Positions 1 to 64,000 of a stretch of DNA of 64,000 nt are shown one piece after another. This stretch comes from Gemmatimonas sp. (GTDB lineage: Bacteria; Gemmatimonadota; Gemmatimonadetes; Gemmatimonadales; Gemmatimonadaceae). The translations under genes and the position numbers were made by a program. The notes below the pieces were generated by a model. That model saw only the letters and a list, made by a program, of their open reading frames with translations, ran no database searches and had not been told where the DNA came from. Numbering within the stretch: position 1 is the stretch's first letter; each line of letters begins with the position of its first letter. The stretch is taken from NCBI RefSeq assembly GCF_027531815.1, contig NZ_JAPZSK010000010.1, positions 62,001 to 126,000 of the forward strand, given 5' to 3'.

Positions 1-64
1 TCGTGAGCAGCAGTTCCGGGGCGAGGGCGCGCAGCAGCGCGCCACCTGACATGTACTCACTCAT
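1..64 (-). CDS. nuoN: NADH-quinone oxidoreductase subunit N, 5' end only
   Basis: Only the first 21 codons are inside the window, and the gene runs off the left edge. The ATG at 64 overlaps the TGA of nuoM in an ATGA (61-64), the junction type used through this operon. The visible residues (M-S-E-Y-M-S-G-G-A-L-R-A-L-A-P-E-L) end in the Ala-Pro-Glu seen near the start of many NuoN proteins. NuoN is an antiporter-like proton-pumping membrane subunit of complex I. The call rests mainly on its position after nuoM in canonical nuo order. Confidence 0.75.
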   Translation of the reverse strand, partial: MSEYMSGGALLRALAPELLLT

Positions 65-1635
65 CGGTTCAGTGACACGGGAGGAAGCGCCGCCGGCGCG
101 TTGGGGCCGAAGCGCACGATTTCCACCAGATCGCGCGACGGGCGGTCGCTACGACGCAGAACCGCACCGGGTACGAGGCCGAGGTAGATGATCGCCACGG
201 CGAAGACCCCCATCACGAACTTCTCACGCGGGCTCAGGTCGGCCACGTGGGCCTGTCGGGGGGCGTCCATCGCGCCAAAGAGCAGCAACTGGAGGGCGCG
301 CAACCCGTACGCCGCGGCGAAGATCACGCCGGTGGTAGCGACAACCGCCAAAGCGGGGAACTCGGCATAGCTACCGAGCAGCACGAGGAACTCCCCCACG
401 AACCCGTTGGTCCCCGGAAGCGCGACCGTGGACAGCATCACCAGTGTCAGCATGACCGAGAACCAGGGTACCACCCGCGCGATGCCGCCGAACGCGGCAA
501 GGTCGGTGGTGCCGGTGCGATCCTCCAGCATGCCGGCAAGCAGGAACAGGGCGCTCGTGCTGATGCCGCTGGCAACGATGCTCATCACCGCTCCCTGCAC
601 GCTTTGCTGCGTCAGGGCGAAGCTCCCCAGCATGATAAAGCCGAGATGACTGATGGAGCTGTACGAGTTCACGCGCTTGAGGTCGCGCTGCGTCATGGCC
701 AGCAGGGCGCCGTACACGACGGCGATGACCGACAGCACGAGAATCGTGCCACGCACCAGTTCGTGCGTGGCCGCCGCAGGAAACAGCGGAATCGCGAAGC
801 GCAGGATGCCGTAGGCGCCCACCTTGAGCCCGAGCGTGACGGCCGCGAAGGTCGGGGCGGCGCTTTGCGCATCGGGAAGCCAGGTGTGGAAGGGCACCAG
901 CGCCGACTTCACGGCAAACGCCGAGAAGAAGGCGGCAAAGAGGAACAGCTGCGCGCGCGGCGACAGCGCCACGGCGCGCAGGGCATCGACGTCGAGCGTG
1001 GTACCGCCACCCAGATTCCACAGCGCAATGATGGCGACCAGCATGAGCAGCGAGCCGACCAACGTGAAGAGCACGTAGCGCAAGCTGGCCCGCGAGGTCC
1101 CCTCGCGTCCCCACACCCCGACCAGCAGATAGGTGGGGATGAGCATCAGCTCCCACGCCAGATAGAAGAGCAGCAGATCGCGCGTGACGAATACGCCAAT
1201 CAGGCCACACAGCAGCAGCAGCGCCAATGCACCGAACGCCGGCGTACGCACGCGCACGTTGTCCCACGACCCCAGCAGCGCCAGCGGCACCACACACGCC
1301 GTGAGCACGACCATGGGCAACGACAGCCCATCCACTCCGAGGCTGATCGTGGCGCCAAGGTCTGTCAGCCAGGGCAGTTCCACCCCGGCCTGCCAGCCCC
1401 GCTGCGCGGGGTCGAACGACAGCCAGAGCAGCAGGGCGAGCAGCGCCTCCACCACCATGGCCGCGAGCGTCAGCACACGGGCATCCGGGCCACCTGCCGG
1501 GGCGGCGCTACCGGTCGCATCGGCATCGACATCGCGCCCCCAAAGACGCACCAGCAGGGCGGCGACGAGCGGCCACAGCAACATGGCCGGCAGGATCCAC
1601 CGATCGACATTCATGGAGAGTATCACGTCGCGCAT
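61..1635 (-). CDS. nuoM: NADH-quinone oxidoreductase subunit M
   Basis: This is a 524-residue, highly hydrophobic protein with about 14 membrane helices. It belongs to the Mrp-antiporter-like family of complex I proton-pumping subunits in the inner membrane. The family's helix-breaking charged positions are visible: a Trp-Glu in the LAWELMLIP segment, the Lys in the VKSALVPFHTWLPDAQ segment, and ALTQRDLKR-type residues before the SSISHLGF segment. The start at 1635 lies one base after the nuoL stop. An in-frame ATG at 1614 would remove seven residues and cannot be excluded. The gene sits between nuoL and nuoN and is almost certainly co-translated with them. Confidence 0.96.
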   Translation of the reverse strand: MRDVILSMNVDRWILPAMLLWPLVAALLVRLWGRDVDADATGSAAPAGGPDARVLTLAAMVVEALLALLLWLSFDPAQRGWQAGVELPWLTDLGATISLGVDGLSLPMVVLTACVVPLALLGSWDNVRVRTPAFGALALLLLCGLIGVFVTRDLLLFYLAWELMLIPTYLLVGVWGREGTSRASLRYVLFTLVGSLLMLVAIIALWNLGGGTTLDVDALRAVALSPRAQLFLFAAFFSAFAVKSALVPFHTWLPDAQSAAPTFAAVTLGLKVGAYGILRFAIPLFPAAATHELVRGTILVLSVIAVVYGALLAMTQRDLKRVNSYSSISHLGFIMLGSFALTQQSVQGAVMSIVASGISTSALFLLAGMLEDRTGTTDLAAFGGIARVVPWFSVMLTLVMLSTVALPGTNGFVGEFLVLLGSYAEFPALAVVATTGVIFAAAYGLRALQLLLFGAMDAPRQAHVADLSPREKFVMGVFAVAIIYLGLVPGAVLRRSDRPSRDLVEIVRFGPNAPAALPPVSLNR

Positions 1636-1636
1636 A

Positions 1637-3660
<2,024 letters not shown>

Positions 3661-3664
<4 letters not shown>

Positions 3665-3954
3665 CCGCGGAGGCTCCGGATTTTCGAAAGGTCCACCGTG
3701 CCGAAGTGCCGGAAGATCGCGATGATGATGGCCAGCCCGATGGCGGCTTCCGCCGCAGCGACGGACATGACCATGATCACGAACACCTGCCCGGTGATGT
3801 TATGGAGCTTGGCGAACGCCACGAAGCTGAGGTTCACGGCGTTGAGCATGAGCTCGGCGCACATGAACAGGATGATCGCATTGCGCCGGGTCAGCACGCC
3901 GACCACGCCGATCACGAAGAGAATGGCGGATACGATGAGCGCTTCGGTGATCAT
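3661..3954 (-). CDS. nuoK: NADH-quinone oxidoreductase subunit K
   Basis: This 97-residue, three-helix membrane protein is the usual size for NuoK. The two buried acidic residues of the proton path are present, one in the [14 protein letters not shown] helix and one in the [11 protein letters not shown] helix. It lies between nuoJ and nuoL with 4-base overlaps at both ends (3951-3954 and 3661-3664). NuoK forms part of the membrane-arm coupling region with NuoA, NuoJ and NuoH. Confidence 0.96.
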
Positions 3955-4457
3955 GCCGAGGCTCGCTTCTTGGCCAGGAGCACCGCGCCAACCACCGCCA
4001 CGAGCAGCACGATGCTCGTGAGCTCGAAGGCCACCAGGTAGTCGGTGAAGAGCGCCGCGGCGACCGGTTCAACCACGTTGTCCGACATGGGCGCCGGCGC
4101 AACGCGCGGCAGTCGGTGGCGCTGGGCCACCAGCAGATTGGCCAGCAGCGCGAGTCCCATGAAGCCGGCCCCCAACCGCGCGCCGAGTGAGCGCAGGTCG
4201 GAGATCTCATGCCGACCGAGATTGAGGAGCATGACCACGAAGACGAACACCACCATGATGGCCCCGGCGTACACCAGTACCTGGATGGCCCCCACGAACG
4301 GTGCATCCAGCATCACGTACAGCCCCGCGAGCGCGAACATCACGTTCACGAGCCACAGCGCCGCCGGAACCGCATTCTTGCGCGTCACGAAGAGCAGCGC
4401 CGACACGACGGCCAGCAGCGCGAAGAGATAGAACTGGAACTCGAAGAACCCGGTCAT
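3951..4457 (-). CDS. nuoJ: NADH-quinone oxidoreductase subunit J
   Basis: This 168-residue membrane protein has five predicted helices. I placed the start at the ATG at 4457 because the protein then begins with the typical hydrophobic NuoJ helix ([12 protein letters not shown]). The open frame further upstream is only a shadow of nuoI. This start also makes an ATGA overlap with the nuoI stop (4454-4457). The [20 protein letters not shown] stretch is the pi-bulge helix region of NuoJ. The product is part of the proton-translocation module beside NuoK and NuoA. Confidence 0.95.
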
Positions 4458-4950
4458 TCGCCCTTCGGGTCGGCAGGGTCCCAGAGCTCGCTCACGGGGT
4501 GCGTCTGCGCCATGAGCCGTTCCAGATCGTACACGAACGCGGCGCGGTCGTACTCGGCGTTCTCGTAGTGGCGGCCCAGGTGGATCGCCTCCTCCGGGCA
4601 CACTTCCTGACAGTAACCACAGAAGATGCACCGGAACTCGTCGATTTCGAACACGAGCGGGTAGCGGTTGCCCTGCTCGTCTTCCCCCGGGGTGAGCTTG
4701 ATGCAGTTGGCGGGGCACACCGTCGGGCAAAGACCGCACGCCACGCACTTGGCCTTCCCGTCCTCGGTGGTGAGCATGCGGTGCGTGCCCCGCCACCGCG
4801 GGGAGAGATCCCACTTGGTCTCCGGGTACTCCATCGTGACCTTGTGCGGATCGACGAGGTGCTTCAGCGTCGTCGCCATGCCCTTGAGCGTGGCGCGCAC
4901 GTAGCTCACCTGCTCAAGCGGCCGATTCATGACCTTCACACCGATGGCCA

Positions 4951-4951
<1 letters not shown>
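4454..4951 (-). CDS. nuoI: NADH-quinone oxidoreductase subunit I (two 4Fe-4S clusters)
   Basis: This 165-residue peripheral-arm subunit carries two ferredoxin-type 4Fe-4S motifs, CxxCxxCxxxCP in the CVACGLCPTVCP segment and again in CIFCGYCQEVCP. These bind clusters N6a and N6b, which pass electrons toward the quinone site. The N-terminal amphipathic region before the first motif anchors the subunit against NuoH. The start at 4951 shares one base with the nuoH stop (TGATG). Length and motif spacing are normal for the family. Confidence 0.97.
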
Positions 4952-6335
<1,384 letters not shown>

Positions 6336-6339
<4 letters not shown>

Positions 6340-7919
6340 GCGGACACCTCAGCGCTCACGCCCGCGGCCTGCCCGTCAGTGACCGGCAGTCCGCGCAGGC
6401 CGAGCGCGGTGTAGTCGAGCCCCGCAAAAGCCGGCAGCGACGCCGCGAGTGCCGTGAACACCTCGTCCGGGATGAAGAACGCGCCTGAGCCGCCCGCGGC
6501 GGCTACCAGATCGGCAAGCACGTACCAGGCGGGACGCGCCACCCCGGGCGCCGATCGCGCCTGCAGATACCGCTGCACGCGGCCACGCAGGTTGGTAAAG
6601 GTGCCTTCTTCCTCCAGCGTGTTGGCAATCGGCAGGACCACCGTGGCACGTTGCGCGATCACCGCCGGTATGGTGGTGCCGAGATACACGATGGGCCCGG
6701 CGGAGGGAAGCGCCGCGCCGTCCACGCCGGTGAGATCATCCCCAAGGATCAGCAGCGCGTCATCGGCCCGCACGTCGGCGAGCAGCGCGTCGTGTTCCGT
6801 GAACCCCAGGAGGCGCGCACCGGTGGCATTGGCGGCGCGCTCTTCGCGCAGGGCGAGGTCGGTGGCGCCAGGCAACGGCACCGCGATCCCCTTCTCCACC
6901 CGGAAGCGCTTGTCGTGGTCCTGCCCGGCCACCAGTCGGTCGAGCAGGAACAGCGCCTCGTTGGACGCATTCGGGGACGCGACGACCACGACGCGGTGTC
7001 CCGCGAGCACACGCACGGCCGCGGCGATGGCCTCGTCCCATTCCACCACGCTGAGGGCACCCGCCGTGCGCACCAGTGGCTGATCGGCACGGTCGCGGCG
7101 CGCGAACTCGCGGTAGGTCTGCCGTCCCACCTCGCACATGTAGTACTGATTCACGGCGTCGTTGGGACGCGGCCGCAGGCGCACCGGCACATTATCGCGC
7201 GTCTCGGCCACGGCGTTGCACCCCTGGCTGCATCCGGTGCAGACGGTTGCCGCGCGGTCGAGCTCCCAGGCGCGCGCCTTGTTGAGGAAATCCTTGCTGA
7301 GCAGCGCGCCCACCGGGCACAGGTCGACCACGTTCCCCGCCCACACGTTCGTGAGATCGTGTCCCTCGGCCTTGCCGATGAACGCGCGGTCGCCGCGCTC
7401 GGAGACATTCAGCACGGGTTCGTGCGCCACATCGTCCATGAAGCGCACACAGCGCGTGCACAGGATGCACCGATTGGCCACGTACAGCACGTCGCCGCCG
7501 AAGTCTTCCACGGGATTGAAGCGCTTGGGCTCGCGATATCGCGAGTCCGCACGCCCTTCGGCGAACGTGTAGTCCTGCAATTCACACTCGCCCGCCTGGT
7601 CGCAGATGGGACAATCGAGCGGGTGATTGATGAGAAGGAACTCGAGCACGCCCTTGCGCGCTTCCAGCGCCTTGGGCGAGTGCACGTGCACCACCTGCCC
7701 TTCCATGACCGTAGTGGCGCACGCCGGAGCCAGCTTGGGGAACTTCTCCACCTCCACCAGGCACATGCGGCACACGCCCGCCACCGGAAGGCCGGGATGG
7801 TAGCAGTAGTGCGGAATGAGTACGCCCGCCGTCTTCGCCGCCTCCAGAATGGACATCCCGTCGGGTACCGTGACCGGCCGCCCTTCGATCGTGAGGTTCA
7901 CCATCTTCACGTCAGCCAT
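6336..7919 (-). CDS. nuoG: NADH-quinone oxidoreductase subunit G
   Basis: This 527-residue peripheral-arm subunit carries several Fe-S clusters. The motifs seen are Cys39/50/53/67 for 2Fe-2S N1b, His99 with Cys103/106/112 for N5, Cys151/154/157/201 for N4, and a further CxxCxxxCx27C at Cys227/230/234/262 for the optional N7 cluster. The C-terminal part is a shortened molybdopterin-oxidoreductase-like domain. The start at 7919 (M-A-D-V-K-M-V-N) is chosen because it begins the ferredoxin-like domain directly and sits seven bases after the nuoF stop. An ATG five codons in is also possible. Confidence 0.95.
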
Positions 7920-7926
7920 GATGCCC

Positions 7927-9255
7927 TCACGCGGCCGAGGCGCGGAGCGCCCCGGGGACGGTGACCCGCGACGGGTTCGCGGCGATCTTGGCCTCGAACT
8001 CGTGACGGAACTTCTTGAGTCCCGACACCACCGGCGTGGCACACGAATCGCTCAGCACGCAAATCGTCTTCCCGCTCATGTTGTCGGCGATCGACAGCAG
8101 CGTGTCGAGATCTTCGCTGGTTCCCTGCCCGTCGCGGATACGCTCCATGATGCGGGTGATCCATGCCGTCCCTTCCCGACACTGCGAGCACTGCGCGCAG
8201 CTCTCGTGGGCATAGAAACGCGTCAGCCGTGCGATCTGTCGCACCATGCACTGACGATCATCGAAGACGATGACACCGCCGGACCCTAGCATGGTCCCCG
8301 CAGCGACCATGCCCTCATAATCCATGATGGCGCCCTCGGCTTCCTCACGCGTGAGAATGGGCACCGACGATCCGCCGGGAATGACCGCCTTGATCTCCCG
8401 ACCGGGAAGCGGACCACCGCACAGGTCGTTGAGGAACTCGCCGAAGGGAAAGCCCAGCGCAACCTCGTAATTGCCCGGCCGCGTGATGTTGCCGCAGACC
8501 GAGAACAGCTTGGTGCCGATGCTCTTGGGATTGTCCGGACGGCCGAACTGCTTGTACCACTCGGCCCCGTTCTTCACGATGTACGGGACCGCGGTGAGCG
8601 TCTCCACGTTGTTGATCGTGGTGGGCTTGCCGAATAGCCCCGCTACGGCGGGAAAGGGCGGCTTGATGCGCGGGTTACCGCGCCGTCCTTCCAGCGAGTT
8701 CATCAATGCGGTTTCTTCACCGCAGATGTAAGCGCCCGCACCGCGGTGCACGTGCACGTCGATGCGCTTTCCCGACCCCATGGCGTTGGCCCCGAGAATG
8801 CCCGCCGCGTACGCCTCGGCCACCGCCTGCGTCACCCGCGCGTACGGCTCGGTGAACTCGCCACGGATGTAGATGTAGGCGGTCTCGGCGTAAATGGTGT
8901 ACGCGCCGAGCGCGACGCCCTCCACGAGACCATGCGGTGTCCAGCGCATGATCTCGCGATCCTTGAACGTGCCAGGCTCCGACTCGTCGGCGTTGCAGCA
9001 GAGATAGTGGGTCTTCCCGTCGGGCTTCATGAACGACCACTTCATGCCCGTGGGAAAGCCCGCGCCACCGCGGCCACGCAGCCCCGAGTCCTTCACGATA
9101 CCCTGGATCTCCTGCGGCTCCATAGTGACGGCCTTCTGCAGCGCCTCGTAGCCTCCGCGAGCGCGCCATCCCGCCAGCGTGCGCGCCTCGGCGTCGCCAA
9201 AGTACTTCGAAAGCACCGGTGTTTCGCGCGGGTGCGAAGGATGCGGGTACCCCAT
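7927..9255 (-). CDS. nuoF: NADH-quinone oxidoreductase subunit F (NADH/FMN binding)
   Basis: This 442-residue subunit is where NADH is oxidised. It shows the glycine-rich NADH/FMN-binding loop GLRGRGGAGFPTGMKW near residues 59-74, the CNADESEPGTFKDR segment that contacts FMN, and the ESCAQCSQCREGT segment (CxxCxxC) that, with a later Cys, binds 4Fe-4S cluster N3. Length matches the family. It forms the electron-input module with NuoE and NuoG. Its start shares one base with the nuoE stop, and seven bases separate its stop from nuoG. Confidence 0.97.
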   Translation of the reverse strand: MGYPHPSHPRETPVLSKYFGDAEARTLAGWRARGGYEALQKAVTMEPQEIQGIVKDSGLRGRGGAGFPTGMKWSFMKPDGKTHYLCCNADESEPGTFKDREIMRWTPHGLVEGVALGAYTIYAETAYIYIRGEFTEPYARVTQAVAEAYAAGILGANAMGSGKRIDVHVHRGAGAYICGEETALMNSLEGRRGNPRIKPPFPAVAGLFGKPTTINNVETLTAVPYIVKNGAEWYKQFGRPDNPKSIGTKLFSVCGNITRPGNYEVALGFPFGEFLNDLCGGPLPGREIKAVIPGGSSVPILTREEAEGAIMDYEGMVAAGTMLGSGGVIVFDDRQCMVRQIARLTRFYAHESCAQCSQCREGTAWITRIMERIRDGQGTSEDLDTLLSIADNMSGKTICVLSDSCATPVVSGLKKFRHEFEAKIAANPSRVTVPGALRASAA

Positions 9256-9806
9256 TACGTCAGCTCCGACAGAATCCGCGGCACCGACTCCGGTGTCACC
9301 GACTCGATGAACGCGTTATTGATCATCACCGGCGTGGCGAAGCCACAGGCGCCGAGGCACTCGACTTCGATCACGGTGAACCGGCCGTCGGCACTGGTAA
9401 GGCCCAGCTCACCGCAGCCGGTGTGTTCGAGAAAGCTGCGCACCACATCTTCGGCACCGCACACGTTGCAGGGGGTGGTGGTGCACACTTGCACGAAGTG
9501 GCGCCCTACCGGGTGCTGGTGGTACATGGTGTAAAAGCTCACCACGCCCTTGATGTAGGCCGGCGTGAGTGAGAGGACCTGCGCCACCTCCTCGATCCCC
9601 TTTTCGCTCACCCAGCCGCGAGCATCCTGCAACATCCACAGCGCCGGAAGCAGCGCCGCCTGCTTGGTGGGATAACGGGAGAGAATGGTGTCGAGCTCGG
9701 TTCGCGCCGCCCCCACGAACACGGGTTCGTGCGGTTCATCATGATGGTGGCCATGCGGTGGGGCGGCCACGAGCGCGCCGCCGCTGGCAGAAGGGCCGTG
9801 ACTCAC
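9255..9806 (-). CDS. nuoE: NADH-quinone oxidoreductase subunit E (2Fe-2S)
   Basis: This 183-residue thioredoxin-fold subunit binds 2Fe-2S cluster N1a through Cys residues in the CTTTPCNVCG and CLGACGFAT segments. I chose the GTG at 9806 because it makes a GTGA overlap with the nuoD stop (9803-9806) and gives a family-sized protein. Reading further upstream would enter a nuoD shadow frame. The first 30 residues are unusual for their histidines (an A-P-P-H-G-H-H-H-D-E-P-H-E-P stretch) before the normal domain starts. The product partners NuoF in the NADH-oxidising tip of complex I. Confidence 0.95.
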   Translation of the reverse strand: MSHGPSASGGALVAAPPHGHHHDEPHEPVFVGAARTELDTILSRYPTKQAALLPALWMLQDARGWVSEKGIEEVAQVLSLTPAYIKGVVSFYTMYHQHPVGRHFVQVCTTTPCNVCGAEDVVRSFLEHTGCGELGLTSADGRFTVIEVECLGACGFATPVMINNAFIESVTPESVPRILSELT

Positions 9807-11113
9807 CGGTCGATCTCTCCCATCACGATGTCGATGCTGGCGTTGATGGCGATCACGTCGGAGAGCAGATGCCCCTCCACCATCTTCGGAATCGCCGACA
9901 GGTTCACGAACGAGGGGGGGCGGATGCGCCACCGTACCGGCTTGGAACTGCCGTCGCTCACGAAGTAGTACCCCTTCTCCCCCTTGGGACTTTCGACCGG
10001 CACATAGCATTCGCCGGCCGGCGGACGGGGGCCCTCCATGACCAGCTTGAAGTGATGGATCATGCTTTCCATCTCGCTGGTGGCCTTGTGCTTTGGCGGC
10101 AGAATGAGACGCGGGTCGTCGATGTTGACCGGACCGTCGGGCAGCCGTCGAATCGCCTGCTCGAGAATGCGCACACTCTGGCGCATCTCCTCGACACGCA
10201 CCAGGAAGCGATCGTACACATCGCCCGCCGTGCCCACCGGCACGTCGAAGTCGTAGGTCTCGTAGTCAAGGTACGGGAAGTCCTTGCGCACGTCGTACGC
10301 CACGCCGGACGCCCGCAGCATGGGGCCCGACAGCCCGGCGTTCACCGCTTCCTGCGCGTTCATGGCCCCCAGCCCCACCGTGCGCCCGGCCCAGATGGCG
10401 TTCGTCTCCAGCATGCGCACCGATTCCTCGAGGGTCTTTGGAAACCCCTTGAGGAAGGCGCGCAGGCCATCCAGCCATCCATCAGGGAGGTCGGCGGCCA
10501 TGCCCCCGACACGCGTGGTGGTGACCGTGAGACGTGCTCCGACCCACCCTTCGAGCAGGTTGTACACGTTCTCGCGCTCCTGATACAGCCACAGGAACGG
10601 CGTGAATGCCCCGATATCCACCGACGTGGTGCCAAGCCACACCAGATGCGAAATGATGCGCGAGAGCTCCATGAGGATGACGCGCAGCACCTTGGTGCGC
10701 TCGGTCATGCCCACGCCGAACAGGCGCTCGGCGCCGAGCGCGAACGCCACGTTGTTGCCGGGGGAGTTGAGATAATCCTCGCGGTCGGTCCACGGAATGA
10801 TCTGGTTGTACTGGCGGTACTCCCCGATCTTCTCGAAGCCGCAGTGCAGATAGCCGATGTGCGGGATGCACCGCACCACGGTTTCGCCATCGAGCTCCAG
10901 CACGAGGCGCAGCACCCCGTGTGTTGCCGGGTGCTGCGGACCAATGTTGATCAGCATGTGATCGGCCTCGAGCTCAGGCTCCTCACGGCCCGGCAACCGC
11001 TCAAGGGCCACAGCACTGCCGCCCCGGTTTACCAGCGGTGCCCGCAGGGGCTGTCCCTGAGCGTCGAGCCCACTTGTGCCCAACGCCACCTCGATGGTGC
11101 GACGCGCGCTCAT
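9803..11113 (-). CDS. nuoD: NADH-quinone oxidoreductase subunit D
   Basis: This 436-residue protein is homologous to the large subunit of NiFe hydrogenases and lines the quinone-binding cavity with NuoB. The conserved NIGPQHPATHGVLRLVLELDGE segment is present near residue 50, with PHIGYLHCGFEK after it. The C-terminus ends in the expected DIVMGEIDR. The first 45 residues before the core are variable. The start at 11113 overlaps the nuoC stop by four bases (11110-11113). nuoC and nuoD are separate genes here, unlike the fused form of enterobacteria. Confidence 0.97.
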   Translation of the reverse strand: MSARRTIEVALGTSGLDAQGQPLRAPLVNRGGSAVALERLPGREEPELEADHMLINIGPQHPATHGVLRLVLELDGETVVRCIPHIGYLHCGFEKIGEYRQYNQIIPWTDREDYLNSPGNNVAFALGAERLFGVGMTERTKVLRVILMELSRIISHLVWLGTTSVDIGAFTPFLWLYQERENVYNLLEGWVGARLTVTTTRVGGMAADLPDGWLDGLRAFLKGFPKTLEESVRMLETNAIWAGRTVGLGAMNAQEAVNAGLSGPMLRASGVAYDVRKDFPYLDYETYDFDVPVGTAGDVYDRFLVRVEEMRQSVRILEQAIRRLPDGPVNIDDPRLILPPKHKATSEMESMIHHFKLVMEGPRPPAGECYVPVESPKGEKGYYFVSDGSSKPVRWRIRPPSFVNLSAIPKMVEGHLLSDVIAINASIDIVMGEIDR

Positions 11114-11853
11114 GCCGATTCCTCGGGGTCACCCAGCGCAGCCCGCTCGGCGATCCGTTGCTTCATATCGGCCGGCAACGATTCGAAGGCGTCGGCAATG
11201 CTCAACTCCTCCATGGAATAGCGCGCCTCCGGGTCGGCGGCGAGCGCCTGCTTGAGCTGTTCGGCACGCGAGAATCGACCGCGCAACGGGAAATCTTTCC
11301 GCAGCGGATGGCCTTCCTTGTACTGCTCCCACATGAGCAGACGCCGCAGGTCGGGATGCCCCTCGAAGCGAATGCCGAACATGTCAAAGCACTCCCGCTC
11401 GAGCCAATCCGCCCCACTGTAGATGTCGATGACACTCGGCACCCAGAGCGGGCCGCGCTTGGGCAACTCCACCTTGAGTCGCAGGAAGCGACGGTGTCCG
11501 AGTGCGCGCAGGTGCCACACCACCTCGAGCGGGCGCCCGCCATCGCGATACTCCACCGCCGTGACGTCCACGAGATAGTCGTAGCGCTCAGACGGCTCGT
11601 CGTGCAGGAAGCGCACGATGTCGTGCACGCGATCACGCGTGACGAACACGGTCGTTTCTCCCCAAATGACCTCGGCGCGCAGCACGTCGGCACCGAAACG
11701 CGCCGCGAGCACGGCGGCCGTGGGGTTGGCCGGCGCCCCGGTACGCGGCACGTTGACGGGCGTGATGGGCGCGCCGTTTTCGTCGGCCGCCACGGCGGCC
11801 ATGACCTGCGGCACCACCGATGGCGACTGCGGGACTGGGACCGGTGTGGTCAT
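11110..11853 (-). CDS. nuoC: NADH-quinone oxidoreductase subunit C
   Basis: This 247-residue subunit (30-kDa family) supports the peripheral arm. The family signature is seen as WLERECFDMFGIRFEGHPDLRR, followed by an HPLRKDFPLRGR segment. The ATG at 11853 overlaps the nuoB stop (11850-11853) and is preferred over the longer open frame, which is a nuoB shadow. About 45 Pro/Ala/Val-rich residues precede the folded domain and look like a flexible tail. The product binds NuoD and NuoB and has no cofactor of its own. Confidence 0.95.
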   Translation of the reverse strand: MTTPVPVPQSPSVVPQVMAAVAADENGAPITPVNVPRTGAPANPTAAVLAARFGADVLRAEVIWGETTVFVTRDRVHDIVRFLHDEPSERYDYLVDVTAVEYRDGGRPLEVVWHLRALGHRRFLRLKVELPKRGPLWVPSVIDIYSGADWLERECFDMFGIRFEGHPDLRRLLMWEQYKEGHPLRKDFPLRGRFSRAEQLKQALAADPEARYSMEELSIADAFESLPADMKQRIAERAALGDPEESA

Positions 11854-12476
11854 GGCGCCGAGCGGGTCTGGTGCACTGAGTTGCCGAACGGCTCCGACAA
11901 TTCGTCGATGCGCGAGGGCGGGATGTACAGCTGGCTGGTCGGGTCGGGCTCGATCTCGACGTGACGCCCGGCATCGTTGAGGCGCTCGCGCATGACCTTC
12001 TTCTGCAGCATGATGATACCGTGCATGAGCGCCTCCGGACGCGGTGGGCATCCGGGGACGTACACATCGACCGGGATGATGGTGTCGATCCCCTGCACCA
12101 CGGCGTAATTGTCGAACATGCCGCCCGTTGAGGCGCATGCGCCCATGGAGATGACCCACTTGGGCTGCGGCATCTGTTGGTAGATGCGGCGCAACACCGG
12201 CGCCAGCTTGAGCGGCACGCGGCCGGCACAGAGCAGCACGTCGGCCTGTCGCGGAGAGTAGCTCAGCCGCTCCATCCCGAAGCGCGCCAGATCGAAGCGA
12301 CTGGCCGCCGTGGACATGAATTCGATGGCGCAGCAGGCGGTGCCGAAGGGCATGGGCCACAGCGAACCGGCACGCGCCCAGTTCACCAGAAAATCGAGGC
12401 GCGTGGTCACCCAGCCGTCCTGCGAGCCGGGATCAACCTGTACGAGGCGCGAGTCGGTGGCGGGGGTCAGTCCCAC
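11850..12476 (-). CDS. nuoB: NADH-quinone oxidoreductase subunit B (cluster N2)
   Basis: This 208-residue subunit binds the terminal 4Fe-4S cluster N2, which reduces quinone. The tandem-cysteine motif is visible in FGTACCAIEFMS, with the remaining ligands in MGACASTGGMFDNY and GCPPRPEAL. Twenty-five to thirty variable residues precede the core, and a C-terminal tail of about 45 residues follows it. It starts inside the nuoA 3' end, with a 10-base overlap (12467-12476), and ends overlapping nuoC. Confidence 0.97.
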   Translation of the reverse strand: MGLTPATDSRLVQVDPGSQDGWVTTRLDFLVNWARAGSLWPMPFGTACCAIEFMSTAASRFDLARFGMERLSYSPRQADVLLCAGRVPLKLAPVLRRIYQQMPQPKWVISMGACASTGGMFDNYAVVQGIDTIIPVDVYVPGCPPRPEALMHGIIMLQKKVMRERLNDAGRHVEIEPDPTSQLYIPPSRIDELSEPFGNSVHQTRSAP

Positions 12477-12871
12477 GTGAGCGCTCCCTTCTTCCAGACG
12501 TAGATGAAGCCGACCACAAGAATGAGCACGAACACCAGCATCTCACCCAGGCCGAAGAACGACAGCTGACCGGCGGGGCAGCTCTTCGCCACGAGGGGCA
12601 CCGAGCACGACAGCTGGCGGTAGTGCACGCCCCACGGGATCATGAACACCGTCTCGATGTCGAAGACGATGAACAGCATCGCGACCAGGTAGAACTTCAC
12701 TGAGAATCGATCGCGGGCATCGCCCAGCGGATTGATGCCGGACTCGTACGGCTGGGACTTGACCGCGGTGGGCTGGGCCTTCGTCGTGAGGTGTGCGATG
12801 CCAAGGATCAGCACCGCGTTGAGGATCACGAAGCCAAGAAGCAGCAGGACCGGCAGATAGGTGCGTAGCAT
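12467..12871 (-). CDS. nuoA: NADH-quinone oxidoreductase subunit A
   Basis: This 134-residue protein has three membrane helices and is the first gene of the nuo operon. The family's conserved loop is seen as QPYESGINPLGDARDRFSVKFYL, followed by the LFIVFDIETVFMIPW helix with its conserved acidic residues. It packs against NuoH and NuoJ at the quinone site. The upstream region holds a candidate promoter (12948-12976) and a CRP/FNR-like palindrome (12918-12933). All 14 nuo genes therefore probably depend on this region. Confidence 0.96.
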   Translation of the reverse strand: MLRTYLPVLLLLGFVILNAVLILGIAHLTTKAQPTAVKSQPYESGINPLGDARDRFSVKFYLVAMLFIVFDIETVFMIPWGVHYRQLSCSVPLVAKSCPAGQLSFFGLGEMLVFVLILVVGFIYVWKKGALTWD

Positions 12872-12917
12872 CGCGGTGCAGCAAGGATCCGACAGATCAC
12901 GAAGGGGGAGTGGACTT

Positions 12918-12933
12918 CGTGAAAGAATTCACA
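12918..12933. promoter_or_regulatory. CRP/FNR-family-like palindrome upstream of nuoA
   Basis: The sequence reads CGTGA-AAGAAT-TCACA. This differs from the CRP consensus TGTGA-N6-TCACA at one position. It lies 47 bases upstream of the nuoA start and downstream of the best promoter candidate, so it could act as an operator there. It could also serve dcd on the other strand. A regulator and its effect are inferred, not shown. Confidence 0.4.
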
Positions 12934-12947
12934 AACCATGTGCGAGA

Positions 12948-12976
12948 ACAGTACCAAGGGGACCAGAATCCCTCAA
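12948..12976 (-). promoter_or_regulatory. Candidate promoter for the nuo operon
   Basis: On the minus strand a TTGAGG (12976-12971) is followed after 17 bases by TACTGT (12953-12948). This fits vegetative sigma-factor spacing, but the -10 box matches the consensus at only three of six bases. It would leave a leader of about 70 bases before nuoA. It is the best match I found in the divergent gap, not a demonstrated promoter. Confidence 0.3.
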
Positions 12977-13133
12977 CAGCGTGCGTAATGCTTTTTGCTG
13001 CAAGTAACCGGCGAAGGCCGTTTGGCAGGGTCAGCCGGGTGCGAGTACCTTCCGCATATTCTCGACGCGTCGCGCGCGAGGGCATATGGACCACCTGGTC
13101 CTAATGCGAGTCCACCTTCCGCTTGCTCATCAC

Positions 13134-13688
13134 ATGGGGCTCTGCTCAGACCGCTGGATCACGCGCATGGCGCGCGAGCACGGCATGATCGAACCGTTTG
13201 AAGACCGCCAGGTTCGCCAGGGGGTCGTGTCGTACGGCGTCAGCTCGTATGGCTACGACATGCGTGTGGCGTCGGAATACCGGATCTTCACGAATGTGCT
13301 CAGCTCGATCGTCGATCCCAAGCAGTTCGACCCGAAGAGCTTCGTCGAGTTCGAAGGCGATGTCTGCATCGTGCCACCCAACTCCTTCGCGCTGGCGCGA
13401 AGCGTGGAGTACTTCCGCATTCCGCGCAACGTGCTCACGCTCACCGTGGGCAAGAGCACCTATGCGCGGTGCGGCATCATCACCAACGTCACGCCCTTCG
13501 AACCCGAGTGGGAAGGCTACGTGACGCTCGAGATCTCCAACACCACGCCGCTGCCCGCGAAGATCTACTCGAACGAGGGAATCGCACAGGTGGTGTTCTT
13601 CACCGGGGACGAAGAGCCGGAGGTCAGCTATGGCGACAAGCGGGGGAAGTACCAGGGCCAGCACGGCGTGACCCTGCCCCGCATTTAG
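13134..13688 (+). CDS. dcd: dCTP deaminase
   Basis: This 184-residue protein converts dCTP to dUTP for thymidylate synthesis. The start is set at 13134 because the protein then begins [18 protein letters not shown], which aligns with the usual beginning of this dCTP deaminase branch. An in-frame ATG at 13086 has a close GAGGG and would add 16 residues with no family match. Conserved stretches are [14 protein letters not shown] near the N-terminus, [11 protein letters not shown] in the core, and the [17 protein letters not shown] segment with the catalytic Glu. It is one of only three plus-strand genes here and is transcribed divergently from nuoA. Confidence 0.93.
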
Positions 13689-13700
13689 GCTCCGCCGCCC

Positions 13701-14339
13701 TCAGCCGCCGGCGTAGACGTAGCGCAGACCGCGGTCTTGCGCCTGCTGCAGCGTCACGATCATCGCCGGCACCACTTCCACGCCGGGGAGCAGGCTCTTC
13801 CGCGCCTCTTCGGCGAACATGGTCGTGCGTTCCCGATCGGTGCGCTGCTCGGGGGGGAGAAACCGCCCCCCCGACGCGCGAATGGAGTTGCCGCACGCCA
13901 GCAGGAGGACGTTGCGGCGGGCAAGAATGGCGACGGATTCGGTCATCGGGTTCCGGGTCCCGGGCATACCCATGACCTCGCCGACGCTCGGATACTTGGC
14001 CCACATCGCATCGTTGAAGAACCAGCCAATGGAGCGACCGTTGAGCCCGACCATGACGGTGCAATCCTGCTCGCGGATCCCGTACACGGTCTTCTGCGTG
14101 TCGAGAAATGTCTGTGCCCAGCGCAGCGCGAGCCCATCGGTGGGCATGTGCGAGTGAAATACGACCCGCTGGGTGCCCGCCACCCGCTTCATCCACGGAT
14201 CTTCCACGGTGGCCGCGCTCGCCTCGTCAGCGGCGGGTGCCGGCGCGGCGTTGAGCGCCTGGCTGGGGAGCACACCAATCGTCGCTCCGAAAGCGGCCAG
14301 ACGGCCGAGGAAATCACGGCGGGGAGTGTTGGCCATCAT
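13701..14339 (-). CDS. Tat-exported DsrE/DsrF-like sulfur-carrier-type protein
   Basis: This 212-residue protein starts with a twin-arginine signal (R-R-D-F-L-G at residues 7-12, then a hydrophobic stretch ending near residue 33), so it should be exported folded. The mature part resembles the DsrE/DsrF-like family. It has an ILARRNVLLLACGNSIRASG segment with Cys149 at the family's active-cysteine place, and a C-terminal SLLPGVEVVPAMIVTLQQAQ followed by an aromatic RYVYAGG. DsrE relatives bind or relay sulfane sulfur. The start at 14339 overlaps the stop of the upstream cytochrome gene, so the two form an operon. The ligand and true role are unknown. Confidence 0.75.
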   Translation of the reverse strand: MMANTPRRDFLGRLAAFGATIGVLPSQALNAAPAPAADEASAATVEDPWMKRVAGTQRVVFHSHMPTDGLALRWAQTFLDTQKTVYGIREQDCTVMVGLNGRSIGWFFNDAMWAKYPSVGEVMGMPGTRNPMTESVAILARRNVLLLACGNSIRASGGRFLPPEQRTDRERTTMFAEEARKSLLPGVEVVPAMIVTLQQAQDRGLRYVYAGG

Positions 14340-15151
14340 CGGGGGAGCGAGTCTGGGGAAACGCGCCGCGTGAGCAACGGGCGCGGAGGAGGCAGGGGCT
14401 TGCCGGCGCGACGGGCGGCAGTGGTGGCATAGGCGACATCGGCGGGAGGATCGCCACGCGGCCAGTCGCGCTCTTTGCCGGGGTGATCCTGACGGGCCTT
14501 GCTGAGCACGAAGGCCGCAATGTCCGCCGCTCGCTGCGCACTCAACGTGTCGACGCCGTCGAACGGCATGTTGTGCTTGAGAAAGGTGGCCAGCGTGAAC
14601 TGGCGCGCCATACCGGCGCCAATGGAGTAGCTGCCGCGCCCCCATACGGCCGGTGCATTGAGAGCGGGCATCCCCTGCCCTTCGCCCCCGTGGCACCGGG
14701 CGCAGCTGGCGGCGTACCCTTGCCGGCCACGTGTCACGCTGCCGGCAAGCTTCACGGTGTCCACCCGGTCGTGGCGAGGCCGCCCGTTGAGCGTGGCGAT
14801 GTACGCCACCATGTCGCGCATCTCGCGGGAGTCCTCGTGCAGCATCTTTCCGGCGAGGCTGCGCGCAATGCACTCGTTGATGCGCCGCTCGATCGTTTCC
14901 TCATATCCGGGACGGCTGCGATAGCGCGGGTAGCGCGACAGCGTCGCCGTCCACGGCATCGCCCGCCCGCGCGTGCCGTTCTCCAGATGGCAGCTCACGC
15001 AGCGCAGCCCATTTCCGCTGTAGGCCGGGAGCGAGTCGCGAAACGCCGAGAGCAGCGCCAGTCCACGCACCGGATCGCCGGAGCGTGGCTGCGCGCCAAG
15101 CGCCACCGGGCAAATCACGGCCAACCATACCCACCGGAGGAATCGTCGCAT
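14336..15151 (-). CDS. Dihaem cytochrome c, thiosulfate dehydrogenase (TsdA)-like
   Basis: This 271-residue protein has an N-terminal signal peptide (residues 1-20, ending A-L-G-A) and two haem-binding motifs, CVSCH at 51-55 and CARCH at 150-154. The first domain reads NGLRCVSCHLENG, then YPRYRSR, then INECIARSLAGKM with Cys94. This is the pattern of TsdA-type thiosulfate dehydrogenase/tetrathionate reductase, in which a Cys ligates haem 1. A Met (195) in NMPF is a plausible ligand for haem 2. TsdA links two thiosulfates to tetrathionate. The gene is followed by a DsrE-like sulfur protein, which supports a sulfur role. The enzyme activity itself is inferred. Confidence 0.72.
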   Translation of the reverse strand: MRRFLRWVWLAVICPVALGAQPRSGDPVRGLALLSAFRDSLPAYSGNGLRCVSCHLENGTRGRAMPWTATLSRYPRYRSRPGYEETIERRINECIARSLAGKMLHEDSREMRDMVAYIATLNGRPRHDRVDTVKLAGSVTRGRQGYAASCARCHGGEGQGMPALNAPAVWGRGSYSIGAGMARQFTLATFLKHNMPFDGVDTLSAQRAADIAAFVLSKARQDHPGKERDWPRGDPPADVAYATTAARRAGKPLPPPRPLLTRRVSPDSLPR

Positions 15152-15198
15152 GTCGCCAATATGCGGTACAACGCGCCACGCCGCAGGGGCCCCGGACG

Positions 15199-15236
15199 CA
15201 CGACGGGCGGAACTCGAAGGAGTCCCGCCCGTCGTG
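15199..15236 (-). terminator. Hairpin after sdhB
   Basis: An inverted repeat of about 16 bases (CACGACGGGCGG... / ...CCGCCCGTCGTG) has one mismatch and a 6-base loop. It begins 26 bases after the sdhB stop. No clear U-tract follows. It separates sdhCAB from the cytochrome/DsrE pair and probably ends or attenuates the sdh transcript. Confidence 0.6.
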
Positions 15237-15261
15237 ATGGCAGAGGCCGGCGCCTGATCCG

Positions 15262-16035
15262 TCAGCCCGACCCGACCGTCGCCCGCGGTTCCTGACGCTT
15301 GGCGGTGGCCAGCAGGTAGTCGCGGTTCATGCGCTTGATCACGTCGATGCTGATCTCCTTGGGACACGCCTCCTGACACTCGCCGGCCAGGGTGCAATGA
15401 CCGAAGCCCTCGAGATCCATCTGCTCCACCATGGCCAGCGCGCGCTTGTCACGCTCCGGCTGTCCCTGCGGCAAGAGCCCGAGGTGCGTGATCTTCGCGC
15501 CGGTGAACAGCGAGGCCGACGCATTGGGACAGGCGGCGACGCAGGCGCCGCAGCCGATGCACGCGGCCGCATCCATCGACTCTTCCAGCACGTCCTTGCC
15601 AATGAGAATCTCATTGGCATCCCGGGCGCCGCCGGTGTTCACCGACACGTAGCCGCCCGCCTGGATGATGCGATCGAACGCCCCTCGGTTCACCACGAGA
15701 TCCTTCACGATGGGAAACGGCGACGCACGCCACGGCTCGACGGTGATAATGTCCCCGTCCTTGAACGCCCGCATGTGCAACTGGCAGGTGGCCGTGCCCT
15801 TCCAGGGACCATGCGCCTGCCCGTTGATCATCATGGCGCACGAGCCGCAGATCCCCTCGCGGCAGTCGTGCGCGAAGGCCACGGGTTCCTTTCCTTCGAG
15901 GGTGAGCTTCTCGTTGAGCATGTCGAACATCTCGAGGAACGACATGTCGGCACTCACGCCGTCGAGATCGTACGTCTCCAGCTTGCCCGGAGCCTGCGAC
16001 GCCGGCTGGCGCCACACGTTGAGCGTGATCTTCAT
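15262..16035 (-). CDS. sdhB: Succinate dehydrogenase iron-sulfur subunit
   Basis: This 257-residue subunit transfers electrons from SdhA to quinone through three Fe-S centres. The 2Fe-2S motif is Cys58/63/66/84 in the [17 protein letters not shown] region. [15 protein letters not shown] segment and a [14 protein letters not shown] segment provide the other two clusters. The start at 16035 shares one base with the sdhA stop (TAATG). It is the last gene of sdhCAB and is followed by a terminator-like hairpin at 15199-15236. Length and motif order are normal. Confidence 0.97.
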
Positions 16036-17948
16036 TACTTGTAGCTCCGCGTGGAAAGCTTCACGTTCTCGTACTCCAGCGGTTCCTTGTTGAGGATCGG
16101 GTCCTTCCCCTCGCCGGCGTACTCCCAGGCGGCAACGTAGGCGTACTCATCGTCGTTGCGCTTGGCCTCGCCCTCTTCCTGGTACTCCGTGCGGAAGTGC
16201 CCGCCGCACGACTCTTCGCGGTTCAGCGCATCGCGGCACATGAGCTCGCCCAGCTCGATGAAATCTGCCACGCGCCCCGCCTTCTCCAGCGACTGATTGA
16301 GTGAGTCGCCGCTGCCCGGCACGTTCACGTTCTGCCAGTACTCCTGCTTGAGCGTCTGGATGAGCCCGATGGCCTTCGTGAGCCCCTCACGGTCGCGCGC
16401 CATGCCGCAGTAGTCCCACATGATCTTGCCGAGCTCCTTGTGGAAGGAGTCGACGGTGCGCTTGCCCTTGATGCTCAGGAACGTGCCCTGGCGGTCGCGT
16501 ACCGCCTGCTCCGCCGCGCGGAACTCGGCGTGCGACGTGTCCACCCTCTCCAGCTTGGTGCTCGCCAGATAGTCGCCAATCGTGTACGGCAACACGAAGT
16601 AGCCGTCGGCCAGCCCCTGCATGAGCGCCGAGGCGCCGAGGCGATTGGCGCCATGGTCGGAGAAGTTCGCCTCGCCGGCCACGTGCAGCCCGGGAATCGT
16701 ACTCATGAGGTTGTAGTCCACCCAGAGGCCGCCCATGGTGTAGTGCACGGCCGGGTAGATGCGCATGGGCTGTTCGTACGGATTCTCATCCGTGATGCGC
16801 TGGTACATGTCGAACAGGTTGCCGTAGCGCTCGGCGATGGTGGGCTTGCCCAGCCGCTTGATGCTGTCGGCAAAGTCGAGGTACACCCCGAGGCCGCCCG
16901 GACCCACGCCGCGCCCGTCGTCGCACGCCTCCTTGGCGGCTCGCGAGGCAATGTCTCGCGGGGCGAGGTTGCCGAAGCTCGGGTACTTGCGCTCCAGGAA
17001 GTAGTCGCGCTCCGCATCGGGAATCTGCGACGGCGCCCGCTGGTCGCCGCGCTTGAGCGGCACCCAGATGCGCCCGTCGTTGCGGAGCGACTCCGACATG
17101 AGCGTGAGCTTCGACTGATGATCCCCGCTCACCGGAATGCAGGTGGGGTGGATCTGCGTGTAGCACGGGTTGGCGAACGCCGCGCCCTTCTTGTGGGCGC
17201 GCCAGGTGGCGGTGACATTCGAGTACATGGCGTTCGTGCTCAGATAGAACACGTTGCCGTAGCCGCCCGTGGCGAGCACCACCGCGTCGGCCGCATGCGA
17301 CGTGATCTTGCCGGTGAGCAGGTTGCGCGTCACGATGCCGCGCGCATACCCGTTCACCACCACGAGCTCGAGCATCTCCTCGAAGGTGTGCATTTGCACC
17401 TTCTTGAGCGCGGTCTGCCGCTCCAGCGCCTGGTACGCGCCAAGCAGCAGTTGCTGCCCGGTCTGGCCGCGGGCGTAGAAGGTGCGCGACACCTGTGCAC
17501 CGCCGAACGACCGGTTGGCCAGCAGGCCGCCATACTCACGCGCGAAGGGCACGCCCTGCGCCACACACTGATCGATAATGTTGACCGACACCTGCGCCAG
17601 GCGATAGACGTTCGCCTCGCGGGCGCGGAAGTCACCGCCCTTGATCGTGTCGTAGAAGAGGCGCTTGACCGAGTCACCGTCGTTCTGGTAATTCTTGGCG
17701 GCGTTGATGCCCCCCTGCGCCGCGATGGAATGCGCACGCCGCGGCGAGTCGTGGAACACGAAGCAGGAGACGTTGTAGCCCAGCTCCGCCATGGTGGCGG
17801 CCGCCGAGGCGCCGGCGAGACCGGCCCCCACCACGATCACGTGGTGCTTCCGCTTGTTGGCGGGGTTCACCAGCTTCATTTCGAAGCGGTGCTTGTCCCA
17901 CTTCTGCTCGAGGGGACCGCTTGGTGTCTTGGAATTCAGGTCGAGCAT
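16035..17948 (-). CDS. sdhA: Succinate dehydrogenase flavoprotein subunit
   Basis: This 637-residue FAD subunit oxidises succinate to fumarate in the TCA cycle. It has the dinucleotide-binding [12 protein letters not shown] at about 40-51 and the [15 protein letters not shown] segment, where His73 is expected to hold FAD covalently. A late [22 protein letters not shown] segment follows. The ATG at 17948 is used because it gives the normal family start and follows the sdhC stop directly. Sequence upstream of it is an sdhC shadow. The protein resembles the larger SdhA of quinone reductases with a single fused cytochrome b subunit, which agrees with the sdhC next door. Confidence 0.97.
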
Positions 17949-17949
17949 G

Positions 17950-18666
17950 TCAGTGCGTCTCCGCCGCGGCCGTGGTGGATTCCGCGGCGCGTTCCTGCAG
18001 CGCCGGCGCTTCGGGGAACAGCCCCGCCATCGAGGCCACCGGAATGGCGATGAAGCCGCCCGCCACGATGATCGCAATCACCAGCGACAGGGTGCGCTTG
18101 AGCGGTTGCGCCGATGGGCGTGCCACCCCGAGGGTGCGCACCACGGCCCAGCCACCGTGATAGAGGTGTAGACCGAGGGCGCCCATCGCGAGGATGTAGA
18201 ACGCCGCGACCGCGGGATTCGACAGCCCGATCCGCACGTTGTTGTACGGGTCGAGATGGGTGAACTGCGGATGCACCGACCCGATCGTCATGTGCAGGAT
18301 GTGAAAGACAATGAACACCAGCAGCAGCACGCCCCCCCAGCGAATCGTCTTCGCCGCCAGGGTGGTTACCTGCGGGCGCCGCACGGCATACGCGTCGGGA
18401 CGCGCGGCCCGGGACATCATCGTGAGCTGATAGGCGGCCACGGCATGCAACACCACGGCGGCCAGGAGTCCGAGCCGAATGGCCCACAACAGGGGCATGC
18501 TCGTCCGAAGCAGGAGCGCGTAGTCGTGCATGGCGCCCTGCCCCTTGAACATCAGGAAGTTGCCGGACATGTGGCCGATGACGAACAGGATCCCGATGAT
18601 CCCCGTCACCGCCATGACGATCTTCTTGCCGATCGTGCTCTGCCAGAATCGCGAGAGAGCGTACAT
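17950..18666 (-). CDS. sdhC: Succinate dehydrogenase cytochrome b558-type membrane subunit
   Basis: This 238-residue membrane protein has about five helices and combines the roles of SdhC and SdhD. It starts with the [22 protein letters not shown] helix typical of the b558 family. His residues that could ligate haem b lie in [22 protein letters not shown] and LHLYHGGW. No separate sdhD is present, as expected for this type. The start is only 17 bases below a terminator-like hairpin that follows mdh. The last 30 residues are Ala/Glu-rich. Confidence 0.93.
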
Positions 18667-18683
18667 AAGCGGGGTGGAAGAAG

Positions 18684-18713
18684 AAACCGGCGCACCGCAG
18701 GGTGCACCGGTTT
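18684..18713 (-). terminator. Intrinsic terminator or attenuator between mdh and sdhC
   Basis: A 13-base inverted repeat (AAACCGGTGCACC / GGTGCGCCGGTTT on the minus strand) has one mismatch and a 3-base loop. It is followed by a T-rich TTTCTTCTT. It lies 7 bases after the mdh stop and ends 17 bases before the sdhC start. Any transcript reaching sdhC from mdh must pass through it. Confidence 0.75.
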
Positions 18714-18720
18714 CGCCGGA

Positions 18721-19743
<1,023 letters not shown>

Positions 19744-19842
19744 TTACTGCGTGCGCGGCGTTCAGGGAGTGTCGTTTTCGCAACATAGAGCGGTGCACAC
19801 GGCCGAGCAATGCGGACGAAACGGTCCAATCCGCCTCGGGAA

Positions 19843-20814
19843 TCAACCGCCGACCTGGCTCAACGCACGCAGGCCACCCACCTGCATTTGCAGCAGGGCG
19901 TGCTCCTTGGGCTTCTCCGCGAGCGCCTTTTCAAAGAGAGGACGCAGCGGTTCGCCGCGCCGCAACGCGTCGCGCAGCGGCACCTCATGGTCGCCGAACA
20001 GACAGGTACGGAGCCGGCCGTCGGCGGTCAGGCGCACACGGTTGCAGGTGGAGCAATACGTGTGGGTCATGGGGGTGATTACCCCCACGGTGCCCGGCGC
20101 CCCGTCAAAACGATGGTAGACGGCCGGCCCATTCCCGCGCGGCGGACCGGCATCCTCGTGCAATGCCCCCAGGGACCGAATGCGCGCCAGGATCTCGGCG
20201 CTCGGCACCACGTGATCCCAGGTCAGCTCCCGGAGCTCACCCACGGGCATCAGCTCGATGAAGCGTACATGCCACGGGTGCTGCCGTGTAAGCGCGGCGA
20301 ACTCCACGACCTCATCGTCGTTGATGCCGCGCATGACCACCATGTTGATCTTGATGGGCGCGAGCCCGGCCTCCTGCGCCGCGAGGGCCGCCGTGACCAG
20401 GTCGAAGCCCAGGTCGCGGCGCGCAATCTCGACCACCCGCTCCGGGCGCAGCGAGTCAGCGCTGATGTTCACACGGTCGAGCCCCGCACGGGCCAGATCC
20501 CGGGCCATGACCGGCAACTTCACGCCGTTGGTGGAGAGGGCGATGTCCTCGACCCCAGCAATGGCCTTGAGCTGCGCCACCAGTGTGACGAGATCCGGGC
20601 GGATGGTGGGTTCCCCGCCCGTAATGCGCAGTCGGCGCAAACCGAGCGGCGCCAGCTGCCGCACGACCTCCACGATCTCTTCGTAGCGCAGTATCTCCTG
20701 CTTGGGAAGCCACGGCAGCCCCTCGACCGGCATGCAGTACTGGCAGCGGAAGTTGCAGCGGTCGGTGACCGAAATACGCAGATACTCGATGCTGCGCCCG
20801 AACTGATCGCGCAT
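19843..20814 (-). CDS. moaA: GTP 3',8-cyclase (molybdenum cofactor biosynthesis)
   Basis: This 323-residue radical-SAM enzyme makes the first molybdopterin intermediate from GTP. The radical-SAM motif CNFRCQYC is near residue 21, and RITGGEPTIRPD follows. The second 4Fe-4S site is CSTCNRVRLTADGRLRTC near the C-terminus, and the protein ends in the double glycine needed for activity. The ATG at 20814 shares its A with the moaE stop (TGATG). A longer frame upstream would add 17 residues inside moaE. The gene is last in a moaD-moaE-moaA run on the minus strand. Confidence 0.96.
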   Translation of the reverse strand: MRDQFGRSIEYLRISVTDRCNFRCQYCMPVEGLPWLPKQEILRYEEIVEVVRQLAPLGLRRLRITGGEPTIRPDLVTLVAQLKAIAGVEDIALSTNGVKLPVMARDLARAGLDRVNISADSLRPERVVEIARRDLGFDLVTAALAAQEAGLAPIKINMVVMRGINDDEVVEFAALTRQHPWHVRFIELMPVGELRELTWDHVVPSAEILARIRSLGALHEDAGPPRGNGPAVYHRFDGAPGTVGVITPMTHTYCSTCNRVRLTADGRLRTCLFGDHEVPLRDALRRGEPLRPLFEKALAEKPKEHALLQMQVGGLRALSQVGG

Positions 20815-21287
20815 CAGCTCCCTCCGGATGCCAGGGGGCCGGTGGCACGAGTCGGGTCGACCCATGCGCGTTCCCCATCGACATAATGCTCGCGCTTCCA
20901 GATGGGCACGCGCTGCTTGAGCGACTCGATGATCGCCCGCGCGCCATCGAGCGCCGGGCCGCGGTGCGCGTGCGCGGCGACGATCGCCACGCTCACTTCG
21001 CCCACGCTCAGGGGGCCGATACGATGCTCGATGGTGACCCGGAGCCCAGGCGTCGCCTCGCAGACCTCGCGCGCCACAGCCGCGAGCTCGCTGGCCGCCA
21101 TGGACTCGTAGGCTTCGTAGTCCATGCCGGTGACCGGGCGCCCGTCGTTGAGGTCGCGCACGGTACCGAGAAACACCGAGAGCGCACCGACCCCCGCCGC
21201 CTGCGCTTTCGCGACGAGGTGCCCCACGTCGATGGGGGCCGTGACGATTGCCGCGTGCAGCACGCCCGTGTCCATGCGCGAAGGCAT
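20814..21287 (-). CDS. moaE: Molybdopterin synthase catalytic subunit
   Basis: This roughly 157-residue protein is the large subunit of molybdopterin synthase and takes sulfur from MoaD. The family stretches VFLGTVRDLNDGR, DYEAYESMA and the C-terminal PIWKREHYVDGERAWV with its catalytic Lys are present. The start is uncertain: ATG at 21287 is used here, but ATG at 21275 and a TTG at 21305 overlapping moaD are also in frame. It lies between moaD and moaA. Confidence 0.94.
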   Translation of the reverse strand: MPSRMDTGVLHAAIVTAPIDVGHLVAKAQAAGVGALSVFLGTVRDLNDGRPVTGMDYEAYESMAASELAAVAREVCEATPGLRVTIEHRIGPLSVGEVSVAIVAAHAHRGPALDGARAIIESLKQRVPIWKREHYVDGERAWVDPTRATGPLASGGS

Positions 21288-21291
21288 CCGC

Positions 21292-21534
21292 TCACCCGCC
21301 GGCAACGGGGGGAATCAGCGCGACCTCGTCGGCTGCCCCGACAATCCGATCGGGGGCGGCGAACGCCTGGTTCACCGCCACCAGCGGTGATGCCGGCAGT
21401 CGGTCTCCCCCCGGCATGGTCCGCAGGGCGGCCACGAGTTCGGCGACAGCGCACGGTGCCTCTACGGGCACGAGCAGCTTCCGGGCGCCGAACGCGTCGG
21501 CATACGATGCGAAGAGCAGGACGGGGACGGTCAT
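21292..21534 (-). CDS. moaD: Molybdopterin synthase sulfur carrier subunit
   Basis: This 80-residue ubiquitin-fold protein ends in VAGG, the C-terminal Gly-Gly that is thiocarboxylated. The beginning (M-T-V-P-V-L-L-F-A-S-Y-A-D-A-F-G) matches MoaD. The start at 21534 gives a normal length, and the sequence upstream in frame has no family match. It is the first gene of the moaD-moaE-moaA group. Confidence 0.93.
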   Translation of the reverse strand: MTVPVLLFASYADAFGARKLLVPVEAPCAVAELVAALRTMPGGDRLPASPLVAVNQAFAAPDRIVGAADEVALIPPVAGG

Positions 21535-21605
21535 GTCAATCGCAAGATAGTACGTGGAGGGGCGCTTCGTTCCACGCCACGCCCGCCGAGGCGCACCCCC
21601 GATGC

Positions 21606-21635
21606 AAAAGGGCCCCCGATCAAGGATCGGGGACC
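21606..21635 (-). terminator. Intrinsic terminator after the HU gene
   Basis: On the minus strand an 11-base stem (GGTCCCCGATC / GATCGGGGGCC, one mismatch, 3-base loop) is followed directly by CTTTTG. It begins about 30 bases after the HU-gene stop, so it separates this gene from moaD. Confidence 0.75.
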
Positions 21636-21665
21636 CGGAACCGCTGGGGCCGCGACACGCACGGC

Positions 21666-22010
21666 TCAGCTGTCGTGCATGTCGTCGTCGCCGTCGTCGT
21701 CGAGCAGATGGGCCTCGATACCGGCGACCATGGCGCGCAGCTCCTTGCTGGGCTTGAACACCGGCACGGGGCGCGCCGACACTTCGACGGGAGACCCCGT
21801 ACGCGGGTTGCGCGCCATGCGGGTCTTGCGCTGGCGGATCTTGAAGGTCCCGAAGCCGCGAACCTCGATGTTCTTCTGCTCCTGAAGCGCTTCCTTGATG
21901 GCATCGAGGAACGCATCCACGACGCGCGCACAGTCCTTCTTGGAGATGGTCGGACCGGCGGTTCGGGCGATACGAGCCGTGACGTTCTCGACCAGATCGG
22001 CTTTGGTCAT
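21666..22010 (-). CDS. hup: HU/IHF-family DNA-binding protein with acidic tail
   Basis: This 114-residue DNA-bending nucleoid protein starts at the ATG at 22010 (M-T-K-A-D-L-V-E-N-V), the usual HU beginning. It carries the EVRGFGTFKIRQRKTRMARNP arm with GFG and the RNPRTG loop that inserts into DNA. The family is about 90 residues, and the extra residues form a C-terminal tail ending in a run of acidic residues (D-D-D-G-D-D-D-M-H-D). The gene appears monocistronic, with its own promoter candidate, a leader hairpin upstream and a terminator downstream. Confidence 0.94.
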   Translation of the reverse strand: MTKADLVENVTARIARTAGPTISKKDCARVVDAFLDAIKEALQEQKNIEVRGFGTFKIRQRKTRMARNPRTGSPVEVSARPVPVFKPSKELRAMVAGIEAHLLDDDGDDDMHDS

Positions 22011-22045
22011 GTTGCGGGCGGAGAGATTCAGGGCAGAAACACCAC

Positions 22046-22071
22046 GGGCACCAAGCAACGGCTCGGTGCCC
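22046..22071 (-). other. Leader hairpin of the HU gene
   Basis: A perfect 7-base inverted repeat (GGGCACC / GGTGCCC) with a 12-base loop lies 36 bases upstream of the HU start and inside the leader predicted from the candidate promoter. It could influence translation or mRNA stability. No function is shown. Confidence 0.4.
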
Positions 22072-22090
22072 GCGAAGCATTGCGACAGCG

Positions 22091-22119
22091 AACGTATGGC
22101 CTTAGTGCTTATCAGTCAA
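22091..22119 (-). promoter_or_regulatory. Candidate promoter of the HU gene
   Basis: On the minus strand TTGACT (22119-22114) is separated by exactly 17 bases from TACGTT (22096-22091). The -35 box matches the vegetative consensus at five of six bases and the -10 at three of six. The expected leader is about 75 bases. Confidence 0.5.
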
Positions 22120-22133
22120 GCGTTTGGGCCATC

Positions 22134-23246
22134 TCACCCTCGACGATTTCTCAGCGCCGTGAGAAACTGGTCGAACAGCGGAACCGCATCGTGAGGCCCC
22201 GGCGCTGCCTCGGGGTGATACTGGACGGCGAACACGGGAAGGCGCCGATGCTTGAGCCCCTCCACCGTCCCGTCATTCAGGTTGATATGCGTGACCGCCA
22301 GATCCGGAGCCCCTTCGACCCCGTCGGGGGAGCCGACCACGGCAAACCCGTGGTTCTGGGAGGTGATGAGCACCTGACCGGTTTCCAGATCCTTGACCGG
22401 CTGATTCCCACCCCGATGTCCGAACGGCATTTTGGCGGTACGCCCGCCAAAGCTGATGCCGAGCAGCTGATGGCCCAGGCAAATGCCGAACATGGGGACG
22501 CGCTGGTCCGCGATCTCCCTGATCGCCGCGGGGGCGTAGGTCACCGCCTCCGGGTCGCCGGGACCATTGGAAAGGAAGACCCCGTCGGGGTTCATGGCGA
22601 GCACATCGTTGGCCGGCATGTCCGAGGGCACGACGGTCACCCGAATGCCGTGCGCATCGAAGAGGCGCAGGATGTTGCGCTTGATACCGTAGTCGTACGC
22701 CACGACGTGGTACGGCGCGTCCGCCTGGCCCCATTCGTACGGCTCGCGCGTGGACACCACCGAGGCGAGATCGAGTCCGGCCATGCTTGGACACGCGTCG
22801 AGCGCAGCCAGTGCGTCCTTGCCGGGTGTCTCCCCGGCGCCGATCACCCCGCGCATCACGCCAACGCTGCGCAGATGCTTGGTCAGCCGACGCGTGTCGA
22901 CTTCGGTCAGCACGGGCACCGCAGCGGCGCCCAGCCACTCAGGCAGGCTGCCGGTAGCGCGCCAGTTGGAGTACGTGGGCGACAACTCACGGCAGATCAC
23001 GCCGGCAACCTGCGGACGCGCCGACTCGGGGTCTTCGGTATTGATACCGTAGTTCCCAATCTGCGGCGCGGTCATGACGACGATCTGCCCCCGGAAGGAC
23101 GGATCGGAGAACGTCTCCTGATAGCCGGTCATGTTGGTCGTGAAGACGACCTCCGCAACCGTCGGCTCGGCGGGCCCCACGAGTCGGCCGTGAAAAAGGG
23201 TTCCGTCCTCGAGGAGGAGGAACCCCTTCTGCGACAGCGTAGCCAC
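22134..23246 (-). CDS. carA: Carbamoyl-phosphate synthase small subunit
   Basis: This 370-residue glutamine amidotransferase subunit feeds ammonia to CarB for pyrimidine and arginine synthesis. The N-terminal domain covers residues 1 to about 150. The class-I glutaminase follows, with nucleophile Cys256 in [10 protein letters not shown] and the His-Pro-Glu of VQYHPEA. The start is a GTG at 23246, six bases after the secG stop. carB is not next to it: the HU gene follows on the same strand. Confidence 0.96.
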
Positions 23247-23252
23247 CTCGGC

Positions 23253-23648
23253 TTACTTGCTGCTGTCAGGCGAGGCGGGCGCGGCCGGTGTGGCCGGTGC
23301 CGCCTGCTGGGTCAGCGGCGCTGCTGGTGCGGCGGTGCGATTGCCACCCGCTGGCGCAGCGGGCGCCGCCGCCGGCGCGGCGAGCTTGTCGAGCACCGAC
23401 TTGGGTGCCGCCGAGCGGCTCGACATGATCTGCAGGATGAACGCGAGGCCAAGGAAGATGCCCCCGCACCACCACGACGCCTTGGTGAGCAGGTTGCCCG
23501 CCTGACGTGTCCCGATGAGCGAATCCGACGAGGAGCTCGCTCCACCAAAGCTGGCAGCCAGACCGCCCCCCTTGCCCGACTGGAGGAGGACCGCCACGGC
23601 GAGCACGACGGCGTCGAGGATGAGCAGGATCAGCAGAAACGTGTACAT
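23253..23648 (-). CDS. secG: Preprotein translocase subunit SecG
   Basis: This 131-residue membrane protein has two helices, residues 1-22 and about 55-75. The SecG signature LLQSGKGGGLAASFGG lies between them. After the second helix comes a 50-residue Ala/Pro-rich cytoplasmic tail that makes it longer than the usual 75-110 residues. SecG assists SecYE during export. The gene lies between tpiA and carA, a common place for secG. Confidence 0.93.
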   Translation of the reverse strand: MYTFLLILLILDAVVLAVAVLLQSGKGGGLAASFGGASSSSDSLIGTRQAGNLLTKASWWCGGIFLGLAFILQIMSSRSAAPKSVLDKLAAPAAAPAAPAGGNRTAAPAAPLTQQAAPATPAAPASPDSSK

Positions 23649-23741
23649 GTCGCGGAGCCGGAGTTCCGGTACGAATGACCGAGAGATGGAGCAGCGGGGA
23701 ATCCGCTGCAGCCTCGTAAAATCGCCGAGTCGCGCGGCCGG

Positions 23742-23770
23742 GGCAAGTGCTTTCGCCGTCAGCGCTTGCC
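23742..23770 (-). terminator. Hairpin between tpiA and secG
   Basis: A 10-base inverted repeat (GGCAAGCGCT / AGTGCTTGCC on the minus strand, with a wobble pair) with a 9-base loop begins 33 bases after the tpiA stop. A smaller perfect 7-base repeat lies at 23691-23709. No U-tract follows either, so they may only attenuate or stabilise the transcript. Confidence 0.4.
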
Positions 23771-23802
23771 CTGCCGCTCACGCGATGCGCACCGGAGCCC
23801 CC

Positions 23803-24558
23803 TCAGGCGCGCACGATGCTCGCCCAGCTGTCAGCGTCGAGCGAGGCACCGCCCACCAGCAAGCCGTCCACATCGGGGGCCGCGAGCAGCTGGGAGGCAT
23901 TGCCGCGGTTGACCGACCCGCCGTAGAGAATGGGGATCCCTGCCGCAGCCTTGTCGCCGACACGAGAGACGAGTGCTCGACGTAGCACCCCGTGAATCTC
24001 GGACGCGTCGGCAGGCGTCGCAGTACGTCCCGTGCCGATGGCCCAGACGGGCTCGTAGGCCAGCATGATGCCCGCAACCTGCCCGTCTTCCAACCCAGCC
24101 AGGCCAGCCGCCAACTGCCGCTCCACCACCTCGCCGGTGCGCCCCGCCTCGCGTTCCTCAAGCGTCTCCCCCACGCACAGCATCGGGGTAAGGCGAGCCT
24201 GGGCGACCAGTGCCATCTTCTTGGTGGTGTGCGCATCGCTCTCGCCGAACACGTGCCGGCGTTCGGAATGCCCGACCAGTACGACTCGCGCGCCGATGTC
24301 GCGCGCCATCAGGACGGAATTCTCTCCGGTGAAGGCCCCCTGCGCCTCGCCGTGCACGTTCTGCACCCCGACCCAGATCTCAGGGCGGTCCTTCAGCCCC
24401 TCGATGACGGTGCCCACGGTCAAGGCCGACGGGAAGAAGACCAGCGTTCGCTCGTTGAGCTTGGGCACCTGCGCGAGAAACCGTTGCAGGAAGGCGCGGG
24501 CGTCGTTGGGGGTGTGATTGAGCTTCCAGTTGGCCGCGAGGACCGGCTTGCGATGCAT
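23803..24558 (-). CDS. tpiA: Triose-phosphate isomerase
   Basis: This 251-residue glycolytic enzyme interconverts dihydroxyacetone phosphate and glyceraldehyde 3-phosphate. Catalytic residues are visible: Lys in AANWKLN, His in VGHSERR and Glu in [10 protein letters not shown]. The phosphate-binding GGSVNRGNA and GLLVGGASL segments follow. Length is normal. It is 27 bases downstream of pgk, with gap before that, so gap, pgk and tpiA are in pathway-related order. Confidence 0.97.
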
Positions 24559-24585
24559 GAATGAATCCGGGAGAAAGAACGGCGG

Positions 24586-25782
24586 TCAGCGCGCGTCGAG
24601 CGCGCTGACACCGGGAAGGTCCTTGCCTTCGAGGAATTCCAGCGACGCACCGCCGCCGGTTGAAACGTGGCTCATTTGCGAGTCCAAACCCGCGTCCGCC
24701 ACCGCCGCCGCGCTATCGCCGCCGCCAATGATCGTGGTGGCCCCCTGCGCCGTGGCCCTGGCCATGGCTTCGGCAACGGCCCGGGTTCCGGCATCGAATG
24801 GTGGCTTCTCGAAGACCCCCATGGGGCCGTTCCAGAGCACGGTGCGCGCCCCTTCCACGAGCGCACAGTACTGGGCCACGCTCTTCGGGCCGATATCGAA
24901 CATGGCCTGACCGACGGGGATGGCGTCACGATCTACGGCGCTGGCCTGCGCGCCCGCGTCCATGGACGGCGCAATCGTGGCGTCCTCCGGCAGCACCAGC
25001 TTGTCGCCGGCGCGCGCCAGCAGCTCCTTGGCCATCTCGAGGCGATCGGGTTCCACCAGCGAGTTCCCCGTTTCGAAACCCATGGCCCGGAAGAAGGTGC
25101 AGGCCATGGCACCGCCAATGAGCAGCTTGTCCACCTTGGGCAACAGCGCCTCCACCACGTCGATCTTTCCGCTGATCTTGGAGCCGCCGAGGATGGCAAC
25201 GAACGGACGCTGTGGCGCCGCCAGCGCCCCCCCCAGATAGGCCAGCTCCTTCTCCATCAGCAGCCCTGCCACGGCCGGACGACAGAACTTGGCCACTCCC
25301 GCCGTGCTCGCATGGGCGCGGTGTGCCGCGCCAAAGGCGTCGTTCACATAGAAATCGCCCAGCTGGGCCAGCTGGTACGACAACGCTTCGTCGTTCTGCT
25401 CCTCGCCGACGAGGAACCGCGTGTTCTCGAGCAGCAGCACTTCGCCGGCCGCCAGATTCTGCGTGGCTTTCACGGCACGCTCACCGACGGTCACGTCGAG
25501 GAAGTGCACGGGACGCGGCAGCAGCTCGGCCAGCCGCGTGGCCACTGGCGCCAGCGTATAGCGGGGGTCGGGCGCCCCCTTGGGGCGGCCGAAGTGCGCC
25601 ATCAGAACAACACGGGCCCCACCATCGAGCAGCGTGGTGATCGTCGGCAGGGCGGCCACGATGCGCGTGTCGTCGGCGACGGTGCCGGCCTCGTCGAGCG
25701 GCACGTTGAAGTCCACGCGCACGAGCGCGCGCTTCCCGTGGAGCTCGGCCGGCGACAGGTCACGAATGGTCTTGGTGCTCAT
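24586..25782 (-). CDS. pgk: Phosphoglycerate kinase
   Basis: This 398-residue glycolytic kinase makes ATP from 1,3-bisphosphoglycerate. Family stretches are [11 protein letters not shown] near the N-terminus, MAHFGRPKG, and the C-terminal GGGDSAAAV nucleotide loop. The ATG at 25782 gives the normal beginning (M-S-T-K-T-I-R-D-L), and a GTG at 25809 would add nine residues from a hairpin region. No Shine-Dalgarno is visible; the leader is pyrimidine-rich instead. Two strong hairpins separate it from gap upstream. Confidence 0.97.
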
Positions 25783-25806
25783 CGGAAGTCGAAAGGAGGA
25801 CAACGG

Positions 25807-25853
25807 CACGGAGGCCGCAGAGTGCCCATCGGGTAAACTCTGCGGCCTCCGTG
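25807..25853 (-). terminator. Long perfect hairpin between gap and pgk
   Basis: A 17-base inverted repeat with no mismatch (CACGGAGGCCGCAGAGT and its complement) encloses a 13-base loop. It lies 24 bases upstream of the pgk ATG and about 50 bases after the gap stop. It may end the gap transcript or, given its place, control readthrough into pgk. No long U-tract follows. Confidence 0.55.
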
Positions 25854-25857
25854 ACTC

Positions 25858-25893
25858 CGCGTCCTCCGCGCCAGCGCTGACGCAGAGGACGCG
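25858..25893 (-). terminator. Second hairpin after gap
   Basis: A 9-base inverted repeat (CGCGTCCTC / GAGGACGCG), extended inside by further pairs after one mismatch, starts 10 bases after the gap stop. With the neighbouring hairpin at 25807-25853 it fills most of the gap-pgk space. Short CTCCGCG/CTCCGTG-type units recur in it. Confidence 0.5.
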
Positions 25894-25902
25894 ATACTGG
25901 AA

Positions 25903-27808
<1,906 letters not shown>

Positions 27809-27812
<4 letters not shown>

Positions 27813-28684
27813 GGTCGTGGCGCGCGCGCGTCCGGGCGTGGCACGCCCAACGCGTGCCACATCACGTCACGCGACGGCGGCTCGCCGAACCAGCAGGCAA
27901 ACGCGGCGGCGCCCTGCTCCACCAGCATGCGCAGCCCGTCTTCGGCGGGCAGTCCCCGCGCCTTGGCATCACGGACCCACGCGGTCCCCTCACGGCGGTA
28001 GACCAGATCGAAGACCGCCGTGTGCGCGGGGAGGGACTCCACCGGCACCGGCACGTCGTCGCTGTCGCGCATCCCCGCTGGCGTGGCATTCACCACCAGC
28101 CCCGCCTGGGCCCAAGGCACGTCGGTCATGTGCGCCAAAGCCGTGGTCCGGCCGCCGGCCAGCGCCACCAACCGTTCGGCGCGAGAGCGGGTACGCGACG
28201 CGACGAGCACCCGCGCGTCGCGCGTCAATGGCGACAGTGCCAGCGCCACCAGCACCGCCGCCGCTGCCCCGCCTGCTCCCAGCACCACCACGTCTCCGTG
28301 TACGCCGCCGCTGCACAGGGCGGCAACCGTGGCCATGACCCCATCGACGTCGGTGTTATGTCCCACCAGCGTGTCACCGTCCCACCAGAAGGTATTCACC
28401 GCGCGCGTGCGCTCCGCGGCCGCCGTGGTGTGCGCGGCGAGCGTGAACATGGCCTCCTTGTGCGGCATCGTGACATTGCCGCCCGTGCGGGCGCGCCGCA
28501 GATCATCCACCGCTGGCCCCAGCGCCGTGGAGGCCACGTCGCAACGGGTATACACGACCGCGCGCCCGGCGTGGCGCAAGGCCGCATTCTGCAACGTCGG
28601 CGACAGCGACTGCGCCACCGGTTGCCCCACGATGACCAGTGCGGACGGCGCCTCCCGTGCTCGCGGCTCGACGACCTCGCGCAT
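27809..28684 (-). CDS. aroE: Shikimate dehydrogenase
   Basis: This 291-residue enzyme reduces 3-dehydroshikimate with NADPH in the aromatic amino-acid pathway. The substrate site is seen in QSLSPTLQN (Ser-x-Ser), the catalytic Lys in TMPHKEAM and the Asp in GHNTDVDG. The nucleotide-binding VVLGAGGAAAA and the ASRTRSRAERL segment, with Arg residues that favour NADP, follow. The ATG at 28684 gives a family-like start and lies 16 bases after the phosphatase stop. Upstream in-frame sequence is a shadow of that gene. Confidence 0.94.
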
Positions 28685-28700
28685 CGTTAGCCGCGCCGGT

Positions 28701-29156
28701 TCACGAGGGACGCTGTTCGGCCACCTTCTCCACGATGGCCGCGATCTCCCGCTCCAGTTCCTCGTAGGTCGCGCGGTACACCGCGAGATCGCCACCGAAG
28801 GGGTCGCTCACAGGGTGGCCATTGCCGGCCACATAGCCGGTGAGCAGGTACGATCGCCCCGTACCCCCCAGCGCTTCCGCCCGCTCGAGATGGTGCGGCC
28901 CCATGGTCAGGATGAGGTCGGCCGATGCCACCAGCTCCGGCGACAGCTGGCGCGCCCGGTGCTCACCGAGGGTGATACCATGCTCGAGCGCCACCAGCAG
29001 GGCCCCGTCGGATGCCGGCGAACCGGGCCAGGCGCTCGTACCTGCACTGCCGATCGTCACGTCCGGCACGTTGCGCGCGGCAAACAGGCGCCGCGCGATG
29101 ACTTCGGCCATGGGGCTGCGACAGGTATTGCCGGTGCACACGAAGAGCAGATGCAT
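28701..29156 (-). CDS. ywlE: Low-molecular-weight phosphatase, YwlE-like (predicted protein-arginine phosphatase)
   Basis: This 151-residue phosphatase has the CX5R loop at the very N-terminus (Cys7, Arg13 in VCTGNTCRS) and the general acid Asp118 in SDPFGG. Thr11 in the loop is the residue that in B. subtilis YwlE gives preference for phosphoarginine over phosphotyrosine, and the numbering is identical. The start at 29156 shares a base with the tsaC stop. The tsaC-ywlE neighbourhood is also found in Bacillus, which supports the call. A phosphotyrosine role remains possible. No arginine kinase gene is in this window. Confidence 0.85.
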   Translation of the reverse strand: MHLLFVCTGNTCRSPMAEVIARRLFAARNVPDVTIGSAGTSAWPGSPASDGALLVALEHGITLGEHRARQLSPELVASADLILTMGPHHLERAEALGGTGRSYLLTGYVAGNGHPVSDPFGGDLAVYRATYEELEREIAAIVEKVAEQRPS

Positions 29157-29839
29157 CAGGTATCTCCCACCAGATCGGGGACGATGGCGCGCAGCACCGG
29201 TGCCGACAGGACACCGGGTCGAATGACACGTGGCCGCCGTCCGGTGCAGTCCACGACCGTGGACGGCGCGGACGGGACCAGCCGACCACCGTCCAGCACA
29301 TGCAGCAGTCCCGCCCGAATCTCCTCGGGCCACTGCGCGGTGATCTCGGACGCTGCCATGGCCGGCGGGACCCCCGGTCGGTTGGCACTCGTACTGGTGA
29401 TCGGTTCACCATAGAAACGCAGCAGACGCTGCAGACCGACATGCGGCGTGAAGCGGACTGCGACGCCGCCTTCGGGACCGCGCAGACGCGGCGGAACCCT
29501 GCCATCGCCACCAGGGAGTACCAGGGTGAGCGGACCGGGCCAGAAGCGCGCGGCAAGGTGCGCCGCATACGGTGGCAGGTGGAGGTCGAGCCGATTCACC
29601 TGCTGGGGATCGCCAATGAGCAGCAGAAACGGCTTTCCAGGCGGACGCCCCTTCATGCGAACGAGCGCGTCGATGGAGCCCTGATCGACCGCCGTCCCGA
29701 ACCCGTAGACCGTTTCCGTGGGATACGCCAGCACACGCTGCTCGGCGAGGTGCGCAACGATGCCACGCAGCGCGCCGTCGATCTCGGCCGGAGACCAGAA
29801 CGGCACGGTCATCTCGCTGCGATCGGTCCACGACATCAC
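29156..29839 (-). CDS. tsaC: L-threonylcarbamoyladenylate synthase (Sua5/YrdC/TsaC family)
   Basis: This 227-residue protein makes threonylcarbamoyl-AMP for the t6A37 modification of tRNAs that read ANN codons. The YrdC-fold markers LAYPTETVYGFG, MKGRPPGKPFLLLI, FWPGPLTLVL and the ITSTSANRPGVPP segment are present. It has the YrdC domain only, without the C-terminal Sua5 domain. ATG codons at 29839 and 29836 are both possible. The first overlaps the ispD stop by four bases. Confidence 0.95.
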   Translation of the reverse strand: MMSWTDRSEMTVPFWSPAEIDGALRGIVAHLAEQRVLAYPTETVYGFGTAVDQGSIDALVRMKGRPPGKPFLLLIGDPQQVNRLDLHLPPYAAHLAARFWPGPLTLVLPGGDGRVPPRLRGPEGGVAVRFTPHVGLQRLLRFYGEPITSTSANRPGVPPAMAASEITAQWPEEIRAGLLHVLDGGRLVPSAPSTVVDCTGRRPRVIRPGVLSAPVLRAIVPDLVGDT

Positions 29840-30621
29840 GGTTCGTCCGCGAGCAGGCTGAGCGCGTCGGCGCGAGCGAAGTCGGCCTCTTCCGTGATCT
29901 TCATGCCCCGTTCGCTCCCCCGCACCACCACCACCTCGAAGCCGAGCCGCTCGCAGAGCGCCGCGTCATCGGTCGCGCCAATGCCATCACGCCGCGCGGC
30001 GACATGTGCCTGCTCCAGCATCTCCCGGGGAAAGGCCTGCGGTGTCTGGGCCCGCCAGAGGCGCGCCCGATCGACGGTGCGCACAATGCGCCCCTGCTCG
30101 TCCACTTCCTTGAGCGTGTCCACCACGGGGAGCGCCGCGATGGCCCCGCGCCCGAGCCGCGCCTCGGCAATGACGCGGTCGATCGTGGCATCGGTGATCA
30201 AGGGACGGGCCGCATCGTGCACGACCGCAATGGCGATCTCCTCAGGGAGATCCTCGAGACCGTTCACGACGCTCTCGTGCCGCTCGCGCCCGCCCACCGA
30301 GACCAGCAGCCGGTCCACATCGCACTGAAACAGCCAGGGCGGCGGATCGGCAGCGTACGCTTTCGGGAGGACGACCACCACCACGCCCACGTCCGGGCGC
30401 GCCATGAATGCCTGTACACTGTGCAGCAGCGCTGGCTTGCCCGACACCCACCGGAACTGCTTGAGTTCGGTGCTGCCGGTTCGCGAACCGGATCCGCCCG
30501 CGACAATGACCACGCCGACATCGCGCGCCACTCCCCTATCCTTGGTCGTCACTTCACCGCGCGAGGCGATGACCGGCGGCGGAATGACGCGACGCGGTGG
30601 CGGCAGTTCGGTATCGCTCAT
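29836..30621 (-). CDS. ispD: 2-C-methyl-D-erythritol 4-phosphate cytidylyltransferase
   Basis: This 261-residue enzyme of the MEP isoprenoid pathway joins CTP to methylerythritol phosphate. The nucleotide-binding VIVAGGSGSRTG with a following LKQF, the VHDAARPL segment and the C-terminal DDAALCERLG and RGSERGMKIT segments are typical. About 30 Pro/Arg-rich residues precede the catalytic domain. The start at 30621 (M-S-D-T-E-L-P) is preferred over an upstream open frame that has no family match. 55 bases separate it from radA. Confidence 0.93.
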   Translation of the reverse strand: MSDTELPPPRRVIPPPVIASRGEVTTKDRGVARDVGVVIVAGGSGSRTGSTELKQFRWVSGKPALLHSVQAFMARPDVGVVVVVLPKAYAADPPPWLFQCDVDRLLVSVGGRERHESVVNGLEDLPEEIAIAVVHDAARPLITDATIDRVIAEARLGRGAIAALPVVDTLKEVDEQGRIVRTVDRARLWRAQTPQAFPREMLEQAHVAARRDGIGATDDAALCERLGFEVVVVRGSERGMKITEEADFARADALSLLADEP

Positions 30622-30676
30622 GCAGGACCGAGGGAAAGGCGGTGAAGGATCGGGTACGGCCGCAAGCGCGTGGGGG

Positions 30677-32074
30677 TCATGCCGCGTCCTTGCCCACCGT
30701 GCGTTGCAGCACGTCGGAGAGCGTGCGCACGCCAATGAGCTGCATGTCGCCCGGTGCACGGCGCGGCACGGCACGGTCCGACAGGTATGCCGTGGTCATC
30801 CCCAGCTTGGCGGCCTCGGTGAGGCGGCGTTCGGCCTGCGACACGGGGCGTACCTCGCCCCCCAGCCCCAGCTCGCCGAGAAAGATGGCCTGCGCGGGCA
30901 GTGGCCGGTCCACGACGCTGGACGCGAGCGCCGCTGCGATGGCCAGGTCCACGCCGGGCTCCTGCACCCGCATGCCGCCCACGATGTTGCAGAAGACATC
31001 GAGCTGTGCGCAGGAGATGCCGCCGCGTTTGTCGAGCACCGCCAGCAGCAGCGCGAGGCGTCGTGAATCGATACCGTTGGCCACGCGCTGCGGCGTGCCG
31101 AAGCCGGCGCGCGCGGCCAGTGCCTGCACCTCCACGAGCACGGGGCGCGTGCCTTCCATGAGGGCGCAGACGGCACTGCCGCTGGCCACGTCACGACGAT
31201 CCCCCAGGAACAGGGCCGACGGATTCTCCACCGGCACGAGCCCGCTGCCCACCATGCGGAAGACGCCGATTTCGTCGACACTGCCGAAGCGGTTCTTCGT
31301 GGCGCGCAGGACGCGATGATCGAGCGTGCCGTCGCCCTCGAAGTACAGCACCGTATCCACGATGTGCTCGAGCGTTTTCGGCCCGGCAATGCCGCCACCC
31401 TTCGTCACGTGCCCGATGACGAACACCGTGGTGTTGGTGTCCTTGGCGAACCGCATGAGTCGCGCCGCGCATTCGCGCACCTGCCCCACGTTGCCCGGTG
31501 CACCTTCCAGCAGTTCGGTGTGCACCGTCTGAATGGAGTCCACGATCACGCAGCGCACCGCGCGTCCATCGGCAGCCGGCTGCGCGGCCGTCGCCAGGAT
31601 GGTTTCCAACGACGTTTCCGTCAGCAACGAGACACTGCTCGCATCCTCCGCCAGGCGATCGGCGCGGAGCCGCACCTGCAGCGCGCTCTCTTCTCCGGAG
31701 ACGTACAACGTGGGATGCCCCGCGCCCTGCAACCGGGCCGCCACCTGCAGCAGCAGCGTGCTCTTGCCGATGCCCGGTTCCCCGCCCACGAGCACCATGC
31801 TGCCGGGCACGATGCCGCCACCCAGCACGAAGTCGAATTCGTCGAGCCCCGTACGATACCGCGGTGTGTCCGCCGTCGTGACCCGACCGAGCGCCACCGT
31901 GCTGCCGGCGACGCCCGCCGATTGGCGGGCCTGTGTCCGCTTGCTCGTGGGGACCGTGGCCACGACTTCCTCGGCCAGCGTGTTCCATGCCCCGCACGAG
32001 TCGCAACGCCCCGCCCACTTGGGGAACTGCGCCCCGCACTCGGTGCAGGCGTACACGGTCTTCGCCTTCGCCAT
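30677..32074 (-). CDS. radA: DNA repair protein RadA
   Basis: This 465-residue RecA-like ATPase promotes branch migration in recombinational repair. It has an N-terminal zinc finger (CTECGAQFPKWAGRCDSCG, residues 10-28), the Walker A loop GGEPGIGKSTLLLQ, the RadA-specific KNRFG in ATKNRFGSVDE, and a C-terminal Lon-protease-like domain. Its ATG shares a base with the dnaB stop, so the replicative helicase and RadA are co-translated. Length is normal. Confidence 0.97.
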   Translation of the reverse strand: MAKAKTVYACTECGAQFPKWAGRCDSCGAWNTLAEEVVATVPTSKRTQARQSAGVAGSTVALGRVTTADTPRYRTGLDEFDFVLGGGIVPGSMVLVGGEPGIGKSTLLLQVAARLQGAGHPTLYVSGEESALQVRLRADRLAEDASSVSLLTETSLETILATAAQPAADGRAVRCVIVDSIQTVHTELLEGAPGNVGQVRECAARLMRFAKDTNTTVFVIGHVTKGGGIAGPKTLEHIVDTVLYFEGDGTLDHRVLRATKNRFGSVDEIGVFRMVGSGLVPVENPSALFLGDRRDVASGSAVCALMEGTRPVLVEVQALAARAGFGTPQRVANGIDSRRLALLLAVLDKRGGISCAQLDVFCNIVGGMRVQEPGVDLAIAAALASSVVDRPLPAQAIFLGELGLGGEVRPVSQAERRLTEAAKLGMTTAYLSDRAVPRRAPGDMQLIGVRTLSDVLQRTVGKDAA

Positions 32075-33600
32075 CAGAACGGCGTACCCCCGAAGTCGTC
32101 GTCGCCGCCCTTCACCAGCTTGGGCCCACCGAAGCCTCCGCCACCATACCCGCCGCCCCCGTATTCCGGCGGCGGCTGTCGGGGTGAGAAGTTGTCGAAC
32201 CGGGTGTATTGCTTATGGTAGAACAGCCGGGCGCTCCCGATCGGACCATTGCGCTGCTTGCCGATGATGATCTCCGCGCGTCCCTCGATGCTCGGATCCT
32301 TGAGGCGACCATTCTCGTCTCGCTCGGCATACACTTCCTGCCGGAAGATGAACATGATCACGTCGGCGTCCTGTTCGATGGCGCCCGACTCACGCAGGTC
32401 GGAGAGCTGCGGGCGTCCCTTGTCGTCGCCGGTGCGCTGTTCGGGGGCACGCGAGAGCTGGGACAGCGCCACCACCGGTACGCTGAGCTCCTTCGCGAGC
32501 GCCTTGAGGCCGCGCGAGATCTGCGACACTTCCTGCTGCCGGTTCTCCACGCCCGCCGGCCCCGTCATGAGCTGCAGGTAGTCCACGATGATGAGGCCGA
32601 GATCGTGCTCGGCCTTGAGCCGGCGCGCCTTGGCGCGCATGTCGAGCAGGGTAATGCCGGGGGTGTCGTCGATGTAGATGGGCGCATGACTCAGGATACC
32701 CGCAGCCTGAGCCAGACGTGGCATCGATTCGTCGAGCGCCCTCCCACCTTTACGCAGCGCCTGGGCGTCAATGAGTGCCTCCGCCGCCAGCATACGCTGG
32801 ACCAGCGACTCCTTGCTCATTTCGAGCGAAAAGAACGCCACCGGGACCTTGGCGGTGATCGCGGCGTGCTGCGCAATGTTGAGCGTGAAGGCCGTCTTGC
32901 CCATGGACGGACGGGCGGCCACGATCACGAGATCGGCTGGCTGGAGCCCCGAGGTCATGTGGTCGAGTTCCACGAACCCCGTGGGTACGCCGGTGACCGC
33001 CTGATCGCGTTGTGCGAGCAGTTCGAGCTTCTCCATGGCGGGCCAGAGCAGCTCCTTGATGCGGGCGAAGCCCCCCTTTTCCTTGCTCTGGCCAAGAGAG
33101 AAGATGCGCGACTCGGCGTTGTCGAGCAGATCACCGGCGGTGATGCGCCCTTCGAACGCCTCCTGCACAATCTCGGTGCTCACTTCGATGAGCCGGCGCA
33201 GCAACGCCTTTTCCTTCACGATCTTCGCGTGATACTCCACGTTGGCGACCGTGGGCACGGCGTCGAGCAGGAAGGCCAGATACTCGCGGCCGCCGGCGTG
33301 TTCCAGCTCCCCGCGCCGTTCCAGTTCGTCAGCCAGTGTGAGCGGATCGACGACACTGCCGCGTTCGGTAATTGCCAGCATGGCCCGGAACAGCCGGCGA
33401 TGCCCCTCGCGGTAGAACATGGTGTCGTCCACGTGCTCGCCGGCGCGGAGGATCGCGTCCGCGTCGAGCAGCATGGCCCCCAGGACGGCCTGCTCGGCCT
33501 CTTCCGACCAGGGCGGTCGCCGCTCCTTGTACGGATCGCGCGACGCGGTGGCCGCCTGGACGCCGCCGTTGCTGCCGGTCGTCACGGCAAGGCTGGTCAT
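32074..33600 (-). CDS. dnaB: Replicative DNA helicase DnaB
   Basis: This 508-residue hexameric helicase unwinds DNA at the replication fork. It has the N-terminal primase-interaction domain (PPWSEEAEQAVLGAMLLD onward), a linker, and the RecA-like motor with the Walker A VAARPSMGKTAFTLN, the DYLQLM segment and the DLRESGAIEQDADVI segment. No intein is present. The C-terminus ends in a Gly-rich segment (several Gly-Gly and Gly-Tyr repeats), which is less usual. It begins six bases after the uracil-DNA glycosylase stop. Confidence 0.97.
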   Translation of the reverse strand: MTSLAVTTGSNGGVQAATASRDPYKERRPPWSEEAEQAVLGAMLLDADAILRAGEHVDDTMFYREGHRRLFRAMLAITERGSVVDPLTLADELERRGELEHAGGREYLAFLLDAVPTVANVEYHAKIVKEKALLRRLIEVSTEIVQEAFEGRITAGDLLDNAESRIFSLGQSKEKGGFARIKELLWPAMEKLELLAQRDQAVTGVPTGFVELDHMTSGLQPADLVIVAARPSMGKTAFTLNIAQHAAITAKVPVAFFSLEMSKESLVQRMLAAEALIDAQALRKGGRALDESMPRLAQAAGILSHAPIYIDDTPGITLLDMRAKARRLKAEHDLGLIIVDYLQLMTGPAGVENRQQEVSQISRGLKALAKELSVPVVALSQLSRAPEQRTGDDKGRPQLSDLRESGAIEQDADVIMFIFRQEVYAERDENGRLKDPSIEGRAEIIIGKQRNGPIGSARLFYHKQYTRFDNFSPRQPPPEYGGGGYGGGGFGGPKLVKGGDDDFGGTPF

Positions 33601-33606
33601 CTGCAG

Positions 33607-34665
33607 TTACTCCACGGCATGGTGAGCCCGCGCGGCATCGAGCACGCGTCGAGCGAGTTTGACGTCGTCCCAGGTCGGACGCTTCCACGCCTCGTTGCGC
33701 AGCAGCGCCGCCGGGTGATAGGTCACGATGAGCGGGACGCCCTGGTACTGATGCAGTTTCCCGCGCAAGGCGCCAATGGCGGCCGTGGTCTGCAACAGGG
33801 ATTGCGCCGCAAAGCGCCCCAACGCCAGGATGACCCGCGGCTGCACGAGCTCGATCTGCCGCAGCAGGTATGGCTGGCATGCCGTGACCTCATCGGGAAG
33901 CGGATCGCGATTCCCCGGGGGACGGTGCTTGAGCACGTTGCAGATGAACACCTCCTCGCGCGTGAGCTGAATGGCGCCGAGGATCTTCGTCAGCAACTGG
34001 CCGGCATCGCCCACGAATGGGCGTCCCTGGTCATCCTCGTTGGCGCCCGGGGCTTCGCCCACGCACAGCAGCTCGGCCCGTGGGTGCCCTTCCCCCGGTA
34101 CCGGGTGACGGGCGCTGTTGTGCAGCGAACACGCCGTGCAGCGCGTCACGTGCGCCGCCACGTCGTCGAGCGTGGGGAGTGCGGCGACTTCCGGCGCCAT
34201 GTCGGCCACGCGTACCCGTCCGGCGGCCAATCCGGCCGGCACGTCCAGGGCAGCGAGCCATGGCGGCAACGGGGCCTTGCTGTCGGCACCCGCAGCAGCC
34301 GGCGGCGGCGACCCCGAAACGGGCCCGTCGGCGACGGGCGCGTGGGGAGGCACCGGGGCACCGGCACCACGCAATGCCTCCCGCCAGTCGGTGGTGGCCC
34401 CGGCGGCGAAGCGACGCGCCGGGATGGGTGGTGGCGGCAGCTCGGGTGCCGGTGGCGCCACCTCGGTCTCGGGGTGCGGCGGGGACATGGCGCCGGTACT
34501 GCGTTCGCCGGTACTGCGTTCGCCCGCGCCGCCACGCCGCCGCGGGCCGGCGGCGCCCACCACCTTCAGCACCTCATCAACGGACAGGCCGTCGAGCACG
34601 AACTCGGATTCACCGAGGTCGCGCCGTTGTTCGAGGTAGCGGCGCAGCCGATCCCTGGCGTCCAC
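33607..34665 (-). CDS. Uracil-DNA glycosylase, family 4 (Fe-S type)
   Basis: This 352-residue enzyme removes uracil from DNA. The C-terminal 200 residues are the glycosylase: CTACSLHNSARHPVPGEG with two cluster Cys, the catalytic loop GEAPGANEDDQGRPFVG, CNVLKHRPPGNRDP and TACQPYL with the other two Cys, and the VTYHPAALLRN motif. Before it lie about 150 Pro/Ala-rich residues, including a five-residue GERST unit repeated twice from a 15-base tandem duplication. The start is GTG at 34665. The N-terminal 35 residues look helical and could be a partner-binding segment. Confidence 0.9.
   Translation of the reverse strand: MDARDRLRRYLEQRRDLGESEFVLDGLSVDEVLKVVGAAGPRRRGGAGERSTGERSTGAMSPPHPETEVAPPAPELPPPPIPARRFAAGATTDWREALRGAGAPVPPHAPVADGPVSGSPPPAAAGADSKAPLPPWLAALDVPAGLAAGRVRVADMAPEVAALPTLDDVAAHVTRCTACSLHNSARHPVPGEGHPRAELLCVGEAPGANEDDQGRPFVGDAGQLLTKILGAIQLTREEVFICNVLKHRPPGNRDPLPDEVTACQPYLLRQIELVQPRVILALGRFAAQSLLQTTAAIGALRGKLHQYQGVPLIVTYHPAALLRNEAWKRPTWDDVKLARRVLDAARAHHAVE
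34491..34520 (-). repeat. 15-base perfect tandem duplication inside the glycosylase gene
   Basis: The unit CGCCGGTACTGCGTT occurs twice in direct succession and continues for four more bases. It is in frame and encodes GERST twice in the disordered linker. It looks like a slippage product. Confidence 0.85.
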
Positions 34666-34738
34666 GTTGGAGGCGAGCGGGTGGGGAGAATGGGGAGCGC
34701 AACCGAGCGGCCGCGCAGTACGACAGGGGCCAAACAGG

Positions 34739-34772
34739 GCGCCGCGCCGGGACCGGAGTCACGGCGCGGCGC
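34739..34772 (-). terminator. Hairpin after rpoZ
   Basis: A perfect 10-base GC-only stem (GCGCCGCGCC / GGCGCGGCGC) with a 14-base loop begins 25 bases after the rpoZ stop. A short CCTGTTTGG follows on the minus strand. It separates yicC-gmk-rpoZ from the glycosylase-dnaB-radA run. Confidence 0.65.
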
Positions 34773-34796
34773 CTTATCCTGCAGCTCCGTGCGCGA

Positions 34797-35003
34797 TCAG
34801 GGGGAGCGGCGGCGCGGTACCACCTTGTAGTCGATCTCACCGTGCGTGAGCTCTTCGAGCGCCCGGGTGGTGAGCTTCTTCTCGTGCAGCGAGCGATCGC
34901 GCGGGAATTCGTTCAGCACGCGCGCGAACTTGGCTGCAATGAGCACGCTCAGGTACTTGTTGGCCGCATGCTTGGCCACATCCGTCGGAGTGAATACCTG
35001 CAT
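34797..35003 (-). CDS. rpoZ: DNA-directed RNA polymerase omega subunit
   Basis: This 68-residue small RNA-polymerase subunit helps beta-prime fold and is recognisable from HAANKYLSVLIAAKFARVLNE and LTTRALEELTHGEIDYK. The ATG at 35003 shares a base with the gmk stop. Placement directly after gmk is the common bacterial arrangement. A GC-rich terminator follows. Confidence 0.93.
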   Translation of the reverse strand: MQVFTPTDVAKHAANKYLSVLIAAKFARVLNEFPRDRSLHEKKLTTRALEELTHGEIDYKVVPRRRSP

Positions 35004-35650
35004 CAGTCGCCCTTGCTGAAAACGTGAATTTCCTGCTCGAGTTGCTCGATGAGCCCCTCGACCTGTGCTTCGAGTTCGTGCACCCGATCGTGCCGCAGCC
35101 CCTCGGCATCGATGATTGAACTGACCTGATCCACGGCGCGCTCGAGGTGGTCGTTGACCACCACGTAGTGGTATCGCCCGACTTCCCCCAACTCCGCCCG
35201 TGCATTCCGCAACCGCACCAGCAACTTCGCCTGGTCCTCGCTCTTGCGCGCCGAGAGCCGCGTCTTGAGTACCTCGCCGGAGGGGGGGAGTACGAAGATG
35301 AGCACCGTGTCCGGAAACGCGAGATGAAACTGTCGCGCCCCTTGCACATCGATGTCCATCAGCACGTGTCGCCCCGCCGTCAGCACCCGCTCCACCTCGG
35401 TACGCAGCGTGCCGTACAGGTTGCCGTGCACCTCCGCCCACTCGGCGAACTCGCCGCGCGCGACCGCCGCTTCGAACGCCTCCCGGGTCAGGAAGCGATA
35501 GTCGCGACCGTCGACCTCCCCCTCCCGGGGGGGCCGCGTGGTACAACTGACAGAATAACCCAGATCGAGCCGCCGCTCCAGCAGCCGACGGGCAATCGTG
35601 GTTTTTCCACCCCCCGACGGGGCGGACAGGATGACCGGAAAGGCGCTCAC
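35003..35650 (-). CDS. gmk: Guanylate kinase
   Basis: This 215-residue kinase phosphorylates GMP to GDP. It has the P-loop SAPSGGGKTTIARRL at 9-23, the GMP-binding SCTTRPPREGEVDGRDYRFL segment and the LMDIDVQGARQFH segment. The last 25 residues are charged and helical, a modest extension. It overlaps yicC by four bases (35647-35650) and rpoZ by one base. Confidence 0.96.
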   Translation of the reverse strand: MSAFPVILSAPSGGGKTTIARRLLERRLDLGYSVSCTTRPPREGEVDGRDYRFLTREAFEAAVARGEFAEWAEVHGNLYGTLRTEVERVLTAGRHVLMDIDVQGARQFHLAFPDTVLIFVLPPSGEVLKTRLSARKSEDQAKLLVRLRNARAELGEVGRYHYVVVNDHLERAVDQVSSIIDAEGLRHDRVHELEAQVEGLIEQLEQEIHVFSKGD

Positions 35651-36522
35651 TCGAGGTTCTCGACCTGCTCCCGGATACGCTCCAACTCCTCCTTCACGCC
35701 AACCACGTCGTGAAGGATGGCGGCATCGGCCGCCTTGCTGCCGGTGGTATTCGCCTCCCGCAGCATCTCCTGCAGGAGAAAGCCCAATCGCTTCCCGACG
35801 GGTTCCCCGCCGGCGTCATCGAGGGTGGCGCGGAAGGCCACCAGATGTGAGCGGAACCGGTCCAGCTCCTCGGCCACGTCCATGCGATCGGCCAGGATGG
35901 CGATCTCCTGGGCGAGGCGCGCGTCGTCAACGGCCACCCCGTCGGCCAGCTCCCGCACCGATTCGCGAAGGCGGTCCCGATAGGCCACCACGCGCTCCGG
36001 GGCGCGGGCACCGATCCGGTCGAGCGCTCCGGCAATGAGCTCGAGCCGCTGACGCAGTACGGCGGCGAGGCGCTCCCCCTCCTCAGCCCGTGAGCGCTGC
36101 AGCGCCTCGAGGGCGACGTCGACAATGGCTACCAACTCGGCCGCAGTGCCCGTCGCGTCATCCTCGCGAGGCGACGCCAGAACATCCGGCATGCGCAGGA
36201 CACTGGCCAGATCCACGCCGCCGGCCAGGCCATGGCGCGCGGTCAGCTCCTGCAACTGGGCGGCAACGGCGGCAAAGCGGGCTTCGTCTATGGCCAGGCT
36301 TGTCTCGGCCAGCCGCTCGCTGCGCGCCGTCAGCGTCACATGACCGCGCGCGACCTTCAGTCGCATGGCCTCACGCACTTCGGTTTCCCAGCGCGCAAAG
36401 GCGGTGGGCAGCTTGATGCTGGGCGAAAAGAACCGATGGTTGACCGTGCGCACATCCACGACGACGCGAAGTGCGCCGACCGTACCCTCGGCCTGCCCGT
36501 ACCCCGTCATGGAGCGAATCAT
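35647..36522 (-). CDS. yicC: YicC-family endoribonuclease-like protein
   Basis: This 291-residue YicC/YloC-family protein begins with the characteristic MIRSMTGYGQAEG and has VVVDVRTVNHRFFSPSIKLP soon after. It ends with the family's C-terminal block, seen as GKRLGFLLQEMLREANTTGSKA. Members have been described as endoribonucleases acting on small RNAs. The start at 36522 is set by that N-terminal signature. The gene heads yicC-gmk-rpoZ, a conserved order. Confidence 0.93.
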   Translation of the reverse strand: MIRSMTGYGQAEGTVGALRVVVDVRTVNHRFFSPSIKLPTAFARWETEVREAMRLKVARGHVTLTARSERLAETSLAIDEARFAAVAAQLQELTARHGLAGGVDLASVLRMPDVLASPREDDATGTAAELVAIVDVALEALQRSRAEEGERLAAVLRQRLELIAGALDRIGARAPERVVAYRDRLRESVRELADGVAVDDARLAQEIAILADRMDVAEELDRFRSHLVAFRATLDDAGGEPVGKRLGFLLQEMLREANTTGSKAADAAILHDVVGVKEELERIREQVENLE

Positions 36523-36565
36523 CGGCGAATGATAACGTCGGCGGCGCGACGACGGGATGGTACGG

Positions 36566-38536
36566 TCAGTTGAAGAACTCCCAGCGCACGCCATACATCT
36601 GGACGGCCGGCGGCATGGTGATGCCGCGGATCTGTTCGTACTGCCCGCCGGTGAGATTCCGATACTGGTAAAAGAGCGTGCCTCGCTGGATGCGGATCTC
36701 GAGCAACCCGGTGGCTACGATCGCCGGCTCGGTGATCCACTTGGTGGGTTCCTCGTCGGCACCGTAGAAGAACGGCACTCCCGACCGGCTGTCGAGAATG
36801 AGTCGCGCGTTGAAGCCGAACTGCCCCTTGGGAAACTTGCGCAACCACTGCGAGACGAGGGCAAGCTCGGTGCGCACCTGCGTCTTGGGGCGGTTGAACT
36901 GCGCGGCGTTCCAATTGACGGCGATCACGTCGAGCCGCAGGTCCTTGTACAGCCGGCCGTGTACCGTCGCCGACACGCCAGTGGCCGCTGCGGTCCCGAA
37001 CGCCGTTGCCGGCATGCCCAGCAGCGGCAGCGTTCCCTGAAAGCTGGCATCATCGCGCAGGATGCCACCACCCACCCAGAGCCCCTTGAAGCGTACCGCC
37101 ACCTCGGCGCGCAGGGTACTCGACGCCGGCCGCCCAGTGGTGTCCGCCGGCGAGCGACTGCTCCGCCCAGCCACCATGGACAGCCAGGAAAAGGGACGCA
37201 CTCGCGCGAAGAGATCGGTGCGATCGGTGGAGTCACGCCCGTTGCGTTCGATCCAGCCGCCGGCGTCGAGCCACTTCCACGTCGCATTGGCGCGTGCCAC
37301 CGGCGCGTGTTCCGCCACGCCCTCCCGCGGGCGCACACGGTTGGTGAGCGAGGCCGACCACCACGGGGCCCGGTAGCCCACCGCCACCAGATGCTGGGTC
37401 TGCCCGCGAATCGTGTCGCCTTCGATGGTGATCGTGTCCCGGCCCATGATGGTCGTGGAGTCGGTGCCATCCTGGCGCGTGCGGAGCGCGCTCACGATGG
37501 CCTGCGACCACAGCCCGCTGCTCGTGTCACCATAGCCAACACGCACATACGCATCGCGCCGCTGCCCCTTGAAGGCGGGAAGCGCAAGGAAGCCGGATCG
37601 AGGCGTGTGGGCATCACGCTCGCGGCTGATGGCGTTGGCGAACGCATCGACGCTCAGCTTCCCGCGCGCCCACCCCATGCGGAGGTAAAAGGCCTGCGAC
37701 TCACCGTCGCTGCGCAGACGCCGCGCTCCCTCGGCACCGAACGCCGATACCCGCCCGGTCTGGGTGGCAATCTGTTGCCCGCCAAACTGGAAGGCGAATC
37801 CGTTGCGCCAGCGTCGCGAGAGGAAGCCGCGAAACGCATTCGTATTGAGATCGCCCGTGAAGATGTCCACGCGCGTCGCCGGCGTGGTGCTCGTGGTCGT
37901 CATGGAGCGCAACCATACCCGCACCTCACCCGGCGCCCGCTCGATGAGGAGTTCATCGAGGTTCCACAGGGGGATGTCCGTGAGGTCGAGCATGCCCCCG
38001 TTGCGTGGCTCGACCGGGTCGAGCTCAACACCGTCGAGGAACACCCGTATGCGCGAGCCATCCCCATTGAACGTTGCGGCATGGATGCCGGCAAGCCAGC
38101 CGCTGCGATAGGTGGTTACCCCCGGCACGCGATCGAGCAGATCCGCCAGGTTAAGCGCGCCGGTCGCCAGGATGGAGTCGCGACGCCAGCGCAGCCGATC
38201 GGTGATCTCGAGAGCAGGCGGAGCATCGAAGTGCGCGAGCGGTGACTTGATCGTATCGCCTTCGATGGCGCGCCGCACACTGTCGGAGCGCGCCAGAATG
38301 CGCGCGCGCATGAGCGAGTCCTGCACGATGCTGTCGCGGACCACGCTGTCACGACGCGCCGGTGGCTGCGCAGCCAAGGGCTGAGCCGGCGCGGGCGCCG
38401 GCACCGCCACCTTGACGCTGTCGGCCCGCTTGGTGCTGTCTGGGCGTACCTGAGCGCCCACGGCGTGAGCGTGGCCCGCGACGACCACCAGCAACAGCGC
38501 CAGCCAGCGCCACGCCCCGGAGGTCACACCGGTCAC
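36566..38536 (-). CDS. Outer-membrane TonB-receptor-plug-type protein
   Basis: This 656-residue protein has a signal peptide (residues 1 to about 27, ending H-A-V-G-A-Q). A Ser/Arg/Asp-rich segment follows, then a plug-like domain with LADLLDRVPGVTTYRSG and RIRVFLDGVELDPVEP. The remaining 400 residues have alternating patterns of beta-barrel strands and end in an aromatic V-R-W-E-F-F-N, as in outer-membrane proteins. There is no clear TonB box. The GTG at 38536 overlaps the pepA stop as GTGA. The substrate is unknown, and the neighbours give no hint. Confidence 0.7.
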   Translation of the reverse strand: MTGVTSGAWRWLALLLVVVAGHAHAVGAQVRPDSTKRADSVKVAVPAPAPAQPLAAQPPARRDSVVRDSIVQDSLMRARILARSDSVRRAIEGDTIKSPLAHFDAPPALEITDRLRWRRDSILATGALNLADLLDRVPGVTTYRSGWLAGIHAATFNGDGSRIRVFLDGVELDPVEPRNGGMLDLTDIPLWNLDELLIERAPGEVRVWLRSMTTTSTTPATRVDIFTGDLNTNAFRGFLSRRWRNGFAFQFGGQQIATQTGRVSAFGAEGARRLRSDGESQAFYLRMGWARGKLSVDAFANAISRERDAHTPRSGFLALPAFKGQRRDAYVRVGYGDTSSGLWSQAIVSALRTRQDGTDSTTIMGRDTITIEGDTIRGQTQHLVAVGYRAPWWSASLTNRVRPREGVAEHAPVARANATWKWLDAGGWIERNGRDSTDRTDLFARVRPFSWLSMVAGRSSRSPADTTGRPASSTLRAEVAVRFKGLWVGGGILRDDASFQGTLPLLGMPATAFGTAAATGVSATVHGRLYKDLRLDVIAVNWNAAQFNRPKTQVRTELALVSQWLRKFPKGQFGFNARLILDSRSGVPFFYGADEEPTKWITEPAIVATGLLEIRIQRGTLFYQYRNLTGGQYEQIRGITMPPAVQMYGVRWEFFN

Positions 38537-40020
38537 TGCCGCGCGCGCGCCCGTACGAATTCCACGAACGTCCCCACGGGCGTCCCGGTGGGGCCCTTCG
38601 GAATCCACCCGAGGTCGCTCTGCGAGTAGGCGGTCCCCGCCACGTCGAGATGCACGAACGGGAAGCCGTCCACGAACTCCTGCAGGAAGAGCGCCGCGGT
38701 GATGGAGCCAGCCGCGCGGCCACCCGTATTCTTCATGTCGGCCACATCGCTCTTGATCTGCTCGCGATAGTCCTCCCACATCGGCATGCTCCAGCCGGGC
38801 TCACCAGCTGCCTGCCCCGCGGCCAGCACTTCGTTCGCCGCGCCCTGATCGGTGCTGAAGACACCCACGGCATTGTGCCCAAGGCCAATGACGATGGCAC
38901 CGGTCAGTGTCGCGGCATCGATGGCAATGGCCGGGTTGAACTGCTTCGCGTACACCAGCAGGTCGGCCAGCACCAGTCGCCCTTCGGCGTCAGTATTGAT
39001 GATTTCGATCGTCTTGCCGTTGGATGCGCGCACGACATCGCCCGGCTTCACCGCCTCACCCGACGGCATGTTCGTGGTCGAGCCGATGATCCCGACGACG
39101 TTGATGGGCAACCGCAGTCGGCCAATGGCTTCCATGGCGCCCAAGACCCCGCCGGCCCCCGACATGTCGAATTTCATCCACTCCATCTCCGGTGCCGGCT
39201 TGATGGAAATGCCCCCAGTGTCGAAGCACAGTCCCTTGCCGATGAGCACGACCGGCTGCTGTCCCTCGGGACCGCCGCGGTGCTCGAGGGCGACCAGACG
39301 CGGCTCCTGCGACGTGCCCTGAGCGACGCACAGGAAACTGCCCATGCCACGCGCGGTCATTTCCGCGCGACCAAGTACGGTGAGGGTCATGCCGTGGCGT
39401 TCGGCGATGTCACGCCCGACCTCGACGAAGGTGTCGGGGGTGCAGTAATTGCCCGGCATCTGTCCCAGCCGCTTGGCAATGGCCTGCCCCTCTGCCACCG
39501 CCACGCCCGCGGTGAACGCCGCACGGACGTCTTCGCTGTCCGCGGCCAGCACGGTCACCGCTTCGAGCCGCGCCCGGCGATCCTTCTCCGGCGGCGGCGT
39601 CTGCAGGTCGAGGTAGCTCCAGCTGCCCGCCGCCGCACCGATCACCAACCCTTCCACGGCATTCGCGTCGGCGCTGCCCCCCTCCAGCATGAGGTGCATG
39701 GCCGCCACACCAAGCTTGCTGGCCTGGCGTGCCGCCACGGCGGCCGCCCGACGCGCCGCGGTCCGAGTGAGCGGCGTGGCTCCACGACCGACCAGCAGGA
39801 CACGCTGCACACCAGTATCGCCACCCACGAGCAACAGCGTTTCGTCGCGCCCGCCGCGGAAGTCGCGCCGCAATACGGAGCGCGACATGGCGCCGCCAAA
39901 CTGCCGGTCAAGGTCGAGCAGCGCATCGGGAACCGCTGAAGCGGGCGACAGCACCACGACCAGCAGCGGCGTGTCGACGGCCGCGGGAGCAGCATGGGAC
40001 AGCGAGAACGAAAGCGGCAT
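38533..40020 (-). CDS. pepA: Leucyl aminopeptidase (M17)
   Basis: This 495-residue cytosolic aminopeptidase has the M17 metal-binding signature NTDAEGRLVLAD, with GKGLCFDTGGISIKPA and the catalytic Lys nearby. The N-terminal 170 residues form the variable regulatory domain. The ATG at 40020 starts the protein after a pyrimidine-rich leader with no Shine-Dalgarno. The open frame further upstream runs through the tRNA genes and is not coding. It is followed by the outer-membrane protein with a GTGA overlap. Confidence 0.95.
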   Translation of the reverse strand: MPLSFSLSHAAPAAVDTPLLVVVLSPASAVPDALLDLDRQFGGAMSRSVLRRDFRGGRDETLLLVGGDTGVQRVLLVGRGATPLTRTAARRAAAVAARQASKLGVAAMHLMLEGGSADANAVEGLVIGAAAGSWSYLDLQTPPPEKDRRARLEAVTVLAADSEDVRAAFTAGVAVAEGQAIAKRLGQMPGNYCTPDTFVEVGRDIAERHGMTLTVLGRAEMTARGMGSFLCVAQGTSQEPRLVALEHRGGPEGQQPVVLIGKGLCFDTGGISIKPAPEMEWMKFDMSGAGGVLGAMEAIGRLRLPINVVGIIGSTTNMPSGEAVKPGDVVRASNGKTIEIINTDAEGRLVLADLLVYAKQFNPAIAIDAATLTGAIVIGLGHNAVGVFSTDQGAANEVLAAGQAAGEPGWSMPMWEDYREQIKSDVADMKNTGGRAAGSITAALFLQEFVDGFPFVHLDVAGTAYSQSDLGWIPKGPTGTPVGTFVEFVRARARQ

Positions 40021-40126
40021 GGGAACGAAAGGAGGGACGTCGACGGGACGTCGGTGAAGACGTGATGGAGTGGAGGCGCACCGCGCCCAACGGGCAGCAA
40101 CACGTGCACCAATGTACCCAAAAAGA

Positions 40127-40156
40127 CGAAGCCCGATCCGATTGGACCGGGCTTCG
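40127..40156 (-). terminator. Intrinsic terminator after tRNA-Asn
   Basis: On the minus strand a 9-base perfect stem (CGAAGCCCG / CGGGCTTCG), extended by three inner pairs, has a short loop and is followed by TCTTTTTGG. It begins 6 bases after the tRNA-Asn 3' end and is one of the best intrinsic terminators in the window. Confidence 0.85.
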
Positions 40157-40161
40157 TGCAA

Positions 40162-40233
<72 letters not shown>

Positions 40234-40332
40234 TCGGGACCGCAGGCTCGCCCGAACCGGTTGCTGTGCACCCGCTCGTGACCAGCTCTGACTGATACGC
40301 TCGCCAAATCCCGGGCAAATGGGAAGAGGGGA

Positions 40333-40416
40333 TGCCCAGAGTGGGGGTCGAACCCACATGCCCTTGCGGGCGACGGATTTTGAGTCCGTTGCGTCTGCCG
40401 ATTCCGCCATCTGGGC
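40333..40416 (-). tRNA. tRNA-Leu (CAA)
   Basis: This is an 84-base class-II tRNA. The acceptor is GCCCAGA/TCTGGGC with discriminator A, and the anticodon loop CTCAAAA holds CAA, which reads TTG. The long variable arm CGCCCGCAAGGGC typical of Leu is present, and the T arm is GTGGG-TTCGACC-CCCAC. CCA is not encoded. It lies 99 bases upstream of tRNA-Asn on the same strand. Confidence 0.97.
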
Positions 40417-40419
40417 GCA

Positions 40420-40448
40420 CGAACGGGCGCCGCCTGGACGCCCGCTCG
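40420..40448 (-). terminator. Hairpin after the Spy-like gene
   Basis: A 10-base inverted repeat with one mismatch (CGAACGGGCG / CGCCCGCTCG) and a 9-base loop lies 62 bases after the stop at 40510 and directly before tRNA-Leu. No U-tract follows. It may end the sigma-factor operon or help define the tRNA 5' leader. Confidence 0.4.
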
Positions 40449-40509
40449 AACCTCCACAGTGTACACCCGGCCGCGCGCAGCCGCTACCGCGAAGTTGAGA
40501 GCGGGCCGC

Positions 40510-41124
40510 TTACCAGCCGCCGCCCGGGGGGCGCCGCCGCATGCGCTGCTCCGCGCCGGGGGGACCATTTCGCACCGTATCTCCATCGCCAAGCCGGCGC
40601 CGCTGCAACTCCTGCATGCCCCGCCGCAATTCGTCCTGCAGGGCGAAGTAGCGGGCGCGCTGCAACGGAGTGAGGAATCGCGCCAGCTCCCGCTGCTCCT
40701 GCTCGAGCAACTCGATGCGGCGCCGCTCGAGCTTCGGCAGCTGGTCCAGCAGCTCCGAGACGCGCGTTTCGTTGGCGTTATCGCCGGCCAGCAATTCGGT
40801 TCGCATGGCCTTGCGGGCTTCCATTTCGTCACGCCGCAGCGCGCGGCGTGCGCCCTCGGTACGGCTCGCGACCTCGCGCAGGCGGGCCGCCTGATCGTCA
40901 CTCAACTGCAGCCGCTGGCGTACCGTAACCTCCACGCGCTGCTGGAAGCGCCGCTCCAACTCGGCGCGGCGCGGGTCATCACGCTGGCCACGTGTGGCAG
41001 TGATTGGCGGCACGGTCTGCGCCCCCAGCGGGGCCAACACGCCGGCCGCTCCGGCATGCAGCGCGAGGGCCGCGACGGTAACCGTTCGTGTCCACCGCAG
41101 GTGACGCGTGAATGAGGTGATCAC
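40510..41124 (-). CDS. Spy/CpxP-like exported protein
   Basis: This protein is about 204 residues. An N-terminal signal peptide (residues 1 to about 36, ending P-L-G-A-Q) is followed by an almost entirely helical, Arg/Glu/Leu-rich domain. The pattern LTPLQRARYFALQDELRRGMQEL resembles the LTxxQ repeats of Spy/CpxP periplasmic proteins and heavy-metal-resistance sensors. The C-terminus is Arg/Pro/Gly-rich. The GTG at 41124 overlaps the anti-sigma stop as GTGA, so it belongs to the sigma-factor operon. It may sense or buffer envelope stress; this is inferred from fold and context. Confidence 0.65.
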   Translation of the reverse strand: MITSFTRHLRWTRTVTVAALALHAGAAGVLAPLGAQTVPPITATRGQRDDPRRAELERRFQQRVEVTVRQRLQLSDDQAARLREVASRTEGARRALRRDEMEARKAMRTELLAGDNANETRVSELLDQLPKLERRRIELLEQEQRELARFLTPLQRARYFALQDELRRGMQELQRRRLGDGDTVRNGPPGAEQRMRRRPPGGGW

Positions 41125-41819
41125 TGGGTACCCCCTTCGGAGTTGGGCAGAATGGGGACGCCGGGCAACGGCTCCGTGCTCGTGGCGCCATCCCACTCGT
41201 CGAGTCGGTCGAGCATGCGCTGCAGTTCGTCCTCGCTGTAGTCCCCAAGGTCGCCATACGAGACCGACACCGAGTGAGCCGTCGCACCGGGCGAACTCAC
41301 CGCCACGGTTTCGGCCAGCTGCGGACGCATCGTGCCGGCAGTTTCGCCCACCACGAGCGCACCGGCGCCCACCGGAGCCTGTACCGAGGTGATGCCGCGC
41401 CGCGCAACCAGCATCGATGCGCCGCCGGCAATGACGACACCGAGCGTGGCCGCCAACCGCCAGATCGACTGACCGAACACCACCGTGCGTGGGCGCGGGC
41501 GCGCCGCCGACACCGCGCGCGGTGCGCCCGCGCCCGGGAGCGATTCAGTGACCAGACGGGGACCAGGGGATGCCATCGGAGGCACCTCGACAGCCCCCAC
41601 CGCAGTCGCCGGCGGCAGCGCCACCACAATCCGTGCCACATCGGGGACGGTGACCCGCGGACGTGCACGGCGAACGAGTTCCAGCACCGCCAGGTCATCC
41701 GCGCACGCCGTGCACTCGGCCACGTGCGCGGACACCCGCGCCGTCGTCACGTCGTCGAGAACACCAGCCGCAAAGTCCGGCAGCAGGTCCTGCAGCTCGA
41801 GGCTGCGACACTCAGTCAT
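41121..41819 (-). CDS. Zinc-finger anti-sigma factor
   Basis: This 232-residue membrane protein has an N-terminal anti-sigma zinc-binding motif (His32, Cys36, Cys39 in AHVAECTACA). One membrane helix follows at about 118-137 (the WRLAATLGVVIAGGASMLVA region), leaving a periplasmic part of about 95 residues that ends in an acidic YSEDELQRMLDRLDEWD segment. Such proteins hold the ECF factor encoded next door until a signal releases it. The start at 41819 overlaps the sigma gene by eight bases. Confidence 0.88.
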   Translation of the reverse strand: MTECRSLELQDLLPDFAAGVLDDVTTARVSAHVAECTACADDLAVLELVRRARPRVTVPDVARIVVALPPATAVGAVEVPPMASPGPRLVTESLPGAGAPRAVSAARPRPRTVVFGQSIWRLAATLGVVIAGGASMLVARRGITSVQAPVGAGALVVGETAGTMRPQLAETVAVSSPGATAHSVSVSYGDLGDYSEDELQRMLDRLDEWDGATSTEPLPGVPILPNSEGGTQ

Positions 41820-42366
41820 GGAGAAACTCCTTCACCGCGCGCATGGCGTTGTGATAATGCACCCGCGCCGCTCCCTCGGTAGATCCGAGGATGTCGGCGA
41901 TTTCCTTGTAGCTCCGCCCTTCCTGCACACGGAGCGTGAACACCTCACGCTGCATCCGGGTCAGCCGCGCCATGGCACGAGCAACCCGCTGCGCCGCTTC
42001 GTCGGCGACCAGCAGATCGAGTGCATCGAATCCGCTTGCCGCGTGCCCATCGTCGATGTCGATATCGTGACCGCGACGTGCCCGCGCGCGCCGGCGGTCG
42101 ATGACGAGCCGCCGCTCGATCGTGAACAGCCACGTACGCAACGAACTCTCGGACCGGAACGTGTTGATTGCCGAGAAGGCGCGGATGAAGGTATCCTGCA
42201 CGAGCTCATCCACGTCGTCCGACACCCCGAGCCGTCCCGCGAAACGCGCCAGCGCCTCGGCGTGCCGCTCGACGATGGCCGTCGCAGCCCGCTGGTCGCC
42301 TGCCTTCCACTGTTCGATGAGGCGCCCATCGAGCTGGGCATCCTCCTGCGGGGTGGCGTCAATCAT
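41812..42366 (-). CDS. ECF-type RNA polymerase sigma factor
   Basis: This 184-residue sigma-70 family factor shows region 2 (DVDELVQDTFIRAFSAINTFR, then LRTWLFTIERRLVIDRRR) and region 4 (MQREVFTLRVQEGRSYKEIADIL, then GSTEGAARVHYHNAMRAVK). It has the two-domain ECF layout with no extra domain. It is the first gene of sigma, anti-sigma and Spy-like protein, and should direct its own operon. A possible self-recognised site lies at 42382-42404. Confidence 0.94.
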   Translation of the reverse strand: MIDATPQEDAQLDGRLIEQWKAGDQRAATAIVERHAEALARFAGRLGVSDDVDELVQDTFIRAFSAINTFRSESSLRTWLFTIERRLVIDRRRARARRGHDIDIDDGHAASGFDALDLLVADEAAQRVARAMARLTRMQREVFTLRVQEGRSYKEIADILGSTEGAARVHYHNAMRAVKEFLHD

Positions 42367-42381
42367 ACGTTCGGCCTGTTT

Positions 42382-42404
42382 GACGGCCCGTGGGATGAAG
42401 CGTT
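42382..42404 (-). promoter_or_regulatory. Candidate ECF-type promoter upstream of the sigma gene
   Basis: The minus strand reads AAC-N16-CGTC, the spacing and core of many ECF promoters, 16 bases upstream of the sigma start. The -35 context is TTAAC rather than GGAAC. The same bases on the plus strand form TTGACG-N17-TTAAGA, a possible weak promoter for the divergent GDPD gene. Both are tentative. Confidence 0.3.
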
Positions 42405-42464
42405 AAGACGCACTCCGGCGCCCGTCCCGTTGACCGCCGCCGAACGCGGGGCGAGCTTCGCGGT

Positions 42465-43193
42465 ATGCCAATCCCGACGCAGGCGCCCGCGAGCCGCCAG
42501 CCGGCGCTCATTGCCCACCGCGGCGCCTCCCGCGCATTCCTTGAAAATACCCTGCCCGCCTTTCAGCGGGCGCTCGATCTCGGGGTGGATGGTATTGAAC
42601 TGGACGTGCACGGCACGCGCGACGGCGTGCTGGTGGTCCATCACGATCCCACCCTCAAGCGACCAGACGGCGAGGTACCCATCGCCGATCTCACGGCCGC
42701 CGAGGTGGGCGCTTTCCGGTTGCCTGGGGGCGACCATGTCCCTACGCTGGCCGAGGTGTTCGCGCTGGTTGACGGACGCACGACGCTGTACGTGGAGGTG
42801 AAGGCGCCCCACGTCGAGTCGCTTGTCGCGGACTTTCTCTCGGCCCATCGTGAGGTACCGGCGGAGGTGCACGCCTTCGACCATCGCATTCCCGTTGGTG
42901 TACGGGCGCGTCGTGCGGACACGCCTATTGGATTGCTGAGCGCGTCCTATCCGCTCGACCTGCCGGCCGCCCTCGCCAACAGCGGAGCCACGGCCTGGTG
43001 GCAACATGCCCCGCTGATCGACGAAGCGCTGGTGGCGACGTGTCACGATGCGGGTGTACGGCTCATTGCCTGGACCGTGAACAGCGCGCCCCACGCACGC
43101 CAACTGGCGGTGTGGGGCGTTGATGCCCTCTGCACCGACGTACCCGACCTGATCAGAACGGCGCTGACGGTGGCGGCTCCGCCGCCGACGTAG
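42465..43193 (+). CDS. Glycerophosphodiester phosphodiesterase
   Basis: This 242-residue cytosolic enzyme has no signal peptide. It hydrolyses glycerophosphodiesters to an alcohol and glycerol 3-phosphate. The GDPD signature is clear: IAHRGASRAFLENTLPAF near residue 16 with the first catalytic His, then ELDVHGTRDGVLVVHHDPT with metal-binding Glu/Asp and the second His. YVEVKAP and a C-terminal AWTVN segment follow. It is one of three plus-strand genes and is divergent from the ECF sigma gene. Its last 41 bases overlap the end of the opposing gene at 43153. Confidence 0.93.
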   Translation: MPIPTQAPASRQPALIAHRGASRAFLENTLPAFQRALDLGVDGIELDVHGTRDGVLVVHHDPTLKRPDGEVPIADLTAAEVGAFRLPGGDHVPTLAEVFALVDGRTTLYVEVKAPHVESLVADFLSAHREVPAEVHAFDHRIPVGVRARRADTPIGLLSASYPLDLPAALANSGATAWWQHAPLIDEALVATCHDAGVRLIAWTVNSAPHARQLAVWGVDALCTDVPDLIRTALTVAAPPPT

Positions 43194-43554
43194 CGGGGGG
43201 CGGTGTAGCGGGCGCTGGCGCCGGCGCGTCCGGCGCGCCGGATGGCGGCGGCGGCGGTGGGGCCTCCGGTGGGTCATCCATGCGCGCCTTGGCCTCGGCG
43301 AGGGCGTTCTCGTGGCGGCGCGCCTCGGCATCGCGGTCCTTCACGGCCTCGAGGAGCCGCGAGCGCGCATCGGCGTCGAGCTCCCCGCCGGCTTCAATTG
43401 CCCGGAAGAGGGCATAGCCCAATGCCTCGGCAGCCTTGTCGGCCTGCTCGCGCGCGCGGTACGCCTCGAGGCGCAGCTTGCCTTCGTCGAAGACGTCCTG
43501 TGCGGCCTTTCCGGCCTTGTCGATCCCCTGCCTGACCTTGTCCCAGAGTGCCAT
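43153..43554 (-). CDS. Hypothetical small coiled protein with Pro/Ala-rich tail
   Basis: This 133-residue protein belongs to no family I recognise. The first 95 residues are charged and likely helical (M-A-L-W-D-K-V-R-Q-G-I-D-K-A-G onward, with many Ala, Glu, Arg). The last 40 are nearly all Pro, Ala and Ser. No signal peptide or membrane helix is seen. The ATG at 43554 is preferred over an upstream GTG at 43596. Its 3' end overlaps GDPD on the other strand by 41 bases. Codon use looks like that of neighbouring genes. Confidence 0.65.
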   Translation of the reverse strand: MALWDKVRQGIDKAGKAAQDVFDEGKLRLEAYRAREQADKAAEALGYALFRAIEAGGELDADARSRLLEAVKDRDAEARRHENALAEAKARMDDPPEAPPPPPPSGAPDAPAPAPATPPPATSAAEPPPSAPF

Positions 43555-43633
43555 GGTATCCTCGGTGAGAGTGTCCTTCGGCCACACTACGGGCAACCTG
43601 GCCGCCAGGTTACGCAGCTCTGGCCCAAACGCA

Positions 43634-43669
43634 CGAGGGGCAGCGCACCGTGTGGTGCCCTGCCCCTCG
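43634..43669 (-). terminator. Intrinsic terminator after rpmA
   Basis: A perfect 10-base stem (CGAGGGGCAG / CTGCCCCTCG), a 2-base internal loop and a further 4-base stem make a strong hairpin starting 18 bases after the rpmA stop. The minus strand continues TGCGTTTGG. Confidence 0.75.
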
Positions 43670-43686
43670 ATACGCGGCCGACGGAC

Positions 43687-43968
43687 TCAGGCCTCGACCG
43701 TCTCCTCGACGAACTCGACGGGGACGACGTTCACCTTGTACGCCTTCTTGCTCTTGTGGGCGAACTGCACGACGCCGTCCACGAGCGAGTAGATGGTGTA
43801 ATCGGTGCCCATGCCCACGTTGGCGCCCGGATGCCACTTGGTGCCGCACTGACGGAGGATGATGTTGCCAGCCGTCACGAACTCACCGCCGTACTTCTTG
43901 ATTCCCCGGTACTTCGGGTTGGAATCGCGGCCGTTGCGTGAGGAGCCGACGCCCTTCTTATGTGCCAT
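43687..43968 (-). CDS. rpmA: 50S ribosomal protein L27
   Basis: This 93-residue protein begins [19 protein letters not shown], the L27 N-terminus that reaches the peptidyl-transferase centre, so no N-terminal prepeptide is present. The [16 protein letters not shown] stretch follows. A Shine-Dalgarno GGAG lies eight bases before the ATG, one of the few clear ones here. It is co-transcribed with rplU and ends at the hairpin 43634-43669. Confidence 0.97.
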
Positions 43969-44018
43969 GACGAATACTCCAGTGAGGCAGCGCGCCGAGA
44001 GCGGCGCACCGCCGGCGC

Positions 44019-44336
44019 TCAGCCGAGGGTGATGTCCTTGATGCGTACTTCGGTGAACTTCTGCCGGTGACCCTGCTTGCGGGCGTAGTTCTTCCGGCGC
44101 TTGAACTTGAAGACGATGATCTTGTCGTCGAGTCCGTGCTTCACGATCTCCGCCGTGACCTTGGCGCCGGAAAGCGTGGGCACACCCACCTGGATCTGCT
44201 TGCCGTCGGAGCCAAGGAGGACGTCGTTGAATTCGACGGCCGTGCCGGCTTCACCCAGCAACGAAGGGATCCGAAGGGTCTTGCCCGGCTCGGCGCGGAA
44301 CTGCTTGCCGCCGGTGCGGATGATCGCGTAGCTCAT
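44019..44336 (-). CDS. rplU: 50S ribosomal protein L21
   Basis: This 105-residue protein has the usual L21 start ([13 protein letters not shown]) and the C-terminal signature [21 protein letters not shown]. It binds 23S rRNA. It is first of the conserved rplU-rpmA pair and is preceded by a good promoter candidate at 44376-44404. Confidence 0.97.
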
Positions 44337-44375
44337 GGTTGGTTCCAGTTATGTGCGTTCCAGACGTAGCCTAGA

Positions 44376-44404
44376 AGCTTATCCAGATTGGCTTTAGCTG
44401 TCAA
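44376..44404 (-). promoter_or_regulatory. Promoter of rplU-rpmA
   Basis: On the minus strand a perfect TTGACA (44404-44399) is followed after 17 bases by TAAGCT (44381-44376). The expected start is about 30-35 bases upstream of rplU. This is the best vegetative promoter match in the window. It starts right after the hairpin that ends rng. Confidence 0.65.
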
Positions 44405-44405
44405 C

Positions 44406-44423
44406 GGGGCGAGGCGCCGCCCC
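44406..44423 (-). terminator. Short hairpin after rng
   Basis: A 6-base GC stem (GGGGCG / CGCCCC) with a 6-base loop begins 10 bases after the rng stop. It runs straight into GTTGACAG, which holds the -35 box of rplU. It is a plausible but weak terminator. Confidence 0.4.
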
Positions 44424-44432
44424 TCGAACGGG

Positions 44433-45995
44433 TCAGGCTAGGGCGTACTGCTGCGTCACGTCACGCTGCGCGCCCCGCACCACCAGCTTGATCTCATCGG
44501 GCTTGAGGAGCGGATCGTCGCGCAGTTCGAGCGGAAAACCGGCCAGCTTTTCCAGCCGCTTCACGAAATCGTGCTCCTGTTCCAGAACATGGAGTGCCAC
44601 TTCGGGGTGCAGGCGCAGCACCACGGGCTCCTTCCGCCCCTCGGCTGACATGCGACGGACCGCGCGTTCCGTGCGGCGCACGATGGTTTCGGGGGTAAAA
44701 ACGCGCCCCGTACCACTGCAGGTGGGGCACGACTCGGTCATGCTCTGGTAATGGCTTTGCCGCACCCGCTGACGGGTCATCTCCACCAACCCGAGGTCCG
44801 ATACGGCAAACGCCTTGGTCCGGGCGCGGTCGCGACCGAGATGCGTGCGCAGCTCGTGCAGCACCTTATCGCGGTTCCCCTGCGTCTCCATGTCGATGAA
44901 GTCGCACACGATGATGCCGCCCACATCGCGCAGCCGCAGCTGCCGCGCTATTTCTCGGGCGGCTTCGGTGTTGGTCTTGAAGATGGTCTTCTCTGGATCG
45001 CGCTTGCCGGTGTAGCGCCCCGAGTTCACATCGATGGAAACCAGCGCTTCCGTCTGCTCGATGATGATGTAGCCACCGCTTGGCAGGTCGCAGCGTCGCT
45101 TGAAGAGATCGCGGATCTCCGTCTCGATCCCTTCCTTGTCGAAGAGCGGTACCGGCTCCTCGTACAGCTTCACCCGCTCCACGAGATCCGGCGCGATGCC
45201 CTGCAGGTATTCGGTGATCTCGTTGAACACCTGCTTGCTGTCGACCAATACACGCTCGACCTTGGCGCTGAAGAGGTCGCGAACCAGACCGCGTGTCACA
45301 TTGGTCTCGCGGTGCACCATGGCAGGGGCGCGCAGGAACTGCGTTTTCCGCTTGATGCGCTTCCAGTTGTTCATGAGCGTGTTGAGTTCACGCTCGAACG
45401 TCTCCTTGGTGGCATCCTCGGAGACCGTGCGCACGATCACGCCGCCTGAATCGTCGGGGAGCATCTCGCCCACCATGCTGCGCAATCGCTGCCGCTCGGC
45501 CCGCTCGTCGATCTTGCGGCTGACGCCGACCTTCGAGGCAAAGGGCATGTACACCAGGAACCGTCCCGCCAGTGACACCTGGGCGGTGACGCGCGGTCCC
45601 TTGGTGGAGATGGGTTCCTTGGTGATCTGCACGAGGATGTCCTGCCCGCGCTTGAGCAGGTCCTGGATGGGACGCACCTCGCGCCGCCCACGGCGACCGC
45701 CCCCTCCCCCGCCCTGTTCCTCGGCGGCGTCCTCGTCCTCGTCGTCGTCATCCGAGACCTGCGCATCCTCGACGACCACGTCGGCTGCATGGAGGAAGGC
45801 CGACTTCTCGGTGCCGATGTTCACGAAGGCGGCCTGAATGCCCGGGAGTACGGCTTCGACCTTGCCGAGATAGACGTCGCCTACCATGCGACGCGCATCG
45901 GGCCGATCGACCAGCAGCTCCACCAGTTGGCCGTCCTCGATGATGGCGACGCGCGTCTCGCGCGGCGTCGCGTTCACCAGGAGTTCTCGCTTCAT
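44433..45995 (-). CDS. rng: Ribonuclease G/E family endoribonuclease
   Basis: This 520-residue RNase matures rRNA and degrades mRNA. It has the N-terminal S1 RNA-binding region (VGDVYLGKVEAVLPGIQAAFVNIG at 38-61) and the catalytic part with ALVSIDVNSGRYTGKRDPEKT and IIVCDFIDM, which provide the metal-binding Asp residues. The zinc-link CPTCSGTG follows. It is RNase-G-sized, with no long RNase E scaffold. An unusual insert at residues 74-108 breaks the S1 domain with a run of Asp/Glu, then Gly, then Arg. The N-terminal MKRELLVNATPRETRVAI is typical. Confidence 0.95.
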   Translation of the reverse strand: MKRELLVNATPRETRVAIIEDGQLVELLVDRPDARRMVGDVYLGKVEAVLPGIQAAFVNIGTEKSAFLHAADVVVEDAQVSDDDDEDEDAAEEQGGGGGGRRGRREVRPIQDLLKRGQDILVQITKEPISTKGPRVTAQVSLAGRFLVYMPFASKVGVSRKIDERAERQRLRSMVGEMLPDDSGGVIVRTVSEDATKETFERELNTLMNNWKRIKRKTQFLRAPAMVHRETNVTRGLVRDLFSAKVERVLVDSKQVFNEITEYLQGIAPDLVERVKLYEEPVPLFDKEGIETEIRDLFKRRCDLPSGGYIIIEQTEALVSIDVNSGRYTGKRDPEKTIFKTNTEAAREIARQLRLRDVGGIIVCDFIDMETQGNRDKVLHELRTHLGRDRARTKAFAVSDLGLVEMTRQRVRQSHYQSMTESCPTCSGTGRVFTPETIVRRTERAVRRMSAEGRKEPVVLRLHPEVALHVLEQEHDFVKRLEKLAGFPLELRDDPLLKPDEIKLVVRGAQRDVTQQYALA

Positions 45996-46366
45996 TGCAA
46001 CCCACTGCCTGCCTCAGGCCGGCGGCGACTCCGGCTAACCCGAAACGACAGCACATAACGGTGGACCTGCAGGGAAATCGAGCGCGCCCGTCGGTCGCGT
46101 CCCGGACACGGGAGGCAACGGCAGCGCACGATCGAACGTCACACGGCTCCCCACCGGCTGACGAGATCGAATCGAGTGCCTCACGCCCCCGGGTCGCGGA
46201 CCGTCCCGGCCTCGCGACAGGCGTCACGGCGGCAGGAGGCGCTGGCCTCGGAGTGAAACGCGGGCCCCCGCGATCGACGCGACCAAGGCGTGTCAGGCGG
46301 TGGAACGTGTGGACGGGTTGACCGGCAGCACGCTGGCCCCGGAAAACCCGACCCACAAACGCAAAC
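45996..46366. other. 371-base stretch with no recognised gene (rng leader region)
   Basis: This is the longest gene-free stretch in the window, between the rng start and the acyl-CoA dehydrogenase terminator. I found no convincing open frame, tRNA, RNase P, tmRNA or SRP-RNA signature on either strand, and no clear promoter. It probably holds the rng promoter and a long leader. RNase E/G genes in other bacteria can be controlled through long leaders, but that is only an analogy. Confidence 0.5.
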
Positions 46367-46387
46367 GGCCCGTGAGTCGCACGGGCC
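46367..46387 (-). terminator. Intrinsic terminator after the acyl-CoA dehydrogenase gene
   Basis: A perfect 8-base stem (GGCCCGTG / CACGGGCC) with a 5-base loop lies about 57 bases after the stop at 46444. The minus strand then reads GTTTGCGTTTG, which is T-rich for this genome. Confidence 0.7.
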
Positions 46388-46443
46388 GCCGGCGCCACAA
46401 GCGACGGCTGGAATGGAACAGGGGGAAGCTATCGCCGCCGCTC

Positions 46444-47661
46444 CTACGCCACCAGCCCCTTCAAGAGGTGCCGGGCGATGACCAGCCGCTGAATTTCGCT
46501 CGTCCCTTCACCGATCTCGCAGATCTTCGCGTCGCGCATGAAGCGCTCGACCGGGTAGTCCTTGGTGTAGCCGTACCCGCCGTGGATCTGGATGGCCTTG
46601 ATCGTGGCCCGCATGGCCAGCTCCGAGCAGAACAGCTTGGCCATGGCCGCTTCCTTGCCGAACGGCTTCCCATTCTGCGACAACCACGCCGCGTGATACA
46701 CCAGGTGACGCCCGGCCTCGATTTCCGTGGCTATGTCGCTGAGCTGGAACTGCACGCCCTGAAAGCTGGCGATGGCGGCGCCGAACTGCTTGCGCACGCT
46801 CGCATACTTGAGCGACTCCTCAAGCGCGCCCTGGGCGATCCCGATCGACAGGGCGGCGATGCCGATGCGCCCCGCATCGAGGGTCTTCATGAAGTTGATG
46901 AAGCCCAGCCCTTCGGTACCCAGCAGATTCTCTGCCGGCACTTCCACGTTGTCGAAGAGCAGTTCGCGAGTGTCAGAGGCGCGCCACCCGAGCTTGTCCT
47001 CCTTCTTGCCCGCCTTGAACCCCGGCATGGGGGTCAGCGAATCGTCGTGGCCGACGCCCAGCACGCGGCACTGCTCGAGATCCACGCTCTCCTTGGTGAG
47101 GATGAAGCTCGAGATGCCCTTGGTTCCCTTCGACGGGTCGGTCACCGCCGTCACCACGAACACTTCGCCTACCCCGGCGTGCGTGATGAACCGCTTGCTG
47201 CCGTTCAGCAGGTAGTAGCCATCCTTCTTGACCGCGGTCGTCCGGGTTCCACCGGCATCGCTTCCCGCCGCCTCCTCGGTCAGTCCGAATCCGCCGAGCA
47301 CTTTGCCGCTCGCCAGCAGCGGCACATAGCGCGCGATCTGCGCCGGCGTGCCGAAGTTGACGATGGGGGACGTGCCGAGCGTGGTGTGGGCGGAGATGGT
47401 GATGGAGTGCGACGCGCAGACCTTGGCGAGCTCCTCAATGGCGATCATGAAGCTGATCGTATCGAAACCGGCCCCGCCGACATCTTCGGACCACGGCACA
47501 CCGAGAAGTCCGAGTTCTCCCATCTTCTTGACGTTCTCCCACGGGAACGTGGAGGCTTCGTCGTGCTGCGCCGCCACGGGCGCCACTTCATCACGGGCGA
47601 AGGCGCGCACCATGTCACGTACGGCGAGGTGCTGCTCGGAGAAATACAGACTGTCGTCCAT
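46444..47661 (-). CDS. Acyl-CoA dehydrogenase
   Basis: This 405-residue flavoenzyme introduces the alpha-beta double bond into acyl-CoAs. Family markers are [18 protein letters not shown] for FAD and substrate, [20 protein letters not shown], the [21 protein letters not shown] segment, and the C-terminal [17 protein letters not shown] with the catalytic Glu. It most resembles short- or branched-chain types, but the chain-length preference cannot be read here. It stands alone, with its own terminator, upstream of the RNase G gene. It may act with the acyl-CoA mutase and carboxylase encoded further right. Confidence 0.95.
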
Positions 47662-47688
47662 CAGAAACGGTCGGGGAGTGAGGGTAGG

Positions 47689-49476
47689 TCAGGACCGCGG
47701 GCGGGACCGCGCACGTCTGGCTGGATTATGGAGTCGACCAGCCGACGTGTTGGAGCGGGCGAGACAGCGATCACAGGCGCCACATTGCTCGCGCGCCTCG
47801 CGATCCCCGAAATAGCGCAGGACGTACGCCCTTCGGCAATGGGTGGTAAAGGTGTATTCCTCCATGGCGTCGAGGCGCGCCACATCCGTGCGCTTACGGC
47901 GCTCGAGCTGGTCCCAGCGCACAGGTGGCGAGGCGCGCCGGCGGTGTGATGGCGACACTCGTGTGCCGCCCTCGCTGCGATGCCATGTAACAAACTGTTC
48001 CGCCGCGAGACGCTCCAGAACAGGGACGAGCGTGGCGGCGCCGCCCAATCCGGGTGGCAAACCGTCAAGATCGATGGTGGCGCCGTGCGTCAGTGCGGGA
48101 CCCACTCCACGCCACAGGGCGCGGAGCAGTTCGCGGTCGAAGTCGCGGGGACCGTTGAGCTCACGGGTAATGCGCTCGGGCGTCGCCAGCAATCGTGCAT
48201 GCACCTGTCCCGGGCGCGGTGGCACCACCTGGCACAGGTGATGAGCGATTAGTACGCGCAGGGCGGCCGCGGCGCACCGTTCACTCACCCCGGGCACCTG
48301 CCTGGCCAGCGCCGGCGGCGAAAGCGGCACCACGCCCGCGTCATCGGCCCGTTGCAGCAGTGTGCGCCAGACCTGCTCGACGTCGCGCCGCGACGGGTGC
48401 GTGCCGGCCAGGAAGTACTCGTGCGTATCGCGGTCATTGGGGGCATGCAGCAATTCGCAGCGGCTGGCCTGGCCGTCGCGGCCGGCGCGACCGGCCTCCT
48501 GATAGTATGCCTCCAGGGAGCCCGGCATGGCATGGTGCACCACCAGCCGCACATCGGGCTTGTCGATCCCCATGCCGAAGGCGCTGGTGGCCACGATGAC
48601 ACGCGTGCGCTCCTCCATGAAGGCGTCCTGTGCGCGTTGTCGAATCTGGTGCCCGAGTCCTGCGTGATAGGCGGTGGCGCGAATGCGCGCACGCACCAGC
48701 ATGGCGGTGATGCGTTCGACCGCGTTGCGCGTGGGGGTGTAGACGATGGCCGGCGCCGTTTCCCGCTGCAGCAGCTCAACGGCCACGGTGTCCTTTTCGG
48801 GCGCCCGCTGCACACGGCGTACGCGGTAGGTCAGGTTGGGACGATCGAATCCGGCCACCACCACGGTGGGGGCATGGAGCGCGAGCTGCTGCACGATATC
48901 TCGGCGCACCTCCGGTGTGGCCGTGGCGGTGAGGGCCACGGTTTGCGGCGCCCCCAGCGCCTGCCGCAGCTGCCCCAACCGACGGTAGCTGGGGCGGAAA
49001 TCGTGCCCCCATTCGCTGATGCAATGTGCCTCATCGACGGCCAGCAGGCGTACGCCGATGGCACGCAGTTGCGCACTGGTGTTCCCCGCTTCGAGTCGCT
49101 CCGGTGACAGATACAGCAGCGAAAGCGTGCCGTCGCGGGCGCGGGCCATGCGTTCGGCCACCGCGGCCGCTCCCAGCGTACTGTTGATGAAGGCCGCCGC
49201 GATGGCGCGACGCTCGAGTGCCTCCACCTGATCCTTCATGAGCGAGATGAGCGGACTGATGACGACACAGAGTCCACCGCGCACCAGCGCCGGCACCTGA
49301 TAGCACAGCGACTTGCCGCCCCCGGTAGGGAGCACCACGAGCGCGTCGCGCCCCGAGAGCACCGCCTCGACGGCGCGGATCTGTGGTGGCCGGAAATCGG
49401 AATAGCCGAAACGCGCCGCCAGCAGGGCGCGGGCGTCGGCGAGTGAGCCGTACGACGGGGGGAGGTGCGAGAGCAT
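47689..49476 (-). CDS. RecQ-family ATP-dependent DNA helicase
   Basis: This 595-residue 3'-5' helicase has the Walker A VVLPTGGGKSLCYQ near residue 50, the DEAH box in AVDEAHCISEWGHDFRP, and the GRAGRDG motif VI. The zinc-binding cysteines (547, 565, 568, 571) sit at the far C-terminus, after a middle region of about 200 residues. In E. coli RecQ they follow the helicase core directly, so this is the RecS-like layout, and no HRDC domain is present. The ATG at 49476 is used; a GTG at 49491 is also open. Confidence 0.92.
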   Translation of the reverse strand: MLSHLPPSYGSLADARALLAARFGYSDFRPPQIRAVEAVLSGRDALVVLPTGGGKSLCYQVPALVRGGLCVVISPLISLMKDQVEALERRAIAAAFINSTLGAAAVAERMARARDGTLSLLYLSPERLEAGNTSAQLRAIGVRLLAVDEAHCISEWGHDFRPSYRRLGQLRQALGAPQTVALTATATPEVRRDIVQQLALHAPTVVVAGFDRPNLTYRVRRVQRAPEKDTVAVELLQRETAPAIVYTPTRNAVERITAMLVRARIRATAYHAGLGHQIRQRAQDAFMEERTRVIVATSAFGMGIDKPDVRLVVHHAMPGSLEAYYQEAGRAGRDGQASRCELLHAPNDRDTHEYFLAGTHPSRRDVEQVWRTLLQRADDAGVVPLSPPALARQVPGVSERCAAAALRVLIAHHLCQVVPPRPGQVHARLLATPERITRELNGPRDFDRELLRALWRGVGPALTHGATIDLDGLPPGLGGAATLVPVLERLAAEQFVTWHRSEGGTRVSPSHRRRASPPVRWDQLERRKRTDVARLDAMEEYTFTTHCRRAYVLRYFGDREAREQCGACDRCLARSNTSAGRLHNPARRARSRPRS

Positions 49477-49567
49477 GGCGTACCGTAGCACACCGGCGGC
49501 TCGCCTCCGTTACCCAATCTCCGTGCGCGCTATCCTCACAACGCAGCCCGTCGACGGGGGGCAGCGT

Positions 49568-49750
49568 TCAGGAATCGGAGAAGCGCTTCCCCGTATCGTT
49601 CATGAGCCACGCCACCACCACCAGCACCACGGCGAGCACACCCTTCCAGGCCATGCGCCCGTACTCGCCCGCCAAGGCCGCCATGACGGCCTCATACAGG
49701 TGAAACAGCCCAATGAGCAGGGCGACCAGCGGCATCATCGATTTCTTCAT
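49568..49750 (-). CDS. Small two-helix membrane protein
   Basis: This 60-residue protein has two membrane helices (residues about 5-27 and 36-52) and a charged end (N-D-T-G-K-R-F-S-D-S). It belongs to no family I know. The ATG at 49750 lies four bases after the stop of the U32 gene, which suggests co-translation. The helix-loop-helix pattern and good codon use support a real gene. Its function is unknown. Confidence 0.55.
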   Translation of the reverse strand: MKKSMMPLVALLIGLFHLYEAVMAALAGEYGRMAWKGVLAVVLVVVAWLMNDTGKRFSDS

Positions 49751-49754
49751 GCGT

Positions 49755-52271
49755 TCAGACGGCGCGGGCAAAATGGCCGCGCGTAAAGGCGTTGTTGAGC
49801 AGGCGGCGTGATGCGTGGACGTCGGGCTGTTCACCCGCGTCGAGCGCGTCGAGCGCCGAACGGTGGGCACGCGCCAACTCCCGAACCGGATCGCCCGGCA
49901 CGTTGAACACCATGTGGAAGCCGCGAATTCCCTGCGCCCAGAGCGCCGGGAAGAACTCGCTGGCCTCGATGGGGCGCGAGTGCAGCAGCCGGTTGCGGCA
50001 ATTGCTGTCGGTAGCCACCGCGAAAGTGTAGCCCGCCGGATCGGTGAGCGACACGTTGGTGTGCTTCTGCACACACAGGTCGCGACAGGTCGTGGGTTCG
50101 CGGTCGAAGGCCGCACTCAGCACGCAGTGCTCGATCGTCATCCCCTCCGGACGGCCGTACACCAGCACATCGAAGCCCTGCCCGCCCCACGGCGCCACCA
50201 GCTGCCCCAGCTCGTCGGTGGTGAGCTCGATGCTCGCCACCATACGCGGTACCCCCTGCTCGAAGAGCAGCGCGGCCGTGTGCTGGTTGAACACGTTCAC
50301 GGCGTAGTCGGCCACCACATCGTGCCCGGCGGCGCCGAACTCCGCCGCAAGCCCCAGATGGCCCGTGAGCAGTGGCAGCCCCAGACCGAACCACTTGGCC
50401 AGTCGGGCACGTTCCTCGGGACGCACAATGCTGGGGGTGCGCAAACGCAGCGCGACGCCCTCGGTGGCCAGCTCATCGCGCAGCGCCGTCACCCGCGCCA
50501 GTGGCGGCGCCGGATGACGCAGGAAGGGATCGAGCACGATCTCCGTGGCACCACCGGCCGCCGCCTCGCGCGCCTGCTCCACGTCGAACACCACGGCACG
50601 CAAGGCAAACCGGCCGGGCGTTGGCACCCGCGCGGCCACGGTGGCCTCAGGAACACGCGACACGCACTCGGCGATGCGCGCGCTGCGCACCGCTTCCTCG
50701 CTCATGCGCGCCCACCCCAGCTGCTGCTCGATCTGCTCGGTGGCTTCCTGCCGCAGGCGGTTGAGCTCACTCACCGGGAGAAAGAGCCCACTGGCCAGAC
50801 CGCTGATATCCACGGCGCCCAGCTTGAACGGGGTGCCCCCCAACCGTCCGAACTGCTCGCGCAGCTGCGTCATGTCGAGTGAGCGCTTGCTCGCCTGCGC
50901 CAACGACACGTCACCCCGCACCGTCACCTCGATGTGGCCGCAGCGCCACACCGTCTTGAGCGGACTTCCCGATTGCCCGAAGCAGCGCACGTCGAGCCGC
51001 TGCACGCCGACCCGCTCGGGAACCGCGACCGACGCGAATGACTGGCGCGCCGTGTCCATGAGGTGCGCATCGGTGGTCCGCACCACATGCCACCCCTCGG
51101 GGACGCGCGTCACCCGCGGCCCACTCTTCACCAGCACTGCCTGACGATGCACGCCCGCGCGCACCGACAGCGTACGCGCTTCGGCCACGGTCCCGCCCAG
51201 CGAGGCGCCGCTGTCACCGGCGGGCGCTTCGAAGCCCAGGCCATCACCAACGGACACAGGCCGCTGTACGTCGATGAGCAGCGCCGCGCCGTCCGCCCCG
51301 GTGACCACCCCAATGGGCAACCCGCGGTTGTCCGGCTGAGTGCGGGTGATGTACTCGCGCCCCTGTCGGCCACCGTACATGCCGCCCGTGTTGCCGCGGC
51401 TGAAGATCTGCACAAGCGGCTCCACCTCCTCCGGCGTGGGAGCACGGCCTGACTCCCCGCGCGCGATGCCATCGAGCCAGCCACGGTACGCCTTGGTGAC
51501 CGTGGCCACGTACTCCGGCTTCTTCTTGCGCCCTTCCACCTTGAGGCACCCCACCCCGAGTCGCGCGATCTCCTCGAGGTGATCGTGTGCCGCCAGATCC
51601 TTCGTGGAAATGAGGTAGCCGCGGTCGAGCGTGGCGCCGCTGGCTTCGTCGGTGAGCGTGTAATCCTTGCGGCACGACTGCGCGCATGACCCGCGATTGG
51701 CCGAGCGTTCGCTGATCATCCCCGACATGAAGCACTGTCCCGAGTACGAGATGCACAGCGCGCCATGCACGAACGTTTCGAGGCTCAGCTCCGGCACCTG
51801 CTCGCGAATGGCGCGAATGTCCTCGAGCGTGTTCTCGCGCGCCAGCACCACGCGTTCCACACCCAGCTGCTGCATGACCCGCGCACCGGACACGTCGTGC
51901 ACCGTCATCTGGGTGGAGCCGTGTACCTCGAGCTGCGGGTACACCTGCTGGATGAGCCGCACCACGCCCAGATCCTGCACGATGGCCGCATCGATGCCAC
52001 GATCGATGCACTCCCCGAGGTACAGCAGTGCCTCGGGGAGTTCGTGCGGCTTGATGAGCACGTTGAAGGTGAGATACACCCGCACCCCGCGCGCATGCGC
52101 GATGGCGCACGCCTGCCCCAGTTCGTCGAGCGTGAGCTGCGCCCCCTCGTCGCGCGCGTTGTACATGGACGCGCCGAGATACACGGCATTGGCGCCGTTC
52201 GCGACGGCAGCGCGAACGGCATCGATGGTGCCGGCAGGGGCGAGCAGTTCAGGAACGGAAGAACGGGCCAT
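49755..52271 (-). CDS. Peptidase U32-family protein, long form (probable RNA hydroxylation enzyme)
   Basis: This 838-residue protein starts MARSSVPELLAPAG, the U32 beginning, at the ATG at 52271. The first half carries the U32 signature with Cys173, 180, 196 and 200 in ETFVHGALCISYSGQC and ANRGSCAQSC, likely metal or Fe-S ligands. A middle region with beta structure follows. The last 250 residues form a second U32-like half (VFDVEQAREAAAGGATEIVLD onward) with its own late Cys residues. Relatives RlhA and TrhP hydroxylate rRNA or tRNA bases, and older protease names are doubtful. It is longer than either. Neighbours do not reveal the target. Confidence 0.85.
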   Translation of the reverse strand: MARSSVPELLAPAGTIDAVRAAVANGANAVYLGASMYNARDEGAQLTLDELGQACAIAHARGVRVYLTFNVLIKPHELPEALLYLGECIDRGIDAAIVQDLGVVRLIQQVYPQLEVHGSTQMTVHDVSGARVMQQLGVERVVLARENTLEDIRAIREQVPELSLETFVHGALCISYSGQCFMSGMISERSANRGSCAQSCRKDYTLTDEASGATLDRGYLISTKDLAAHDHLEEIARLGVGCLKVEGRKKKPEYVATVTKAYRGWLDGIARGESGRAPTPEEVEPLVQIFSRGNTGGMYGGRQGREYITRTQPDNRGLPIGVVTGADGAALLIDVQRPVSVGDGLGFEAPAGDSGASLGGTVAEARTLSVRAGVHRQAVLVKSGPRVTRVPEGWHVVRTTDAHLMDTARQSFASVAVPERVGVQRLDVRCFGQSGSPLKTVWRCGHIEVTVRGDVSLAQASKRSLDMTQLREQFGRLGGTPFKLGAVDISGLASGLFLPVSELNRLRQEATEQIEQQLGWARMSEEAVRSARIAECVSRVPEATVAARVPTPGRFALRAVVFDVEQAREAAAGGATEIVLDPFLRHPAPPLARVTALRDELATEGVALRLRTPSIVRPEERARLAKWFGLGLPLLTGHLGLAAEFGAAGHDVVADYAVNVFNQHTAALLFEQGVPRMVASIELTTDELGQLVAPWGGQGFDVLVYGRPEGMTIEHCVLSAAFDREPTTCRDLCVQKHTNVSLTDPAGYTFAVATDSNCRNRLLHSRPIEASEFFPALWAQGIRGFHMVFNVPGDPVRELARAHRSALDALDAGEQPDVHASRRLLNNAFTRGHFARAV

Positions 52272-52303
52272 CCCTGAATGATAATGGGGGCCGGAACTCC
52301 CGT

Positions 52304-52447
52304 TCAGCGCTTCAGGAACCGCAGCAGGAAGGCGGTGGCGACGAGGACAATCCCCACCCAGCGCAGCCACTCCCGCCCCGTCTGCTGGGCAAAGGTAAAG
52401 GCGATCACCCCGAAGCAGATGAGTGCCACCCGCAATCGCACAATCAT
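52304..52447 (-). CDS. 47-residue membrane protein
   Basis: A very short gene starts at the ATG at 52447, which overlaps the TGA of the AtuA-like small gene as ATGA (52444-52447), the junction used by most genes here. The protein (M-I-V-R-L-R-V-A-L-I-C-F-G-V-I-A-F) has two hydrophobic helices, about 4-19 and 30-42, with a short polar turn containing Q-Q-T-G-R-E. It ends in a basic L-L-R-F-L-K-R. It lies 32 bases before the U32 gene. No family is recognised and its function is unknown. Confidence 0.6.
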   Translation of the reverse strand: MIVRLRVALICFGVIAFTFAQQTGREWLRWVGIVLVATAFLLRFLKR

Positions 52448-52797
52448 GCGGCGGCCGGCAACCCCAGCGCCCTGGCCTCAGCCTCGGGCACGTCGATCAC
52501 CATCCGCAACAGCGCCGTGGAATACACCTTCCCCTGCGCATCGGTCTTGAGCGACAGCGTGCCGCCGCCATCGAGCGCGCCGTGCAGAAGAAAGTTGAGT
52601 GCCCCCAGATTGGGCAGCTCGAAGCGCACCACATCGCCGGTGAGCTGCCCGGTGAAGTGCGCGGTCACCGCATCGCGGGTGACGTACTTCTCCAGCACGG
52701 GATACCACTCCGGCCGCAGGGCGATGAGCCCCACATTGGCGGTATCACCCTTGTCGCCGCTGCGCGCGTGCGCGATGTCGAGCAAACGAACGTTCAT
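52444..52797 (-). CDS. AtuA-like C-terminal (ferredoxin-fold) domain protein
   Basis: This 117-residue protein matches the small C-terminal domain found fused or next to AtuA-type proteins (LLDIAHARSGDKGDTANVGLIAL at the start, GALNFLLHGALDGG later). The ATG at 52797 is favoured because a GGAG lies eight bases upstream. A GTG at 52806, overlapping the preceding stop as GTGA, is the alternative. In many genomes this domain is joined to the larger AtuA domain, but here it is a separate gene directly after it. The reaction is unknown. Confidence 0.85.
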   Translation of the reverse strand: MNVRLLDIAHARSGDKGDTANVGLIALRPEWYPVLEKYVTRDAVTAHFTGQLTGDVVRFELPNLGALNFLLHGALDGGGTLSLKTDAQGKVYSTALLRMVIDVPEAEARALGLPAAA

Positions 52798-52802
52798 GTG
52801 GT

Positions 52803-54182
52803 TCACTCCACGATGCGGACAGCGGTGGAAACGGCGCGCTTGTCCAGCAGCGCCGGCCAGTAGGCCACGATTTCCTCGACCTTCGGGCGCCCGCCGGCGA
52901 AGCCGGTCACGCTCGGCGGACCGTTCAGGACGAGGGGCGCGATCTCCCGCGTGAAGCGCTCCACGGCGGCGCGATCCCCGCCACGCACGCCAATGCGATA
53001 CTGCACCTCGGGGGCATCGCGGCCGTCACCCGCGAGGGCGCCATGCGTCGAGGTAGCCCCCACGAATTCGCTCAGTACCTGGTCGAAGCGCAGGCCAAGC
53101 CGATCGAGTCGCTCGCGCAGCACGCGATCGGCGAGCTGCGCCTTTTCCATCGCGTCGGGCCAGGCATACACGAGCGACCCCACCGCCTTGAAGCCGGCGC
53201 GGTAGGCAATGGACACCTTGAGGAACGGCGTCGGCGGCCCGCCGGTGATGCCATGTACCTTCACGCGATTCTCGCCATCGGCCGCAAGCCGGATGCTGGT
53301 GAAGTCGGCCACCACATCGGGGGTGATGTACGCGTGCGGATCGCCCATCTCGTACACGAGCTGCTCCGTGACGCTGGGTACGCTCACGCGGCCACCGGTG
53401 CCCGGATGCTTGGTGATGGTGAACGTGCCGTCGGCGCGTGCTTCCGCGATGGGATAGCCCACGTTGGCCAGGTCGGGAATGGTGCGCCACTCGTGCAGGC
53501 AGTTGCCGCCGCTGCACTGGGCGCCGCACTCCAGGATGTGACCGGCGACAATACCGGCCGCGAGCCGGTGCCAGTCGTCGGCCGCCCAGCCGAACTCGTG
53601 GCGCAGCGGCGCCATGGTGAGTGCCGTGTCCGTACTGCGGCCGGTCACCACCACGTTGGCGCCCAGCTGCAGCGCCTCCACGATGGGCGTGGACCCGATG
53701 TAGGCATTGGCGGACAGGACGCGATCGCGGATACCGGCGAGCGGTTCACCGGTGTCCATGTTCTTGAGCTCGTGCCCCTCGGCAAGCAGGGTGTCGAGGC
53801 GGTCGAGGATATCATCACCCGTGACCACACCGATGCGGATCTTGCCGCGCACCCCGTGCTTCGAGGCCGCCTCGAGCACGGCCTCGGCGCACGCCATGGG
53901 ATTCACCCCGCCGGCGTTGGCAATGACCTTCACGCCGCGTTCGGCCACGGCGGGGAAGACACTCTCCATGGCGCCGATGAAGTCACGGGCGTAGCCCATG
54001 CGCGGGTCGCGCTCCTTCTGCTTCTGCACGATCGACATCGTGACTTCGGCGAGGTAGTCGAGCATCAGGTAGTCCACCGGACCACCTTCCACCTGACGCC
54101 GAGGCGCCTCGAGCCAGTCCCCCCAGAAGCCCTGGCCACTGGCGACCCGAACCACCTTGTCCTGCGCTGCGTCCGACATCAT
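52803..54182 (-). CDS. AtuA-like (DUF1446) family protein
   Basis: This 459-residue protein belongs to the acyclic-terpene-utilisation AtuA family (DUF1446), recognisable from [62 protein letters not shown] and [10 protein letters not shown]. AtuA is encoded with acyl-CoA carboxylases in the Pseudomonas citronellol pathway, but its reaction is unproven. Here it directly follows a carboxyltransferase gene with a 4-base overlap (54179-54182). This suggests a shared acyl-CoA pathway rather than terpene use in particular. Confidence 0.85.
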
Positions 54183-55795
54183 TCGCCTCCGACGGCCGGC
54201 ATCGGCGGCAGCACGAAGGCGCCGAGATGCGGACCGCGATTCTGGTTGGCTGCGCGCAAGGCCATCGCGAGCAGATCACGGGTGTCTTCAGGGTAGACAA
54301 TGGTGTCCACGAATCCGCGGGCCGCCGCGTAGCGCGCGTCAAGCTGCTGCTCGTAGTCGGCCCGCATCGCGTCCACGGCCTCGAGCACCTCGGGGGTCGG
54401 CATGTCGCCCGCCTTCTTGGCCGCGTCCAGGGCCGGACCATGTACGGCCTGTACGGCGGCCTCACCTTCCATCACCGCCATGCGCCCCGTGGGCCAAGAG
54501 AAGATGAAATCCGGGTCGAAGCCCTGCCCGGCCATGGCGTAGTAGCCGGCGCCGCTGGCGTGATTTACCGTGAGCACGATCTTGGGGACGCGCGCGCACG
54601 CCATGGCTTCCACGAAATGGGCGCCGGCGCGGATGATCCCGTCGTGTTCGGCGTCCGGCCCCACCATGAAGCCGGAGACGTCCTGCACGAAAAGAATGGG
54701 GAGTCCCTGCTTGTCGCAGCGTTCGATGAAGTACGCGACCTTCTCCGCGCTTTCCGCGTAGATGATGCCGCCAAAACGCGGACGCTCGCCGGGACGCCCC
54801 TTGATGAGTCCACGCTGGTTGGCAATGACCCCCACGTGAATCCCCTCGATGCGCGCGTCCCCGCAGATCATCTCCTTGGCCAGATTCGGCTGGAACTCAT
54901 CCAGGGCGCCGTCGTCGAGGACCGTGCGCAGGAGGGCATGCATGTCGTACTGCATGCGGTGATCGGCCGGGAGCAGGTGGTACAACGAGGAGGGCGGCTC
55001 GGCCGGCGGGCGCCAGGTCGTCGCCGCCTGCTGCTGCGGACGCGGCAGCCGCGCCACGAGTTCGCGCAGCTTGTCGAGGCACGACGGGTCGTCGTCAAGA
55101 GCGTAGTGCGCGACGCCGGAGATCTCGGTGTGGGTGACGGCGCCCCCCAACGTTTCGCCGTCCACCGATTGCCCGGTGGCCCCCTTCACGAGATTCGGAC
55201 CGCCGAGCCCCATGAACGACGTGCCCTTCACCATGAGGATCACATCGCTCAAGGCGGGGAGATAGGCGCCGCCGGCCACGCACTGCCCCATCACCGCGGC
55301 GAACTGCGGGATGCGCAGGTACCGGCGCATGATGGAGTTGTAGTAAAAGATGCGCGCCGCGCCGTACTGCCCGGGGAACACACCACCCTGATACGGCAGA
55401 TTCACGCCCGCCGAATCCACGAGGTAGATGATCGGGATCCGGCAGCGCATGGCCACTTCCTGGGCGCGCAGGATCTTCGTGATGGTCTCGGGCCACCACG
55501 AACCGGCCTTGACGGTGGCGTCGTTGGCCACCACCACCACTTCGCGCCCCTCGACCATGGCGATGCCCGTGATGACGCCGGCGCCCGGCGCCTGACCGTC
55601 GTAACGATCATGGGCCACGAGCAGGCCGATTTCGAGGAATGTCGTGTTCGGATCGGCCAGACGTTCCACGCGCTCACGCGCGGCGAGCTTCCCCTGCTTG
55701 TGCTGCTTTTCGATCTTGTCCGGGCCGCCGCCTAAACGCAGGCGGGCCTCCAGCGCGCGGATGTCGTCGGCGAGCTGGCGCAGTCGTGAACTCAC
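54179..55795 (-). CDS. Acyl-CoA carboxylase carboxyltransferase (beta) subunit
   Basis: This 538-residue carboxyltransferase moves carboxyl from biotin to an acyl-CoA. It shows [20 protein letters not shown] near the N-terminus, [16 protein letters not shown], and the second-half [24 protein letters not shown] segment. The family includes propionyl-, methylcrotonyl- and geranyl-CoA carboxylases. The insert between its two halves and its AtuA neighbour fit the methylcrotonyl/geranyl-like group more than PccB, but the substrate is not certain. The start is GTG at 55795. The biotin carboxylase subunit is not in this window. Confidence 0.9.
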
Positions 55796-55799
55796 GCGC

Positions 55800-56213
55800 T
55801 TATGCGTCCTGTTGTTCGCGTGTGGCGAACCACTCGCGGATGTAGTCTACCAGCTCCTGGGTGCTGGTCCCGGGGCCGAAGAGGCGCGCCACGCCACGCG
55901 CCTGGAGCGCGTCCATGTCTTCCTTGGGGATGATGCCGCCGCCGGTCAGCAGAATGTCGTCGCGGCCCGCTTCGAGCAGAAGATCTCGTACGCGCGGGAA
56001 GAGCGTCATGTGCGCACCGGAGAGGATGGATAGGCCCACCACATCCACGTCCTCCTGCACGGCCGCGGTGGCGATCATCTCGGGCGTCTGATGGAGGCCG
56101 GTGTAGATCACTTCCATGCCGGCATCACGCAGCGCGGCTGCCACTACCTTGGCGCCGCGATCGTGTCCGTCGAGGCCAGGCTTGGCCACCAGCACGCGAA
56201 TGGGTCGGGTCAT
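55800..56213 (-). CDS. Acyl-CoA mutase small subunit (B12-binding)
   Basis: This 137-residue protein is a free-standing cobalamin-binding domain. It has Asp15-x-His17-x-x-Gly20 in [10 protein letters not shown], with His17 as the lower cobalt ligand, then GLSILSGAH and the LLTGGGIIP segment. It should pair with the large subunit encoded at 57595-59289 to form a split B12-dependent mutase. The ATG at 56213 gives the family start. It lies four bases before the carboxyltransferase gene. It is separated from the large subunit gene by the methyltransferase and BLUF genes. Confidence 0.93.
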
Positions 56214-56289
56214 CGGGTCGGAGAATCGGAGGGACCTGCAGGAGGCGGGGCGGAACGCGAGTCCGAGCTGCACCAACGTCGGAAAATAC

Positions 56290-57045
56290 TCACCCGTCCT
56301 TGCGAGCCACCAGCATCATCTCGCTGGACTTCCGGTGTAGCGGGCGAGGGCTCCACGAGTCGAAGGCCTGCTCCACCACGAGCCCTACGTCGCGCATGCG
56401 GCTGGCGAGCTCGGAGGCTGTGTACAGGCGGATTCGGTGCGACCGTTCGCCGTGTCCCTTCGGGCCACGCCAGGTGGAGGTGATCTCGAGGAAGCCGGAA
56501 AGCGGGTCGAAGTGGCGCTCCTGTCCGAACATCGTGCCGTCGGCACTGCTCCACCAGTCGCGCGACAGGAATTTCGCCATCACACCGTCACGGGCGCCGC
56601 CGTGCCAGACCAGCACGCCACCGGGCTTGAGGACGCGCGCGAACTGGGCCAAGACGCGCAAATCGTCCTGTGGCTCGTCGAAAAACCCGAACGAGGTGAA
56701 CAGGTTCACCACGGCATCGAAGCGGCCCGACCAGCGCCCCGGGAGTGCGCGCATGTCGCCCTGGATATAGCGAAGCGTCGTGCCGGTGCCGCGCGCCCTG
56801 GCCTGATTGAGCAGGGTGGCTGAGTAATCGAGGGCGTCCACATTGAACCCCGCCTCAGCCAGAAGGTGGGCATGCCGCCCCTGGCCACAGGGGCAGTCCA
56901 GCACGCGAGCCCCTGAGGGAAGGGCCAGCACCTCGAGGAGCCGCGCCACCTCGCGGCGGTCCTGCCCAAGGTCGAACAGCGGTTCGTACTCGTGCAGGTA
57001 CTGCTGATCGAACTGGGTGGCCCACCAAGGGCTATTGCTGTGCAT
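56290..57045 (-). CDS. SAM-dependent methyltransferase (class I)
   Basis: This 251-residue protein has a SAM-binding motif I ([19 protein letters not shown]) and a later [15 protein letters not shown] segment. The substrate is unknown. The ATG at 57045 gives a protein starting M-H-S-N-S-P-W-W, and longer frames upstream would run into the divergent BLUF gene region. It is the first gene of a run with the B12-binding subunit, carboxyltransferase and AtuA genes. The relation may be only positional. Confidence 0.85.
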
Positions 57046-57157
57046 CCGGAGACGGTAGATACTGGGACGAAGCCGCACAAGCCGTATGCCCCCGGCACCT
57101 TGGCGCGGATCGCTGCCACGCCCCCGGGGCCGACCCTTCCTCGTTGCATCGGATCCT

Positions 57158-57598
57158 GTGCCCACCATCCGCCTCGTCTATTCCAGTGCTGCCGCCGGCG
57201 GCATGACTTACTCCACCCTGGTCGACATCATGAGTCAGGCGCACACGCGCAACATGGCTCAGGGCATCACCGGCATCCTCTGTTACGGTTCCGGGCAGTT
57301 TCTGCAGGCCCTCGAGGGAGAGCGCGCCGCGGTCACGGCGCTCTACCACCGCATCGCCGTGGATCGGCGCCACGACGACTGTCAGCTCATGTCGGTGGAC
57401 GAGATCGCGTCCCGCGCCTTCCCGGAGTGGACCATGAAGGTCGTGAACTGGGAAGACGGGGATATGGCGCGCCGGCGTACCATGCTGCAGGCGGATACCG
57501 GATCGGAAGTATTCGCGCCCAGTGCCATGACGGCGACACAGGCGTCGGCCTTCCTGATGCACCTCGCCGAACTGGAGCGCGAGCTGGCGGGCGACTAG
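57158..57598 (+). CDS. BLUF-domain blue-light photoreceptor
   Basis: This 146-residue protein is a single BLUF domain plus about 50 C-terminal residues. All five flavin-pocket residues are present at the spacing of AppA: Tyr8, Asn32, Gln50, Trp91, Met93. The core [19 protein letters not shown] is clear. The GTG at 57158 gives the typical start (P-T-I-R-L-V-Y-S-S); an ATG at 57086 is open but adds residues with no match. BLUF proteins bind FAD and signal through a partner, and no output domain is fused here. It is on the plus strand. Its stop overlaps the end of the opposing mutase gene by four bases. Confidence 0.9.
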
Positions 57599-59289
57599 AA
57601 GAACACGGGTTCGCGATACGCGCCGAACACGTCTTCGAGCGCGGCACGAATCTCGTACAGCGTGCAGTACGAGCGTGCGCACTCGAGGATGTGCGGGACC
57701 ACGTTCTCCGTGCCGCGCGCCGCTGCGCGCAGTGCCTCGAGGTTCTGCAGGCACCGCGCGTTGTCGCGCGACGCGCGCAGCGCCGCCATCTTGACCCGCT
57801 GCTCGTCCTCGGCCTGCTGCCCGATGCGAAGAATGGGGATGGTGAGTTCCGGCTCCTCAGTGACGAACTCGTTCACCCCGACCACGAGCTTGCGGCGCTG
57901 CTCGATCTCCCACTGCTGCCTTGCCGCACTCTCGGCTATGCGCTTCTGGAACCACCCGTCTTCGAGCCCCTTCACCACCCCACCGATCTCGTCGATCTGC
58001 GCGAAGAGCTGCTCGGCTTCCCGCTCGAGCTGGTCGGTGAGCGCCTCCACATAGTACGACCCACCGAGCGGATCCATGACGTTCGGCACCCCGGTCTCGA
58101 AGGCCAGAATCTGCTGCGTGCGCAGCGCCACCTGCACGGCGCCCTCGGTGGGGAGCGACAGCGTCTCGTCCATGGAGTTGGTGTGCAGCGACTGCGTGCC
58201 GCCCAGCACCGCGGCGAGCGCCTGATACGCCACCCGCACCACGTTGTTCATCGGCTGCTGCGCGGTCAGCGTCACCCCGGCGGTCTGCGAGTGGAAGCGC
58301 ATCATCCACGAGCGCGGATTCTTGGCGCCGTACCGCTCCTTGAGGTGCCGCGCCCAGATGCGGCGGGCAGCGCGCAGCTTGGCGATCTCCTCGAAGAAGT
58401 CGTTGTGGATATCCCAGAAGAATGACAACCGCGGCGCAAACTCATCCACGTCGAGGCCGCGCGCGATGCCGCGCTCCACGTAGGTGAAACCATCGGCAAG
58501 CGTGAACGCCAGCTCCTGGGCCGCCGTGGACCCCGCCTCGCGGATGTGGTAGCCGGAAATGGAGATGGTATTCCAGTTGGGCGCGTGCTGGGCGCACCAC
58601 TCGAATCCGTCAACGATGAGGCGCAGGGCGGGTTCAATGGGAAAGCACCAGGCGTGCTGCGCCATGTACTCCTTGAGGATGTCGTTCTGCACGGTCCCCT
58701 GGAGCTTCGCTGCATCCACGCCCTGCTTTTCGGCGGCGGCAATGTAGAAGCACAGCAGAATGATCGCCGGCCCGTTGATCGTCATGCTCGTGGAGACCTT
58801 GTCGAGGGGGATCCCCTCGAAGAGCGTCTCCATGTCGGCCAGTGACGAAATGGCCACCCCGCACTTCCCCACTTCCCCCTCAGAGCGCGGATGGTCGCTG
58901 TCGTAGCCCATCAGCGTGGGGAAGTCGAATGCCACCGAGAGGCCGGTCTGCCCCTGCGAGAGCAGGAACTTGTAGCGCTGGTTCGTTTCCCGGGCCGTGC
59001 CGAAGCCGGCAAACTGCCGCATCGTCCACAGCTTGCCGCGGTATCCCGTGGGATGAATGCCGCGCGTATACGGCCACGCTCCCGGCGTCTCGAAGGCGGT
59101 ACCCGCGGAATTCTCGAGATCCAGCGCCGTGTACAGCGGTGGCACCTCCTGCGCGGAGTTGGTGTACGCAATGTGCCGCGTCCGCCCGCCGTCGTACTGC
59201 TCACGCCACCGCGCCACTTCCTGCCGCAAGGTGTCGAGCTCCTGCTGCTGCTGACGTACGACGTCTTCGAGTTCGCGAACCGTGGTCAT
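57595..59289 (-). CDS. icmA: B12-dependent acyl-CoA mutase large subunit, isobutyryl-CoA-mutase-like
   Basis: This 564-residue TIM-barrel subunit uses adenosylcobalamin for carbon-skeleton rearrangement and lacks its own B12 domain. The substrate-recognition positions are Phe93 (in [10 protein letters not shown]) and Gln211 (in [12 protein letters not shown]). They correspond to Tyr89 and Arg207 of P. shermanii methylmalonyl-CoA mutase and to Phe80 and Gln198 of isobutyryl-CoA mutase. It should therefore convert isobutyryl-CoA and butyryl-CoA rather than methylmalonyl-CoA. The His in [11 protein letters not shown] is present. The N-terminal 30 residues are a coiled coil. The start overlaps the meaB-like stop (59286-59289). 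Confidence 0.88.
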
Positions 59290-60446
59290 GCGCTGATCCC
59301 CTGGGGAGTCGGCAGCGGCGCGTAGGCGGCGCCGGTGAGGAGGGCGCTGCTGCGGGCACGCAGGGTGTCCGCCACAGCGAATGGGACGAGGGTGCCATCT
59401 TCGAGTCCGTCCAGCTGCGCATCGAGCCAGGACATCGTATCCGCGTCCCGCCAGAGGCGCTGCCGTAGCTGCTGCTCCACCACCTCCATCACCCGCTCCC
59501 GAAGTCGGGCGCGACGGCGGGACCGGAGCTCACCACTGGTGGCAAGATAGCGGAAGTGCCGATCGAGCGCGTCAGCCACCTCCGCGATCCCCTCGTTCTG
59601 GGCTGCGACCGACCGGAGTACCGGCGGCGTCCACTGCTCGGGGTGCTCGGCCTGCGCGGCCGCGCGTGCCGCACGCGCCGGGTTCATGGCGTCGCGCACG
59701 GCGTCGCGATCGGCCACCTGCCGCAGGTCCACCCCGTGATGCGCCGGCATGTGCTGCGCGCCATGCCCGGCTCGCAACCCCAGCATGAGTTCAATGTCGT
59801 TGCGCAGGCGATCGGCGCCCGGACGGTCGGCCTTGTTCACCGTGAACACGTCGGCGATCTCCATCACGCCGGCCTTGAGCGTCTGAATGGAATCGCCCGA
59901 CTCGGGGACCAGCACGACGAGGGTGGAGTCAGCGGCGCGAGCAACGTCCAGCTCGCTTTGACCAACGCCCACCGTCTCGATGATGATCACGTCCAGCCCG
60001 AAACCATCGAGGACATCGCACACTTCCCGGGTGGCCGTGGCGAGTCCGCCCAGCGATCCGCGTGTGGCCATCGACCGGATGAACACCCCCGGGTCGAGGG
60101 CGACCTCTTCCATGCGAATGCGGTCGCCAAGCAGGGCCCCACCGGTGAACGGCGAGGTCGGGTCGACGGCCACGATGCCCACGGTCAGCCCAGCATCACG
60201 GTAGAAGCGCGTGAGGCGGGTGGTGAGCGTGCTCTTTCCGGCCCCCGGCGGGCCGGTGATCCCGATGCGCCGCGCCCGTCCGAGCTGCGCGTGCTGAGCG
60301 GCCAGCAGTTGCTCGAAGCCAGCCCGGTGGTTTTCCACGATGCTGACCACGCGCGCCAGCGCCGCCGGTTTGCCGTTACGGAACTGCTCCAGCAGTTGCG
60401 TCATGCTCGCGCCCACGCGACCCGCGTCACTCGTTGCTGTCGTCAT
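59286..60446 (-). CDS. meaB: MeaB/ArgK-family G-protein chaperone of a B12-dependent mutase
   Basis: This GTPase is about 386 residues and guards cofactor loading of B12-dependent acyl-CoA mutases. It has the P-loop [36 protein letters not shown], the [12 protein letters not shown] switch and the [12 protein letters not shown] segment. The start is uncertain: ATGs at 60452 and 60446 overlap the upstream gene's end, while 60404 would begin M-T-Q-L-L-E-Q-F directly before the family domain. It precedes icmA with a 4-base overlap, which supports a chaperone role for that mutase. Confidence 0.92.
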
Positions 60447-61377
60447 GCTCATCCCGGATGTCACCCACCAACTCCTCGAGCAGATCCTCGAGGGTTACCA
60501 GCCCCACGACGGAGCCCTCGTCCTGTACGATGGCCATTTGCCGGCGCGAGCGCAGCAGTTCGAAGAGCAGTTCCTTGGCCGACGTGTCGGCGCGCGTGGT
60601 CGCGACCGGACGCATGGCCGGCACCGACTCCCCCCGGCGGCGGAAGACGTCGAAAACGTGCACCATCCCCGCGATCTGTCCGGGCGACTCGCCAAACACC
60701 GGAACACGACTGTACCCGGCGCTGGCGACCTGCCGGGCCAATTCCGCGTGGCCAAGTCCGTCCTGCACCCCGAACATTTCGCTCCGCGGCGTCATGACGT
60801 CGCGCACGGTCTTGTCACCGAATTGCACAACGCCGGAAATGATTTCCATCTCCTCGGTGGCACCGATGTCGTGGAAGGTGCCATCGCGAAGCAACTCCTC
60901 GATGCCGTCACGTCCCTCGTCCGGCTCCTGGGTCTGCTGTCGGGCCACCAGCCGCCGCACACCATGTGAGACGGCGTGAAAGGGGGCGAGGCCGAGATCG
61001 ACGACGCGCAGAAGGGGAACGAGAACCGGTACCAGCTGCGGTGCCCAGCGACGGCCAATGGCGCGCGGCAGCAGCTGGCCGAACACGAGGAGGAGCAGCA
61101 GGAACAGGACGACGTCGCGCAGAAACACCCAGGCGCGCAGTCCATCCTGCATGGCGATAATCGACCCGGTCGCGAAGACGATCAGCATCACGGCGGTCCC
61201 AGCGGTGTGCACCAGCCGGGTTGGGCGCTCGAGATATCGCGCCATCGCCCCCACGCCCCCGACCTGATGCTCGATCCAGTGCCGAAGCCAGAGCCGGCTC
61301 ACTGCGCGAACTGCCGTTCCCGCGGTGGTGAGCACGGCGATGGCCATGACCGCAAAGAAAATCACGACGCCGGTCAT
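60427..61377 (-). CDS. CNNM/CorC-like protein with CBS pair (316 residues)
   Basis: This 316-residue protein has membrane segments in the first 150 residues (a short DUF21-like part). A CBS pair follows, with VRDVMTPRSEMFGVQD near its start and DEGSVVGLVTLEDLLEELVGDIRDE at the end. It lacks the extra C-terminal CorC domain present in the next gene. Relatives are linked to Mg/Co efflux, and older hemolysin names are not informative. It follows a paralogous gene with an ATGA overlap (61374-61377). Confidence 0.85.
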   Translation of the reverse strand: MTGVVIFFAVMAIAVLTTAGTAVRAVSRLWLRHWIEHQVGGVGAMARYLERPTRLVHTAGTAVMLIVFATGSIIAMQDGLRAWVFLRDVVLFLLLLLVFGQLLPRAIGRRWAPQLVPVLVPLLRVVDLGLAPFHAVSHGVRRLVARQQTQEPDEGRDGIEELLRDGTFHDIGATEEMEIISGVVQFGDKTVRDVMTPRSEMFGVQDGLGHAELARQVASAGYSRVPVFGESPGQIAGMVHVFDVFRRRGESVPAMRPVATTRADTSAKELLFELLRSRRQMAIVQDEGSVVGLVTLEDLLEELVGDIRDEHDDSNE

Positions 61378-62654
61378 GCGTCCACCACCTCGTCGGGGTC
61401 GCTCGCCGCCTCCGCCACGGGAAGCCGCTCGAGGTACACGCGCTCGATCTTGCGACGAATGACGCGCTCGACGATCACCTTGAACGGTCCCATCACCAGC
61501 GACTCCCCGGCGCGCGGCACGCGGCCGAGCAGTTCCATGATCAGGCCACCCACGGTCGAGACATCATCACGCGAGAATTCATGCCCCAGCGCCGCCGAGA
61601 GATCATCGAGCGTCAGCCGCCCCGAGACCCAGAACCGCTCGTCGTCCTCGTTCTCCACGAGGCGTTCTTCATCATCGTACTCGTCGCGAATCTCGCCGAC
61701 CAACTCTTCGAGGATGTCCTCGATTGTAACCAGCCCTGCGGTGCCGCCGTATTCGTCGGCGACGATGGCAATGTGCCGCCGCGCCTGACGGAACTCCCGC
61801 AGCAGGTCGGCAATGCGCTTCGACGCCGGGATGAAGACCGGCGGACGCATGAGCGTCGTCCAGCCGCCTTCCGGCTCGGCGTCAGCCAGGACCGCCGGCA
61901 GGAGATCCTTCACGTACAGAATGCCAACGATCTCGTCGATCGTCTCCTCGTACACGGGGACACGCGAGTGCTGAATGCTGCGCAACCGATCCACCATCTC
62001 CGACCACGGCGTCTCGCGCTCCACACCGAGCATGTCCACGCGCGGTACCATCACCTCTTCGGCCGTCGTTTCGCCAAACTCGAACACGCCGAGCAGCAGC
62101 GCCCGCTCATCGCCGGACACGTCGGTTTCACTGGTCACCACATCGCGAAACTGCTGCGCGGCCTCCTCGCGCCGCTCCTGCGTGGCGTCCGACTCCGACA
62201 CCACCTCGGCGAACAGGCCGTCCATCCAATTGCCCAGCGCGACCACGGGCCACAACACGCGTTCCACCGCCCGGGTGAAACCGGCGAGGCGCAGCGCCGC
62301 CTGATCGCCCAGCGCATCCCCCAGCACGCGGGCGGTACTCTCCGCCACCAGCACGGTGGCAAGGCCGAGGAGCACGAGGGCCGCCACAAGAGCAAGCGTG
62401 GGGCGTCCGGTGAGGTCGAGCGCCACGGCAAGACCGCAGCCGGCCGCCAGATGCCCCACGACGCGTGCATACGCCAGAGCGCGATGCGCCTGCTCGCGCG
62501 CCGGCACGGCGCGTGCCACGGAGGGCTGTGGCGCGCCCCCCCGGTCGCTGTTCACCGGCAGCGCGTTCTCCGACAGCAGCGCCCCGTCGGCCACCGCCGA
62601 GAGGGCGGCGACGGCGGCACCCGCTGCCGCCAGTCCCCACGCCACCGCGCTCAT
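61374..62654 (-). CDS. CNNM/CorC-like protein with CBS pair and CorC domain (426 residues)
   Basis: This 426-residue protein has a hydrophobic N-terminal DUF21-like region up to about residue 170. A CBS pair follows (VMVPRVDMLGVERETPW to GTAGLVTIEDILEELVGEIRDE), then a CorC/HlyC-type domain with RFWVSGRLTLDDLSAALGHEF. The ATG at 62654 overlaps the ybeY stop (62651-62654). The family is thought to take part in divalent-cation efflux. Next to ybeY and phoH is a usual place for such genes. Confidence 0.88.
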   Translation of the reverse strand: MSAVAWGLAAAGAAVAALSAVADGALLSENALPVNSDRGGAPQPSVARAVPAREQAHRALAYARVVGHLAAGCGLAVALDLTGRPTLALVAALVLLGLATVLVAESTARVLGDALGDQAALRLAGFTRAVERVLWPVVALGNWMDGLFAEVVSESDATQERREEAAQQFRDVVTSETDVSGDERALLLGVFEFGETTAEEVMVPRVDMLGVERETPWSEMVDRLRSIQHSRVPVYEETIDEIVGILYVKDLLPAVLADAEPEGGWTTLMRPPVFIPASKRIADLLREFRQARRHIAIVADEYGGTAGLVTIEDILEELVGEIRDEYDDEERLVENEDDERFWVSGRLTLDDLSAALGHEFSRDDVSTVGGLIMELLGRVPRAGESLVMGPFKVIVERVIRRKIERVYLERLPVAEAASDPDEVVDA

Positions 62655-63130
62655 GCGCGGGGGGTCGAGGTGGTCCAGAAGCGTCGCACCAACTGCTCCT
62701 GGCGTCGCCACATTGGCGACGTCGTGCGGGTCTCATCCTCGGGGTGCTCCCACCCGCAGGCGTGCAACGTGCCGTGCACGACCAGACGCGCAATCTCTTC
62801 CCGTACGCCGACGCCGTGCTCCCGTGCCTGGGCACGCGCCACGTCGGGGCAGATGTAGATGTCACCGATGACCGCCCCCGACGGATCCGCACCGAGGGCA
62901 AACGTGATCACGTCCGTCGGTCCGGTATGGCCGAGATGGGTGGTGTTGAGCCGCGCACTCGCGCGGGCCGAGACGAAGGTGATGGAAAGCATGGCGCGCG
63001 GCACCCTGAGGGCCTGCAGCACCTGGCGGGCGAGTGTCGCCAGCCGGTCGGCCGCCACCGGAACTCGCACGCCCTCGCAGCTGATGGCCACGGCGCGCGG
63101 TTCCGGTCGGGGCAATCGATCCGTACTCAT
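62651..63130 (-). CDS. ybeY: Endoribonuclease YbeY (rRNA maturation factor)
   Basis: This 159-residue metal-dependent RNase takes part in 16S rRNA 3'-end maturation and ribosome quality control. The metal-binding motif reads HGTLHACGWEHPED, with three His in the family's HxxxHxxxxxH spacing. The segments TDVITFAL and GDIYICPD are typical. Family consensus has Gly-Tyr-Asp-His where this has Gly-Trp-Glu-His. It overlaps phoH by four bases (63127-63130). Confidence 0.94.
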   Translation of the reverse strand: MSTDRLPRPEPRAVAISCEGVRVPVAADRLATLARQVLQALRVPRAMLSITFVSARASARLNTTHLGHTGPTDVITFALGADPSGAVIGDIYICPDVARAQAREHGVGVREEIARLVVHGTLHACGWEHPEDETRTTSPMWRRQEQLVRRFWTTSTPRA

Positions 63131-64000
63131 CCTCCACCCGCCGCGTCTTCGTTGTACGCCCGGATGATGTCGCGGACCAGCCGGTGGCGCACGACGTCCG
63201 CCTCACTGAAGTAGTGGAACGCGATGCCTTCGATCCCGTGCAGGATGCGCTCGATCTGCATGAGGCCCGACTCCTCTCGGCGCGGCAGATCCACTTGGGT
63301 CTTGTCACCGGTAATGACGATCTTGGAGTTCACGCCGAGCCGCGTGAGAAACATCTTCATCTGCGCGCCCGTCGCGTTCTGCGCTTCGTCGAGGATCACG
63401 AAGGCGTCGCCCAGTGTGCGACCACGCATGAAGGCCAAGGGGGCCACTTCGATGGTGCGCGCCTCGATGAGCTTCTGGATGCGCTCGAATGGGATCAGGT
63501 CGTCGAGGGAGTCGTAGAGCGGGCGCAGGTACGGGTCGACCTTGGCCTGCATGTCGCCAGGCAGAAAGCCGAGGCTCTCGCCGGCTTCCACCGCCGGGCG
63601 CGCCAGCACGATGCGTCGGACACGCTTGCGCATGAGTGCATCCACGGCAGCGGCTACCGCCAGGTAGGTCTTGCCCGTCCCTGCCGGTCCGATCCCGACC
63701 ACGATGTCGTGCTCGGCAATCTTCTTGAGATACGCCGCCTGCCCTGGCGTCTTCGCCTGCACGCCGCGCCGCGCGCCGGGGAGCGCGAGGGTGCTGCTTG
63801 TTGCGCCCGGCGTATCCGCGGGGCGCTCGGTGAGCGTCAGCCGCAGGACATCGTCGGCCGATACCGACTTGCCGTCACGCACGAGGGCCACGAGCGCGGC
63901 CGCCACGGCTTCGGCGCGCGTGACGGCGTCCATGTCCCCTGTGAGGGAAAGATGGTCCCCCCGCAGTGCGACGCGGGCCCCCGTGGCACGCTCGAGTTCC
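63127..64000 (-). CDS. phoH: PhoH-family ATPase, 5' end outside the window
   Basis: The frame stays open to the right edge, and the residues there (R-V-A-L-R-G-D-H-L-S-L-T-G-D) match the small N-terminal domain of PhoH. The ATG at 63933 is therefore internal and the true start lies beyond 64000. The ATPase domain shows VVGIGPAGTGKTYLAVA, GESLGFLPGDMQAKVDPYLRPLYD, FVILDEAQNAT and KIVITGDKTQVDLP. PhoH with YbeY is a common pair linked to RNA metabolism. About 291 residues are visible. Confidence 0.95.
   Translation of the reverse strand, partial: ELERATGARVALRGDHLSLTGDMDAVTRAEAVAAALVALVRDGKSVSADDVLRLTLTERPADTPGATSSTLALPGARRGVQAKTPGQAAYLKKIAEHDIVVGIGPAGTGKTYLAVAAAVDALMRKRVRRIVLARPAVEAGESLGFLPGDMQAKVDPYLRPLYDSLDDLIPFERIQKLIEARTIEVAPLAFMRGRTLGDAFVILDEAQNATGAQMKMFLTRLGVNSKIVITGDKTQVDLPRREESGLMQIERILHGIEGIAFHYFSEADVVRHRLVRDIIRAYNEDAAGGG

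Follow-up and report, generated by a model that had tools for sequence, protein, structure and literature searches.

A conserved gene pair in Gemmatimonadota, a TsdA-like dihaem cytochrome and a predicted exported DsrE-fold protein, is probably one sulfur-oxidation unit

Two co-inherited genes in many soil and lake Gemmatimonadota probably make up one undescribed sulfur-oxidation unit, in which a TsdA-like dihaem cytochrome c is accompanied by a DsrE-fold protein that is predicted to be exported and is distantly related to TSD, a thiosulfate dehydrogenase without haem. The partnership of the two proteins is well supported by gene order, by co-inheritance across genera and by residue conservation. 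The pair lies in the window, the whole stretch of 64,000 nucleotides of Gemmatimonas sp. DNA that was analysed, among the following features.

13086..13688, + strand: convergent neighbouring gene outside the unit, which we take to be dCTP deaminase-like (ORF list)
13701..14339, - strand: DsrE-fold protein of 212 aa, predicted to be Tat-exported, distant TSD relative (translation, TIGR01409, NF052225, fold match), with twin arginines at residues 7-8, invariant Trp113 and invariant Cys149
14336..14339, - strand: ATGA overlap of the cytochrome stop and the DsrE-like start (sequence)
14336..15151, - strand: TsdA-like dihaem cytochrome c of 271 aa (translation, match to TsdA structures, PF21342, residue tally in relatives)
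Cytochrome, residues ~1-20: signal peptide, Sec-type, judged by eye
Cytochrome, residues 51-55: haem 1 motif CVSCH
Cytochrome, Arg80, Arg90 and Ser98: TsdA active-site positions, from alignment with 4v2k
Cytochrome, Cys94: predicted haem-1 ligand, from alignment with solved TsdA read against PMC6879331 and PMC4423706
Cytochrome, residues 150-154: haem 2 motif CARCH
Cytochrome, Met195: predicted haem-2 ligand, with Asn194 beside it, read against PMC6879331 and PMC4423706
15198..15236, - strand: long GC-rich hairpin, stem of 17 bp, in the 110-nt gap that separates sdhB from the cytochrome gene (RNA fold of the gap, z -3.0)
15262..16035, - strand: sdhB, part of sdhCAB, neighbour upstream of the pair (ORF list)

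The cytochrome shows each of the TsdA sequence features that were examined. Its residues 26-221 are matched by TsdA structures in phmmer (4wqc, E 2e-33; 4v2k, E 1e-32), PF21342 (SoxA-TsdA_cyt-c) matches at 42.1 bits against a cut-off of 27, and a second class I cytochrome c domain is recognized by both PF13442 and PF00034 above cut-off. The two CxxCH motifs, at 51 and 150, correspond to the two-domain plan of TsdA. The best NCBIfam match is the SoxA model TIGR04484, but its 53.2 bits fall well below the cut-off of 110. At E 1e-30 no other TsdA-like cytochrome was found in the window genome. The AlphaFold model of the cytochrome has a mean pLDDT of 44, too low for use, and haem-1 ligation was instead judged from the alignment with 4v2k. 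In that alignment Cys94, contained in the segment INECIARSLAGK, falls on the haem-1 ligand Cys96 of Allochromatium vinosum TsdA, which is the placement that the original prediction had given it. Arg80 and Arg90 align with both substrate arginines of TsdA (Arg109 and Arg119 of the precursor), Ser98 with precursor Ser127, and Asn194-Met195 with Lys208-Met209; we converted mature to precursor positions ourselves, using an offset of 27 residues. Haem 1 is thus predicted to be ligated by Cys94 and haem 2 to be His/Met, with an Asn-Met arrangement like that of Campylobacter jejuni TsdA, an enzyme that carries Asn254/Met255 at haem 2 and is active in both directions (PMC6879331).

These positions are retained among relatives. 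We tallied residues in 107 cytochromes, including 56 paired with a DsrE-like gene and 45 unpaired. Cys94, Arg80, Arg97, Ser98 and Met195 are invariant in the 56 paired proteins, where Arg90 is kept in 54 and replaced by Lys in 2. Ser127 is described as conserved in TsdA only and absent from SoxA (PMC4423706), and its presence as Ser98 in 56/56 paired relatives points to TsdA chemistry. Retention of Ser98 also fits an enzyme that is itself able to use thiosulfate as the second substrate. In the unpaired cytochromes residue 194 is His in 14 of 45.

The second protein carries a Tat signal (TIGR01409, 19.4 bits against a cut-off of 16.7), and twin arginines are present in all 56 paired homologues, consistent with export by the Tat route. 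Pfam offers no family for the protein, nor any DsrE-family match in 30 of its homologues, and its assignment to the DsrE fold comes from an AlphaFold model with a mean pLDDT of 86. DsrE-family structures match this model at Z 10-15, led by ST0148 (2pd2; Z 15.0, rmsd 1.4 over 107 residues), with MTH1491, YchN, DsrEFH and TusBCD among the other matches. In the model Cys149 sits at the end of a core strand, and in a profile alignment the MTH1491 cysteine falls on the same position. Cys149, described in the original prediction as conserved-looking, is found in 91/91 homologues examined, as is Trp113; that account of a DsrE-like protein with a twin-arginine signal, encoded by a gene overlapping the cytochrome gene by four bases, is likewise borne out. 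A weak match of the DsrE-like profile to T4 dCMP hydroxymethylase (24 bits over 47 residues) was considered chance. Gemmatimonadota genomes can encode up to seven Tat-signal DsrE-like paralogues each (for example in locus L002, 1378-2142, and in other Gemmatimonadaceae loci), and many of those that lie away from any cytochrome have a C-terminal CxxC.

The two families are inherited together. Among 295 Gemmatimonadota genomes of completeness >= 90%, the cytochrome model (E 1e-30) matched 133 and the DsrE-like model (E 1e-20) 131: both were present in 130, the cytochrome alone in 3, the DsrE-like protein alone in 1 and neither in 161. The co-occurrence that the original prediction proposed to look for is therefore seen in 130 of the 134 genomes with either family, and the pair is conserved well beyond the window genome. 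The corresponding Fisher value, 1e-79, takes no account of relatedness, and part of the signal is shared ancestry; the test is also somewhat weakened by leaving the partner paralogue unspecified where genomes have several DsrE-like copies, as many do. Within the family of the window, 94 genomes have both, 9 have neither, and the discordant classes number 2 and 1. Three genera contain genomes devoid of the pair (6 both and 3 neither in one, 2 both and 3 neither in another, a single genome lacking both in the third), with no discordant genome listed.

Gene order tells the same story. We examined 80 named Gemmatimonadota loci, found by way of the cytochrome. In 45 of them the DsrE-like gene comes immediately after the cytochrome gene in the same orientation, and in 4 it lies within 6 kb. 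The remaining 31 have no DsrE-like gene nearby, 7 of them having a second TsdA-like cytochrome instead. In those seven loci the two dihaem cytochromes are mostly in tandem, and when two of the tandem pairs were aligned, residue 194 was His in 3 of the 4 copies. The pair occurs after sdhCAB, near SAM synthetase, and near glycerol-3-phosphate-oxidase-like or other unrelated genes, and no third sulfur gene, nor any SoxB-type gene, recurs among its flanking genes. Because the families co-occur in 130/134 genomes and are adjacent in one order in 45/80 loci whose flanks differ, the pairing is conserved and no accident.

In the Gemmatimonas lineage the order sdhCAB-cytochrome-DsrE-dcd is itself conserved, and sdhB lies upstream of the pair in 27 loci, most of them also with sdhA/sdhC. 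We considered co-transcription of the pair with sdhCAB and rejected it, given the strong hairpin in between and the restriction of the association to this one lineage. A terminator scan that requires a U tract found none between sdhB and the cytochrome gene; the hairpin at 15198..15236 may be a terminator lacking a U tract that ends the sdh transcript. In the window genome neither SoxB nor DoxD gave a match above cut-off, and a SoxY search was also without match, but its search control matched nowhere either.

A relationship that the original prediction had missed connects the DsrE-fold protein to TSD. The NCBIfam thiosulfate dehydrogenase model NF052225 matches it with E 2.9e-10 over 83 residues, at 39.9 bits against a curated full-length cut-off of 300, and matches 29 of 30 of its homologues. 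In a profile-profile comparison (hhalign) the paired proteins align with eight NF052225-type proteins encoded on plasmids (99.4%, E 1.4e-21) over 163 columns that include the cysteine, which is conserved in 14/14 TSDs. The alignments thus indicate that the DsrE-fold protein is a distant TSD relative with homology spanning the conserved cysteine, and that TSD itself presumably has the DsrE fold. We equate NF052225 with the family of Acidithiobacillus ferrooxidans AFE_0042 because the two agree in name and size and share a neighbourhood of tsd, a substrate-binding protein, DoxD and TlpA/ResA (PMC6335251 for AFE_0042). In a tree of 91 DsrE-like proteins the TSDs form one fully supported branch and the paired proteins are scattered over several, so that the linkage with the cytochrome either has been retained, with some losses, or has several origins. 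RefSeq annotates proteins of the NF052225 type as 'transcriptional initiation protein Tat' in six plasmid records and as 'hypothetical protein' elsewhere, for example in L119 and L122.

TSD genes also keep company with TsdA-like cytochromes outside the phylum. A scan of genome contigs with the cytochrome alignment returned Gemmatimonadota loci only, judging by titles, and the spread to other phyla rests on plasmid records. Close relatives of the Bosea TSD are encoded on 24 of these, and both proteins scanned against NF052225 pass its cut-off of 300 (Bosea, 394.8 bits; Bradyrhizobium betae, 417.6 bits). The gene directly upstream of TSD in Bosea encodes a fusion with four haems, TsdA-like in its second half. 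On plasmids of Caballeronia, Methylobacterium, Burkholderia and two Paraburkholderia, a TsdA-like dihaem cytochrome follows TSD on the same strand within a few kb downstream, and each of these five cytochromes has another dihaem cytochrome ahead of it; in Bradyrhizobium betae the stretch read ends within a TsdA-like/dihaem cytochrome gene. Kozakia and Gluconobacter have DoxD with TSD in place of the cytochrome, and neither a TsdA-like cytochrome nor DoxD was found in the stretch read around TSD in Methylocella, Rhizobium and Novosphingobium. The cytochromes of the proteobacterial TSD operons keep Cys94, Arg90, Ser98 and Met195, with Lys at the Arg80 position and Phe/Tyr at that of Arg97. Thus, two unrelated 'thiosulfate dehydrogenases', TsdA and TSD, so far treated as alternatives (PMC6335251), recur as partners in two phyla. 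TsdA chemistry in general needs no such partner, since TsdA-like proteins occur on 53 plasmid records, most of them outside the 24 with TSD. Beside TlpA and DsbC, the Paraburkholderia tsd operons have an additional gene annotated as 'DsrE family protein' (166 aa; 2729-3230 of L122 and L123).

How the pair relates to known systems can now be specified. Like TsdA of A. vinosum and C. jejuni, the cytochrome has two CxxCH motifs, by alignment a His/Cys haem 1, arginines 80 and 90, Ser98 and a methionine at haem 2, with the Asn beside that methionine as in C. jejuni. TsdA has, however, been described either alone or with a second cytochrome, TsdB, whereas here the partner is a DsrE-fold protein that is predicted to be exported. 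With TSD (AFE_0042; NF052225) that protein shares N-terminal twin arginines and the C-terminal two thirds, including the invariant Cys and Trp, but it scores 39.9 bits against the cut-off of 300, lacks the longer N-terminal part and falls on separate tree branches. It has the modelled fold and the cysteine position of the DsrE/DsrF/TusD family (MTH1491, ST0148, YchN, DsrEFH), from which it differs in its Tat signal, in the lack of a Pfam DsrE match and in a folded part ~50 residues longer than single-domain DsrE structures.

We suggest that the pair encodes a single redox unit for thiosulfate and tetrathionate in the periplasm, where the cytochrome carries out the redox chemistry and Cys149 handles thiosulfonate, a proposal that we favour on balance. 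We infer localisation, substrate, physical contact and direction of transfer from homology and gene association. Electron chemistry would take place at haem 1 of the cytochrome through a Cys94 S-thiosulfonate, and the electrons would leave by way of haem 2 to the respiratory chain. The DsrE-fold protein would act on the same substrate, its Cys149 binding thiosulfonate or exchanging it with Cys94 or tetrathionate, either in delivering thiosulfate to the haem or in accepting the product. The part given to Cys149 joins two precedents, the TsdA reaction, which runs via an S-thiosulfonate on the haem cysteine (PMC4423706), and DsrE3A of Metallosphaera, whose cysteine becomes Cys-S-thiosulfonate on reaction with tetrathionate and which hands thiosulfate on to TusA (PMC4175335). 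For the pair, thiosulfonate on a DsrE-fold cysteine is a proposal only, and DsrE3A-TusA differs in being cytoplasmic, in having TusA as partner and in lacking a cytochrome. Weighing against the proposal, TsdA works alone in Allochromatium and Campylobacter (PMC6879331), 31 of the 80 loci have no partner gene nearby, most plasmid records with a TsdA-like protein lie outside the set with TSD, and the DsrE-fold protein scores far below the NF052225 cut-off. Gene order, co-inheritance and residue conservation strengthen the suggestion of the original prediction that a TsdA-like enzyme has an exported DsrE partner, and the carrier or acceptor role that the prediction gave this partner is possible.

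A bolder and distinctly less probable version, which we offer tentatively, is a two-protein thiosulfate dehydrogenase built from two unrelated enzymes, with the Cys94 S-thiosulfonate passed to or from the DsrE-fold cysteine. By extension, TSD of Acidithiobacillus and many Proteobacteria might then be an incomplete enzyme that handles the sulfur in a redox pair, the other half being a TsdA-like cytochrome or DoxD.

Alternatively, the DsrE-fold protein might itself be a TSD-like thiosulfate oxidase and the cytochrome merely its electron acceptor. Kinship with TSD favours this, as do the TsdA-like cytochromes or DoxD in TSD operons; the A. ferrooxidans TSD is reported to oxidise thiosulfate and to reduce neither horse cytochrome c nor ubiquinone, which would call for a dedicated acceptor (PMC6335251). 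We nonetheless consider it unlikely, as an acceptor would have no use for the full TsdA active site (Cys94, Arg80, Arg90 and Ser98, in 54-56 of the 56 paired loci), and the DsrE-fold protein shows no redox cofactor.

It is more doubtful still that the cytochrome is a SoxA-like conjugase that loads thiosulfate onto Cys149 of a SoxY-like carrier. SoxAX-SoxYZ likewise places a haem enzyme of the same family (PF21342) next to a cysteine protein, SoxA is the best NCBIfam match even if below cut-off, sulfur carriage is a known role of the DsrE fold, and SoxB is without a match above cut-off in the window genome. Against these stand the serine diagnostic of TsdA and missing from SoxA (PMC4423706), a partner of DsrE and not SoxYZ fold with Cys149 at the end of a core strand where SoxY has its Cys on a carrier arm, and the lack of a recurring SoxB-type gene beside the pair.

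Operation in reverse, as a tetrathionate reductase with the DsrE-fold protein either relaying thiosulfonate groups or giving protection from tetrathionate, seems very unlikely. Asn194-Met195 is as in the bidirectional Campylobacter enzyme, and DsrE3A reacts with tetrathionate and not with thiosulfate (PMC4175335), but the sequence gives no direction, introducing Lys into CjTsdA did not produce AvTsdA-like behaviour (PMC6879331), and no gene context of this kind was found. That the genes are linked by ancestral adjacency alone, with no joint function, can be set aside almost entirely: conserved order in the Gemmatimonas lineage would fit, but the pair persists in differing surroundings, within genera both families come and go together, and TSD and TsdA-like genes are linked in Proteobacteria too.

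Returning to the redox unit that we favour, the gene pair is real, conserved and apparently undescribed, built from known kinds of parts. Our searches of the open-access literature for an exported DsrE partner of a thiosulfate dehydrogenase gave no relevant result, in agreement with the original statement that no such system was known, and no description of the cytochrome/DsrE-fold pair was found there, an absence that is no proof. With TsdA-like and TSD-superfamily genes paired in one phylum and found in shared operons in a second, TSD gains a candidate for its active-site cysteine, candidates for its redox partners and, by deduction from homologues, a fold; this bears on where the electrons of TSD go. 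Proteins annotated as 'transcriptional initiation protein Tat' or as hypothetical are thereby accounted for. The Gemmatimonadota, common yet seldom studied as thiosulfate oxidisers, gain a specific and testable candidate thiosulfate enzyme.
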